Under the pieces are notes generated by a model that was not told where the DNA came from, searched no databases, and saw only the letters and a list, made by a program, of their open reading frames with translations. DNA of 64,000 nucleotides from Gautieria morchelliformis (lineage: Eukaryota > Basidiomycota > Agaricomycetes > Gomphales > Gomphaceae): NCBI GenBank assembly GCA_015179125.1, contig WHVA01000138.1, forward strand, positions 124,001-188,000. Direction: 5' to 3'. The translations under genes were made by a program, and so were the position numbers. Positions 1 through 64,000 of the stretch are shown here, piece after piece; position 1 is the first letter of the stretch; each line of letters opens with the position of its first letter.

Positions 1-1165
1 TCCACCACATAATGCTCTTCCCCATCTAGGATTTCTGGCAGAGGTGGCGGACGAGCCCTCCAGTGTGGAATTGGATCCTCCGGTGCCGGGAGCAACCTCA
101 CTATGTTGAAGACGGGGTGGAGGCAGCACAAGGAGTTCAGAAGTTGTTAGAGGCGGCATGTGTTCTGTCCAACCTTCCGCATCACTGTGAAGTGCCCAAG
201 GTAGTGGTGGGCAAGCTTCTGTGAAGGGTGGGTGGTGCGGATGTCACTTGCATCTAAATATACCTTGTCTCCGACTTGGTACTCCAGGGCAGGAACCCAG
301 CATTGGTTGTAGTACCTTGCCATGTTGCCTTTGGCCTTCGCAAGGGCAGACTTGGCTTCCGAAAGGGTGGAGTCCATGTGGTCTTGGAACTTGTTGACTG
401 TCTCGAGTCGGCACTCTGCCTGGCGTGGCTCCAAGCCCATCCGTGGGTGTCATCCAGAGTCGAGCATGAAGGGCGTCTGCTGCATGGCAGAATGTACATG
501 GTTGTTGTATTGAAATTCTGCCAGTGGAAGTAGTTCATCCCAGTCATCCAGCCTCTTGTTGACTAAGAGGTGGAGGTATTGCTCTGGTTCCTTATTGACC
601 CGTTCTGTCTGTCCTTCACCCTGCGGATGGTACGCTGTGGTGGCAGCCAGCTTTATTCTGAGCAGGCGGTAGAGCTCCCATGTCAGTTCTGCGACGAACT
701 GCAGACTGCGGTCGGAAATGACTTGCTTCGGGAGCCCATGCAGCTTCCAGACATGTGTGAGGAACAAGCGGGCTGCTCTGAGGGCCATGATCGTCGTGTG
801 TGTCAGAATGAAGTGGGACATCTTGCTTACCAAGTCTACAACATTCATGATTGTGTCGTAGCCATGAGACTCTGGGAGTTGACACTGAAGGTGTCCCAGC
901 AGGATTCTGGAATTGGGAGTGGAACCAGCTCTCTGATGAGCGGATGTCACTGCGCTTTAGTCCAGAGGCAAAGGTCGCACGCCTTCACCTACTGCCCAAT
1001 GTAGCTGGACATCTGAGGCCACCAGTAGTTCCGAGCCACTAACTCCAGCATCTTCCACCTGCCAGCATGCCCTGCGACCCAGGTGTCATGGTGTTGGGAC
1101 ATGATGCAGCGGCGGAGGTCCACCCCATATGGAACATACACCTTGCCCCTGAAGTGGAGCAACCC
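1..1165 (-). pseudogene. Ty3/Gypsy integrase (element H), partial
   Basis: Read on the minus strand, this is the integrase half of a Ty3/Gypsy pol. It opens near 1165 with an H2C2-type zinc-binding segment (HHDTWVAGHAG, then NYWWPQ, then CDLC) that contains an in-frame stop near 980. The DDE core follows (VVDLVSKMSHF, ISDRSLQF, YHPQGEGQTERVNKE), then the linker (EFQYNN) and a C-terminal GPF/GPY-like part (YQVGDKVYLD, LAHHYLGHFTV), which runs off the window edge. It differs clearly from the integrase of Gypsy C. I infer that it is the distal part of the element whose RT lies at 18942-21286, with the pol segment between them lost. Integrase would insert the element cDNA, but this copy is broken. 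Confidence 0.85.
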
Positions 1166-1194
1166 ATCATGTTATGACCACTCCGCTGCCTGCA

Positions 1195-1374
1195 TGGCCT
1201 GCTGGCGAAATGCGCGAGCAGTGAATAGCGGTTTGGAGGATGGGACGAACAGCGAGTAGAGTGGACGTAGAGGAGAAGTGGTCGGTAGGTGCGGCGAACT
1301 CTGACGAAGATGCTAGGGAGTGATGAGGGGGAACATGGAGGTAGCGCGGTAGGAGAAATAAACTGGTCATGACA
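1195..1374 (-). repeat. LTR-A 5' fragment (A1)
   Basis: The first 180 bp or so of the LTR-A family lies in reverse orientation. The minus strand starts with TGTCATGACC at 1374 and matches the 5' portions of the copies at 3976, 41855 and 58107. It stops abruptly near 1195, where Gypsy H integrase sequence begins, so this is a truncated LTR at a rearranged junction. Confidence 0.75.
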
Positions 1375-1408
1375 GGCGGCACTGAATGCCGCGCCGAAGA
1401 GACTGCAT

Positions 1409-1816
1409 TCAAGCCCAGGGACATTCTGCAAGGGGAACGAGATAATCCCCACGGGCAAAGTATCGTTCGACGACAATGAATTGCCGAATGAAGGCAAGGG
1501 GCCAAGGGTGAGCAGGATCACCCTTGTCCCCTTGCCTTCGCTCTGTTAGGTCCCGCGTGCCACGGGACCGCTTTCTTTTTCCCCATCACTTTCACCGTCA
1601 GGTGAGAGCGCCTCTCCCTATGATTGTAGGGTGAGTTTGAGGATGAGTTGTTATGCGACTTGACCTCCTGGCTTCAATGTGCCAGCTTTGGATTCGGTGC
1701 CGGGGTGATCCTGCTCACCCTTGGCCCCTTGCCTTCGCTCGGCGATTCATTGTCGTCAAACGATACTTTGCCCGTGGGGATTATCTCGTTCCCCTTGCAG
1801 AATGTCCCTGGGCTTG
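1409..1816. repeat. Inverted duplication of Gypsy B protease tail
   Basis: About 115 bp at 1409-1523 on the plus strand reappears as its reverse complement at 1702-1816. Both arms carry the segment just after the protease (from the SPGTFCKG region through GKGPRVSRIT). The right arm is in the normal minus-strand context of Gypsy B and the left arm points the opposite way. The 180-bp spacer contains the adjoining Gypsy leader of pol. This is a palindromic rearrangement junction, and beyond it the rest of Gypsy B (RT to 3' LTR) is missing. Confidence 0.8.
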
Positions 1817-2300
1817 AGAAGTCCAGGGTGATGCCAAATCTCCTAAGGAACGGTGTCCCTAGGATCACGTCGTAATATTTGACGCTCGCTACATCAAAGT
1901 ATTCGTCATATGTTTCGCGACCAAATTTAATGGTTGTGTTTGTTCCATAATTAATTGTGGAATGACTGCCTATGCAGGCCAGTTGCAGTGCGATTTGCTG
2001 CTCCAGGGTGAATGTCTTCATCCCCGTGGCTCGCGTAAACTCAGGGGATAGTAGTACCCCTTCGCTCCCGCTATCCAGCAGGCAGTGGGCTTTCATGCCG
2101 TTTATTTCCCAGTACCCTGAAAGGGTACGGTTTTCATTGCGTGGGTGCATTGGCCACGTCCTATGTTTGCTTTGGTGGTGATACACCGGCTCGGCTGCCT
2201 TGTCTGGCGTGACTGGCATACGTCCCGCCGTGACTTTCATGGGGGAGTCATCTTCCAGCATGATCCTGATCGCGCTGGGCCTATAGACGGTGTCTTCTGC
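1674..2300 (-). pseudogene. Gypsy B aspartic protease region
   Basis: The minus strand encodes a retropepsin-like protease. The active-site motif is CLLDSGSEGVLL and the distal motif is DVILGTPFLRRFGI. It matches the interrupted protease of Gypsy C at 33430-34220. Upstream (toward 2300) the reading runs into solo LTR J1, so the gag-protease link is broken. Downstream it ends at a stop after NPKLAH near 1674, and the RT that should follow is replaced by the inverted duplication. Confidence 0.85.
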
Positions 2301-2772
2301 TGTCAGGGGACACCCTGTTTTCCATTTCCAGTTCCGACTCCATTTCCGACTCCCCTTACGGTTCCGATTCCATCTCCGCCTCCGCTTTCGGAAATGATTC
2401 CGCTTCTGGGAGACCTTCCACCAGTTCTGTTTGCGTTGCCAGTTCCACTCCAATTTCCGACTTCCGCTCTCGGAACAGTGTCGGAAATCAAGCGACCTGC
2501 GTAATAGGTGGCATCAAGGGTCGATCAAAGGTCAGGGAGGTCAGGGGGATGCCGGGTTGCTGGCGGGTGCCAAGTGTTGTCCCTGGCTGCGCAGCGTAGT
2601 ATAATACGGGCTTGCTGACATTGGGGGTCCTTAGACTTTTCTATTTGGATTTCCCCTTGTCAGGTGAGAATCCCCTCTCTTGTATACTCTGTTCATTTAT
2701 ACATACTTTGGATTTCCCCTTGTCAGTTGTGTGGTAGTGTGATCTCCACAACCAGCCAGGGTTGCCCTTACA
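2301..2772. mobile_element. Solo LTR J1
   Basis: A 472-bp TG..CA element (starts TGTCAGGGGACACC, ends GGTTGCCCTTACA) is flanked by the 5-bp duplication TCTGC (2296-2300 and 2773-2777). It separates the CCHC-knuckle part of Gypsy B gag from the protease; Gypsy C has no such sequence there. A second copy with its own duplication lies at 28673. The left third is rich in TTCCGA-type repeats, which explains the Arg/Trp-rich spurious reading frame over it. Confidence 0.9.
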
Positions 2773-3386
2773 TCTGCCTCTTCATCCCATTCATAATAGT
2801 GGGATGGCTCGGGGTCCCACTCTTCAGCGGGTGCATCTCTGTAATCTGGAGATTCGTTGGGTAGGGGATCACCCTCCCCGTCTTCATCAATTTGTTGAAG
2901 GGAATTTTGTACGGGATCTGCATCCGGATCCTCATTCTCGTCATCGTGCCTCACGGCCGCAGCCCGTATGCCGGACCTGAGTCGGGGGCACTCCGCCTTT
3001 TTGTGGCCAGGCTGGCCACATTCAAAGCACGTATTGCTGCTTTGATTACCACTGGGCCGATAGTTAGGTTGGACCGACGTTTTCGGCAGTGGGGCCAGTT
3101 GCAGGGACGATCCTGATGCCTGAGGCTGTTTGGCCTCAGGCGGTCATCCAGCTTGGGCTGGGTGTGGAGGCGGAGGTCACTGCGACGCTCCACTCCTCAG
3201 GAATGGGCTGGGCCTGTTCAGGCCTGTCTGTGTCACTGGTTTGCTCACTGCAAACTGGGCAGCGCTTTCTGCTCGGCATATCCCCATGTTGTATCGGGAT
3301 GCCTCAATCATGCAGGCTGTTTTGAAGAGCTGCTCTATCGAGCTGCTCTCGGGGTTATAGCCCTTTTTTAGGACTTCCTTGCGCAG
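2773..3386 (-). pseudogene. Gypsy B gag, C-terminal part with CCHC knuckle
   Basis: The minus strand continues Gag from 15200 across the Copia K insertion. It carries the end of the capsid region (KKGYNPESSSIEQLF, RYNMGICRAES) and a zinc knuckle CFECGQPGHKKAEC near 3035-2985. An acidic tail rich in Asp/Glu (around 2950-2770) follows. The same order is seen in Gypsy C at 32640-33300. Small frame breaks are present. Confidence 0.85.
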
Positions 3387-3391
3387 CGTTT

Positions 3392-3975
3392 TGTTGGAAG
3401 TACTGAGGAAATACAATACCGACATGGTGATCATAACAACACAATCCCAAACCAAAACCAACTTGTCGATATTCTTCCGAATGCACACATATTACAACAA
3501 CTTATGCCCGAGATCGCCGAACTCACGCCTGCCCACTTGATCCAACCCAATTCACGCCCCCGATTGTTCCGATATCACAGGAGCACACACCATATGCTAC
3601 TACAATCTAGAACACCTCTAAAGACCCTTCCCAAGCATGCCAAGCCCGACCCAGATGGTACACACCCCATAATCACGTGACCCAATTAAGGAACGCGACG
3701 CGTCGAGCTGACCCTGCACGCAGCTAGACCACGTCTCCTATCCATTCCCAAAGCCCGTTCCCTTTCTCTATTTTATGCTCCACACCCCAACCCAACTTGT
3801 ACAACACCCGTCGACACTCCTATCAATGGCTATGCGCCGCTCCCCACATCCCACCTTGTCTTTGTTCCCATTCCATGAATATTATAACTGCCAAGCACTA
3901 GTATCAACTGATAAATAGCTAGTCTCATGTACCATAAAATAGTAGTGAAATCCTACTCTATTTTGCTCTACATTG
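3392..3975 (+). repeat. Copia K 5' LTR, first part
   Basis: Starts TGTTGGAAGTACTG directly after CGTTT. It is colinear with the 3' LTR from its TCCCAAACC segment (3430 versus 14511) and, more distantly, with the solo LTR at 53276. The LTR is interrupted at 3975 by solo LTR A2 and resumes at 11518. Without the insertion it would be about 732 bp. Confidence 0.9.
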
Positions 3976-4222
3976 TGTCATGACCTGTCTATTTCTCTTA
4001 CCCCACTGTCTCTATGCTCCCTCTCGTCACTCCCTAGCATCTTCGCCAGAGTTCGCCACAACCACCGACCACTCCCCTTCTACGTCCACTCTACCCGCTG
4101 TTCGCCCCATTCTCTGAACCACTATTTGCTGCTCGCGCATTTCGCCAGCAGGCACGCCATCAAATACGATCGATACCATTCACCCGGCATGATGGTTCAT
4201 CATTAACCCCATCATCTTCTTA

Positions 4223-4940
4223 CACCCGTTTGCAGTACCTAAGGCGCGCGTCGGATTTGCTTCCGTTTTAGCGTGCAAACTTCGAACAACGATATCTTGC
4301 TTGATATCGCTCCGATTCGCTTGAAATTTCATATCTGAAGCTATGTGGACCATAGCTAGGGCATAGAACTAAAAAATCCGAATAAAACAAGCATTTTTTA
4401 TTTTGCATTTTGGGTGCTGAGGGGGGAACAATGTCAAGCTTAGCTTACTGTATGTAGTTCAATGCAGGTTTTAATTTTGTTTGCTACTTTGTACTAATGG
4501 TGAGAACCCACTACAGGAGAATCTCCAGAAGAGGGTGTCATAGGATTGGAGAGGAAGGGCTTAGCTTCTTCTGACATTGGATCAGTGAGATCTGACGGTA
4601 GGCGTTCATTCTCAATGTTGGATTTCCTCCTGTGTAGCATAAGCCCCGAAATCTTTGATCCCTTCCGCACCGAGTGCCAATGCACCATAAGGCAACTTCG
4701 CCGATCCTGACACGTTCTTGAGCTCGGAAACCACGGGGGCGCACGCGTATGCGGTGGGGTGAGGGGCGCGGAGGTGCTGGGGTGGGCGAGCTGGTATAGG
4801 AGGACGGTGTGGTGGGGGAGCGGGCGGCGGCGGGTGCGGGTGCGGGTGCAGGTGCGGGTGCGGGTGGGGGTGCAGGTACGGGTGCAGGTACGGGTGCAGG
4901 TACGGGTGCAGGTACGGGTGCAGGTGCGGGTGCGATTGCA
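4223..4940 (+). repeat. Left terminal inverted repeat of the Tc1 element
   Basis: Matches the reverse complement of 10725 to about 10000. About 590 bp (4223-4815) is non-repetitive and nearly identical between the arms, with only a few differences such as TAGCGTG versus TAGCACG. It then continues into a GC-rich 6/12-bp tandem array (GGTGCG/GGTGCA/GGTACG). The inner boundary is inside the array and cannot be fixed. Near-identity of the arms suggests recent activity. Confidence 0.9.
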
Positions 4941-5192
4941 GCACGGACGACACGGAGCTCATCGTGAGGAGACTGGGCATACGGTTAGCAGGGTGCGGGG
5001 GCGTCGACACACCTTGACACCCAGGGGACTCCACGCAGGGGACATGGGGGATACCGGCCCAAATGGCAGCCGGTAGAGGGACGGGAGCGCGGACGTGACA
5101 CGACTGGGCTGGCGGCCCTCGAGGCGTGCGAGGGCGTCGCCGCGGTTGGTGTTGCGGTAGCGCGTGGAGGCGCGGGACGTGGCGGTGGTCAT
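4612..5192 (-). other. Unrecognised coding-like sequence at left arm
   Basis: Minus-strand open frames run from a basic segment (TRYRNTNRGDALARLEGR, near 5160-5100) through a His/Pro repeat encoded by the GC-rich array. They end with SELKNVSGSAKLPYGALALG inside the inverted repeat. A second frame in the arm reads ENERLPSDLTDP and AKPFLSNPMTPSSGDSPVV before a stop at 4494. It could be a captured host gene end or chance coding in GC-rich DNA. I recognise no family. Confidence 0.3.
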
Positions 5193-5556
5193 TGTGAGGG
5201 TGTTGACGGTAGGAGTGATGGAGCCGCGGTCAGTTGGGGTGCGGGTGGACGACAGGAAGGAACTGCTCGTGCTTGTACGAGTAGAAGGGGCGCTTCAAGT
5301 CACAATGGTGGACTTGTAGTTGGGACGCGTGACAGCCCTTTCAGCGAGGATGTAAAGTAAGCATAAGTAGCAAACTCACCAATAAAAACGGGATAGTGGC
5401 CATTCGACACCTGAAAATTACACTTGAGTTGGGGTTCAGCATTGGGAGTAAGGGTGCAAATGCTGTCGCACGATTCATGTCATAGAATTCTTGGTCAGGG
5501 TGTGTGTTTTGGGAACTTCCGTTCTCCTTGTATGTACTACCCACACCATCGCTCAT

Positions 5557-6762
5557 ATGCCTCGCCCTGGCAACCCTAAACCTGTTCGTCACATGTACAG
5601 CAAGGATCTGCGGGATCGCGTTATACACCAAAAATTCAAGCTCAACAAGAAATCAACCGATATTGCAATTGACCTCGATATGTCACTATGTGTAGTTCAA
5701 CGCACAATCAAACTCTGGCGGGATGTTGGAGACGTCGTGGCAGAGCCAAAGCGGCTATCTCATGGGTCAAAAATGACCTCAGCTCAGAGTGAAGTAAGTA
5801 ATTCATGTCTGTGTTTAGCTGTAGCTTATTTTATTTTATAACAGTTTCTTCTTGCGCTTCTTGAACGCTCGCCCGATCTTTACCTCGATGAGCTTGTCGA
5901 AGAGCTAGAGGTGCAGCATGGTATTTTAGTAAGTATATCAACTGTCTGGAGGACGCTTCGACATCTTGGCTTGCAAAGAAAGAAAGTGAGTCATTAAATC
6001 CTCGAAGAATGACAACCTCTATATTTGTCTCCAACCCAGCTTTCACGGGCAGCCGCAGAGCGCTGTGAAGCCTCGCGGACTGCTTTCCAGTTTCGTATTG
6101 GTAGTGAACCACCGGACCGTTTGGTTTTCACAGATGAAAGCGCAATTGACCTTCGCACAACGTATAGACTAATGGGATGGGCTTACAAGGGATGTAGGCC
6201 TCGAGTGCGAGCACGTTTCCAAAGGGGCGAAAGGTAACGATTTGTGCACGGGCCTCCATTATTGTATCGCTAATATCCACTCAGATTTTCAATCCTTCCG
6301 GCGCTCTCACAAGATGGAATCATCTATAGCCATATCAAATTAGGGGCATACGATGGTCCAGAGTTCCTTGGGTTTCTGAAGGGCCTTTTAGAGGTAATGA
6401 ACCCTTACCCAGCACCACAGAGCGTTCTTGTTATGGATAACTGCGCCATTCACCACATACCTGAGGTCTCACTCTTATGTGCCCAAAGGTTTTTACCATT
6501 ATAAACTGTTTTCACTTGTGTCTAATCTTGCATTTGCAGAGGAATCAAACTGATGTATCTTCCGCCGTACTCGCCCGATCTCAACCCGATCGAAGAATCA
6601 TTCTCCTTCATCAAAGCTCACCTCAGACGTCATGGTGCCGAGTTCCGTGCATGTGTTGCAAGTAAGGAGAGGGCTGGGCTATTCATGTTTCTCTACGAGG
6701 CACTGGATCGGATTACACGCAGACATGCGCGAGGGTGGATGAAGGACTGTGGCTATCTGTAG
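5557..6762 (+). CDS. Tc1-like DD34E transposase
   Basis: Five exons (5557-5793, 5845-5985, 6040-6233, 6285-6488, 6540-6762) joined by GT-AG introns of 51-54 bp give 999 coding bases, or 332 residues, with no internal stop. An N-terminal helix-turn-helix (KDLRDRVI..STDIAIDLDMSLCVVQRTI, residues about 12-55) is followed by a second Tc1-type segment (VSISTVWRTLRHLGLQRKK). The catalytic residues are D in VFTDES, D in VLVMDNCAIHH, and E in DLNPIEESF, with 34 residues between the second D and the E. It would excise and reinsert the element through its inverted repeats at TA. Donor GTTTTT of the last intron is non-consensus but preserves the motif frame. Confidence 0.9.
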
Positions 6763-6993
6763 TGCAGTTGTACTACTGTAATGTAATTTTTTTGTTGTCA
6801 GAATGTTGAAAATTATCTGCAATGTGATGGATGATATTGGTAAACAACACTTAGTAGTGCAAAAAGTACTCATTGGCCAATTACGTGCGTCGAGTATCGT
6901 AGTATTGTGATAATTCCTACAGTGGCTACAGGATCTCATAATATTATATGCGTTACATGTGGTCTTTCCCAGCTCATCCTCTCTCTTCACCTG
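6763..6993. other. Spacer between convergent transposase and kinase genes
   Basis: AT-rich 231-bp spacer between the 3' ends of the transposase (plus) and the kinase gene (minus). It presumably holds both polyadenylation regions. I see no further gene. Confidence 0.5.
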
Positions 6994-9250
6994 TCATTTC
7001 CCCTCATTAACATAATCCCAACTCTCTGGCAGGTCTGAAAGAGATTCAAGCCCAATCGTTACATACTGCCCGTATGGCTTGGTGGCCTGTAAAGTGTACT
7101 CATCGGCGTTCACCTTAACGAAGTCTGGTGTCAGCCATTCCAGAGCAGTCTCCCGAGAAAGCGTTAACCATTGAATCAAGAGTTCGGAGAATGGCTTGAA
7201 GCCCGTGGAGAAGTTTTTCGCGGCATCCTGTTGCTTTAACCTATCAAGGAAACTTCCCCTAGCTTGTAACACAGGTAACTCGTCGGAGAGCATCGTTTGA
7301 CGGTAATTCTGTTCTAGTCGCCCGAGTGCCCCCTTGGTCTCCAGAATCTCCAGAATCGACCAAAATAAAACCCATATAAACGACTCCAGGTCATCAATTA
7401 CTTGGTGCACAACTTGCGTTCCAGAGTCCCAAGCAACAATCAGCGCCTGAGACATGAAAGGCAGCGTACCCTAGAACCATGTAAATCACAAGCCGCACAC
7501 AGCAACTAAAGACCCACCGAGCGATGCTTTGCTAATTCCCGCTTCTGATCCATCCAACGAATCACCTGGTCCCCATCGCATATGAATCCCACACATCTAG
7601 TAACTTCTCGAGTCACGGCAAAACTGAAGCAAACATAAAAAAATGAAAGGACTGATGTGAAAGACGGTACGTACTCTGCCACAGGCGGCCGCTCAGCTTC
7701 ATCCATCAGCATGACGTTCCCGACGCTTACGTCGCGGTGCAACCAGCCGTTCTTAAACAGCCCAAAATGCCCTGTCGATCACCATTATAGGTAAATCATG
7801 TCCGATGCCCTCTTCGTTCACATACCCAACATGGCGTGCACTATGCAACGCACGAGCAATCGAGGACTTTGTGCAGCTCACAGTGACGTCCCTCGGGTCT
7901 CAAAAACAGATCGCATATGTATTCGTTCGTCAGGCCTAACCCCGGCATATGGCTCTGGCGCACACGGGCAAATATGTTGCGTCATCAGGTATGAGCTTAT
8001 CCATTCCGTCCTCAACAGGGTATGAGACAAGGATGTCTGGCAGTCCAAATCCGCCCGATAACGCTCCAAACATTATGCCTTCTTCGTTATGGGTTTTCAA
8101 TGGCCATGAATCTTTCAGAATGACAGTGTCCGGCAAGAGAAAAGATATGCCTCCCTTCAACCTCAAGGGTTCTCGACCGTCAGTCTCTTTTCCAGGCTGA
8201 GAACGCGGGGGTTGGTGACTTCGTAAGTTATACCGGTGAGTGGACGAAGGTTGAGCGGGAGAACCATCGGTGGCGGTTGCATCTTCAAACCCAATTGTTA
8301 ACTACTGGCCCAGATCTCTAAACGTCAAAACGCACCCTTCTTGACCAAAAGATACACACGTGTTGCTCGTCCGCGAACGCAACGTCGGTCACAAAGTGTT
8401 TTCGAAATCTTGAATATACCCCTCTCGGGAATCGCAATGTCTGTGATGGTACGAGTAGTATCGATTCCAGCGTGGTTTGTGTCGGTCCAAGAATTAATCC
8501 CAACCACTCCGCGGACAAATCCTTTAAAGCCTCCCTCCTTCGAGAGGTCAAGTTCCGGCGTAACAACCAGACCCATGCGAGAATAAAATCCGAAGCGCAC
8601 CCCCATCGTTGCGTTGTTGAAATGGATAACAGTGACGAAGAGTCTATCCAATCGGTGTGTGAACATACAGCGGGCGTACGTGCTTGACTGCAGGATCAAA
8701 CCAGGCCAGTTCTTCTTCACCTCTATGCAAATTTCAGCCTCGTTCCATGAGAACTTCGGCTTTGAGCCTCAGCTCTCACCAACAGACTGACAACCAACAA
8801 GGTCTGGTTTTAGGGGGGAGTCTGTGTCAAGTCCTTCATCCATTTCCCGACCGTTCACGTAAAACTGAAGACCTCGGTGGATATTGCCATTCGGCAGCTT
8901 TTGGGAGGAGATGGACAGAATCTGGTTGAGTAACCACTCCAACGGCGCATAATGAGCGCTTTCTGGACCAGTGCGGCTGGGCCATTCCTTGAAAGTCTCG
9001 GTTGGGCTGTCCAGAACACGCCAGGTTTCAGTTTGGATAGGACAGCGTCGACAATTTTTTGAGCCGCCCGACAGCGCTCTTCAAGCAGAGAATTACTCTC
9101 GAATATCGCACCGGAGAACTCGCCCTTCATCAGCTTTTTCAAATCATCCTGGGTCCGAATGTGTGATTCATGAGATTTACTGGAACTGGTGCTATATGGT
9201 GTGCTCGTCATCAACGGAAGCTTGAGAGATTGGGGCGGTGTTGATGGCAT
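6994..9250 (-). CDS. FunK1-type fungal protein kinase, transposon cargo
   Basis: Minus strand, start ATG at 9250, stop at 6994. FunK1 landmarks in order: an N-terminal region (SHESHIRTQDDLKKLMKGEF); EICIEVKKNW then SSTYARCMFTHRLDRLFV (8740-8650); a glycine-rich FYSRMGLVVTPELD with FVRGVVGINSW; ISFLLPDTVILKDSWPLK (8150-8100); catalytic loop GWLHRDVSVGNVML near 7745-7700; and the C-terminal HQVIDDLESFIWVLFW block near 7400. The junction upstream of the catalytic loop splices cleanly across a 54-bp GT-AG intron. Two defects: a frame change near 9020 and an in-frame TGA near 8770. I cannot tell whether these are unrecognised introns or inactivating mutations. FunK1 enzymes are predicted Ser/Thr kinases of unknown substrate. 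Confidence 0.82.
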
Positions 9251-9580
9251 CTGGAATAACAAATATCGAGAATTAGAGGCAGACAACAAGTAAAGAACTA
9301 TGTTGTGCGAGTCTGAGAGGCAGAGCTGTTGTCAACATGCGGACAAGTCACGTGACAAGTGAACCATCTACATTCGTGCGGTGTGTTGGTGGTAGCGGCC
9401 TCAAGGTTAAATACCAATAATGTGCCGTGCGCTGCCTCAGACAGTACTAAGGCCGCCGATCTCAAATATCCATAATTCTCTAAATTGTTCCTTTTGATGT
9501 ATATAGTAAATCTAATTATTGTGTCCTACTGGCATAATTCCAGCTCGCCCACCCCAGCACCTCCGCGCCCCTCACCCCGC
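9251..9580. promoter_or_regulatory. Likely 5' region of the kinase cargo gene
   Basis: About 330 bp lies between the kinase start and the right arm. It contains GTCACGTGAC near 9349, a palindrome with a CACGTG core. No ORF of note. A 5' untranslated intron ending TTCCAG directly before the ATG is possible. Confidence 0.35.
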
Positions 9581-9599
9581 CGCGTACGCGTGCGCCCCC

Positions 9600-10130
9600 C
9601 GCGTCCTTCGCGTCGTCGCCCAACCCGTCCCCGCACCTGCGCCCGTACCTGCACCCGCACCCGCACCCGCACCCGCACCCGCCGCCGCCCGCTTCCCCAC
9701 CACCCCGTCCTCCTACACCAGCTCGCCCACCTCCGCCCCTGCGTCCTTCGCGTCGCCGCCCAACCCGTCCCTGCACCCGCACCCGCACCTGCACCCGCAC
9801 CTGCACCCGCACCCGTACCTGCACCCGCACCCGCACCTGCGCCCATACCTGCACCCGCACCCGCACCCGCCGCCGCCCGCTTCCCCACCACCCCGTCCTC
9901 CTACACCAGCTCGCCCACCTCTGCCCCCGCGTCCTTCGCGTTGCCGCCCAACCCATCCCTGCACCCGCACCTGCACCTGCACCCGCACCTGCACCCGCAT
10001 CTGCACCCGTACTTGCACCCGCACCTGTACCTGCACCCGCACCTGCACCCGCACCTGCACCCACACCCGCACCCGCACCTGCACCCGCACCTGCACCTGC
10101 ACCCGCACCCGCACCCGCTGCCGCCCGCTC
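9600..10130 (+). repeat. GC-rich 6/12-bp minisatellite in right arm
   Basis: Tandem CACCCG/CACCTG units, often paired as a 12-mer, lie in three blocks. They are separated by repeated GCCGCCCGCTTCCCCACC and CCGTCCTCC segments. In translation they give Pro/Ala, His/Pro or Arg/Thr repeats on both strands, which explains the long overlapping reading frames here. A shorter version occurs in the left arm at about 4815-4935. Confidence 0.9.
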
Positions 10131-10725
10131 CCCCACCACCCCGTCCTCCTATACCAGCTCGCCCACCCCAGCACCTCCGCGCCCCTCACCCCACCGCATA
10201 CGCATGCGCCCCCGCAGTTTCTGAGCTCAAGAACGTGTCAGGATCGGCGAAGTTGCCTTATGGTGCATTGGCACTCGGTGCGGAAGGGATCAAAGATTTC
10301 GGGGCTTATGCTACACAGGAGGAAATCCAACATTGAGAATGAACGCCTACCGTCAGATCTCACTGATCCAATGTCAGAAGAAGCTAAGCCCTTCCTCTCC
10401 AATCCTATGACACCCTCTTCTGGAGATTCTCCTGTAGTGGGTTCTCACCATTAGTACAAAGTAGCAAACAAAATTAAAACCTGCATTGAACTACATACAG
10501 TAAGCTAAGCTTGACATTGTTCCCCCCTCAGCACCCAAAATGCAAAATAAAAAATGCTTGTTTTATTCGGATTTTTTAGTTCTATGCCCTAGCTATGGTC
10601 CACATAGCTTCAGATATGAAATTTCAAGCGAATCGGAGCGATATCAAGCAAGATATCGTTGTTCGAAGTTTGCGTGCTAAAATGGAAGCAAATCCGACGC
10701 GCGCCTTAGGTACTGCAAACGGGTG
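9990..10725 (-). repeat. Right terminal inverted repeat of the Tc1 element
   Basis: Inverted copy of 4223-4940. The unique part is 10140-10725 and includes the same coding-like tail (SELKNVSGSAKLPYGALALG to a stop at 10336; a second frame to 10454). The outer end is GGTACTGCAAACGGGTG followed by TA. Confidence 0.9.
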
Positions 10726-11517
10726 TAATCCAACCCCATTGGGTGTTCGTATGGCCAAAGTGTGTTCGCAGGACGTCCCTTCCATAGGTTGTGCTGGATC
10801 AACCCAGTAAAAGAAGAGTCCGTGCAGGGTAGCATGTATGCGGGTCCCAAGACATGATTTTGTCCATAAGTGCCTTTGCCACCTTTATTTTCCATCATTT
10901 CATGTTCACATTCTTCCCTCACTCTACTGTATGTTTATTCCATCTACTTGGTATCATGACTGCGCACCCCTATCCGACCCTGACTCACGACGGCCTCTTT
11001 CCTATTCGCTAAATACCTTGCGAGCATTCGATATAAGTAGTTTACATTCGCATGTATATTCCCTAGTTCAATTATCATACGTCGTCCATCTTGTGCAAAC
11101 TTGACCTCGCTGTGATCATCATCTTGGGCCTTCTCTTGGAGATTTCTATCTTCAACCAGCAGAGGACTTAGGCATCACTGGTGAGTTCTCATACTTCGTC
11201 TTCGTTACCCTAGCCTTTGAACTATTCTCTGTGCTGTTGGCGAAGGGCTCTGAAGGAGCACCTTTGCCGGCGAAGGGATTGTCGAGACTTAGACAGCCCT
11301 TCCGTGAGACCTTGCACGTTACATCGTCAAGTACCACGGGCCATTTTGCTACAACTGTAGATAGGGTGAGCCCCGTTCGGGCAGCCCTCTTATCTTGTGA
11401 ACATTTATTGGTTCACCTATTCGCCGAACGGCATACTTATTCGCACAAGTCATTTGGGCATTCGCTGTGTTCACTAATACACGATATTAACGTCTAAAAA
11501 CCAATCTTGACACATTG

Positions 11518-11665
11518 CAATAGTTAAACTCTTGATAGCATATATCATAAGACACACATATATAATTGTGTGTCAGATATTCTTGCTACCTTTGATTTCT
11601 ACTCGATTTATATCACGTTCAGAGATTAAATCATATTGGTTTCAATATCATTTTCAATACTGACA
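11518..11665 (+). repeat. Copia K 5' LTR, second part
   Basis: Resumes directly after the CATTG duplication and matches the end of the 3' LTR (15045-15191), closing with ATACTGACA. The following AGAGATTAAGAG segment is where the primer-binding site should be, but I could not assign a tRNA. Confidence 0.85.
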
Positions 11666-11695
11666 AGAGATTAAGAGTCTCAGCCTCTACTCACA

Positions 11696-12484
11696 ATGGC
11701 ACAGGCATCCACGACCACCCAACCACCACCAAAGCACGACGTACAAAAATTTCGAGACATCAAGCTGAAACTCAACAAGAACAATTGGATATCATGGAAG
11801 AGGGAGCTACCTGCAACAGCAAGGGACAGAGGAATCTATAAAACGATCACTGGTACGGATATTTACCCTACAAACACTGACCCTCGTATCACAGTCGTTG
11901 CCGGAATCGACATGATCGGCAACACGCCACTCACGCAATTACAAGACGAATGGGACGATAGAAATAACATTGCATACAGTCAGATCCTATTATGTACAGC
12001 CATCGACGAAACGGATCAATGCGCCGAAGCATGGAACATACTGATTAGGAAATTCGAATCAACCGACCTGAGCAAAATCAGTATTATTAGGACAAGGTAC
12101 AAGAACTATCATATGACAGAGGGACAATCAGTCTCGGAGTATATTACTGTCATGAAAGAATTCAGGAACCAATTGGCAAAAATGGGTGACCCCATTGCCG
12201 ACTCCACTCACTGTGCCACTCTACTCAGGAACATACCCGAATCATGGCGACCCATTGCACAAACCATACGCATGATTACAAGAGACCCAGATGAAATTGA
12301 AGAAAAACTGGAAGCTCACGAAGCCAACCTAGGAGCCGTCGAAGTGTCAACACAAGCGGCCACGGCATCTGTGGCACAAACCCGACAACCCAGATGTTTC
12401 AACAACTCAGGAACTCAACCAACATTCAACAATTACAATGCACAGCAGCATCGACCCCCGATCCAACAATCAGGAGGACACAAT
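11696..12484 (+). pseudogene. Copia K gag, first part
   Basis: Open from ATG 11696 (MAQASTTTQPPPK) for 263 codons. It has the UBN2/Copia gag layout: LKLNKNNWISWKRE near residue 24, then AWNILIRKFES and MTEGQSVSEYITVMKEFRNQL, then LLRNIPESW. It ends in an Asn/Gln-rich tail where solo LTR D1 is inserted. The zinc knuckle follows after the insertion. Gag would form the virus-like particle. Confidence 0.9.
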
Positions 12485-12981
12485 TGTTGGGTGCATTGAT
12501 GCTCCTGCACCAAAATCAAGCATAATATATCCAATTTGTTGTGTGCTTTCTCAATTTCTTCTCATGTTGTTCTTGTATCATGCATCCATTTCTCTGGTGA
12601 TTTTCGAAAATTTCCACTCACTCCCTGTCTCTCTATTTCATTTTGTTATTCCTACTTTCACAAGCGGCTGCACCCAGCGGAGTCTGAAATGACTTCGACG
12701 CGCGAGCTCTTGGGCGCTAAAGGGCCGGATAGTAGTACATGCGCAGTGAAACAATTTCCCCCTCTCTCAGTGACAACTAAATTCACTGAGAGAGGCAAGT
12801 AAATTAGTCTAGCATTCTTTCGATTTATTGACCTAGAAATCCTCTGTAGTGAATTAATTTCTAGGTAGTGTATAATATATTTATAGTGACAACTAAATTC
12901 ACTGAGAGAGTGAATTAATTTCTAGTCTATTCTTTTGAGCAAGAAGTCCATTCCTACTGCCTATAATTCCTGTCCTCAACA
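12485..12981 (+). mobile_element. Solo LTR D1
   Basis: A 497-bp element (TGTTGGGTGCATTG..CCTCAACA) has duplication ACAAT (12480-12484, 12982-12986) inside Copia K gag. It is the same family as the 3' LTR at 26461. It contains two copies of a stem-loop: CTCTCTCAGTGA..TCACTGAGAGAG near 12764-12796, and a repeat near 12884-12909. Confidence 0.93.
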
Positions 12982-14510
12982 ACAATTTCTCCTGCAACAA
13001 CTGCGGTAAACTGAACCATTCAGCATTGAGATGTCACACACCGGGAGGAGGTTTAGCAACACATGAATCATGGAGGAGACACAACAACACGAATGGAGGA
13101 AATATGATAGAAGGAGGGAACTCACAAGGAGGGGGATACAACAGACCCAACAGATTCGAGACAACAACAACAGCCGAACTCCAACAACAATTCTGCACAG
13201 TTCGCCAACGTACTGAAGAAAGATATCATCATGATGGCATACGAGGAGACAAGAGTAGACCCCAAGGCCAGCAACATAGTCCTATCAACAGATTCCATGG
13301 CATTATCAGCCATAAAGGACAATGTACACATCTGGCTAGTCGATTCCGGGGCCACCAGTCACCTATGTGGCAAGGTCGACTTATTTGACGAAATGCATCC
13401 CACACCATCGATCTCCATTGAAACAGCCAGCGGAGAGTCCTTCAAAGCTGATCAAAGAGGGACTATCAGAATCACACTACAAAGTGACGCTCACCTACAC
13501 CTACCACCTCTAGCCCTCACTCTGATTGACGTCATATACGTCCCAAAACTCAACGCAAATTTACTCTCCGTAGCCAAGATGACCAATGCAAACGTGGACG
13601 TCATGTTCAGCAAGGACGACATGTCTCTATTGATGGGCGATGAAATAATAGCCCGGGGCACAAGAATCAATAACCTGTACGCATACATGGCCCAACCATC
13701 GACGAAACCCGAAACAGAGAAGGCCCTTTATTCTGAAAAACCTAACCAATTAACTCTATGGCATCACAGACTAGCACATACCGCCGCCTCGATGATTCAG
13801 AAAATGTGGAAACAACAAACCGGCGTTGGTTTACTGAGGATCAGTGGTGAGGAGGAGTTAGGCACATGCACCAACTGCCCCTTCGGAAAACAAACGCGAT
13901 CACCATTCAAGAATGTCGAAGATACACCAGAGAAAATCGGGGATATAGTGTCTTCAGACTTATGTAGCCCATTCGAGACATCTATTGGTGGATACAAGCA
14001 CAACGGAATCGCCGAGAGATACAACAGAACTTTACAAGAAGGAGCTCTCACATTACAGAACAATGCAGGATTCAGCAAACGATTTTGGGTATCAAGCATA
14101 CACACAGTCAATTTTGTCAAGAACCGAATATTACACACAAAAATTAACAAGTCACCCTATGAAGCATTTTGGAAGACCAGACCTAGACTCGATTGGCTAC
14201 GTATATACAGATCAAGATGCTGGGCATTAGTCCCAAAAGCCACAAGAAAGAAGGGAGACTACAAAGCGATCGAAGGAATTTTTGTGGGATACTTTGACAA
14301 TTCTAAATCTTACAAGGTGTGGATACCATGAACTCAGATGCTGATGAAGTCCAGAGATGTAGTATTCGACGAACTAAAACACATCGAACACACTACACTA
14401 CATGTGGAAGAGGAGGAAGATGACCCCTACCTATGGGTACTCGACGGAAAACTACCATCATTTTCCCCACCATCACAATCCAGAAATGATCCAGCTGGAG
14501 ACAACGACGA
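12982..14510 (+). pseudogene. Copia K gag end, protease and integrase fragment
   Basis: Resumes with a CCHC knuckle CNNCGKLNHSALRC near 12998. The protease follows in the frame opening at 13231 (HIWLVDSGATSHLCG, active-site DSG near 13345). The gag-pre-integrase domain (LTLWHHRLAH..CTNCPFGKQTRSPF) comes next. In the integrase core the first catalytic Asp region (SDLCSP) joins directly to NGIAERYNRTLQE, so the middle of the catalytic core is deleted. A TGA at 14329 interrupts the post-integrase part (IEGIFVGYFDNSKSYKVWIP, then MKSRDVVFDE). RT and RNase H are missing altogether. Non-functional. Confidence 0.9.
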
Positions 14511-15194
14511 CTCCCAAACCAAAACCAACTTGTCGATATTCTTCCGAATGCATACATATTACAACAACTTATGCCCAAGATCGCTGAACTCACACCTGTC
14601 CACTCGATCCAACCCGATTCACGCCCCCAATTGTTCCGATATCACAGGAGCACACACCATATGCTACTACAATCTAGAACACCCCTAAAGACCCTTCCCA
14701 AGCACGCTGAGCCTGACCCAGATGGTACACACCCCATAATCACGTGACCCAATCAAGGAACGTGACGCGTCGAGCCGACCCTGCATGTAGCTAGACCACG
14801 TCTCCTATCCATTTCCAAAGCCCGTTCCCTTTCTCTATTTTACGCTCCACACCCCAACCCAACTTGTACAACACCTGTCGACACTCCTATCAACGGCTAT
14901 GTGCCGCTCCCCCCATCCCACCTTGTCTTTGTTCCCATTCCATGAATATTATGACCGCCAAGCACTAGTATCAACTGATAAATAGCTAGTCTCATGTACC
15001 ATAAAATAGTAGCGAAATCCTACTCTATTTTGCTCTACATTGCAATAGTTAAACTCTCAATAGCATATATCATAAGACACACATATATAATTGTGTGTGC
15101 AGATATTCTTGCTACCTTTGATTTCTACTCGATTTATCTCACGTTCAGAGATTAAATCATATTGGTTTCAATATCATTTTCAATACTAACAAGA
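14511..15194 (+). repeat. Copia K 3' LTR, 5'-truncated
   Basis: Matches the 5' LTR from its position 3430 onward. The first 38-50 bp (TGTTGGAAG..) are missing because the pol deletion runs into it. It ends near 15191 (ACTAACA), with AGA before the CGTTT duplication. Confidence 0.88.
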
Positions 15195-15199
15195 CGTTT

Positions 15200-16526
15200 C
15201 ACGCAGCGTGGACACGAACCGTCTCCGGAACGTGTAGTTGTCTGGCAGCTGTATCATACGGGCCGCATACTTTGTGAGCTCGTTCAGCATCTCCTGAACG
15301 GTTTTCGTGCCCTGCATGACCGCATCAAATTTATTTGAAGCGTGGTGGTATGTCAGTGTGTGCAGGAACCTCTTTTGCAGGCCCTGCATCACTGTTTCCA
15401 GGGTCCAATTGTGGACCTGGCAATCGAAACATTCCACGTTTCGGAGGAACCACTCCTGGGCTTTGCCAGTCAGGCAAGTGCCCATGTAGCTGACCTGCAT
15501 GTCTATGCTGGTTGGCCCAAGGAGGCAGTTCATTTTCAGCCATCGTAGGATGGCTGCGACGAAGATTTCAAACTCTTCGAGGTCAGATCCCCTGGCATAT
15601 GGCTTGGGGTGAGCCAGCTTCATGCCAGCTTTTGCAAGTACAGACCTTTCTGGGTCTGTGTCGGCGGCGTCTGCTAGCGCCACGCGGATCATCCATGTGA
15701 TCCCGTCGTATGGCTATGTGAGCTGTCAGCCTGATCTGGTATGCCCTGGCCTTCCGTCGGGGCCATGGATCGTTCACGCGGCTGTGACACCGCATGGGAC
15801 AGGCTGTTGTATGCCCTAGTGGGCCCTGGGCCCGGGTTGGGCTTGGGAGCATTCTGTGCTCTCGGATCTGGGGGGGTCCTGTGCCGGGTGTCTCCCGTCA
15901 GCCCCGTGTTGTGGATGTGGATGTGCAGCCTGCTGTTGTAGGCTGTGCGCGCTTGTCGTGCTTCCTGCATGGCGAGCTGCTTGTCGGGCTGCTGAGTGGC
16001 TCTGGGCCACCGCTTCCTCAGCATTCTTCGCTAGCAGTTCGAGGGCCCATGCATGGCGGCGCGCGGCTGCGGCGTCCTTCCGCTGCCAGTGCACGGCTTC
16101 GAGCTCCAAGCTCTCCGTCGTTGCCTCAGAGTCTGGCTCTGAGGCAATCTGCTCTCTGATGATCTGTTGGATCATCTTATGGCTGTCCGTGGGGGCAGCC
16201 GGTTCTCCTTGGGGTTCATTTCTGAACTGCATGTCCTGTTCGACCGGGGCAGCTGGCGGTGGCATTCGCTGCCGGTCCAGTTCTTTTCGGCATGGGTGTT
16301 CCACGTCATGGCCACATTTGCTGGCTGCGGACTGGCGCGAGCTTTGATGTGGTCTCCTGTGTTCCCCACACGAGCGGAGGGCTGTCTGGACATCCTCCAG
16401 TGTGGCAGCGTCCCGTTGCCTGATCTCCTCAATCTGGTGGAGCTCTTTGCCAAACTCCATGAGGGCAGTGGCAATGTTATCAAGCTGCGATGCGATATGC
16501 TCGTGCTTGTGGCACGTGAGGGTGTT
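15200..16526 (-). pseudogene. Gypsy B gag, central part
   Basis: Minus strand. It starts after LTR F1 with a coiled-coil-like stretch (HKHEHIASQLDNIATALMEF..). A Gln/Glu/Ala-rich linker follows, then the retrotransposon gag (capsid) domain near 15690-15200 (FEIFVAAILRWLKMNCLLGP, LTGKAQEWFLRNV, LQKRFLHTLTYHHASNKFDA). A frame break near 15800 separates linker and capsid. It continues at 3386 beyond Copia K and is highly similar to 31290-32640 of Gypsy C. Confidence 0.88.
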
Positions 16527-18054
16527 TGTTTTGGAACCCTTCAAGACTTTGGTGTAATTGCTAACGCCTCTGTCTATCAGAACGTGTCGTTTACATGACT
16601 AGTAGAATACCAATTCAATGCAGCAGCACAACTCCGGAAATAATTCAATATTTGTACCTTGGTTGCAATCTGTGTAATAACTAGTCCAAGTTATTAGAGA
16701 TAGAAGGCAATGCATTTCTTAGCTGCACTGAACAATAAACTAAAAGAGTGTGTAGGTTCAAGGACACTATCGGGGTCCAAGAGTATTCCTTTTATTAAAG
16801 AGGGAATAGGCTCCGCAGGAGAGTTTGTAAGTGGATTGGGTCGACCAACGTCAATGCACTGCCATAACGAGAGGGTAATGTGAAGTGGCTTTCGCACACA
16901 GCTTGGCTTGACTTGTGAAAGTCACTGAACAGGAAAATCAACTGAACAGCTCGTCTTGGGTATTGGGGTGCTAATTGACAAGAAAATCGATTGCCAACCT
17001 CACTCTGTAGAGTTTCACTCAGCCGGTTAGGCTAAGTGGCTAAGTAGTAAAGCAACTACTTAACTAAGAATAGTTACTCTAAGCAAGAGTAGTATTCTAG
17101 TTCGGGTTAGGAACTTAGGTAAGATCAAGTCACACAAGCTGTGTAGGACAGAAGATGGGTAGATTGATTGCTCAAAGGGCAGGCAAAGGGCCTCCATCTA
17201 TATTGTAATGTACATGGGCTTAGTAAGCAGGTAGAACCTTCTATCTATTAATGGAATGGGGGAAGAAGCTTGTGGAAGATGGAAGAAAGGGTTGGAAGAA
17301 ACTGGCTGTTTCCAGGGGACTCTACCATGCTTCCTACCAATCAGAGCTTGATTTGTCAGGAATGACTCACTGAAAGGGGTCACGTGCCATAGCACCGCTT
17401 GGCTGAGTCATGTACTCCTGAATCACCAAGGTGTGCCTGGATTGGTTGAGCCATTGAGGCTATATCTCCAGATAACCATGTATTTGGCACTCAGAAGCTG
17501 AGTAAGCAGTTCTGAGCCAATTAGGGCTCTGTAGCCATAATTACTAAGAGAACTGCTTAGCACAGCTGAGCATAGCCTGGTACAGCCTAGTTGTCATGAC
17601 TGACCATGATCCCCATTGTTTGGTGAAGCCAAACAGGCTGCACAATTGCTATGGCTGCATATAGCAACTGTTTGGGAGTCAGCTGGAAATACTGAGAGAG
17701 CCATCCTGCCGGACTTGTGGGTGCTTGGGTGACCATAAGTCCGAAAATGCGGCCACCGCCGAGGTGCCCGGCGGAGTTTGAAATAGAGCGCCCGGAACAG
17801 AGTTGTGGGTGCTAGAGGATCTACAACTCTGTAATGACAGAAAAATGGTAGTTTGAGTCATGGAGGCTTTGGAAAAATAAGGAAAATATAGGATAACTAG
17901 AGGAATGTTTGAAAAGCCTTTCCCCAGTTATATTAACAGCATACAGGAACTGTTAATTCTTCAAAGGTGTTTTTACATGTTGTCAAGACAAATAGAAAAG
18001 ACTAGGGCTGGTTGAGCAGCCTTCCTTGGCTGGTTGAACAGCCATTTCCCTACA
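16527..18054 (-). mobile_element. Solo LTR F1
   Basis: A 1528-bp LTR lies in Gypsy B gag (minus orientation; its sense end GGGTTCCAAAACA is at 16527). It is flanked by GTGTT (16522-16526) and GCGTT (18055-18059), a 5-bp duplication with one change. It shares its 3' half with the partial copy at 59139. The sense strand has a TATA-like AATATAGA near 17206 and TGAGTCA/TGACTCA motifs upstream of it. Confidence 0.9.
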
Positions 18055-18059
18055 GCGTT

Positions 18060-18731
18060 CCGGTACAATGCATCTTGCACCTGTTTGGCCATTGCCTCCG
18101 CTGTCTCATTGTCGATGGCATGTGTCCTCGAGCTCTTGTGGCTTGAGCTCGAGTATTCTGAGCCTTGACTGTTGTCGGGGGCTCATTTTTTTTGTCTTCG
18201 TCCTCCTTCAGGGACGGTAGTCGTCGCTTGACTTCGTGAGTGGCGGTTCGAGTCTTGGCTTTGTGCCCGTCTCGATAGTGATGCTCTGCTGTCTGACAAC
18301 GGCGAGACTTCTCTGCCCTTCCCTTTGTCTCTGGGAAGAGGGGATTGGGGGGGTGGCGCTGGTCTGTCACCCGGCGACGTCTCATCCTCGACCACACTCG
18401 GCGAGATGTGGTCGGGGTTTTCCTCATCCTTGATTGGGGGGATGAGGGCGGTGAGATCTACGATCTCTCCGTCTTCTGGTGTCCTGGACTCTTGGTCCAG
18501 GGTAGCGTCAGCTGTCGTGTTGCTGGGATGTGCCTGGGGCATGGACCACGAGCTTGTGGCTTGCATCCATCTTCGACTGCATGGAATCATCACGCTCGCA
18601 GCCAACAGTAGAGGGCTTACTGGAGGGTCTAAACGATGTTTAGTTGTCGACGCAGCGACCTTTTTCAAGATTGCTCCGAATCCACAATTGGTTGGTTGTG
18701 TGGTGATCAACCGCAGGATAGTTCTAAAAGG
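18060..18731 (-). pseudogene. Gypsy B leader and gag N-terminus
   Basis: Minus strand from the 5' LTR. An untranslated leader comes first. An ATG-led frame then reads ADATLDQESRTPEDGEIVDL and a Pro/Ser/Asp-rich stretch to GGRRQKK. The Gypsy C equivalent starts at 30854 (MADATLDQESRMPEDGEIVD). After a frame break the gag continues (NETAEAMAKQVQDALYRNA) into LTR F1. The function of the N-terminal acidic region is unknown. Confidence 0.75.
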
Positions 18732-18941
18732 TGTAAAGATGTTGATCTTAAGCCTTGTGTCACAAGGGCAGACAGAACTTGACCAATGTGTGGTATTCTG
18801 GATGCTATGTAGTGACAGTTGTAAGGTAAGATGCGATGGGAACCGCTGGCCGGTTCCCACACATGAACTGTACAGTGGGTCCCTAAGGGGCCCACTGGTA
18901 TTATGTAAACACTATGTACATAGGTTGTTAGGTTATTTACA
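18732..18941 (-). repeat. Gypsy B 5' LTR
   Basis: 210 bp. Read on the minus strand it starts TGTAAATAACCT at 18941 and ends CATCTTTACA at 18732, the same family and length as the 3' LTR of Gypsy C (48816-49025). It abuts Gypsy H RT sequence at 18942. The opposite end of Gypsy B is lost, so no duplication can be checked. Confidence 0.88.
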
Positions 18942-19311
18942 GTCATTCATCATCGTTTCGTGGCAGGACTGTTGGTGAGGCCAAAGAACATGACCTGTGG
19001 CTCAAAGAGTCCTTGGTTGGTGTGGAATGCGGCCTTCCACTTGTCTCCCTCACGGATCCAAACATTGTTGAAACCCCAGTAGACATCCAGCTTAGTGAAG
19101 TACCTTGCACTGTGGAGTTGTGTGATCAGTTTGGAAATGAGTGGAATGGGGTACCGGTTCTTGATTGTGATCGCATTCAAGGCCCGGTAATCCTGCATGA
19201 GTCTGAGTGAGCCATCCTTCTTCTTGATGAAGAAAACTGGAGATGCCATGGGTGACTTGGAGGGGTGGACCCTCCCAGTATGGAGGTTCTTGACAAGGAA
19301 TGCAATGAGCT
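18942..19311 (-). pseudogene. Gypsy H reverse transcriptase, distal fragment
   Basis: Minus strand, the RT core: MASPVFFIKKKDGSLRL, DYRALNAITIKNRYPIPLI, ARYFTKLDVYWGFNNVWI, TNQGLFEPQVMFFGLTNSPAT. Just before the Gypsy B LTR a few bases are missing (the normal FQ of ATFQTMMND), shifting the frame. The YxDD motif and everything beyond lie past the insertion and are not recovered in the window. Confidence 0.9.
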
Positions 19312-20673
19312 TGTTTTGGAACCCTTCAAGACTTTGGTGTTATTGCTAACACTTCAATCTATCAGAACGTGTCGTTTACGAGACTCAAAGAATATTAAAC
19401 AATGCTGCAGCACAACTCCAGAAATAATTTAATATTTGTACCTTGGTTGCAATCCACGTAAGAACTAGTCCAAGTTAATACGGATGGAAGGCAATGCGTT
19501 TCTTAGCAGCACTGAACAATAAACTAAAAGACTGTAGGTTCAAGGACACTATCGGGGTCCAAGCGTATTCCAAAATATAAAGGAATGTACTTAGCAGGCG
19601 AGTTTATAAATGGACTGCCCTGATAATCTACCAGCGCACAGCAATAAAACGAGGGACGAGTTTTGTGAACAAAGCGACTTGTGAAAGTCTCTAATCAGGA
19701 AAATCAACTGACTAGATCGTCTCGGGTATTGGAGTGCGAATGGCAAGACTTTCAATTGACAGACTCACTCTGTAGAATTACACCCGGAGGATTAGTCCAA
19801 GTGGCTAAGCAGTAAAGTATCTACTTAACAAGGAATTAGACACTAAAGTAAGTGAATAACCCTAGCTGGGATTAGCAGCTTAGTAAGATGCAAGTCACAC
19901 GAGGTCACGTGTAGGATAGAAGATGGGTAGATTGGCTGATGAAAGGCAGGCAAAAAGGGCCTCCTTTTATATCGTATTGTACAGGCGCTTAACTAAGCGG
20001 TAGGACCTTCTATCTATTAATGGAATGGGGGAATGAGTCACGAAGAAGCTCTCGGAATGTGTGGGAAGGTTGCAAATGACTCACAGTGACTTGAAATGAC
20101 TCCTACTGGTGACTCCACTAGGTTTTCCACCAATCAGGGCTTGATTTGTCAGGAATGAGTCATTAATTGGACTCATGTGATTTATGACAGCCTGGGTGAG
20201 TCATGGGCATGTGACTCATCAAGGTGTGCATGAGTCAGTTGAGTCATTGAGGCTGTACAAGCAAATGACTAGGCTTTTCAAACTCAGAGGCTGAGTCTGA
20301 AGGAGCCACCTGACCGGATTTGTGGGTGACCACGGGTGCACAAGCCGCGAGCGACGCGAGCGTCCGGTCGGAGTTTGAAATCAGAAGTCCGAAACAGAGT
20401 TGTGGGGACATGCGTATCCACAACTCTGCTGCACAGAAATAAGTGAGTTTGAGTGAAGACAGCCTCGGAAAAATAGGCAAAATTCATAGATAATTAGAGG
20501 GATGTTTGAATAGGCCTTAAGAGGGTAGTAGACATTATTATGATGGCGATAATTGGTTATTTTAAAGGCCTTTGATGCAGACTACAAAGTTACAGAAAGA
20601 GACATTTGAGGGCTGGTTGAACAGCCTGATCCGAGATCATATCGTATGCTGGTTGTACAGCAGTTCCCATACA
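19312..20673 (-). mobile_element. Solo LTR F2
   Basis: A 1362-bp LTR lies between the two halves of Gypsy H RT, with duplication GAGCT (19307-19311, 20674-20678). Removing it restores a continuous frame (EQVEL|IAFLV). The sense strand (minus) starts TGTATGGGAACTGC, like LTR E, and ends GGGTTCCAAAACA. Its U3 holds about seven TGAGTCA/TGACTCA sites (20030-20270) upstream of a TATA-like region near 19970. Confidence 0.93.
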
Positions 20674-20678
20674 GAGCT

Positions 20679-21286
20679 CCACCTGCTTGCTCCCTGGGCG
20701 ACAGCGGGTAGACCTTACAGTTGGTGGGCTTTGACCCAGGCTCCAACTTGATGGCATGGTCCCATAGCTTCCGTGGAGGCAGGCCATCAAATGACTCCTT
20801 GGAAAAGACATCCTCAAACTCCCGTGGGTACTCCAGAATCTCCACCTCCACTTTATCATGCTTCCTGGAGGCTCCTGCAAGGTGTTGCGAAATGTTTCCT
20901 GTGGTGTAGACATGTTCTGCTTCTGGCGGAAGGTTTATGTACAGCAAGCGTTCTCCTTCCACCAAAGTGTCTTCTGGGCTGAGTCAGATGATGTTGGAGT
21001 GGGAGTCAGAATAGAGAGTGGGAGATGGTTCATATTCTGCTTCCAGATCCTCTTCCACAAGCAATGGGTGAGGGCCAGAACAACATGTCTGTATGATCTG
21101 TTCGGTCTTCTGCTGCTCCTGATGCTCCTTTTGCACTTCTGACCTGCACATGTGACACTGGGTTGGGCATCGACTCATCAGCACCTTCCGAGTCTGCCAG
21201 TTGATCTCTGGGTTGTGCTCCTGCAGCCAGGTAAACCCGAGGATGATGTCTTGCTTCCCCAGGCTGGTGACTGCAAAGGAAGTGCA
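20679..21286 (-). pseudogene. Gypsy H protease end and RT N-terminus
   Basis: Minus strand. A protease C-terminal motif ILGFTWLQEHNPEINW lies near 21250-21200. A linker follows, and then the pre-RT segment (EILEYPREFEDVFSKESFDG, LPPRKLWDHAIKLEPG) up to SPREQ near 20690. The upstream part (gag and the protease active site) is cut off by LTR A3 at 21287. Confidence 0.88.
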
Positions 21287-22969
21287 TGTCATGACACATT
21301 TATTTCTTGTATCCAGCTATCCCCATTTTCCATTTCATCACTCCACCTCTATGTTCGCTCCATTCGCTCTTCACCAAATTTGCTGAAGGACCATTCACTA
21401 CTTGCATCATTCGCCAGTAGACACGCCATCAGACACGATTGACATCCTTTACCCAGCATGATGGTTCATCACTGGCCCCATCATCTTCCTGACTCAACCC
21501 CCTTTGGGTGTTCCTATGGCCGGAATGCATTTGCAGGACATCCTACCCGTAGATCATGTGGGATCAACCCAGCAGGCCAAGAGTCCGTGCAGGGTAACAT
21601 GTATGCAGGTCTCAAGGTGTGTTTTCTAACATAGGTACCTTTGTCCTCTCTCCCCCCATTGTTTCACATTCGCACTCCTCCCTTTCTCCATTGTATGTGT
21701 GTTTCATCTATTTGTATCCTGACTGCACACCCCTATCCAACCCTGACTCATGACGGCCTCTTTCCTATTCGTGGATATTATATGAGAATTCGGTATAAGT
21801 AGTTTACATTTGCATGTACATTCTGCAGTTCAATTATCATACGTCTATCTTGTGCAAAACTTGACCTTACTGTGACTATCGTCTTGAGCCCTCTTTTATA
21901 GACTACTATCTTAGACCAGAGGAGGACTTAAGCACCACTGGTGAGTTTTCGTACTTCACCTTGACTACTTTAGTCTTCATACCATTGTCAGTGCTGTTGG
22001 CGAAGGGCTCCAAAGGAGCACCTTCGCCGGCGAAAGGATTGTTACTACTAGACAACCTTTCCGTGAGACCGTGTATGTTACATCGTCAAGTATCATGGGC
22101 TATTTCGCTATGACTGTAGATAGGGCAAACTCTGTTCGGGTAGCCCTCTCCCCTTCTAAACTTAGGGCCCGTTTGGTGCCCGCGAATTGATACGCAATGG
22201 TGAAGTAGTTCAGATATAAGCAGGGTAGTTAAATCTGGACAGATTTTATTTTCTTCGTGAATTGAAATCAGCTGAACAGCCGCAGTTTTCAACTGTTCTC
22301 AACCCAAGCAAGGAGTACTGCCGGCACCGCGGCCCTATCTAGTATTGATGCATCGGCAGATTGATTGCCAAGAGCATGTGCAAACATAATTAAGCTGTCA
22401 TGTGACATAGCCAATGTTTTGCCATTTCAGAGGGTTTTCCATGCCTATGTGCGATGTAAGGGAATCAGGCTTACAAGGAGGCTTACTTATTTCATACTAC
22501 AAAAGATTTACCTGTTTTCTAGTGCAGTACAATGGTCTATGAGTACTAGAGTATTGCGACACTGGCAACGGACCAGATGATGGGTGTTGCGGACCGGACG
22601 ACGGGACGGATGGTCACGAACCTGACAATACAGTTTGAGTTAAAGGCCGCTAGATTACGCCTAGATATCAAAGAGCTAGAAATTTAAACTGCTTAAACTT
22701 CTCAGACCAGTACGGAAAAATAGTAGAGGGTTCCTTGCAAACTGCATCGCAAAAATCTTGCGAAGCCACCCGCCGAACAGTCACAATCTGCAGAATTTCT
22801 ACGAACTGCCAGTTCACACATTTTGGGTGGTGCGAATAATTTGCAAAATCAAATTTGCGGGCACCAAATGGGCCCTTACTGGCTTCACCTTATTCGCCGA
22901 ACTACACACTTCATTGCATTTGCTGTGTTCACTAATACACAATATTAATGCCTGGGTACAATCTTGACA
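21287..22969 (+). mobile_element. LTR A3 carrying a Harbinger-like MITE
   Basis: Family A LTR (TGTCATGACA at 21287 to ATCTTGACA at 22969), interrupted at 22165-22875. Net length is close to 970 bp. Flanks (GTGCA, CAAGT) do not form a target duplication, so one side has been rearranged or the LTR is a remnant of a recombined element. Confidence 0.85.
22165..22875. mobile_element. PIF/Harbinger-like MITE
   Basis: A 711-bp insertion starts GGGCCCGTTTGGTGCCCGC and ends with the reverse complement GCGGGCACCAAATGGGCCC (one difference). TTA flanks it on each side (22162-22164, 22876-22878). A 3-bp TTA duplication and GGGCC..GTTTGG termini are typical of PIF/Harbinger. No transposase is present, so it is non-autonomous. 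Other LTR-A copies lack it. Confidence 0.85.
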
Positions 22970-23607
22970 CAAGTCACAATTCACCTCACCTCACCCGTCT
23001 TCAGCCACAGTCAGCTTTACACAACACTCTCTCACATTTGATATAGAAACAATGTCCACATACATTTACATCTCAATGAACATGAAACACAAAATATCAC
23101 GTATGAGGAAATTGTCCTGCAATAGCATACATTGCCCACGATTCATCCCATTGTATACATGCCTGTACTCTCAATCTACATACATTTTGCCCTGTATATA
23201 CATGTTTATACACCTTTCACCACATTTATAAATATTTCACCTTCTCACCCTCACCCTCCTTCCCTGCCTCCAAAAGTGAAGCGCAGGTGAGGCTTGTAAT
23301 TGAAGTAAATGTTCTTTAATGTATTCAGTGTATGACAATAAAATGGTGTCTTGATAGTGCCCTCAACAGTCCTGTGGATAAGCCAAACATATGGGATTGT
23401 TGATGCTTCCGGGAGGTTGGACCTGCTGGGGGATGGGACTTGATTCAATGCTTCTTGAAGGATGGGTGCTTCTATGCTATGCTAGGTAGGACTATATGGC
23501 ATAGATAGTGTACAAATGTCTCAGTTGTTACGTATCGTGAATACTGGAAGTCAGAACTAGAAAGGACAGTGGCTTCAACTTATATGTTGTGCCCCCAATG
23601 AGCTATA
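22970..23607. other. Unassigned AT-rich stretch with Helitron-like motif
   Basis: No convincing gene. The motif GTGAAGCGCAGGTGAGGCTT near 23277 is nearly the same as one at 61329, shortly downstream of the Helitron helicase. This may be the remnant of a non-autonomous Helitron 3' part. The rest is not recognised. Confidence 0.3.
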
Positions 23608-24612
23608 TGTCAAGATTGGTTTTCAGGCGTTAATATCGTGTATTAGTGAACACAGCGAATGCCCGGATAACTTGTGCGAATAAGTATGCCATTCGGTGAA
23701 TAGGTGAACCAACAAATGTCCACAAGATAAGAGGGTTGCCTGAACGGAGCTTGCCCTATCTACAGTTGTAGCGAAATAGCCAGTGGCACTTGAGGGTATA
23801 ACATGCAAGGTGTCACGGAAGGGCTGTCTAAGTAGCGACAATCTCTTCACCAGCGAAGGTACTCCCTTGGAGTCCTTCACCGACAGTGCAGAAAATAGTT
23901 CGAAGGCTAAGGTAACGAAGATGAAGTATGAGAACTCACCAGTGATGCCTAAGTCCTCTTCTGGTTGAAGATCGGAATCTCCAGGAGAAGGCTCAAGATG
24001 ATGATCACAGCGAGGTCAAGTTTGCACAAGATGGACGACGTATGATAATTAAACTGGAGGATATACATGCGAATGTAGACTACTTATACCGAATGCTCAT
24101 ATGGTGCTAGTGAGTAGGAAAGAGGCCGTCTGGAGTCAGGGTTGGATAGGGGTGCGCAGTCAGGATAAATGATAGATGAAATAGACATACAATAGAATGG
24201 CAGAGGGGTGCAAACATGAAATGATGGAGAGGCAAGAGGGCAAAGGCCCCTATGTACGAAAACACGCCTTGGGACCTGCATATACACCACCCTGCATGGA
24301 CTCTTCGTCTGCTGGGTTGATCCCACATGACCTATGGGTAGGATGCCCCGCGAATGCATTCTGGTCATAGGAACACCCAAAGGGGGTTGAGTTGAGAAGA
24401 TGATGGGACCAGTGATGAACCATCAATCTGGGTAAAGGATGTCGATCGTGTTTGATGGCGTGCCTGCTGGTGAATGATGCGAGTAGCGAATGGTCATATG
24501 GCGAATGTGGCGAATAGCGAATGGAGCGAGGAGTGAATGGAGCGAAGACGAGCGAACATGGAAGAGTGGTGAAAGGGAAAACAGGGATAGCTGGGTACAA
24601 GAAATAAATGAT
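23608..24612 (-). mobile_element. LTR A5, 5'-clipped
   Basis: Family A LTR in reverse orientation. The plus strand starts TGTCAAGATTGG at 23608 and is colinear with A6 to the segment AAGAAATAAA. The terminal 12-15 bp (TGTCATGAC..) are replaced by Copia D sequence. The junction with the Copia D pol fragment keeps an open reading frame. Confidence 0.85.
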
Positions 24613-26460
24613 GTTGATGTCAGACCTAAAGAAGCTGCTCCAACAAGGAGAAGCGAGAGGGTCCGTCAGCAGCAGGTGCAGCTGGCCCCAAGTGGTCCCG
24701 TAACAAGATCTCAAGCTAAGAGACATGCTGGTGCAGATATCACTACACTAGCTTATGAGGAGATTGAGGACCACCAAGACAAATTATTTGAACAAGATTT
24801 ATCCTCTGAAACTGACGGCATCAGTGATTATAACCTTGCCATCAGTACACTTTCGACCTCCGAGCAAAACAAAGATAAGGTGCTGCCGGATTTGAATCAG
24901 ACCGAGCCTAGCAATGCAGATGAAGCCTTAAATGATCCTATGTGGAAAGCATCGATGGATAAAGAGTACAAGGTGCTACTTGACAAAGGTGTATGGGAAG
25001 TGGTCAAACCACCTCCTGGGGCAAATATTGTCGGAAATAGATGGGTATTCCTCTGGAAACGCAATCCAGAAGGTGAACCCATTACACCTAGATCGAGGAT
25101 GGTCGCCCAAGGCTTTACACAAGGTTTTGGAGTCGACTACAATGAAACTTATGCACCTGTTGCTCGGATGACTTCCTTACGGATTATATGTGCCATTGCT
25201 GCCAGGAATAATTGGCCTATTCACCAAACGGATGTGGACAGTCCGTATTTAAATGCTACACTGCACAAACCTATTTACATGAGACAGCCGTATGGATATG
25301 AGACCGGAGACAAAGATGATGTCCTCCTGCTGAAGAAAGCACTTTACAGCCTCAAACAGTCTGGAAGGGAATGTTACAAATGTCTGAGTGGTGAATTTCT
25401 CAAGTTAGGATTCACTAAATCAGCTTCGGATGGAGCTGTATTTTGCAGACGTGGACCGAGAGGGCATGCGATTATTGCAACGGCAGTGGATGACCTCACT
25501 ATCACAGCTGAGAGTCAACCAATCCTCGATGGGGTAAAGCATGACCTTGCCCAGATCTTCAGTATGAAAGATCTAGGCGAGATTCACTGGCTTTTGAACC
25601 TCAAAATCGAAAGGGATTGGAATAACAAATCGATTGCAATATCACAAGCTGCATACATCCAGAAAATCATCAAAAAAATTCAATCTGGATGATGCTAAAA
25701 CATTTTCCATGCCTCTCGACCCAGCCGTTAAATTATCCAGGGACCAATGCCCTTCCACAGACGAAGACAAACAGAAGATGTCAAGAGTTCCATACAGACA
25801 AGCGATAGGATCATTGATGTGGGCAGCAGTAGCCACTCGACCAGACATTGCATTTGCAGTGTCACTACTTTCTCAATTCCTCGAAAACCCAGGTTTAACT
25901 CATTGGAATGCAGTCAAACGTGTCTTTAAATATCTAAAAGGCACGATAGACTACAAATTGACACTTGGGAAGAATCGAGACGGCCTCATTGGGTATTCAG
26001 ATGCGGATTGGGCTTCACAAGAGCATAGGCACTCATATTCGGCTTATATTTTTCAGATTGATGGAGGGACAGTATCATGGAGTTGTCAAAAACAATCCAT
26101 AGTAGCCCTATCATCAACTGAAGCCGAATTCATTGCTCTGACTCATGCGAGCAAAGAAGCCTTATGGATGCGCCACTTTATTTCTGAAGTATTCCAACCG
26201 CTGAATTGTCCCATCAAACTTTATTCAGACAATCAATCAGCCATTGCCATTATCTATGGCACTCAACAACACATGAGGACCAAGCATTTCGACATTAGAT
26301 TATATTTCATCTGAGATATAGTCGAAGATGAAGAAATTAAGCTTGTGTGTGTACCTACCAATGGAACACATGCTAGCCGATCTTCTCACTAAAGGACTTC
26401 CTAGTCCTAGAGTGAGAATCCTCAACGAGAGAATCAGAATATATTAAGCTTGAGGGGGCG
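24600..26460 (+). pseudogene. Copia D reverse transcriptase and RNase H
   Basis: A pol remnant. A linker (VRQQQVQLAPSGPVTRSQAK) is followed by the RVT_2-type RT: MWKASMDKEYKVLL, GNRWVFLWKRNPEG, MVAQGFTQGFGVDYNETYAP, TDVDSPYLNATL, ALYSLKQSGRECY, and a catalytic AVDDLTI (YVDD-like) near 25487. A stop or frameshift near 25690 separates it from RNase H (DWASQEHRHSYSAYIF, SIVALSSTEAEFIALTHA, SDNQSAIAI). A further frame break precedes LTKGLPSPR. The first half of the element (5' LTR, gag, integrase) is missing. Confidence 0.92.
26447..26460 (+). promoter_or_regulatory. Polypurine tract of Copia D
   Basis: Purine-rich AGCTTGAGGGGGCG directly abuts the TGTTGGGTG start of the LTR, as expected for the plus-strand primer of reverse transcription. 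It fixes the sense orientation of LTR family D. Confidence 0.85.
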
Positions 26461-26947
26461 TGTTGGGTGCATACAAGCTCCTGCACCAAAATCAAGCATA
26501 ATATATTCGGTTTGTTGTATGGTTTCCAATTGTTTCTCACATTGTTCTTGTACCATGCATTCACTTCTCTGCTTATTTTCGAAAATTTCCAGTCACTCTC
26601 TACCTCTCCATTTCATTCTGTTATTTCTATTTTCACAAGCGGCTGCACCCAGCCGAGTTTGAAATGACTTCGACACGCGAGCCCTTGGGTGCTAAAGGGT
26701 CAGGTGCACGTATATGCATTCTGAGACAGAGTAGTACTCCTCTCCCAGTGACAATAAATTCACTGAGAGAGGCGAGTAGTATCTTTCATATTTACATAGC
26801 ATGTTTACTGAAAATCATGTAGTGTATTTGATTCTAGGTATTGTATTAATATAACAGTGACAATAAATTCACTGAGAGAGTGTATTTGATTCTAGCTTTC
26901 TAAGAACTCTACTGAACCTTCCCTGCCATAACCCCAAGTTGCTAACA
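26461..26947 (+). repeat. Copia D 3' LTR (D3)
   Basis: 487 bp, TGTTGGGTGCATAC..GTTGCTAACA. The same family as D1 and D4. It has two stem-loop copies (CTCTCCCAGTGA..TCACTGAGAGAG near 26750, and a repeat near 26862) with the duplicated GTGTATTTGATTCTAG segment. Confidence 0.92.
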
Positions 26948-27614
26948 AATGAGTCATGACAGCCTGCACCTCCTTGCAATTCGTGATAGGACCAGTGATG
27001 AACCATCAATCCAGGTAAAGGATGTCAATCGTGTTTGATGGCATGGCTACTGGCGAATTATGCAAGTAGCAAATGGTCATTTGGCGAATGTGGCGAATAG
27101 TGAATGGAGCAAAGAGTGAATGGAGTGAAGCTGAGCGAACATGGAAGAGTGGTGAAAGGGAAAACAGGGATACCTGGATACAAGAAATGAATGGGTCATG
27201 ACAACTGTTGGGTGAAAACTTCAGCGAAGCTAATTCGTCCTGCCCTGCAGTGGTACGAGTCCCATTGAGTCCAACCTGCATGGAGGCTGCAACTGACACT
27301 ATCCAAATGCATCCTGAGCATGTGGGTCTGTCATGGAGTGGGAGTTTAACAGATGATGGGTTCTATGATGGATGTGTCATGACGCGTTTATCTCCCATAC
27401 TTAGAAGCTCAGTTTTCCTATTTTCTCACCCCACCTTTGTGTTCGTTCCGATCACCATTGTTATGTTCGGCAACCAACTCTCGCTGTTCGCGCCAACTAC
27501 CATAGCTGCGCCGTCAAATGCACTATCGACGTCCTGAGACTGACTCGGCAGTCATCACTGGGCCTACCACCTCCTCTGCTCGACCCTCTTCCGATGGTGT
27601 CCGAATAGTTGGGT
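26948..27614. repeat. LTR-A fragments and unassigned sequence
   Basis: It contains a reverse 5' fragment of LTR A (26985-27203, minus strand starting TGTCATGACC at 27203) and a forward 5' fragment (27375 to about 27545, TGTCATGACGCG). About 170 bp between them is unrecognised. No gene is seen. Both fragments break off where other copies continue, so this is a recombined cluster. Confidence 0.65.
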
Positions 27615-28646
27615 TGTCATGACCTGTGCATTTCCTGCACCTTGGTATCCCCATTTTCCCTTTCGCTACTCCTCCTCAGTGTTCGCTCGGCTTCGCCCTC
27701 CACCTCGACCTCTCCTCCCCTATTTCACCTCTGTTCACCCTTCCTTGCATTTCGCCGAACGGCTATTCGCTGCTCGCATCATTCGCCAGCAGGCACACCA
27801 TCAAAAACGATCGATACCATTCACCCGGCATGATGGTCCATCATTAACCCCATCGTCTTCTTAAATCCAACCCCATTGGGCGTTCGTATGGTCAGAGTAT
27901 GCTCGCAGGACATCCCCTCCATAGGCCGTGCGGAATCAACTCAGTAGACCAAGAGTCCATGCAGGGTAGCATGTACGCGGGTCCCAAGACATGGTTTTGT
28001 CCATAAATGCCTTCGCCACCTCTACTCTCCGTCATTTCATGTTTTCCCTCTTCTTACATTCTATTGTATGTTTATTTCATCTATGTTGTATCATGACTGC
28101 GCACCCCTATCCAACCCTGACTCGTGACGGCCTCTTTCCTATTTGCTGATACCTTACGAGCATTCGATATAAGTAGTTTACATTTGCATGTATATTCCCC
28201 AGTTCAATTATCATACGTCGTCCATCTTGTGCAAACTTGACCTCGCTGTGATCATCGTCTTGAGCCTTTCCTTGAATATTTCTATCTTCGACCAGCCAAG
28301 GACTTAGGCATCACTGGTGAGTTCTCATACTTCATCTTCGTTACCTTAGCCTTCGAACTACTTTCTGTGCTGTTGGCGAAGGGCTCTGAAGGAGCACCTT
28401 TGCCAGTGAAGGGACCGTCGAAACTTAGACAGCCCTTCCGCAATATCTTGCACGTTACGTCGTCAAGTGCTGCGAGCTATTTCGCTACGACTAGATAGGG
28501 CGAGCCCCGTTCGGGCAACCCTCTTGTTTCATGAACATTCATCGGTTCACTTATTCGCCGAACGGCATACTTATTCGCACAAGTTATTCGGGCATTCACT
28601 GTGTTCACTAATACACGATATTAACCCCTAAAAACCAATCTTGACA
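27615..28646 (+). mobile_element. LTR A4, full-length 1032 bp
   Basis: TGTCATGACCTG..CAATCTTGACA, complete and uninterrupted, with TATA-like ATATAAGTAG near 28168. Flanks TGGGT and GGATG do not match, so its insertion site has been rearranged or it recombined with the adjoining A fragment. Confidence 0.9.
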
Positions 28647-29294
28647 GGATGATGGCCCCAACACCTGGAATCTGTCAGGGGACACCCTGTTTTCCATTTC
28701 CAGTTCCGACTCCATTTCTGACTCCGGTTCCGGTTCCGATTCCATCTCCGCCTCTGCTTTCGGAAATGATTCCGCTTCTGGGAGAACTTCCACCAGTTCT
28801 GTTCGCTTTTCCAGTTCCACTCCAATTTCCGACTTCTGCTCTCGGAACAGTGTCGGAAATCAGGCGACTCATGTAATAGGTGGCATCAAGGGTCGATCAA
28901 GGGTCAGGGGGATGCAGGGTTGATGGCGAGTGCCAAGTGCTGTCCCTGGCTGCGCAGCGTAGTATAATACGGGCTCGCTGACATTGGGGGTCCTTAGACT
29001 TTTCTCTTTGGATTTCCCCTTGTCAGGTGAGAATCCCCTCTCTTGTATACTCTGTCGTTCATTTATACATACTTTGGATTTCCCCTTGTCAGTTGTGTGG
29101 TAGTGTGATCTCCACAACCAGCCAGGGTTGCCCTTACAGAATCCTGGTGGGAATGATGTGAGTAGCGAATGCGAAAGCAGTATGGCGATGAATATTTTGG
29201 CAAGATATTTGCTGGTTCGGGAAGTTGTTCGCTGGTTCAGGAGGTCATTCGCTGGGTGTTGAGGGATGATTCGCAGAATGAACGAATCATGACA
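28647..29294 (-). repeat. LTR-A-like 5' fragment split by LTR J2
   Basis: In reverse orientation, TGTCATGATTCG starts at 29294. The GCGAATG-type repeats and GATGATGG segment follow the LTR-A layout but are clearly more diverged. Solo LTR J2 sits inside (28673-29138), with GAATC duplicated on both sides. Confidence 0.65.
28673..29138. mobile_element. Solo LTR J2
   Basis: 466 bp, TGTCAGGGGACACC..GGTTGCCCTTACA, nearly the same sequence as J1. Duplication GAATC (28668-28672, 29139-29143). Confidence 0.93.
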
Positions 29295-29905
29295 CTATTC
29301 CTAAGTATTTCAGATTGGAAGTTGGAAGTTGGAAAGTATCAAGGGAAGTCAAAGGTTGGAAACTAAGTCAGAAGGCGGAAGGTGGGAAGGCGGAGAGGCA
29401 GAGGTCAAGAGGTGGAGGGGCAGAGGTCTTGCAATACTTGCTGTGCTAAGAACAGGAGATAGCATGAAGGGAAGCACGTATTGTATCAAAGGTGATTATC
29501 TGATTGCAGAATCAAGAGCATACATGAGGGGGTTTTATACAAAGAGCTGAAGCAATATGTAATGTTGTACTACTAAGCATATTCTGAGGAAAGTGGAAGT
29601 TGGATAAGATATATGGGGTAAGTAAATAATCAAGAACAAAGAACTACAAGGGGGGTGCAGGGTAGAGTCAAGAACAATGGGCAAAAGAACGATGGGACAG
29701 AAAGAATATTTGATATGACAGAACAATGGGACTCCAGAGGGGTTGGACATATGGTCTTGCTGTGTTGTGAGTTGAGTCTGGTGGGTGCGAGTAATAGAGT
29801 CAAATGGGGAAAGGATATAACAAGGGGCAGGACTATTGGAAGTATTGGAATGTCGGAAACAAGGCAGAACTGAGTGTTGGAAGTTGAAATAGTATGGTCG
29901 TAACA
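29295..29905 (-). repeat. LTR-I partial copy (I3)
   Basis: The minus strand starts TGTTACGACC at 29905 and follows LTR I (35351 copy) through the TATAAAA segment and the AAATACTTAGG motif. The last part of the LTR is missing at the junction with the LTR-A-like fragment. Confidence 0.75.
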
Positions 29906-30156
29906 TCAGTAGACTATGCGGCTTATACTCGAGCACCAGTGAGTACTACAATATATCCAGACTGGAGAGAAGGTCCTCAAACAGTGACTGGAAGATAATC
30001 TTTTGGTGACTTTGTTCTCATACTTCATAGCGATTTTATACATACATGAGTGATACTAACTAATGGATAATGCATGGATGGCCCAATGGAGAAAACAGGG
30101 ATGGAGTGGAGTGGATCAGGGGAATGCATATATGGAGATGGATGCCAGGAATGGAG
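29906..30156. other. Pre-insertion flank of Gypsy C
   Basis: 251 bp without a recognisable gene or repeat. It ends with TGGAG, the target duplication of Gypsy C. Its counterpart continues at 49026. Confidence 0.6.
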
Positions 30157-30637
30157 TGTAAATAACCTGTGTACATACATAGTACATGTTAATAGTTATG
30201 TGCAGTAGCCTAGAATAAATGTGCTATACATGGGAATGAGCGACCTGCGTATGGATATGTGAAATGGTACATACCTCAGTGAAGCTTCCGTTCACTGAGG
30301 TATGACTAACTATGCATCTGAACTATATACCTACTTCAGTCATGCAAGACCGAAGCTATTAGTGTCCTCCCTACCCTGACTATTCGGCCACGCCAGGCAT
30401 GGCCCTGCTGTGTTCCAGGCTTACCAATAGCACCATGTCTCAATAGTACATACATAGTGCTTAGCTAATACCAGTGGGCCCCTTAGGGACCCACTGTACA
30501 GTTCATGCGTGGGAACCGGCCAGCGGTTCCCATCGCATCTTACCTTACAACTGTCACTATGTAGCATCCAGAATACCACACATTGGTCAAGTTCTGTCTG
30601 CCCTTGTGACACAAGGCTTAAGATCTGCATCTTTACA
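30157..30637 (+). repeat. Gypsy C 5' LTR with an inserted 256-bp element
   Basis: TGTAAATAACC..CATCTTTACA, matching the 210-bp 3' LTR apart from an insertion at 30187-30442. It is followed by the leader with TCCTGCGGTTGAT, also seen in Gypsy B. Confidence 0.9.
30187..30442. mobile_element. 256-bp insertion in Gypsy C 5' LTR
   Basis: Absent from the 3' LTR. It begins TGTTAATAG and ends GTCTCA. The 8-bp ATAGTACA is present on both sides (30179-30186, 30443-30450); other boundary choices give TACAT. An exact stem-loop ATACCTCAGTGAA..TTCACTGAGGTAT lies at 30271-30303, similar in its core to those in LTR family D. Class uncertain. Confidence 0.65.
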
Positions 30638-30853
30638 ATTTTTTGAATGATCCTGCGGTTGATTGCCACGTGGCCAACCAATTGTGGATTCAGAGCAATC
30701 TTGAAAAAGATCGCTGCATCGACGACTAAACATTGTTGAGACCCTCCAGTAGACACTCTACTGTCGGCTGCGAGCGTGATGATTCCACGCAGCTGAAGAC
30801 AGACATGAGCCACCAGCTCGTGGTCCACACCCCATGTGCAGCCTAGTGACACA

Positions 30854-33429
30854 ATGGCTGACGCAACCCTGGACCAAGAATCCAGGATGCCAGAAGACGG
30901 AGAGATCGTAGATCTCACCGCCCTTGTCCCCCCAATTGATGATGAGGAAAATCCAGACCACCTCTCGCCGAATATGGTCGAGGAGGAGACGTCGTCGGGC
31001 GATAGACCGGCACCGCCCCCCAATCCCCTCTGCCCAGAGACAAAGGAAAGGGCAGAGAGGTCTCGCCATCATTGGATGGCAGAGATCACATTTGAGATGG
31101 GACCGAAGCCGAGACTCAAACCACCGCTCATGAAGTTGAGTGATGACTATCGTCCCGAAGGAGGATGAAGACAAAAAAGATGAGCCCCTGATGATGGTCA
31201 GGGCTCAGAATATTTGAGCTCGAGCCGAAAGAGCTCAAGGACACATGCCATCAACAACGAGACGGCTGAGGCAATGGCCAAACAAGTGCAGGACACGTTG
31301 CACAGGAATGCCCTCATGGGCCACAAGCACGAGCATATCGCATCGCAACTTGATAACATTGTGTCCACCCTCATTCAGTTTGGCAGGGAGCTCCACCAGA
31401 TTGAGGAGATCTGGCAATGGGATGCTGCCACGCTGGAGGATGTACAGACAGCCCTCCGCTCGCGCTGGGAATGCGGGACGCCACGTCAAAGCTCACGCCA
31501 GTCCGCAGCCAGCGAACGTGGCCAAGATGCTGAAGAATCATGCCGAAAAGAACTGGACCGGCAGTGAATGCTGTCACCAGCTGCCCGGTTGAACAGGACC
31601 TACGGTTCAGAAATGAACCCCAAGCAGAACTGGCTGCCCCCACAGACAACTGTAAGATGATCCAACAGGTCATCAGAGAGCAAATTGCCTCAGAGTCTGA
31701 CTCTGAAGCAACGATGGAAAGCTTAGAGCTTGAAGCCGCACACTGGCAGCAGAAAGAGGCCACAGCCATGTGCTGCCATATGTGGGCCCTTGAACTGCTA
31801 GCAAAGAACGCTGAGGAAGCAGTCGCCCAGAGCCACGCCGCTCAGCAACCCAATGAGCAGCTTGCGCGTGCCATGCAGGAAGCATGACAAGCACACGTGG
31901 CCTACAACAGCAGGCTGTGCATCCGCAATGCGGGGCTGACAGGGGACACCTGGCACAGGCCTCCCCCATATCCGAGAGCACAAAATGCTCCCAATCCCAA
32001 GCCCGGGTCCCACTAGGGCATACAACAGCCTACCCCGTGCAGCGTCACAGCTGCATGAGTGATCCATGGCCCCGATGGAAGGGCAGGGCATACCGGATCA
32101 GACTGATGGCTCACAAGAGCTGTATGACAGGATCACATGGATGATCTGCGTGGCGCTAGCAGATGCCACCGACACAGACACTGAGAAGTCTGTGCTAGCA
32201 AAGGCCGGCATGAAGCTGGCACACCCCGAGCCATATGCCAGGGGATCAGACCTTGAAGAGTTTGAGATCTTCGTCACAGCCATCCTACAATGGCTGAAAA
32301 TGAACTGCCTCCTAGGGCCTACCAGTGTAGACATGCAGGTTGGCTACGTGGGCACTCACCTGACCGGCAAAGCCCAGGAGTGGATCCTCCAAAACGTGGA
32401 ACATTTTGACCGCCAGGTCCACAGTTGGACCCTGGAAACAGTGATGCAGGGCCTTCAAAAAAGGTTCCTGAACACGTTGACCTACCACCATGCATCGAAC
32501 AAATTCGACGCGGTCATGCAGGGCATGAAAACTGTTCAGGAGATGCTGAATGAGATCACAAAATACATGGTGCATATGATACAGCTGCCAGATGACTACA
32601 GGTTCTGTAGACCGTTTGTGTCCACGCTGCATGAAATGCTGCACAACGAAGTCCTCAAAAAGGGCTATAATGCTGAGAGCAGCTTGATAGAGCAGCTCTT
32701 CGAAAATGCCCGCATGATCAAGGAAGCATCCCGATATAACATGGGGATGCGCCGAGCTGAGAGCGCCACTGCATCAGCAAGCGGCGCCTGGCTTGCAGGG
32801 AGCAAACTGGTGACACAGACATGCCTGAGCAGGCCTATCCTGTTCCCGAGGAGTGGAGCGTCACAATGACCTCCACCCCCACGCCCAGCCCAAGCTGGAC
32901 AACCACCTGAGGCCAAGCAGCCTCAAGCACCAGGGACAATGCTTTTGGCGGCCCCGCCACCAAAAGCGTTGATCTGACACAACGATCGGCCCAGCGGTAG
33001 TCAAAGCAGCACTACGTGCTTTGAATGCAGCCAACCTGGTCACAAAAAGGCAGAGTGCCCCCGACTCAGGACCAGTATACGGACAGCGGCCACGAGGCAC
33101 AACAATGACCATGAGGATCTGGATGCAGATCCCAAACAGAACACTCTTCAACAGATTGATGAAGAGGGGGAGGGTGATCCCCAACCCAATGAATCTCTGG
33201 ACAATGGAGATGCACCCGCTGAAGAGTGGGATCCCGAACCATCCCAATATTATGAATGGGACGAAGAGGTGGAAGACAATGCCTACAGATCCAGCGCAAT
33301 CAGGATTGCGCTGAAGGACGACGACACTGCCACAAATGTCATGGCGGCACACATGTTGGCCATGCCAGACAAGGCGGCTGAGTAGGTGTATCACCACCGA
33401 AGCAAACACAGGATGTGGCCAATGCGGCC
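30854..33429 (+). pseudogene. Gypsy C gag with CCHC knuckle
   Basis: Starts MADATLDQESRMPEDGEIVD at 30854 with an acidic, Pro-rich N-terminus. A coiled-coil-like segment (HKHEHIASQLDNI) follows near 31320. The capsid (gag) domain opens in a frame at 32066 (FEIFVTAILQWLKMNCLLGP, LTGKAQEWILQNV, LQKRFLNTLTYHHASNKFDA). A knuckle-like segment (CFECSQPGHKKAEC) lies near 33018-33060, and an acidic tail ends it. Several stops and frame changes (31189, 31565, 31885, 32866) inactivate it. Confidence 0.88.
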
Positions 33430-34220
33430 ATGAAATGAAAACCATACCCTCTTTGGGTACTGGGGGATAAACGGAGTGAAAGCTCATTGCCTGCTGGATA
33501 GTGGGAGCGAAGGGGTACTGCTATCCCCTGAGTTTACACGTGCCACAGGGATGAAGACATTCACCCTGGAACAGCCGATTGCACTGCAACTGGCCTGCAT
33601 AGGCAGTCACTCCACAATCAACTATGGAACGAACACAACCATTAAATTTGGTTGCGGGGTTGGGTTAGTGCAGGTGGAACTGACCCAAACCAAGCGCCTG
33701 TTTGGGATCACGCGAAGGGAGAGCCTCCAGGTTCAAATCCCCCCCTCCCCATTTGTAGCAGTAATTACTACAATGGTTCACCCCTCCGATAGGTGTCGAT
33801 AAGTGTTAGGATTACGAGGCTCCTGGACTTCCACCCAGCATATAAGACCTACCGGTACTGATATGTATCTAAGGTGATTAGGCATTGTAAACAAACAGGA
33901 AGTATCCTATGTTGGTGCCAGCATATCTCTGGCTTACTTCGGTAACTACGATACCCTAGCATGTAAAACACTTTGATTACTCTATTCCGCATTCCGGGTA
34001 GAGACTGCCTATATAGGGCCCGGCCCCAAGGTGGCAGTATAATAAATGGAATTCAAAAAAAAAAAAAAAAAAAATTTTTTTTGGTTGCGAAACCTACAAC
34101 CAATACTTCGACGTAGTGAACGTTGAATATTATGATGCAATCTTAGGGACACCGTTCCTAAGGAGATTTGCCATCACCCTGGACTTTTCAAGCCCAGGGA
34201 CAATCCGCAGAGGGGATGAG
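33430..34220 (+). pseudogene. Gypsy C protease, split by a SINE
   Basis: The active-site part HCLLDSGSEGVLLSPEF lies near 33484. The frame is interrupted at 33657 by a SINE and resumes at 34083 with YYDAILGTPFLRRFAITLDF. At 34220 it is cut again by solo LTR D2. It is homologous to 1674-2300 of Gypsy B. Confidence 0.88.
33657..34079 (+). mobile_element. tRNA-derived SINE
   Basis: A 423-bp insertion is flanked by TTTGGTTGCG (33647-33656, 34080-34089). The head has RNA polymerase III promoter elements: an A-box-like TTAGTGCAGGTGG near 33664 and a B box GGTTCAAATCC near 33730. The tail is a run of 20 A at 34055-34074 followed by T. A 10-bp duplication plus oligo-A tail indicates LINE-mediated insertion. 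I could not name the parental tRNA. Confidence 0.88.
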
Positions 34221-34764
34221 TGTTGGGTGCATATGTGCACCAGGCTCCAAACCTAACATTTCTGTTGTTATTTCTTTCGATTTTGACCTGAAACTATGCT
34301 GACATTCATTCTATGCCTTTCACAATTTTCTTTGATTTTTTCGAGGCTGTATTACTACTCCTTTTCATGTTCTGTCCAACCGACCCTTTGTGGGTGCTTG
34401 TGGACAAGTTTCCTTTTTGAGCTGCGGCTGTTCACTAACATGTTACGTTCTATGGGCGCTTAGCACGGCACACCATTGCCTCAAGGGCGCTTAAGTGCTG
34501 GAACTTCGTATATGCAAGTGAAACAAGCCCATGCGCAGCCTCCCCTCCTCAGTGTTGACTATCACTGAGGAGGTGAGTTTAATAGTGTACTTTCATAGTA
34601 TGAAACTGAAAAAACATGTAGAACATTAAATAGGTAGCATTCCTTTATATTACTCAGTGTTGACTATCACTGAGGAGAACATTAAATAGTTTACTAATCT
34701 CCTGCAAGTCCCATCGTTCATATCTGGCATATAACTTCCTACTTGCCCAAACCGAGTTTCTACA
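34221..34764 (+). mobile_element. Solo LTR D2 (divergent family D)
   Basis: 544 bp, TGTTGGGTGCATAT..GTTTCTACA, duplication ATGAG (34216-34220, 34765-34769). It is diverged from D1 and D3 but has the same plan: stem-loop CTCCTCAGTG..CACTGAGGAG near 34547, repeated near 34655, each followed by or preceding AACATTAAATAG. Confidence 0.92.
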
Positions 34765-35350
34765 ATGAGATAGTCCCCACGGGCAAGGTATCGTTCGATG
34801 ATAATGAGATGCCGAGCGAAGGCAAGGGGCCAAGGGTGAGCAGGATCACCCCAGCACTGAAGCCAAAGCTGGCACATTGAAGCCAGGAGGATGAGTCGCA
34901 TAACGACTCATCCTTGAACTCACCCTAAAATCGTAGGGAGAGGTGCTCTCACCTGACGGTGAAAGTGATGGGAAAACAGAAGGTGGTCCCACGCGCCGTG
35001 GGACCTAACAGACACACACAGCGCCTACTGGCATCCAAACCAACCACCGTCATCCTCACGGATGATGACATCCCTCGCCTCCACGAGGAATAGATGGAGA
35101 AGATCACTGACCTAGTCAGTGGAATTCCATTAGAGCTCCCACCATTGCGGGAGATCAACCATGAGATCAAGCTCATCTATCTCAACAAACACATGTGGTA
35201 TCACCTACTGCAGTGCCCCGAACACTTCCATGAGGAATTGTCCGCAAAGATAGAGAGATACACCACTGCAAAGTGGTGGATACTGGCAGTCGCACAACAG
35301 GCAGTACCCATGTTGTGCTTGCCGAAGAAAAACGGTACATTGCGGACCGT

Positions 35351-36831
35351 TGTTACGACCATGCCACTCAACCATCTCCGCCACCTCCAGAACACCTCCG
35401 CAGAACCTCCGACTCTATTCCGCACCCTCCGCAACCCACGACCTCGACCCCTTGTTCTTCAGTACCCCTGGTCAACTCTACTCGCCGGCCTCCATACTCA
35501 ACCCTGAGCACAGCAAGTTACCATTTCCATATTTCCGTTTGTTCTGATGCCCATTGTACTTACACACCTTTGTTCTTTTGCCATTGTTATTACTCTACCC
35601 TGCACCCCCTTGTTATCCCCTTGTTCCGCATTAGTTACTTACCCCGTATGTCTATCTGATTTCTGCTCCCTCCGGTATTTGCTTAGTACTACCCTATTAC
35701 CTGTTGTCTCAGCTCTTTGTATAAAACCCCCACATGTATGCCTCCGTTTCTGCAATCAGATAATCGACTTTGATACATGAACTCCTTTGCACTATCTCCT
35801 ATTCTTAGCACAGCGAGTCATGCAAGCTCTGTCTCTCTCTCTGTCTTCGACACTCTGTCTTCGACACTCTGTCTTCGACACTCTGTCTTCGACACTCTGT
35901 CTTTGACACTCTGTCTTCGACACTCTGTCTTTGACACTCTGTCTTCTGCCTCTTCCGCTTCCAACCTCTGTCCTCCGACTTCTGACCTCAGTACCCTCCT
36001 CTCGACTTCCGCCTTCTCCAACATCCAGAACTCAATCTGAAATACTTAGGACAGTAGTTTATTGTTACGACCGTTCATTTCCAACTTCCGACCCTCAGTT
36101 CCGCCACACCTTCCGCCCCTCCCATAGTTCCGCCACACGTTCCGCCCTCCGACATTTCCGACATTCCGCCCATTGTTCTATTCCCTTGTTCTTTCGACTC
36201 TATTACTCGGACCCACCGGACCCGTTTCATCGTTCATCAAAACCACATATCCGGTCACCCTTGTAGTTCGTTGTCAGATATGTTTTCCCGACCCCTTGTT
36301 CTTTGCCATTGTTCTACCTTACCCTGAACCCCCCTTGTAGTCCCATTGTTCCCAATAGTTAGTTCCCACACATTGTCTTCTCGACTTCCACTTCCTCCGG
36401 AATTTGCTTAGTACCATCTCATTACCTGTTGTCTCAGCTCTTTGTATAAAAGCCTGTCATGTATGTCTCTTATTCTGCAATCAGATAATCACCTTCGATA
36501 CTTGATTTCCTTCGCTCCATCTCCTGTTCTTAGCACAGCGAGTCTAGCAAGATCTCAGTCTCTCTCAGCCTTCCATCTTCCGCCTTCCGCCTCAGTTCCG
36601 ATTCAAGTTCCAACCAAACCTTTGGCTCAGTACTTTCCGACTTCCGACTCAGTTCCGAAATACTTAGGACGATAGGTTCATTGGGGGCGCAACCTATAAG
36701 TTGAAGCCGCTGTCCTTTCCAGTTCCGACTTAGCGGAAATCTCGATACGTAACATTTATCAGAGGCGCAACACATAAGTTGAAGCCATTGTCCTTTCTAG
36801 TTCCGACCTCCAGGATTTCCGATATGTAACA
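35351..36831 (+). mobile_element. Solo LTR I1 with a second LTR inside
   Basis: TGTTACGACC..GATATGTAACA, flanked by ACCGT (35346-35350) and ACCAT (36832-36836), one base changed. About 784 bp once I2 is removed. TATAAAA near 35720 gives plus orientation. It contains about eight tandem 14-bp units (CTTCGACACTCTGT) at 35845-35945. Confidence 0.9.
36063..36754 (+). mobile_element. Solo LTR I2 nested in I1
   Basis: 692 bp, TGTTACGACC..CGATACGTAACA, duplication TTTAT (36058-36062, 36755-36759). Same family and same orientation as its host LTR. Confidence 0.92.
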
Positions 36832-37420
36832 ACCATCTTCAATCTGCACCAGCAGAACAAGAACACTGTGAAGGACGTTACACCCTTCCCAGATCAAGAT
36901 ATCATCCACAGCGACATGCCTCACTGTTGATATCACACCAAACTCGATATGTCTGAAGCATATGAGCAGATCCAGATTCATCCAGATCACATAGCAAAGA
37001 CTGCCTTTGCTACGATCCTTGGCACCTTCAGGAGCCAGGTAATACAGATGGGGGATTGCAACGCGCCATTGATGTTTCAATGGCTGATGACGGCAATCTT
37101 CCGCGACTGCATAGGTCACTTTGTCCATGTATACATGGACGACATATTCATATTCTCGCTCTCAATACAGGAGCAGGAGGAACACCACTACATAGCCTTT
37201 GACAGACTGAGGAAGAATCACGTTTAAGTAAGAAAAAGGTTGATCTCTATTCCATATGAATGGAGTGCCTCGGCCACATCATCGATGGCCAAGGTGTACA
37301 CGCCGACGAGGACAAAATGCAGCACATTCGCGAGTGGTGAAGGCCGTGCATGTTCAATGACATCCAGCGTTTCCTCAGGCTGGTGCAATACCTGGCACAC
37401 TACATGCCAGATGTTAGTGC

Positions 37421-39366
37421 TGTATGGGATCCTGCTTTGCCGATCAAATAGGAGAAATTCCATGTATTTTCGAAATAGTGACCTTAAAATATAGCATACT
37501 GGTATTGCTATCATTGGGGATGAACTATTTAAACTTCCTCTAATTTCATACCATTTTTTTGCCATTTCTAATGAAGTCTTTGGCTCAAAACACTTCTATT
37601 CTGTTGCAGCAGAGTTATGAACCCACATGTATCCACAACTCTGCTTATTCAAACTCCGACGCGCGCGAGCCCGAACTCGAGCCTGTGGACACTTACGCAC
37701 CCACAAACTCTGGCCAACCTACCGGTTCGGACTCAGCACTCTGGAAATAGCAATTTATTCCCAAGCCTCCACAACACAGTTTGTGCAATACAAACTCTGC
37801 CCAACCTATGCTACCATAGCAACAAGGCTATGCTAGGCTGTGCTGTGCCATAGCTACACTCACATTGGGTCCACAAGATACAACAATCTCTTGATAGTTT
37901 AGCTAAGAATCCCCCATGGTCATGTTAGCAACTAGGGGCTATGGCAGGGAAGGTTCGGTAGAGTTCTTAGAAAGCTAGAATCAAATACACTCTCTCAGTG
38001 GATTTATTGTCACTGAGAGAGGAGCACTATCCTGTCTCAGAAGGCATATACATGCACCCGGCCCTTTAGCGCTCAAGAGCTCGCGCGTCGAAGTCATTTC
38101 AAACTCCGCTGGGTGCAGCCGCCTGTGAAAATAGAAATAACAGAATGAAATGGAGAGGTAGAGAGTGACTGGAAAATTTCGAAAATAAGCAGAGAAGTGG
38201 ATGCATGGTACAAGAACAATGTGAGAAACAATTGGAAACACCACACAATAAATTGAACATATTATGCTTGATTTTGGTGCAGGAGCATAAATGCACCCAA
38301 CAGGTCACATGACTATCACATGACCTCAAAAACAGCTCAAAGTCACCTGATCATCCACAGTCACCTGACAGTCACCTGACCTCAAAGTCACCTGATTATC
38401 TACAGTCACCTGACAATCACCTGACCTCAAAGTCACTTGATTATCTACGGTCACCTGACAATCACATGACACCGTCACATGACCTCAATCCAGCTTGAAG
38501 TCACATGACTTTCCTTCATCACATGATAATCACATGAGCGTGGGAGTTTCTTACATACTCTTAGCTTACTGTCACAGAGCTATAACTTTAACCCAATATA
38601 GCAATAGAACCTTCCACAGCCTTCCAATAGTTTCCAAACCTTTCCTGAAGCTTCTCTAAGCTTCCACAAGGTTCCTAGCAGTAGTTACATAAGCTAGATA
38701 GATGCAGTATAAATAGCCTGCAGTTTTAGCAGTGAATCAGCCAATACATCATCATCTACTATCCACGTACCTCGTGTGACTTGCCAAGCTTGCACAGCTT
38801 ACTAAGCTGCTAACCCCAGCTAGGGTTATTACACTTACTTAGTGTATTAATTCTCAGTTAAGTAGTTGTGCTTCTACTTAGCCACCCGGACTAACACTCC
38901 AGGTGAAATTCTGCAGAGTGAGTCTGACAATCAATTTCCTTGTCAATTAGCTCTCCAATACCCGAGACGAACTGATCAGTGACTTTCCTGTTCAGTGACT
39001 TTCACAAGTCACTTCTTAAACCCTAGTCACTTGTTTATTGCAGTGCATTGACGTTAATCGGGTCAGTCCACTTACAAACTCTCCTGTGAAGCCATTCCTA
39101 TCTTTTTGGAATACTTGGACCCCGATAGTCGTCCTCGAACCTACAGTCTTTTAGTTTATTGTTCAGTGCTGCTAAGAAACATATTGCCTTCCATCCGTAT
39201 TAACTTGGACTAGTTTTTATGCGGATTGCAACCAAGGTACAAATATTAAATTATTTCCGGAGTTGTGCTGCAGCATTGTTTAATATTCTTTGAGTTTCGT
39301 ATACGACACGTTCTGATAGACCAAAGTGTTAGCTTTGACACCAAAGTCTTGAAGGGTTCCAAAACA
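37421..39366 (+). mobile_element. Solo LTR E1 with LTR D4 inside
   Basis: TGTATGGGATCC..GGGTTCCAAAACA, duplication AGTGC (37416-37420, 39367-39371). Without D4 it is 1561 bp and very close to E2 (55226-56778). TATAAATAG near 38710. U3 has a dense TCACCTGA/TCACATGA array (38303-38530). Confidence 0.94.
37923..38302 (-). mobile_element. Solo LTR D4
   Basis: 380 bp in reverse orientation, duplication GGTCA (37918-37922, 38303-38307). The homologous LTR E2 has the empty site. It is about 107 bp shorter than D3 because it has only one stem-loop unit. Confidence 0.94.
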
Positions 39367-39371
39367 AGTGC

Positions 39372-40688
39372 ATACATGACCCCCTTGTCGGGTTGTGCGC
39401 ATAACAACCGTCCATCCGAATGGACCCCACTCCTTGACAAATGCTGGCAAGCATCAAAGTGTTGGCCTGTAAGGCCCCGATCCTGTGTCCAATTGACGCA
39501 CAGAGCCCAGAGCCCATCTGGGTTATCACCGATGGACCAAAAGCCGGTGCTGGTGCAGTCTATGGCCAAGGCCCTGACTGGAAAACCTGTTGGCTGGCCG
39601 GCTTCTTGTCAAAGAAGTTCAGCGTTGCTCAGCAACACTACAGGACTCACGAGCATGAGACAATCACTGTGCTCGAAGCTCTCATGAAATGGGAGGATAA
39701 ACTTCTAGGATGAAGGTTCACCCTTGTCACAGATCACAAAGGGCTCAAAGACTTCGAGACCCAAAAGAGCCTGTCTGACTGCCAGGTGAGGTGGTGGGAA
39801 TTTTTGTCCCGCTTCAACTTCAACACGGTTCATGTTGACAGAGTGGAAAACAAGGTGGCTGACTGCCTATCGTGCTACTACGAGAGCAACACGAGTGATG
39901 ACAGTCACCCGGGCCACATCTAAGGTGAGCTACTTCCCACCAACCGATATATTGAGCTGCAAACAGCAGCAATGAGACGGTCGAACTGCCTCGCGGAGGA
40001 GACAGAGGCGTGGATACTAGAGTCCGCCACCTTGAATGAGGGCCCACAAAAGCCCAAGAACGGCACCACATTGCACAATGATGACAATGACGATGATGTC
40101 CAAGTCATCACTGCAGGCAACGACGGCGCACCGCTGCATCAGAGCGTCAAACAAGGTGTAGACCTGTCCAAGGTCTTACGAGACGTGTACCATAAGGACC
40201 CCATGTTCTCGAAGATCATGGAGCACCCGGATGTGCACCCGAGATTCTGAATCTGGGACGGGCTGATTTGGACAAAGAATCAGCTCCGGAGAGATATCAT
40301 TGCTGTCCCCCGATCCGTTCTTCAGGGGGGAAGGAGGCTGATTGAAATCTCATTGATCGAGCACACCAGATAGTCAGTCACTATGGCCATCTGAAGACAT
40401 CGAACTACGTTCAAAGGTCATACTGGTGGCCAGGCATGAACCCGGACATCGAGTCGTTCTGCACATCGTGCGCGAAGTGCCAAATGATGAAGACTGGGCC
40501 ACAACGGCCCGAGGGCTTACTACACAGCCTACCCATTCCAGATAGGCCGTGGGAGTCTATTGGCATCGACTTCATGGGGCCCCTGCCCAAGTTGAATGAC
40601 TGTGACTACCTAATGGTAGTCATCGACCGACTAATGTTGCACATCCACCTCGTCCCAACAACAATGAGCGTTTCAGCCAAGGGAGTAG
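39372..40688 (+). pseudogene. Gypsy C RNase H and integrase N-terminus
   Basis: The RT connection is followed by RNase H (EPIWVITDGPKAGAGAVYGQ near 39515, SKKFSVAQQHYRTHEHE, a stop near 39712, LVTDHKGLKDFETQKS, VHVDRVENKVADCLS). A spacer comes next, then the integrase zinc-binding segment (SHYGHLKTSNY, SYWWPGMNPDIESFCTSCAK). The first core motif IDFMGPLPK and CDYLMVVIDRL follow. Stops and one frameshift (about 40370) are present. It is cut by LTR A7. Confidence 0.9.
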
Positions 40689-42689
40689 CTGTCATGACTC
40701 GTTTATTTCTTGTGTCCAGTAACTCCATTCTCCCTTTCGTCACCCCACTTCTATGTTCACTCCTTTTGCTGTTCGCCGAATTTGCCGAACAGTTATTCGC
40801 TACTCGCATCATTTGCCAGTAGGCTGTCAAGATTGGTTTTTAGGCATTAATATCGTGTATTAGTGAACACAGCGAATGCCCGAATGTCTTGTGCGAATAA
40901 GTATGCCATTCGGCGAATGTGTGAACCAATGAATGTTCACAAGATAGGAGGGTTGCTCGAACGGGGCGCGCCCTATCAACAGTCGTAGCGAAATGGCCCG
41001 TGGCACTTGATGATACAATGTGCAAGGTGTCACGGAAGGGCCGTCTAAGTAGCCACAATCCCTTCGCCGGCGAAGGTGCTCCTTTGGAGCCCTTCGCCAA
41101 CAGCACAGAAAATAGTTCGAAGGCTAAGGTAACGAAGATGAAGTATGAGAACTCACCAGTGATGCCTAAGTCCTTGGCTGGTCGAAGATAGAAATATTCA
41201 AGGAAAGGCTCAAGACGATGATCACAGCGAGGTCAAGTTTGCACAAGATGGACGACGTATGATAATTGAACTGGGGAATATACATGCAAATGTAAACTAC
41301 TTATATCGAATGCTCGTAAGGTATCAGCGAATAGGAAAGAGGCCGTCACGAGTCAGGGTTGGATAGGGGTGCGCAGTCATGATACTAAGTAGATGGAATA
41401 AACATACAATAGAGTGAGGGAAGAATGCGAACATGAAACAACGGAAAATAAAGGTGGCGAAGGCACTTATGGACAAAACCATGTCTTGGGACCCACATAC
41501 ATGCTACCCTGCACGGACTCTTCATTTACTGGGTTGATCCCGCCCGACCTATGGAAGGGATGTCCTGCAAACACACTTTGGCCATACGAACACCCAATGG
41601 GGTTGGATTAAGAAGATGATGGGGTTAATGATGAACCATCATGCCGGGTGAATGGTATCGATCGTATTTGATGGCGTGCCTGCTGGCGAAATGCGCGAGC
41701 AGCGAATAGTGGTTCGGAGAATGGGGCGAACAGCAGGTAGAGTGGATGTAGAGGGGGAGTGGTCGGTGGGTGTGGCGAACTCTGGCGAAGATGCTAGGGA
41801 GTGACGAGAGGGAACATAGAGACAGTGGGGTAATAGAAATAGACAGGTCATGACATAGGCATGCCATCAAACATGATCAACATCCTTTACCCGGCTTGAT
41901 GGTTCATCACTGGTCCCATCATATTCTCGACTCAACCCCCTTTGGGTGTTCCTATGGCTGGAATGCATTCGCGGGACGTCCTACCCATAGATCGTGTAGG
42001 ATCAACCCAGCAGACGAAGAGTCGGTGCAGGGTAACGTGTATGCAGGTCTCAAGGTGTGGTTTCGTACATAGGTACCTTTGCCCTCCTTCCTCTCCATCA
42101 TTTCATGTTTGCACTCCTCTTTCATTCTATTGTATATATGTTTCATCTATTTGCATCATGACTGCACACCCCTATCCAACCCTGACTCAAGACGGCCTCT
42201 TTCCTATTCGCTGATATCATATGAGCATTCGATATAAGTAGTTTACATTCGCTTGTATATTCCCCAGTTCAATTATCATACGTCTATCTTGTGCAAAACT
42301 TGACCTTGCTGTGACCATCATCTTGAGCCCTCTCCTATAGATTTCTATCTTCGACCAGAGGAGGACTTAAGCACCACTGGTGAGTTTTCATGCTTCACCT
42401 TCGTTACCTTAGTCTGCACTGTCGGTGAAGGGCTCGGAAGGAGCACATTCGCCAACGAAAGGATTGTTGCTGCTGAACAACCTTTCCATGACACCTTGCA
42501 CGTTACATCGTCAAGTGTCATGGGCTACTTTGCTACGACTGTAGATAGGGCGAGCTCCATTCAGGCAGCCCTCTTACCTTCTGAACACTCATTCTATTCA
42601 CCAAATGGCACACTTCTTCGCACAAGCTATTCGGGCATTCGCTGTGTTCGCTAATACACGATATTAATGCCTAAAAACCAATCTTGACA
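40689..42689 (+). mobile_element. Solo LTR A7 with LTR A6 inside
   Basis: TGTCATGACTCG..ATCTTGACA, duplication GTAGC (40684-40688, 42690-42694) in the integrase gene of Gypsy C. Net length is about 965 bp after removing A6 and one TAGGC. Confidence 0.94.
40825..41855 (-). mobile_element. Solo LTR A6 nested head-on in A7
   Basis: 1031 bp in reverse orientation, duplication TAGGC (40820-40824, 41856-41860). Because it lies opposite to its host LTR of the same family, the locus is a large imperfect inverted repeat. Confidence 0.94.
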
Positions 42690-43051
42690 GTAGCCTGGCT
42701 GTTCCTGAAAGAAGTCATCCAACTCCATGGAGCCCCGGACTCCATCATCTCAGATAGAGACCCAAAGTTCACGTCTATCTTCTGGCATGAACTACAGTGA
42801 CTCATGGGGACTAAACTCCTCATGTCGAATGGATGGAGTGACCGAGTGCACAAACCGCTCGATCGGCAAGATACTGCATGCTGTGGTTAGCGATGACCAA
42901 AAGGGCTGGGCATCAAAATGCCCAATGGTCAAGGTCGCCCTCAACAGTAACATCAGTGCGACCACAGGGCTCGCGCCCTTTGAGCTGAACCACGGCTATA
43001 TGCCACGGATAGACCTGCCCATAGCCACCGACAACCCGTTTAAGAGGGTGG
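42690..43051 (+). pseudogene. Gypsy C integrase core, distal part
   Basis: [20 protein letters not shown] (second catalytic Asp) and [13 protein letters not shown], then a decayed stretch with a stop where the catalytic Glu region should be. It continues VALNSNISATTGLAPFELNH and GYMPRIDLPI. LTR F3 interrupts it at 43052. Confidence 0.88.
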
Positions 43052-44502
43052 TGTTTTGGAACCCTTCAAGACTTTGGTGTTATTGCTAACACTTCAATCT
43101 ATCAGAACGTGTCATTTACGAGACTCAAAGAATATTAAACAATGCTTCAGCACAACTCTGGGAATAATTTAATATTTGTACCTTGGTTGCAATCCACATA
43201 AAAACTAGTCCAAGTTAATACGGATGGAAGGCAATACATTTCTTAGCAGCACTGAACAATAAACTAAAAGACTGTAGGTTCAAGGACACTATCGGGGTCC
43301 AAGCGTATTCCAAAATATAAAGGAATGTACTTAGCAGGCAAGTTTATAAATGGACTGCCCTGATAAGCTACCAGCACACAGCAATAAAACGAGGGATGAA
43401 TGAGTTTTATGGAAGTGACTTGTGAAAGTCTCCAATCAGGAAAATTGACTGATCAGATCATCTCGGGTATTGGAGTGCGAATGGCAAGACTATCAATTGA
43501 CAGACTCATTCTGTAGAATTACACCTGGAGGATTAGTCCAAGTGGCTAAGCAGTAAAGTAACTACTTAACAAGGAATTAGACACTAAAGTAAGTGAATAA
43601 CCCTAGCTGGGATTGGCAGCTTAGTAAGATGCAAGTCACATGAGGTCACGTGGATAGAAGGTGTTAGATTGCTAGAATGATGATTCAAGGGGGTCAGAAT
43701 GACCTCCTTTTATATTGTAAAATACACAGGATTATGTAAAATCGGGTTCTTCTATCTATTAGGCGAGTGATGTCATATGTAAATATTTGCACTGCTAAAA
43801 CACACCCTCATAACTATTGCGGTGTGTTTGTGCAAAGAAATTGGAAATAGATAGCCAATCACCTTCCCTGGTTTGCACAGATTTTCACAGCCATGCACTG
43901 CCTTACACTGCCTTGCACAGCCCTGCACATCCCCTATGACATCAAGGGACCTGTTTGGTGTCATAGTACTGCGTTTGGAGGATTCATTCATCCAATAGGC
44001 TTTGCTAAATCCGCACCCTAGTTTTGGCTTTGTACGTCTTTGTGTGACTTTGTATGCAGCCTTGCACAGCCATGGTTGCTATGATGCAAGTCATGTGCTG
44101 GCTGGGTTTGAATTGCTCAGGCTTGTGTAAGCGGTAGAGGACGCATTCAGTCCCAGAGGCTGAGTTTGAGTGAGCCAAGGTACCAGAGTTATAGGTGCTT
44201 GAGTGCCTGCAACTCCGAATTCACGGTTCGTGGAAAGCTCTGGTCAGAGTTTGAAACTGAGCGGCTGTGGCAGAGTTGTGGATGTGCATGGGTTCATAAC
44301 TCTGCCTGACAGAATAAGGAGTTTTTGAGCCAGGGAGGCCAAGTTAAATGGTGAAAAAATAAGAGGAAATTCAAGGAATATTTGAATAGAGCTTTCCCAA
44401 TAATAGCCATGTATATTAGCTACTATTAGCTGGGAAAACAAGGTTTTAAAGCGATTTTAATCCTTTTTCATGAGGCTTTTCATTAGCAACGGTTCCCACA
44501 CA
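43052..44502 (-). mobile_element. Solo LTR F3
   Basis: 1451 bp in reverse orientation (sense TGTGTGGGAACCG..GGGTTCCAAAACA). Duplication GGTGG (43047-43051, 44503-44507). Close to F4 (62464-63923). The U3 part has short GC-AG-rich repeats of the GCACTGCCTT/GCACAGCC type near 43890-43930. Confidence 0.94.
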
Positions 44503-45090
44503 GGTGGCCCAATTCGCACATCAGGCCAGATGGAACCTGATGGCGGCACACAATGCAATCATTGAGCATCGAGTGACGCAAATGTTTCACGTGAACAAGA
44601 AATGTACGGTGAGCGACATGTATGGCCAACGACTGCGTTTACCTGTTGACCCAAAACCTGACTCTGCCAAAAGGAAGAGCCAGAAAACTCATGCCCCGGT
44701 ATATTGGACCATACTGCATTGTCGAGGCACATAATGAAGCCTCGACGGTGACCCTTGAACTCCCTGACGAGCTGAAAAGCCATTGTATTTCACTGTTCTT
44801 CCATTCAAGCCTTGTATGAGGATACGAGGCTAACAACGATGAACTGTTCCCTCGTCATGAAGCCAAGTCATTCTACGACTTTGGATCGAATGATGACAAA
44901 GAGTGGCTCATTGATGAGATTATCGCACATCGATGGATAAACTCAATGGACCTGGAGTTCCAGGGCAGCTGGACCCTAGGCAACGTGACATGGGAACCCA
45001 TGTCATCATGTAATGATCTTGAAGCTCTAGATCACTATCTAGAGCTCCAGGGGGTGGGCATGCCACACAACCTCCCCAAGCACCGCTAGA
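44503..45090 (+). pseudogene. Gypsy C integrase C-terminus and chromodomain-like end
   Basis: FAHQARWNLMAAHNAIIEHR leads to the GPF/GPY-like module (LPKGRARKLMPRYIGPYCIV, LELPDELKSHCISLFFHSSL). The end is chromodomain-like: EWLIDEIIAHRW near 44910, then FQGSWTLGNVTWEPMSSCND and LEALDHYLEL. Chromodomains of this position guide insertion into particular chromatin. A stop at 44818 breaks the frame. Confidence 0.85.
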
Positions 45091-45865
45091 CACGTCAGTT
45101 ATGTGTATACCACCTGACACGCCGGCTACAGCACGGTTAAATTTTCACCTTGGGAGGATGTTCACATTGACAACAATGTACATTCTTCTAGGATATATTA
45201 GATATCTTTTAAAATATCAACCCTAACCGAATTCATAGTCCATCATTTTGAGCAACTTGTATATTGTGGACATCCTAAATTTTTTTGAATGTTCTGATAT
45301 TTTAAAAATATGGTTGTATGTGCTAAAGCATGGTGTGTATTCAGATAACAGAGCAATTTCAGATAGGATTTGGATGACTATATATTAAAAGTATATATGA
45401 AGCTTGTTACATGTATGATGATAGAATGTAGAGGCAAGTATGGACCATATGAGTACATGTTAGAAGTATATATGAAACATGTTAGATGTACAATCACAGA
45501 ATATAGAAGCAAGTATGGACAATACCTGTACTATATTATTATATATGGGTGAGAGATATGATTAGAAGGTATGTTTAAAATAATATGCATGTATAGTACA
45601 AAGATATGTAACTATTGATGTTTAGACAATGGGGTATACACCTTTTCCTGGGGGAGCAGCAGACTGTGAGAAAGAACTTTAGGACTAGGATTAAGCATGC
45701 CTTACAAATGCTGGCAACTGTCTCAATTGTGATATATTTTATGAAACATAGGTGAGCTAAGTTATATATACATATATATGACAGTTACAACCATCCCCCT
45801 TTGATCTTTCCAAGGTGCATCGCTTCTTGGAAGCAACCACCACCACCATCATATCCCCATGAAGA
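45091..45865. other. AT-rich insertion between pol and ORF3
   Basis: No gene. From about 45161 (TGTTCACATTGAC) base composition changes sharply to AT-rich, unlike Gypsy C. It contains two diverged tandem copies of a segment of about 70 bp (45386-45530; GTATATATGAA.., GCAAGTATGGAC..). I could not find both ends of the insertion. It may form one unit with the foldback that follows. Confidence 0.5.
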
Positions 45866-46231
45866 CACTGCAAAAAGGATGAAATTCCCAATTTGAAAAT
45901 ACACGATGAAAACACATTCTTTACATTTAGTATATACATGGTTCTCAAAATTGCCCATACACGTCTAAAACTTTTTGTTCCATATGTGTATTAGAGTGTT
46001 TTGGAAAACTTTATGTTTTCTGGAATGTTCTAATACACATATTATCTGCATGTCACCTGGTCACTAGAACATTCCAGAAAACATAAAGTTTTCCAAAACA
46101 CTCTAATACACATATGGAACAAAAAGTTTTAGACATGTATGGGCAATTTTGAGAACCATTTGTGTACTAAATGTAAAGAATGTGTTTTCATTGTGTATTT
46201 CCAAATTGAGAATTTCATCCTTTTCACAGTG
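45866..46231. mobile_element. Foldback element with arms of about 170 bp
   Basis: 45866-46036 (starting CACTGCAAAAAGGATGAAAT) is repeated in reverse complement at 46063-46231 (ending TTTCATCCTTTTCACAGTG), around a loop of about 25 bp. The arms match closely, apart from minor changes. It is non-coding and ends three bases before ORF3. Confidence 0.85.
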
Positions 46232-46233
46232 AG

Positions 46234-48798
46234 ATGATGCCATCAAAAGATGGAATGGATGTTGATCCGCCAACATCTGAGCCATGCTCAATGGCCCTGA
46301 AGCAAGGGGACGCAGACATCCTATGAGCACCAGTCAATCAGGAACACTGGATGATCGTGGGATGGGAAGATGCTCTGGCAGTCGTCCACCCAGATGACCT
46401 GTACACTGTGCACTTGCGGGCCACGACGAGCACCCGAAAGGTGAAGCTGAAGGACAAGGACGTCAGCGATGCCATCGACGCGGCCTGGGGGTGGTTCCCA
46501 AGGGCCATCGTGCATGATGTGTGAGTGGAGCCCTTACGGGACATCCATGACATCAAGAAGGAGGTCAAAGATCTAGAATGTGTGGTCAAAAACTGTGACG
46601 ACACACTCGACACCGAGTGTGCCTAGGTAAAAGAGCTGGAGGAGCAGCTTAAGGCACTCCAGTGCACACATGCAGCCTCGAAAAGGCCGCACCAAGACCA
46701 AGCCACTGATTCAGTGGCCGGCCCATCATCACCGCACGTGACGGCACCCTTGCCTGCACGTGCAGCTTCGGGACTAGCCTCCTGAATATCGGCCCCCACA
46801 CCAGCTTCAATGGAGGGGCCAAGCACGCCGTCTGATGCGGTGTATGATGACATCCTGGATGGATGGGTGTCCAACTCCTCCATCTGGAAGACGTACGACC
46901 CGGAAAGGGTTCAGCGCCTAGCTGAGCAACCCAAAAAGAAGTGCAAGAAGTTGCGCAGGACCCCCAACACATACAATGGCCTAGCCATTGCGAATGAATG
47001 CATGATCAGCACGTACCTAGTGGCGTCACCGTCGCACACAATTAACGACCCTGCCTTACAATGGCAGGTAGCGATGGTCCAGGCCCAGTACATTGGCCTG
47101 CACGTGGACCTACCACCAGTGGTGGGGCCAGTTCACCTTCCCTACCTGGGGGAAGGGGAGATCATACCGCTCGGAGACCGGCCGATCCCTGAGACAGGCT
47201 TCCTACCACGTCCCATAGGAAAGGCGCTGCAGCGATGTACGCAGTGGTATGACGTCTGCCCACTTGACCATGCACGCTGTGTCGAGCTCCGGCTGCAGGC
47301 GAAGGACACGCTAATGGGATTGTTTTGTGATAGCGAGCGGTACCCCGCTTAATATTGCGGCCATCCTGAAGGGTTGGATCCACAACCCGGAAGGAATACC
47401 CTCAGCCATCTGTGACAACGTGGATGGGAGCCTCAACCTCACAGACATGGACGTCTGGATGTGGTTGAAGGCCCTCACGCCCCGAACCAAAAAGATTGTG
47501 TCACCCCTCAAGTTGAGGCTCTTCGACTTATTCGGCTCGACCGACCAATGGTCGAGCTACATTGATGCCAGGGAGTCTCTGATGCCGCAGAGCACCAGCC
47601 TCCAACTGTCGATCAGGGGTCCATATCCCGTAAGAGGTTGGGCTGGGCCAGACATCCTGCTTGCTGAGATTGCACGGTGGCTGGCCCGCTATGCCGGCAT
47701 CACTCGTGAGTGACAGAATGATAAGGTTTGAATAGACTTGGGATGCGGCCTATAGCTCGAGGCCGAGTTCGATATAAAGCGCAAGAGAGGAAGGTAACTC
47801 GAAGTTCGACTAATGGCTCGAAGTCAAACAAAATATCAAAAGGTTCATGTTCATCGATTCTTCAGTCATACATTGCGTACTACTTATAGCTATTCGGATA
47901 GGGGTCTCGGTACGTAGGGATGAACGACCAGGATAGTCGAATTGTGCGTGTGGTAGGTGCGTACATACCGCCGCTACCGTACATCCATGCTGCGGATCGC
48001 TTGTTCGGTCTGGCCTGGACATGAGGCGGAAGGGAATATCCTTATGTGGTGGCTCGAAGGATAAGGCGGGACGGTAGGAGGGACTGGATAGGAATAATGT
48101 GCACGGCTCAAAGGTAATGGAGAATATATATCATGCACCCTGATCGTGGTGTGGGATCGACTCGGTCCACCCTGGTACTCAGCTCGTCAATTGTACTCGT
48201 GTCTCGACTTGACTCGTGGGAGTTAAGGAACTTGGCGGTGGCGTGTTGTACTCGGCTCAACTCGGTAAGTGTGACTCGGCTTGGACTTGATGAGGGGCTT
48301 GTAGGCTCATGTGTGTGTGCATGTGTCTCAGGGTACTCGGAGTAAGGTTGGATAGTGAGAGAGAGATCATTAGGGCAATCGTGAATAGAAATTGTTGTAA
48401 TGGACATTACGGGTCGTTATTCGTGTGCGTGAAGTCATGAGATAAATCGAGTCAAGCAGGAATCTGCATCTGATAAGTCTTTCCTCATGATAGTGAGCGC
48501 ATGGCTCACATTGAACAATATGTTCAACGCAGTTTCACAGGCGCAGCATTCAGTGCCACTGCCTGCAAGGGCCAACAGAAGGTTCTCAAGGCCATGCTCC
48601 ACGAGGACACTGGCCCTGATGACCAGGCGGAAGCTCCCGCCATGGGTGAAGCAGGGCCGCCGCACCCAAACACCTCCACAGATACAGAGGCACCCCCGGT
48701 GGAATCTTGTGCTTCGCCAGCCCCATATGATGCCGATGTCATCATATCAGAATCACTCGAGGACTCCATCATGGAGGACCTCTACACCTCTTGAGTTG
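46234..48798 (+). pseudogene. Gypsy C third ORF, unknown function
   Basis: A gag-pol-sized reading frame downstream of integrase begins MMPSKDGMDVDPP. It passes a coiled-coil-like stretch (IHDIKKEVKDLECVVKN, VKELEEQLKALQ) and becomes open at 46810-47352 (DDILDGWVSNSSIWKTYDPE, KKKCKKLRRTPNTYN, LPPVVGPVHLPYLGEGEIIP). It shifts frame near 47340, continues to 47710 (MDVWMWLKALTPRTKKIVSP), is cut by a 782-bp insertion, and resumes at 48498 (MAHIEQYVQRSFTGAAF) to a stop at 48794. It ends 18 bp before the 3' LTR. Four stops and one frameshift make this copy dead. No signal peptide or membrane segment is seen; I recognise no family. Confidence 0.7.
47711..48492. mobile_element. 782-bp unclassified insertion in ORF3
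   Basis: Flanked by GTGAG (47706-47710, 48493-48497). Removing it makes ORF3 continuous (GIT-RER-MAH). It starts TGACAGAATGATAAGG and ends CCTCATGATA, so it lacks the usual TG..CA pair. Rich in CTCGAC/CTCGG motifs; no ORF. Confidence 0.75.
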
Positions 48799-48815
48799 TT
48801 CATAGAGGGGGAGGG
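48799..48815 (+). promoter_or_regulatory. Polypurine tract of Gypsy C
   Basis: Purine-rich AGAGGGGGAGGG immediately precedes the 3' LTR and would serve as the plus-strand primer. Confidence 0.85.
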
Positions 48816-49025
48816 TGTAAATAACCTGTGTACATACATAGTACATACATAGTGCTTAGATAATACCAGTGGGCCCCTTAGGGACCCACTGTACAGTTCA
48901 TGTGTGGGAACCAGCCGGCGGTTCCCAATCACATCTTACCTTACACTGTCACTATGTAGCATACCACACATTGGTCAAGTTCTGTCTGCCCTTGTGACAC
49001 AAGGCTTAAGATCTGCATCTTTACA
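48816..49025 (+). repeat. Gypsy C 3' LTR
   Basis: 210 bp, TGTAAATAACC..CATCTTTACA, followed by the TGGAG duplication. Confidence 0.92.
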
Positions 49026-49030
49026 TGGAG

Positions 49031-50391
49031 TCAGGTTAGGGATCAATCAGACAGATGAACCTGTAAATGCTATGGATCAAGTGGAGTATATGGAATAGAG
49101 TAAGCTGAAGCTTGGGATGAGTGTCATCCAGGAAAGATGGAGATGAGAGAGAGAGAACCGGGGGAGAAGATGTATGCACAGGCCTGGTAGTGCCAAATTA
49201 TTGCATCTCTTCAAAGGTGTAATTATGGAACACTTAGCTAGCATGCTGCCAGTTTTCCACAACAGTAATTAATTAAACAAATCATGGGTTTCTAGAGGTG
49301 ACATGATCTAGGTTTGTAACAATGTAAAGAGATGACAGATCTAAGAGGTGACATGGTCTAGGTTTGTAATGGTCAGGACGGGTCATGGCCGCCAGCAGTG
49401 GCCCTGCGAATATTGACGCTGTTTAGCGCGAAGTCGGAGTGCTAAGAGGTGACATGATCTAGGTTTGTAAAGAGGTGACAGATCTAGGTTCGTAAAGAGG
49501 TGGCATGATCTACATTTGTAAAGGTGACATGATATACGTTTGTAATGGCCAGGGCGCCCCGCAGTGCCATGCGGAGCTAAGTCCAATAATGAGTCCGACC
49601 TTCGGACTCCGCAGTCTGTCCGCTTTGCTTTTCGCGCAGCTGAATGACGAATGAGTAGCTATATGTCCAGCAGGGCTTCTTCACAGAACATAGGGCTCAG
49701 TCACCGGATAATTCTACTGCCTTGGAAAGGAAACGCCAGTTCCCCCTTCATGTAAACAAAAATGTGAGTTCATAAGTAAGCTTAATCCTTAGAAAACATT
49801 ATTTCCTGTGAGCACAAAAAATATTTAGTATTCTGACGTAATTATAAACCTGTTTCATATTTTTAGTAGCATTGCTGTAACTTGCCGGCCTTATCTACTG
49901 GTGCAAGCTGAGTCTCCCTCATTTTACTGTAAGCCTCGTATGTTCTCATTGAAGTAAGGGTCAGGCGATATTAAACCGTGCTCCCTAAACATGTTAGGAT
50001 TAGCGTACTGAAGATGCTACCAAAAGGTATATTCTCAAATTTTTCGGATTTGTTATGCAACTGCACTCGCCACAGGAATTAATGTTTTCTGAGAAAGCAC
50101 TTACTAATTGTGAGGGGACTGCTTTCCCACGAAGGGTTGATCAAAAGACTTATCCTCTTGCTTCCCACCTTCTAATCGTTCCTTCATTCCGCTTCATTAC
50201 TGTGTTTCGGAACCGATCGTAAGTGACAGCGCTATCATTCCTTAGACAGGCTGGGTGCGAGTCTAGTTACTCCCCCGTGCGTCGCGCGCGCCCGCCACTT
50301 TTATCCCAAAAGGATACACTTGATGCCACTTGACACTTCGGGCGAACATACCATTATCGAGACATTGTCAGGCTGATCCGAGTTCAGGGAA
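49031..50391. repeat. Intergenic region with 26-bp tandem repeat
   Basis: No gene. At 49290-49545 there are about six copies of AGAGGTGACATGATCTAGGT plus TTGTAA, separated by GC-rich spacers (such as GGGTCATGGCCGCC). The remainder up to 50391 is the presumed promoter of the dehydrogenase gene; it has a GCGCGCGC-rich patch near 50283 and no clear TATA box. Confidence 0.7.
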
Positions 50392-51680
50392 ATGTCAGTT
50401 AAAGGAATTGCTCTTGTCACTGGATCTGGGCAAGGTATCGGAAGAGGCGTTGCCCTCAGGCTAGCAGACGACGGTTTCGATGTAGCAATCAACGACATCG
50501 CGTCTAAGAAGGATGTCATCGACAGTGTTGTTACTGAGATCCAGCGCAAGGGAAGGAGAAGTCTTGCCGTTCCAGCGGATGTGGGGTTGGACGGTGAGGT
50601 AAAGGAGATGGTTGCCACTGTCGTCAAGGAATTGGGCGGGTTGGATGTGGTAAGTGACCGGTGACTCTCCAGACCTCTCGTGATACGCAGCTGACATATG
50701 TTACTGAGATGGTTGCAAATGCCGGTATTTGCCAGTACCAGCCATTTCTTGAAAGTACGCTTTCACTCATCTCATAGCGGTAACGCTCTGAGAGGCGACT
50801 ATGACAAGCTTCCGTTGAGCAATGGGACAGGACCATGGCTATCAACGCTCGTGGTGTATTCTTATGTTACAAATATGCGGCGGAACAAATGATCAAACAA
50901 GGCCGCCCGGGTCGTATTATAGGTGCCAGTTCAGTAGCCGGGAAAAAAGGTATATGTTTGCTCAGGCTCACAGTCACCTTGAAATCCGCTACAAAAGGGT
51001 TCATATGATCAGGAATGCCTATGTGTTCGGATTATTGCGCATCCAAGTTTGCAGTTCGAGGCCTCACCCAAAGTGCAGGTGAGTTTTTAACGACTTCACT
51101 AGCGTGCGTTGGAAGGACTCCGTTGACCTGAGTGTGTCGGGGTCAGCTACAGAATTGGGCAAGTACGGTATTACCGTAAATGCATACGCTCCTGGCGCTA
51201 TCGATACGCCTATGTGTAAGCTCCAAAGTCAAAGTCTGTTTGACCATCCTCACCAGCTGGTTTGATTCTCCATCCTGTCCCAGTGCAATTCGCAAATGAA
51301 TCGATCTCTAATATCACTGGTACACCCAGCGATCTCTTGACAACTGTAAGTGCTTCAAAGGATAAACGCGGTCCGTTGCCTGCGCTGAACGTGGTTGCCC
51401 TTGCGTTCATCGTTATGTAAAGTCGAAGGGAATGACTGCCACAAACAAGCACGGAAATCCAGAAGACATTGCAGGCTTGGTTTCCTACCTAGCCTCTGTC
51501 CAGTCCCACTTCCTTACAGGTGCGTTCTACTAAGCCCTTAAATTCTGTATTTATTGTGGCGTACAAATTTGTTTCTGCGTAGGTCAAACGGTGAGTTTCA
51601 TATCCACAATGGTTACCGTTTTAGATGGTACTAGCGGTGTTCAACAGATCAGTATCGACGGTGGAGTATATTTCGATTGA
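50392..51680 (+). CDS. Short-chain dehydrogenase/reductase (SDR), 9 exons
   Basis: Exons 50392-50649, 50709-50754, 50809-50949, 51013-51078, 51147-51215, 51284-51345, 51423-51519, 51583-51590 and 51648-51680 (780 bases, 259 residues), all with GT-AG introns. Classical SDR features: TGxxxGIG cofactor motif TGSGQGIG at residue 10, then D in PADV, NAG in MVANAGIC, catalytic Ser in IIGASSVAG, Tyr and Lys in DYCASK, then TVNAYAPGAIDTPM and a C-terminal FLTGQTISIDGG. It would reduce or oxidise a small carbonyl or alcohol with NAD(P)(H). It resembles acetoin/diacetyl reductase-like SDRs, but the substrate cannot be read from sequence. Only apparently intact host gene in the window. Confidence 0.92.
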
Positions 51681-52329
51681 TAGAGAGGCTGAGGAGCTCG
51701 ATCATGTCATAGAAGCCTGAGGTACGTTGTGAACCTCGGCATATGAGATGACATATGTACTTGAAGATAACTTTCGAAAACATGATGTATTATTCGCTGT
51801 TTGCTTGTAATCAGGGCCCAGAGGAGAGGACTTTGGGTGTGGCTGACAAAAACATCCCCACCCAAATAATTAAAGCAGCAGCGCCGGGTTTACGGTAATC
51901 ATATGTCATATCTACATGACAATGATAGTGTATAAATACTCTGAATTGCCGTGTAGCCTGCCAGGCGGGAGCCGGTGTTGAGCGCTCATGGTACGGCATT
52001 TAACCCAACAAGGTAACTTCAATTGGCGAGTAACGCCCGGGGTTTAGGCATCGACTCGGAGGTCGGATGCTTGCCACTTCGTGACGCCCCTCACTGTTGA
52101 CGATATCTCACATGGAAATGGTGGATAGTACATATCACCATGCGATTTTCTGAGGCACGTCACTGAAGAGCTGCCAACATTAGACTTCCCGACTGTGGCA
52201 TAAACGTGGAATCTCTCTGACTGATCAAGTATTCTTTGACTTTGTGGAGATTATTTGGCATATTCTAGCTGTCAACACCACAGCTGTAAAGTGGACCCAG
52301 TTGCCCGCTCATTTCAATCGACGATCAGG
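51681..52329. other. Intergenic, no gene seen
   Basis: Includes the presumed 3' end of the SDR gene. I see no coding or repeat signal that I can name. Confidence 0.5.
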
Positions 52330-52650
52330 AGCGGATTAGGGGCAGCAGCAGCAGTGCTATCCCAGGAGGAATGGAGAAGAAGGACGAGTCGGCATGGCAA
52401 CCAAGTAGCTTCCAGACAACGAGAGAGGAGAGCGCAATATCAGGCCAGCCAAGGTCTCTGCAAGGCCCTACACAAACAAATAGTCGCAATAGGCATGGGA
52501 AGAACAAGAGGGAGCAGGGTGACAGTGAGATGTGTACCGGGGCACGAGGGAGTCAAAGGAAACGAGAGAGCAGAGAGGAGGCAAGAAGAGCGGCTAAACA
52601 TCAGCAAAAAAACCGAATTGCACGTAACATTATATAGCGTACATAGCAGC
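52330..52650 (+). pseudogene. LINE-type RNase H fragment
   Basis: The frame includes VTVRCVPGHEGVKGNERAE, the WVPGHxGxxGNExAD signature of the RNase H domain in fungal non-LTR retrotransposons, preceded by ALHKQIVAI. No RT is nearby, so it is a short, isolated remnant. Confidence 0.65.
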
Positions 52651-52949
52651 CATAGCACGGTAGACTCGTGCCAATTATGTGGTCCCCATAGCTCCCCGCG
52701 ACGGTTCAGTACCGTGCCATAGCGCCGTATAGCGCCATACACTGCAGTAACTGAGGGCACTTAATATAAGTACATTACGCACCAATTTTTCAGGGCCCAA
52801 GTTACTGATAATAAGTAATCGGGGAGCAGATTTTTGACGCTTCCTCTCGATAAGCTTGGTACCGAAATCTAGTAGCTAGAATGTCCGCTTTCAGTGTCCT
52901 AGAACACTGATTTTCAGTTCTTAAGTTACTTATAAATGGTACTTTAGAA
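52651..52949. other. Unassigned, shares a short motif with 62006
   Basis: No gene. GGTACCGAAATCTA near 52857 also occurs at 62010, each near CAGTG/CACTG inverted motifs. They could be ends of a common repeat. Confidence 0.3.
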
Positions 52950-54620
52950 CACAATATAACAGTGCTTTCTATTACTGAAAGACAGAAATACATAGATTGA
53001 AAGCTATGTCCCAACCCACCCAACGTCGCCCTACACACCTCCTCAACCCCAATGCTCTCGGTGCAATACAAACTCGTCTCCTTCCACCGCTAACCACCCT
53101 TGTTCTTCCCGCCCAGGACACATATAATGATGTCGCCCGCCTCCCAGTCCGGGCTCTCGTTGCCCTCGCCCTCAAACACGAACTCGCTGCCCTCAGCAAT
53201 GCCCATGGGGACGTTGAGCGCATAGTGCTGCATGTGCGGAACGAGCACGTGGGACACGTCTGGATGTGCAAGTCCTGTCGAAAGTATTAAAGAATACAAT
53301 ATTAACACATTAACCACAACAAACACAACCCCATATCACGACCAATACACCGATAACCCCTCTCTCAGGATATATGCATCACGGCACTAGTACCCGAGAC
53401 CGCCGGATCATCATATGCCCACTCAGACTGACCCGATCACATCCCCCGACTCCCGCGATGTCACAGGAACACGTATCATGTGTTACCACGACTCACAACA
53501 CCCAAAACGCTATCCAAGAACACCAAGCCCATCCCGAATCACGCGCCTTCCATCAGTCACGTGACCCAATCAAGGGACGTGACGTGTCGAGCCGACCCTG
53601 CCTATACCCAGACTATGCCCCCTATCCTTCACCAAACTTCCGTCCCCACATCCTACTTTACACTCCATCTCCAAGCCCAACCAATACAGCACACGTCGTC
53701 TCTCCTATCGTTACATGTGCGCCGCTCGCCCCATTCCATCATCCCTTTAGTATCACACCACCAATCCCTTGACCGCCAAGCGCCACTAGTAACTAATAAA
53801 TACGTGTCCCCATGTACAATAACATAGTAGTGAAATAGCACCTCGTTTCACCTCTCATTCCGTAGTAGAATTTCTAGTCAACACTAAAGTCATAAGACAT
53901 GCATACTTACTGTGCGCGCAGATATTCCTGTCTACTCTAAAATCTCACTCGATTTATCTCACAACCAAGAGATTGAATCAATTATTCTCAATATCATTCC
54001 TAGTATAAAACAACAAGTCCTCCAACGCGGAAGTGGTCGCAGAAGACCTTTATGTTAATCATGAACTGGATGCCGAGTCGCAGGATCACAAGAAATGGAG
54101 ATGAAGGAATGGGCATCAAAAGCAATAATCGTCAGAGCAGAAATCACGCAAAGACGATGTTTGGAACCTACGTCAATCTCCACACCCTTATACATATCCT
54201 CAAGGCTCACTTCAAAGTCGCTTGTCGTCATGGGCCTGCGGCGGACCTCGTGTTGTTGAGCTGCAGTGTCACAGGATCATAAATGTCATGAATGATATGG
54301 CACATGAGTAGTAGGAGTATTATACGGCAAAGTATCATTTTGAGCGTGCAGAACGATAAATTAACGATGAAACGACTCACGTCCGCCGCCACCGAAGAAG
54401 GACGAAAACATATCGAAGGGATTGGCGTGCTGGCCACCTTCATGCTGTCTCAGGCCTTTCTGGATGAGAGGGAAGGGTAATATTTGTCAGCTCGCGTCTG
54501 GGCAAGTATAAAACGATAAGTGACAAAGTAAAGTAAAGCTCAAAGAACAATGACAAGGGCGAATTGCAACACGTACCTCCCCATGTCGCTCATAAAGGCC
54601 GTGTTTCTGTCCAAAAAAAG
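52950..54620 (-). pseudogene. DnaJ/Hsp40 (ERdj3/Scj1-like) pseudogene
   Basis: On the minus strand from about 54610: the end of a J domain (KHGLYERHGE), then KGLRQHEGGQHANPFDMFSS with FFGGGGR (Gly/Phe region, 54450-54380). TSDFEVSLEDMYKGVEID follows near 54235. An intron leads to FMINIKVFCDHFR at 54060, then solo LTR K2, then HPDVSHVLVPHMQHYALNVP and EGSEFVFEGEGNESPDWEAG near 53180. After a frame break near 53095 it reads KETSLYCTESIGVEEV. The J-domain HPD part was not found. The cysteine-rich zinc domain that normally follows the CDHC segment is absent. DnaJ proteins stimulate Hsp70 ATPase; this copy cannot be functional. Confidence 0.82.
53276..54015 (+). mobile_element. Solo LTR K2 (Copia K family)
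   Basis: 740 bp, TGTCGAAAGTATT..AAAACAACA, duplication AGTCC (53271-53275, 54016-54020). Diverged from the Copia K LTR (3392) but colinear along its length (shared ATGTACAATA, GATTTATCTCAC). Empty-site reconstruction keeps the DnaJ frame open. Confidence 0.92.
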
Positions 54621-55225
54621 AAATATGGTGGTCAGGTTGAGTTAAGGCATAGTAGAGATGTTCATGGGCGCACCTGGGCTGCGTATGCTGGAAGGATCGG
54701 AATGTGAGTATGTGAGTGATGAGGAAGGTAGGCATATAAGGCATGTAACATGGCTCCCAATACTTGTGACAGCCCAGCCCCCACACTCACCTTTCGCAAC
54801 CTTCACATGAGTGGGAGCAGAAGTGGTCTATTGTAAGAGCGAGGACACATTGCGAGAGCGAGGGTGGGAGTGGTCTATTGTGAGAATGAGCAGGTGAGGG
54901 GAGATAGTGTGAGAGCAAGACCCAGAGTGCATGAGCGAGAGCAGCAGAGAGGCACGTAGCAATAATACTACTACTATTAAGCAAACGACGCGCATTCATT
55001 TGCGCCTGTTTGCCAGCTCTTGGCGTCCGTCCCTTTCCCGAGTCTTGCCCTCCCTCCGCCTATCCTTCCCCTCTCCACTCGCCGTTTCTTCCGTGGTTTC
55101 CTTCACCCGCCCCTTTTTCCTCCTGTCGTTGGCCGTCATCGTCCGCTCCTGCAGGTGGTATTCGGAGCTCTTTTACGGATGGGTAGAAGGATAGGTATCG
55201 GAAGGAGAAGGCTCGGTCACCGTCC
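54621..55225. other. No clear gene
   Basis: Upstream side of the DnaJ pseudogene. CT-rich on the right (54960-55160), where short Ser/Pro/Leu-rich open frames look like chance coding. Nothing else supported. Confidence 0.45.
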
Positions 55226-56778
55226 TGTATGGGATCCTGCTTTGCCGGTCAAATAGGAGAAATTCCATGTATTTTCGAAATAGTGACCTTAAAATATAGC
55301 ATACTGGTATTGCTATCATTGGGGATGAACTATTTAAACTTCCTCTAATTTCCTACCATTTTTTCGCCATTTCTAATGAAGTCTTTGGCTCAAAACACTT
55401 CTATTCTGTTGCAGCAGAGTTATGAATCCACATGTATCCACAACTCTGCTTATTCAAACTCCGACGCGCGCGAGCCCGAACTCGAGCCTGTGGACACTCT
55501 ACCGGTTCGGACTCAGCACTCTGGAAATGGCAATTTATTCCCAAGCCTCCACAACACAGTTTGTGCAATACAAACTCAGCCCAACCTATGCTACCATAGC
55601 AACAAGGCTATGTTAGGCTGTGCTGTGCCATAGCTACACTCACATTGGGTTCACAAGATACAACAATCTCTTGATAGTTTAGCTAAGAATCCCCCATGGT
55701 CACATGACTATCACATGACCACAAAAACAGCTCAAAGTCACCTGATCATCCACAGTCACCTGACAGTCACCTGACCTCAAAGTCACCTGATTATCTACAG
55801 TCACCTGACAATCACCTGACCTCAAAGTCACCTGATTATCTACGGTCACCTGACAATCACATGACCTCAATCCAGCTTGAAGTCACATGACTTTCCTTCG
55901 TCACATGATAATCACATGAGCGTGGGAGTTTCTTACATACTCTTAGCTTTACTGTCACAGAGGTGTGACTTTAACCCAATATAGCAATAGAACCTTCCAC
56001 AGCCTTCCAATAGTTTCCAAACCTTTCCTGAAGCTTCTCTAAGCTTCCACAAGGTTCTTCACAGTAGTAGAAGCTTCTACAAGGTTCCTAGCAGTAGTTA
56101 CATAAGCTAGATAGATGCAGTATAAATAGCCTGCAGTTTTAGCAGTGAATCAGCCAATACATCATCATCTACTATCCACGTACCTCGTGTGACTTGCCAA
56201 GCTTGCACAGCTTACTAAGCTGCTAACCCCAGCTAGGGTTATTACACTTACTTAGTGTATAATTCTCAGTTAAGTAGTTGTGTTTCTACTTAGCCACCCA
56301 GACTAACACTCCAGGTGAAATTCTGCAGAGTGAGTCTGACAATTGATTTCCTTGTCAATTAGCTCTCCAATACCCAAGACGAACTGATCAGTGACTTTCC
56401 TGTTCAGTGACTTTCACAAGTCACTTCTTAAACCCTAGTCACTCGTTTATTGCAGTGCATTGACGTTAATCAGGTCAGTCCACTTACAAACTCTCCTGTG
56501 AAGCCATTCCTATCTTTTTGGAATACTTGGACCCCGATAGTCGTCCTCGAACCTACAGACTTTTAGTTTATTGTTCAGTGCTGCTAAGAAACATATTGCC
56601 TTCCATCCGTATTAACTTGGACTAGTTTTTACGCGGATTGCAACCAAGGTACAAATATTAAATTATTTCCGGAGTTGTGCTGCAGCATTGTTTAATATTC
56701 TTTGAGTTTCGTATACGACACGTTCTGATAGACCAAAGTGTTAGCTCTGACACCAAAGTCTTGAAGGGTTCCAAAACA
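55226..56778 (+). mobile_element. Solo LTR E2
   Basis: 1553 bp, TGTATGGGATCC..GGGTTCCAAAACA, duplication CGTCC (55221-55225, 56779-56783). TATAAATAG near 56120; TCACCTGA/TCACATGA array at 55700-55920. Nearly the same as E1, apart from the D4 insertion and small indels. Confidence 0.94.
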
Positions 56779-57177
56779 CGTCCCTTCACGTCCTCACATG
56801 GGGGGAAGGCTACGCACAGGTAGGGGATCCCATCGACGCCTCCCCACACTGTGATGTCTTTCAGCGTCCCCTCGCACACCGTCACTGTGTCTCATGGCTA
56901 TTCCCGCAGCTGTATATTCTTCCTCTCCTGTGCAGGCCATCCCTTGCCATATATTTGTCTCTTCATGTGTTTTCTCTTTTCCTTATGTCTACCATTAATT
57001 TGTGTGCTAACGTCTGTCTTCGAGGGGGTCATCGACAGACGACCTCTCCTACATATTATTGTTTCTATGACACTGTAGTTCAGGCCTTGGACGGCTCGGT
57101 GGTCCCTCTGGAGCTTCGACCACACTGACGCTCGCGTCGTCGGCCGCATTTTCGCCCCTCCATCGTCGCCCATTTTG

Positions 57178-57679
57178 ATGGACATTATTTCTCTAACGGC
57201 TTATCCTGGAGATCCGACATCTGATGACTATGAAATCGGTGTCCCGGACGATAGCTCGGTAGCTGTTTGGACGGTTGGTGCCGTTCTAGATAATGCCAAA
57301 GTTGACGCGGATTCCCAGACGAGAGCATTCAATCTTGCCGTTTCCGACTACTTCCGAGATGGCACGAAAACCTTTGCTTTGGAGTCCGTATCTTTCCTGA
57401 GCTCTTTTCTTTTTTTCATTTATGTTTCGCTTAATGTGTCTTCCTTAGGTGTGTTTACGACGGTAATTCGGTTCACTGGAGTCGGGCTCCTGCTCCCAAT
57501 GTTAACATGGCGATCTATGCATATGGCACATTCAGGAAAGTGAATGAACATGGCAATTTGAGTATAGTTGTTGATAACGTCGCGTTGAACGTGGGACCGG
57601 CCACCCTAGCCCCTTGCTCCTTCCGCGAAGGATGGTGGCCCGCGTCGTCGACTGAGGAAGTTCGCGACAGCCGTCCCTA
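57178..57679 (+). CDS. Spliced ORF of unknown function
   Basis: ATG 57178 (MDIISLTAYPGDPTSDDYEI) is open to about 57383. A candidate GT-AG intron (57384-57448) then joins FALE to CVYDGNSVHWSRAPAP and MAIYAYGTFRKVNEHGNLSI, up to a stop at 57677. About 145 residues, rich in alternating hydrophobic positions (VWTVGAVLDNAKVD), suggesting a beta-barrel such as an OB fold. That is a guess. Upstream lies LTR E2 and downstream an LTR A, so it may be a gene fragment or part of the Helitron whose helicase starts 2.5 kb further on. Confidence 0.45.
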
Positions 57680-58106
57680 AATACGACGGTGACAACGCTC
57701 TCGCCCACAAGGTTCGTGAAGATGGCCGTCGTTCGTCTTCGCCAGTTTCGCCCACTCGTTCCAATGTTACCTTTTCGGGCGACGGTCCTTCGCAGACCGA
57801 TCCAGGCAATCTTATCACAAGGAGTGGTAAACAGCGTGCTGGTCTTACACCTTAACTGCCATCCCCGGCCTTTTTCTTTCTTCATTTGTATTTCTATCTC
57901 CTCTTTGTATCATACATGTTTCCGTTTCGATGTGACTGCCTTCGAATCTGACTCCGTGACCTTTTGAGCCTTCCCCTGTCTTCGACAGACCCTGTTTCAA
58001 ATCTGCCGTCGTGATTATAATTTTTCTTCCATGCTGTTGCATACCGGGGTGTATACTGAAGGAGTTAACCTTTTTTCTTTCTATTCCTTTGTTCCCCCTA
58101 CCATGC
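57680..58106. other. No clear gene
   Basis: May hold the 3' continuation of the preceding ORF, as short frames rich in Arg/Pro continue to about 57860. CT-rich towards the LTR. Nothing nameable. Confidence 0.4.
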
Positions 58107-59138
58107 TGTCACGACCGGTTTATTTCTCCTACCGCGCTACCTCTATGTTCCCCCTCGTCACTCCCTAGCATCTTCGCCAGAGTTCGCCGCACCTACCGAC
58201 CACTTCCCCTCTACGTCCACTCTACCCGCTGTTCGCCCCATTCTCTGAACCGCTATTCGCTGCTCGCGCATTTCATCAGCAGGCACGCCATCGAATATGA
58301 TCGATACCATTCACCCGGCATGATGGCTCATCATTAACCCCGTCATCTTCTTAATCCAACCCCATTGGGTGTTCGTATGGCCAAGGTGTGATCGCAGGAC
58401 GTCTCTTCTATAGGTCGTGCAGGATCAACCCAGTAAATGAAGAGTCCGTGCAGGGTAGCATGTATGCGGGTCCCAAGACATGGTTTTGTCCATAAATGCC
58501 TTCGCTCCCTTTATTCTCCGTCATTTCATGTTCGCATTCTCCCCTCACTCTATTGTATGTTTATTCCATCTACCTAGTATCATGACCGCGCACCCCTATC
58601 CAACCCTGACTCACAACACCCTCTTTCCTATTCGCTGATACCTTACGAGCATTCGATATAAGTAGTTTACATTCGCATGTATATTCCCCAGTTCAATTAT
58701 CATACGTCGTTCATCTTGTGCAGCTTTGACCTCGCGGTGGTCATCATCTTAACCCTTCTCTTGGAGATTCCCATCTTCGACTAGCAAAGGACTTAGGCAT
58801 CACTGGTGAGTTCTCATACTTCATCTTCGTTACCTTAGCCTTCGAACCATTTTCTGTGCTGTTGGCGAAGGGCTCCGAAGGAGCACCTTCGCCAGCGAAG
58901 GGATTGTTGAGACTTAGACAGCCCTTCCGTGAGACCTTGCACGTTACATTGTCAAGAGTCACGGGCTATTTCGCTACGACTGTAGATAGGGTGAGCCCCG
59001 TTTAGGCAAACCCTCTTACCTTGTGAACATTCATTGGTTCACCTATTCGCCGAACGGCATACTTATTCGCACAAGTTATTTGGGCATTCGCTGTGTTCAC
59101 TAATACACAATATTAATGCCTAAAAACCAATCTTGACA
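58107..59138 (+). mobile_element. LTR A8, full-length 1032 bp
   Basis: TGTCACGACCGG..AATCTTGACA, complete, with TATA-like ATATAAGTAG near 58658. It is the uninterrupted reference that defines the transposon insertion in A2. Its right end joins directly to a truncated LTR F5, and flanks do not form a duplication. Confidence 0.9.
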
Positions 59139-60145
59139 AGAGCCCTAATTGGCTCAGAACTCCTTACTCAGCTTCTGAGTGCCAAATACATGGTTATCTG
59201 GAGATACAGCCTCAATGGCTCAACCAATCCAGGCACACCTTGGTGAGTCAGGAGTACATGACTCAGCCAAGCTGTGCTATGGCACGTGACCCCTTTCAGT
59301 GAGTCATTCCTGACAAATCAAGCTCTGATTGGTAGGAAGCATGGTAGAGTCCCCTGGAAACAGCCAGTTTCTTCCAACCCTTTCTTCCACCTTCCACAAG
59401 CTTCTTCCCCCATTCCATTAATAGATAGAAGGTTCTACCTGCTTACTAAGCTCTTGTACATTACAATATAAAAGGAGGCCCTTTGCCTGCCCTTTGAGCA
59501 ATCAATCTACCCATCTTCTATCCTACACAGCTTGTGTGACTTGCACATCTTATCTAAGTTCCTAACCCGAACTAGAATACTACTCTTGCTTAAAGTAACT
59601 ATTCTTAGTTAAGTAGTTGCTTTACTGCTTAGCCACTTAGCCTAACATGCTGGGTGTAACTCTACAGAGTGAGGTTGGCAATCGATTTTCTTGTCAATTA
59701 GCACTCCAATACCGGAGACGAGCTGTTCAGTTGATTTTCCTGTTCAGTGACTTTCACAAGTCAAGTCAAGTTGTGCGCGAAAGCCACTTCACATTACTCT
59801 CTTGTTATTGCAGTGCATTGACGTTGGTTGACCCAATCCACTTACAAACTCTCCTGCGGAGCCTATTCCCTCTTTATTAAAAGGAATACTCTTGGACCCC
59901 GATAGTGTCCTTGAACCTACACACTCTTTTAGTTTATTGTTCAGTGCAGCTAAAAAACACATTGCCTTATAGCTGTAATAACTTGGACTAGTTATTACAT
60001 GGATTGCAACCAAGGTACAAATATTAAATTATTTCCAGAGTTGTGCTGCTGCATTGAACCGGTATTCTACTAGTCGTGTAAACGACACGTTCTGATAGCC
60101 CGAGGCGTTAGCAATAACACCAAAGTCTTGAAGGGTTCCAAAACA
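59139..60145 (+). repeat. LTR F5, 5'-truncated
   Basis: Begins internally at AGAGCCCTAATTGGCTCAG, which matches F1, and runs to GGGTTCCAAAACA. TATAAAAGG near 59468, with TGAGTCA/TGACTCA sites upstream (59242-59305). The first roughly 500 bp are missing at the junction with A8. Confidence 0.88.
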
Positions 60146-60805
60146 GCGTCCCTCTGTCTTCCCTGATCGATTCTCGCCGGCACCAATGCACGGTGCGCTA
60201 TGTATAACTCTATATGCCTACACAGGCTTGGCACTCCTGAAAAAAATTATATGGCTGCTGACTCTATCAAGGAAATGGACGATGCAGACATACTTTCCCC
60301 TCAATCCCTTCTCGACTTCGCTGCCCGGCAAACACCTCCAGGCCTACCCCCGCACTGTCTCTCCATCCGCTTGGGGGGCCTATATCGCTTAATGCATAAC
60401 TTCTCCATCTCATGCGGCCTCGTCAAAAACTGTAGAGTCGTCGTTACTCACCTAGGGATAAGACTAATCACCGTTAACATCCTCCACCTTGAACAGGGAC
60501 ACAATTATATCAACCGGGAATCAATCTTACTTCCCCGAATAACCTTTACCTACTTTCTCCCCTCCAGTGGTCATACACTTTTACGTAGACAATTTCCTTT
60601 ATGCACCGCATACGCCACAACATTCAACAGTTGCCAGGGACTCACGCTCAATCAAGTCGCCATAGACCTCTCCACTCCCGTTTTCAGCCACGGCCAATTA
60701 TACACCGCTCTCTCTCGCGTTCGATGTAGGGACAATGTTCGAATTCGATTACCTGCCGATGAAGACACCACTCAAAATATTGTCTATGACAAAATCACTC
60801 TATAA
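60146..60805 (+). pseudogene. Helitron Pif1-like helicase, C-terminal fragment
   Basis: The frame from 60200 carries YMAADSIKEMDDADILSPQS, then GLPPHCLSIRLGGLYRLMHN, LLRRQFPLCTAYATTFNSCQ, GLTLNQVAIDLSTPVFSHGQ and LYTALSRVR, ending with a stop at 60803. These are the last motifs of the Pif1-like helicase domain of Helitron Rep-helicase proteins. GLxxNxxxI and the ALSRVR arginine finger are present. The MHN..ISCGLVKNCRVVV segment is normally preceded by helicase motifs I-IV, which are absent. LTR F5 sits at its 5' side. Confidence 0.85.
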
Positions 60806-61450
60806 TTTATGCGTCATTCCCTGTTTCCATATCCTTCCTCTCCCACCCCTATTTCTTTTCCCTTTATATCCCACCCCTCGAACACCACCTTTCCCTTCAC
60901 TCACCATGGCACCTCCTGCAGACCATCGCCCGAGCTTTCCTGGCGTCAAAAACGTGCGTCCCCTTTTCCCTCCCCGCCTCCTTTTCCTTCTAACTCTACA
61001 CAAAGCAGATATTATGCCGGTCACTTCCTCGCAAGTGTCGGCATACGTCATCCGTTATATAACACGTCCTCGCAGGTCACCTATCCACACACCTGTTAAC
61101 GGTCCCGCATCCATAGACGCCCTATTGCGCTCCTTACCTTTGCTTCCCGACATCTCCCCTGAAACACGTCGGCGGCTTCAGAACGAACTACAGCTCATCC
61201 GTACCTTCATGTCGAGGGACCAGTGAATGGTCGCATGTAACTTCACCAAAGCTAACTTTCCCCACTTTGTATTACATAATGGAATTTTTTTTATTATCTT
61301 TTCACCCATCTGTACTGGCGCGCCGAAGTGAAGCGCAGGCGAGCCTTGTATATATTGAGTATATGCATGGTATTTTCAATGAAAGAGTATCTTACCAGGA
61401 GGCACCCTCTAAACCACCGCGTTTTTACCCAACCCCACGATATCATTTAT
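60806..61450. other. Downstream part of the Helitron, candidate 3' region
   Basis: Pro/Ser-rich open stretches follow the helicase stop. Near 61322-61350 GCGCCGAAGTGAAGCGCAGG and CGAGCCTTGTA occur. A related motif occurs at 23277 without a helicase, so this could be near the Helitron 3' terminus. A terminal hairpin plus CTRR could not be placed with certainty. Confidence 0.4.
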
Positions 61451-62463
61451 AAGAAGAGCTTTTTGATGCAGGTGTTGAGCGGGGATCACGCGATAACATC
61501 ACGATGTTCACATACTCTGCATTTTCCTCCTGGTTCGCTCCATCATAACTGGGCATGATCGAAAAATTGATGAGGGCAAGCATTATAGTTTGTTTTCTGT
61601 TGGCCATGGTCATGGGGGGAAGAGAGGAGTTAGAATTCAAGCAGGTCGGAGATTCAAATCACTTGGGGAAAAATTCGGACACGCGTACAAGGTACTGCAT
61701 TGGTCGCCATGATGCCTCCAGGACTTGGTGAGCAATATTTCATGCTATAGTGGCAGCAGCGCTAATTACTTGGCAGACTCAGTTCGACGACAAGAGGAAA
61801 TTGCTCTGTATGCCTAATGGTCTAACATACGCAGTGAAGAGGGCGATCGTGTTTCTTTTTTTTTTTTTTTCACATACTGTACTTGCATGTTTTTCAGTAC
61901 CTGAAAATCAGTGCTCCAAAGCACTTATTTTTGGTGCTCATTTAATGATATTTCTGAGCACTGATTTGTCAGTGCTCAAAGGTACTGATTATTGCCGTTT
62001 GTGTAAAAGGTACCGAAATCTAATGTCGGAGTTTTCTCCAGTGCATAGCTCCTCGGCGGGCCTCTCCATAGCGCTTGCGGGGAGGTGCTCCATAGCACTG
62101 TAAAGGTCTATGGAGGCGTATGTGAGGGGGTATGGAGTACTAGGAATCCTCGGCGTTTCCTATCATTTGTCTGCTAGTGCCAGTGCATGTCACTGAACAA
62201 CGGGCAGGAGATCACGTCACGGTAGGATTATTTTGAAAATGAAATAAAAAGTATTTGGTACTAAACTTGTAAACTTGGCTCTTATTCCAACATCTCTTCC
62301 TCCCCTCCAGCAGTGACCTCTCACACGGCGGCATCGGAAATGTCATGCGTGAGCTTCCTGATGGCAGGGAGAGTTGTCTGCAAGTCTCCTGCTCCGGAGA
62401 GTGTCCTACAAAGAATAACAGAGTGCTGTTAGAGGTTCGACCTGAGACCGCGTGGTATGCGTA
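61451..62463. other. Unassigned, with an imperfect inverted repeat
   Basis: No supported gene. At 61890-62005 CAGTACCTG, CAGTGCTC and AGTGCTCAAAGGTACTG motifs form an imperfect inverted repeat, and GGTACCGAAATCTA recurs from 52857. It may be a small decayed transposon. Confidence 0.35.
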
Positions 62464-63923
62464 TGTGTGGGAACCATTGCTAATGAAAAGCCTCATGAAA
62501 AAAGGATTAAAATCGCTTTAAAACCCTGTTTTCCCAGCTGATAGTAGCTAATACACGTGGCTATTGTTGGGAGAACTCTATTCAAATATCCCTTGAATTT
62601 CCTCTTATTTTTTCGCCATTTAACTTGGCTTCCCTGGCTCAAAAACTCCTTATTCTGTCAGGCAGAGTTACGAACCCACACACGTCCACAACTATGCCAC
62701 AGCCGCTCAGTTTCAAACTCCGACCAGAGCTTTCCATGAACCGTGAATTCGGAGTTGCAGGCACTCAAGCACCTATAACTCTGGTACCTTGGCTCACTCA
62801 AACTCAGCCTCTGGGACTGAATGCGTCCTCTACCGCTTACACAAGCCTGAGCAATTCAAACCCAGCCAGCACACGACTTGCATCATAGCAACCATGGCTG
62901 TGCAAGGCTGCGTACAAAGTCACACAAAGATGTACAAAGCCAAAACTAGGGTGCGGATTTAGCAAAGCTTATTGGACGAATGAATCCTCCAAACGCAGTA
63001 CTATGACACCAAACAGGTCCCTTGATGTCATAGCGGCTGTGTAGGGCTGTGCAGGGCTGTGCAAGGCAGTGTAAGGCAGTGCATGGCTGTGAAAATCTGT
63101 GCAACCCAGGGAAGGTGATTGGCTATCTATTTCCAATTTCTTTGCACAAACACACCGCAATAGTTATGAGGGTGTGTTTTAGCAGTGCAAATATTTACAT
63201 ATGACATCACTCGCCTAATAGATAGAAGAACCCGATTTTACATAATCCTGTGTATTTTACAATATAAAAGGAGGCCATTCTGACCCCCTTGAATCATCAT
63301 TCTAGCAATCTAACACCTTCTATCCACGTGACCTCGTGTGACTTGCATCTTACTAAGCTGCTAATCCCAGCTAGGGTTATTCACTTACTTTAGTGTCTAA
63401 TTCCTTGTTAAGTAGATACTTTTCTGCTTAGCCACCTAGACTAATCCTCCGGGTGTAATTCTACAGAGTGAGTCTGTCAATTGATAGTCTTGCCATTCGC
63501 ACTCCAATACCCGAGACGATCTGATCAGTCGATTTTCCTGATTAGAGACTTTCACAAGTCACTTCTAAAACTCGTTGATCCCTCGTTTTATTGCTGTGCG
63601 CTGGTAGATTATCAAGGCAGTCCATTTATAAACTCGCCTGCTAAGTACATTCCGTTATATTTTGGAATACGCTTGGACCCCGATAGTGTCCTTGAACCTA
63701 CATTCTTTTAGTTTATTGTTCAGTGCTGCTAAGAAACACATTGCCTTCCATCCATATTAACTTGGACTAGTTTTTATGTGGATTGCAACCAAGGTACAAA
63801 TATTAAATTATTCCCAGAGTTGTGCTGCAGCATTGTTTAATATTCTTTGAGTCTCGTAAATGACACATTCTGATAGATTGAAGTGTTAGCAATAACACCA
63901 AAGTCTTGAAGGGTTCCAAAACA
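62464..63923 (+). mobile_element. Solo LTR F4
   Basis: 1460 bp, TGTGTGGGAACC..GGGTTCCAAAACA, duplication GCGTA (62459-62463, 63924-63928). TATAAAAGG near 63262. U3 has a short array of GGCTGTGCA/GGCAGTGTA units (63030-63100). Close to F3. Confidence 0.94.
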
Positions 63924-63928
63924 GCGTA

Positions 63929-64000
63929 CCTTGCTTTATCATGCAGACACTTCTGCAGCCGGGGAAGGATATGCTTGCCTTGCGCATGGTCACCCCATGT
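63929..64000. other. Window-edge flank of LTR F4
   Basis: 72 bp open on the minus strand, too short to assign. Confidence 0.3.

Follow-up and report, generated by a model that had tools for sequence, protein, structure and literature searches.

The element at 4223-10725 of the window, the whole 64,000-nucleotide stretch of Gautieria morchelliformis DNA that was analysed, is very probably (roughly 90%) a copy, shortened by an internal deletion, of an abundant IS630/Tc1/mariner family whose full copies carry three genes, namely a transposase, a FunK1 kinase and a third gene. The initial annotation had taken a 6.5-kb element with two genes as the unit. This does not hold, as the unit is mostly 8-10 kb long with three genes, and the window copy is a deletion form of it. 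The features of this copy and of its target are given in Table 1.

Table 1. Features of the window copy and of its filled and empty target sites (positions in the window).
Feature	Position	Strand	Basis or remark
TA target duplication, left	4221..4222	.	within TTAA
TA target duplication, right	10726..10727	.	empty/filled comparison
Left terminal inverted repeat, tip CACCCGTTTGCAG	4223..4933	+	arm alignment
Right terminal inverted repeat	10015..10725	-	arm alignment
12-bp GC-rich tandem array, CGGGTG motif, inside left arm	4830..4933	+	
GC-rich tandem arrays, CACCCG motif, in and adjoining right arm	9623..10118	+	
Transposase gene, 5 exons	5557..6762	+	introns 5794-5844, 5986-6039, 6234-6284, 6489-6539
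FunK1 (PF17667) kinase gene, broken	6994..9250	-	frameshift near 9010, TGA at 8769-8771
Nuclease-like motif block	8673..8810	-	LKPD 8799-8810, ExK 8715-8723, QxxxY 8673-8690; fold inferred from relative's model
Kinase catalytic loop HRDxS and DxD	7566..7739	-	HRDxS 7725-7739, DxD 7566-7577
Deletion junction	9540..9541	.	about 2.1 kb including third gene missing here (third gene in copy L044 at 5598-7280)
Interrupted LTR-like repeat (target), left part	3976..4222	+	alignment to empty sites
Interrupted LTR-like repeat, right part	10728..11512	+	alignment to empty sites
Uninterrupted target copy, empty at TTAA	58107..59138	+	
Second uninterrupted target copy, empty	40825..41855	-	

The tips of the window copy read CACCCGTTTGCAG... 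from 4223, with the inverse ending at 10725, and these exact termini are flanked by TA on both sides as first described. The inverted arms (4220-4933 and 10015-10728) extend over 714 nt with 96% identity, longer than the 600 bp or so of the initial estimate. The LTR at 58107 had been put forward as an empty site, and the joined flanks of the element give indeed a one-piece alignment to 58107-58925(+), as well as to a second empty site at 41855-41037(-), with one gap each. Given that both empty sites read CTTCTTAATCC, with CTTCTTA[element]TAATCC at the filled one, the TA inside TTAA has been duplicated. Among 56 distinct termini at the genome loci fetched, 53 are preceded by TTA and 54 by TA, and the sequence further out is varied.

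The initial annotation had proposed a search of the whole genome with the terminus and a count of the copies with and without the kinase. In the source's own genome (122 Mb), the 26-nt terminus gave 239 matches with up to 3 mismatches versus 0 for the reversed control, and therefore the observation is not a chance one. Besides the window copy, 18 two-ended copies were obtained from regions picked for facing termini and not at random; L040 and L041 have common flanks and may be one insertion counted twice, so that the copies would be 17 and not 18. In 15 of the 18, both the kinase region and the third gene are complete, and these 15 also carry the transposase, which is whole in 13 and represented by 0.68 and 0.89 of its length in the other two. 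The remaining three copies are deletion forms whose kinase is truncated. Of the 15 three-gene copies, 13 measure 8.2-9.8 kb, one 10.1 kb and one 14.5 kb.

By coordinates, the genome contains about 104 element-kinase loci. Among the matches listed, the third gene is found within 6 kb of the kinase at 80 of these 104 loci (79 on the same strand) and is missing from that distance at 24, and 11 loci have no other part of the element. An opposite-strand transposase lies within 8 kb at no fewer than 60 of the 104, and at least 50 have both the third gene and the transposase. From the side of the transposase, 31 of 92 loci have no element kinase within 8 kb among the matches listed. The kinase is an integral component of the element family and not a one-off capture, given that its whole region is present in 15 of the 18 two-ended copies and that the kinase loci number about 104.

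Elements of the IS630/Tc1/mariner type are usually compact and have one gene. The Gautieria family has in common with them the DDE_3 transposase with its DD34E triad, the TA duplication and the inverted ends, and the assignment to this type made at the outset is sound; it differs in its length of mostly 8-10 kb, its three genes, its minisatellite arms of ~0.7 kb and its TTAA context. A compact single-gene unit, which is usual and not strictly defining, is not what was found, with three genes in 15 of the 18 two-ended copies. Ant1 of Aspergillus niger is a fungal element of the Tc1/mariner type that is reported to contain sequence from a host gene, in that case a gene fragment, whereas what the Gautieria family has in common is a kinase gene together with a third one.

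The transposase of the window copy was described as intact, and its five exons encode 332 residues without a stop, including D158, D242 and E277, with 34 residues separating the last two. It matches the profiles DDE_3 (2.2e-27) and IS630 NF033545 (7.8e-45, above its cut-off). The gene is open in 8 of the 14 copies tested, the window copy among them. For the FunK1 gene, the initial placement on the other strand and wholly between the arms (9250-6994) stands, and PF17667 is above its cut-off of 24.1 bits in two minus-strand exons (24.4 and 35.1 bits); nonetheless, the gene is broken here. The 1-bp frameshift is not shared by any of the 14 further copies in the alignment, while the position of the TGA has a sense codon in 12 of them, the same TGA in one and a gap in one. 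Against the same cut-off, the spliced kinase gene of copy L053 scores 120.1 bits. The catalytic loop of the window kinase reads HRDVS, with a serine where a lysine is expected, and this replacement (HRDxS) is a mark of FunK1 kinases according to the part of the published account available (PMC3203195). The element kinase resembles FunK1 (Pkinase_fungal, PF17667) in the profile match, the HRDxS loop and a KPD...EVK N-domain, and differs in being transposon-borne at about 104 loci.

The third gene is followed by the adjacent kinase gene on the same strand, and the transposase lies on the other one. The deletion that removed the third gene from the window copy looks private to this copy, because 39 of the 40 scored matches (40 of 395 candidates were scored) stop at the junction. 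The third protein is 51-65% identical to Gautieria proteins, the only ones matched in the protein search, and the last exon of its gene is open in 10 of 15 copies. A SAM-like domain spotted by eye in this protein was dropped after weak, chance-level matches in PDB and Pfam, and a structure model from six Gautieria sequences was unusable (pLDDT 35). A diverged copy of the third gene at C332 (L059) is a decayed piece, with no element kinase listed beside it.

The claim that such an element mobilises a kinase is retained in part: the kinase lies within a many-copy Tc1/mariner unit and is probably moved en bloc, although the one in the window is broken. Insertion is at TTAA, with duplication of TA; the transposase would cut the unit at its tips and move all three genes together. 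The FunK1 gene would have joined before the present burst and then been copied along with the element, most likely as cargo that is not needed in cis for movement, and many copies have lost it through decay or deletion. Among the copies, no selection on the kinase was seen during the recent burst; its changes look neutral, and neither the kinase nor the third gene has an excess of silent changes. Exon 1 of the kinase is open in 3 of 16 copies versus 8 of 14 for the transposase (P 0.057).

The element had also been proposed to account for the dispersal of FunK1 genes. In general this dispersal is not explained, because the element kinases form one tight lineage and the matched non-element FunK1 loci (C981, C174) are 35-48% identical to them. 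In the protein search, the six best matches share 31-39% identity with the element kinase, and the search named no protein from Gautieria. Beside the second FunK1 repeat, a Plavaka transposase was not seen among the matches listed. FunK1 kinases are described, in the text available, as having no known function, with lineage-specific expansions and an enrichment outside syntenic regions in Paracoccidioides (PMC3203195). In the available portions of the literature on FunK1/PF17667, transposable elements and Gautieria, no FunK1 gene inside a transposon was found described; literature linking Spok with FunK1, or Tc1/mariner with a kinase in Basidiomycota, was not found either.

At the level of motif, PD...ExK occurs in 16 of 18 FunK1 sequences (P0001 and P0002 are without it), and ExK..QxxxY in 14 of 18, including the element protein. 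The residues P, D, E, K and Q are invariant across 11 N-domains, chosen from 17 with the two motif-less ones left out. In a predicted model of a Lactarius FunK1 (pLDDT 76.5), the N-domain has the order helix-strand-strand-strand-helix-strand, where D168 immediately precedes strand 169-172, E195/K197 lie within strand 190-197, and helix 200-217 contains Q206. This suggests that the PD...ExK...Q motif of the FunK1 N-terminus may sit in a topology like that of PD-(D/E)XK, as read from the secondary structure of this one predicted relative, ahead of the kinase, which is the domain order of SPOK. By sequence, neither the N-domain profile nor its 11 members matched a nuclease family or structure, and side matches to cilia proteins (0.095), NFRKB_winged (0.0029), Gp49 (0.2) and PADLOC PDC-M02A (0.0041) were taken as chance. 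Structure searches with FunK1 gave kinases alone among the matches listed, where the lack of nucleases carries little weight, since a single domain takes up the list.

In the part of the published description available, SPOK3 has a predicted PD-(D/E)XK domain with QxxxY followed by a kinase, killing and resistance sit in those domains, and in Podospora the SPOK spore killers are borne on a large mobile block (PMC6660238). Taken from that description, SPOK is like the element FunK1 in the PD-(D/E)XK/QxxxY motif before the kinase and in having a mobile carrier. It is unlike it in its other carrier, in killing, which is not known for FunK1, and in its cysteine cluster C-x3-C-x13-C-x5-H-x7-H before the kinase, present in 0 of 18 FunK1 sequences (some partial).

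The kinase, the third protein or both could be accessory proteins that assist or control the transposase, through its phosphorylation, for instance, or through binding to the CACCCG-rich subterminal repeats, which is possible but unlikely. Both genes are whole in 15 of the 18 copies, CACCCG/CGGGTG occurs 41 times inside the 6.5-kb element versus 22 times across the other 57.5 kb of the window, and the Gautieria relatives of the third protein and its frequently open last exon are in line with such a role; nonetheless, silent changes are not in excess, single-gene relatives move without such helpers, and about a third of the listed transposase loci have no element kinase listed nearby. In CACTA elements, TnpA binds subterminal repeats.

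It is quite unlikely that the kinase is a selfish, SPOK-like cargo, in which the nuclease would harm and the kinase protect, so that loss or absence of the element would be costly and the element would spread by drive or addiction. The motif frequencies, the invariant residues, the Lactarius topology and the architecture of SPOK3 point in this direction, but no nuclease was matched by sequence, the structure matches listed are kinases, the cysteine cluster is absent, two FunK1 sequences are motif-less, and the kinase of the copies changes neutrally and is often broken. More doubtful still is the wider proposal of a Tc1/mariner family armed with a SPOK-like nuclease-kinase in the form of FunK1, with FunK1 proteins at large being mobile or drive-linked toxin-antidote proteins.

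A joint arrival of the kinase and the third gene as a separate nested insertion would account for their adjacency on the strand that does not carry the transposase, and is highly unlikely. From the transposase to the deletion junction, the kinase is bounded only by short repeat pairs at chance level (13 nt at 85%, 15 nt at 80%), and no separate insertion with its own duplication, which the initial annotation had considered, was found. The block occupies the same place in 15 of the 18 copies, and therefore any nested insertion predates the burst. The idea that one copy alone captured a host kinase, which the single-gene nature of typical transposons of this kind might favor, has practically no chance of being correct: the other copies are not kinase-free, 15 of 18 having the whole region, the kinase loci number 104, and the other matched FunK1 loci are only distantly related.

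For the preferred reading, that of a three-gene family with a built-in kinase, transposon-borne FunK1 genes at about a hundred loci represent a concrete way in which FunK1 can expand within one lineage, and call for caution when kinomes are counted. Should the nuclease-like N-domain prove real, FunK1 function could be tested straight away, and if the toxin-antidote reading were true, the erratic expansions of FunK1 in mushrooms and dimorphic fungi would be explained.

The genome searched comprises 122 Mb in 1113 contigs, with the window at C158:124001-188000. The element has TA on either side and inverted arms of 714 nt with 96% identity, which bears out the exact TA-flanked termini and the arms of about 600 bp or more described in the initial annotation. 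The empty site that it had placed in the LTR at 58107 was also recovered, together with a second one: when joined, the flanks align without a break, apart from a single gap per alignment, to two further copies of the LTR-like repeat in the window. Both empty sites read CTTCTTAATCC, while the filled site reads CTTCTTA[element]TAATCC, indicating that the TA inside TTAA was duplicated on insertion. Among 56 distinct termini in the fetched loci, the preceding sequence is TA in 54 and TTA in 53.

Features of the element and of its empty sites in the window
Feature	Position	Strand	Remarks
Element	4223-10725		tips CACCCGTTTGCAG; TA at both sides
FunK1 kinase gene	9250 to 6994	-	PF17667 above cut-off in two exons
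Empty-site copy 1 of LTR-like repeat	58107-58925	+	aligned with joined flanks
Empty-site copy 2 of LTR-like repeat	41855-41037	-	aligned with joined flanks

The 332-residue DD34E transposase was found as annotated, with five exons starting at 5557, the residues D158, D242 and E277, membership of DDE_3 (2.2e-27) and an IS630 match (7.8e-45) above the cut-off of that model. A protein search gave 962 matches; of the 120 listed, the named ones near the top (Panaeolus, Sphaerobolus, Pleurotus, Mycena) share 48-64% identity with the transposase. Seven near-identical transposase fragments (contigs C365, C770, C347, C1083, C722, C437 and C14; 88-89% over residues 79-192) have no element kinase within 8 kb among the matches listed. 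Since those on C365 and C437 have a Plavaka match within 4 kb, also among the matches listed, the seven could represent a relative of the family that lacks the kinase, or else fragments within another element. Genome-wide, the Plavaka transposase (PF18759) gave 135 exon-level matches (277 candidates, 123 scored).

The terminus search and copy count proposed in the initial annotation revealed a repeated unit. When up to 3 mismatches are allowed, the 26-nt terminus matches 239 places (123 and 116 by strand), and a reversed control matches none. Twenty regions were fetched, picked for facing termini on one contig among the first 100 of these places, and 16 copies have both ends within the region, with lengths of 4.85 to 9.8 kb. 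Two further copies bring the total to 18: one on C141, 14.5 kb long and in two pieces, and one on C150, 10.1 kb long, whose right end falls slightly beyond the fetched stretch and was placed from the genome-wide terminus matches. C981 is not counted among the 18, its ends lying 21 kb apart. The whole kinase region and a whole third gene, missing from the window copy, are found in 15 of the 18; the transposase is whole in 13 of these 15, with 0.68 and 0.89 present in the other two. The kinase is cut in three deletion forms (L039, L045 and L054, fractions 0.23, 0.53 and 0.58). At element position 5318 (window 9540), copies with the third gene cease to match the window copy: they have extra DNA before the right arm, about 2.1 kb in copy L044, which holds this gene on the strand of the kinase. 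No other match spans the deletion junction of the window copy (40 scored of 395 candidates). Two copies (L040 and L041, on C610 and C985) have identical 8-bp outer flanks and could represent a single insertion that appears twice in the assembly, or else a pair of alleles. Another two (L047 and L052, on C267 and C927) have a common right flank, TACCGTCT, and different left flanks, perhaps from recombination between copies.

Matches to the element kinase group into 104 loci, around which the transposase and terminus figures are lower bounds. The third gene lies within 6 kb of 80 loci (same strand in 79); among the matches listed, an opposite-strand transposase accompanies at least 60, both genes at least 50, and 11 have no third gene, transposase or terminus. 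The matches are 69-100% identical, apart from a locus on C981 (39-48%), a gene on C174 (597-aa open frame, 35%) and a 54% secondary match on C214 that overlaps better ones, so that the element kinases form a single lineage. The PF17667 profile gave 118 exon-level matches (377 candidates, 107 scored). In the protein database, 16 relatives were found, the six best (entries lgn, jgi and ena, and one of Lactarius akahatsu) being 31-39% identical, followed by further proteins from Lactarius, Lentinula, Mycena and Fomitopsis. The third protein has six relatives, each from Gautieria morchelliformis (51-65%), and domain and profile searches found no recognised domain in it. A decayed relative of its gene (L059, G000:C332:116300-119299), by eye nearer to these proteins than to the element's own gene, may point to a related family of greater age.

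Another FunK1 gene, distinct from the element kinase, is part of a repeat spanning 3 kb or more (L060, G000:C305:18800-21799), which has 13 matches of 1.2-3.0 kb (89-100%) on C305, C332, C981, C207, C257, C482 and C389, the two on C389 possibly being one split copy. This repeat could represent a further mobile element with a FunK1 gene, or else a segmental duplication. A stretch of about 60 bp downstream of this gene (L060:2938-2999) has 18 matches on other contigs; two of them, on C599, lie 5.9 kb apart in inverted orientation.

FunK1 kinases have been described as showing lineage-specific expansions and enrichment in non-syntenic regions (PMC3203195), as among the kinases expanded with accessory chromosomes (PMC6001611) and as expanded in Blastomyces (PMC4595289), and PF17667 is listed alongside KDZ and Plavaka domains (PMC8955403). 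The available portions of these four papers and of PMC6660238, PMC8893723, PMC4215621 and PMC6145500 contain no description of a FunK1-bearing transposon, and none was found in the accessible part of the literature on FunK1 and transposons, subscription journals being mostly outside its scope.

The kinase annotated on the other strand of the window copy is a FunK1 gene but is not intact. It carries a 1-bp frameshift near 9010, which was seen in none of the 14 further copies aligned with it. At 8769-8771 it reads TGA, whereas 12 of these 14 copies encode an amino acid there, another shares the TGA and the last is gapped. Genome-wide, by count of match rows, the first kinase exon is stop-free over its full length in 21 of the 104 loci. 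Over the copies, the nonsynonymous fraction of changes in this exon agrees with neutral expectation, at 0.702 versus a neutral 0.700 (single changes) and 0.735 versus 0.667 (shared changes), and changes in the last exon of the kinase and in two exons of the third gene fall inside neutral ranges. In the transposase, single changes lie a little under neutral expectation (0.639 versus 0.732, 95% range 0.649-0.825), and shared changes do not (0.680 versus 0.702). Frames are open in 8 of 14 transposases, 3 of 16 first kinase exons and 10 of 15 last third-gene exons (transposase versus kinase, P 0.057). Given the neutral changes and the few open kinase frames, nothing indicates that the burst, the recent multiplication of the family, required an intact kinase. 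The majority frame of the first kinase exon is stop-free over 303 codons, which points to an intact gene at the start of the burst.

The repeated unit has a transposase, matching ends, a target duplication and empty sites; the transposase would act on the tips and move the whole block. The kinase may have an accessory role or a drive role. Today the kinase is most likely cargo, carried along as the element spreads and decaying in the majority of copies.
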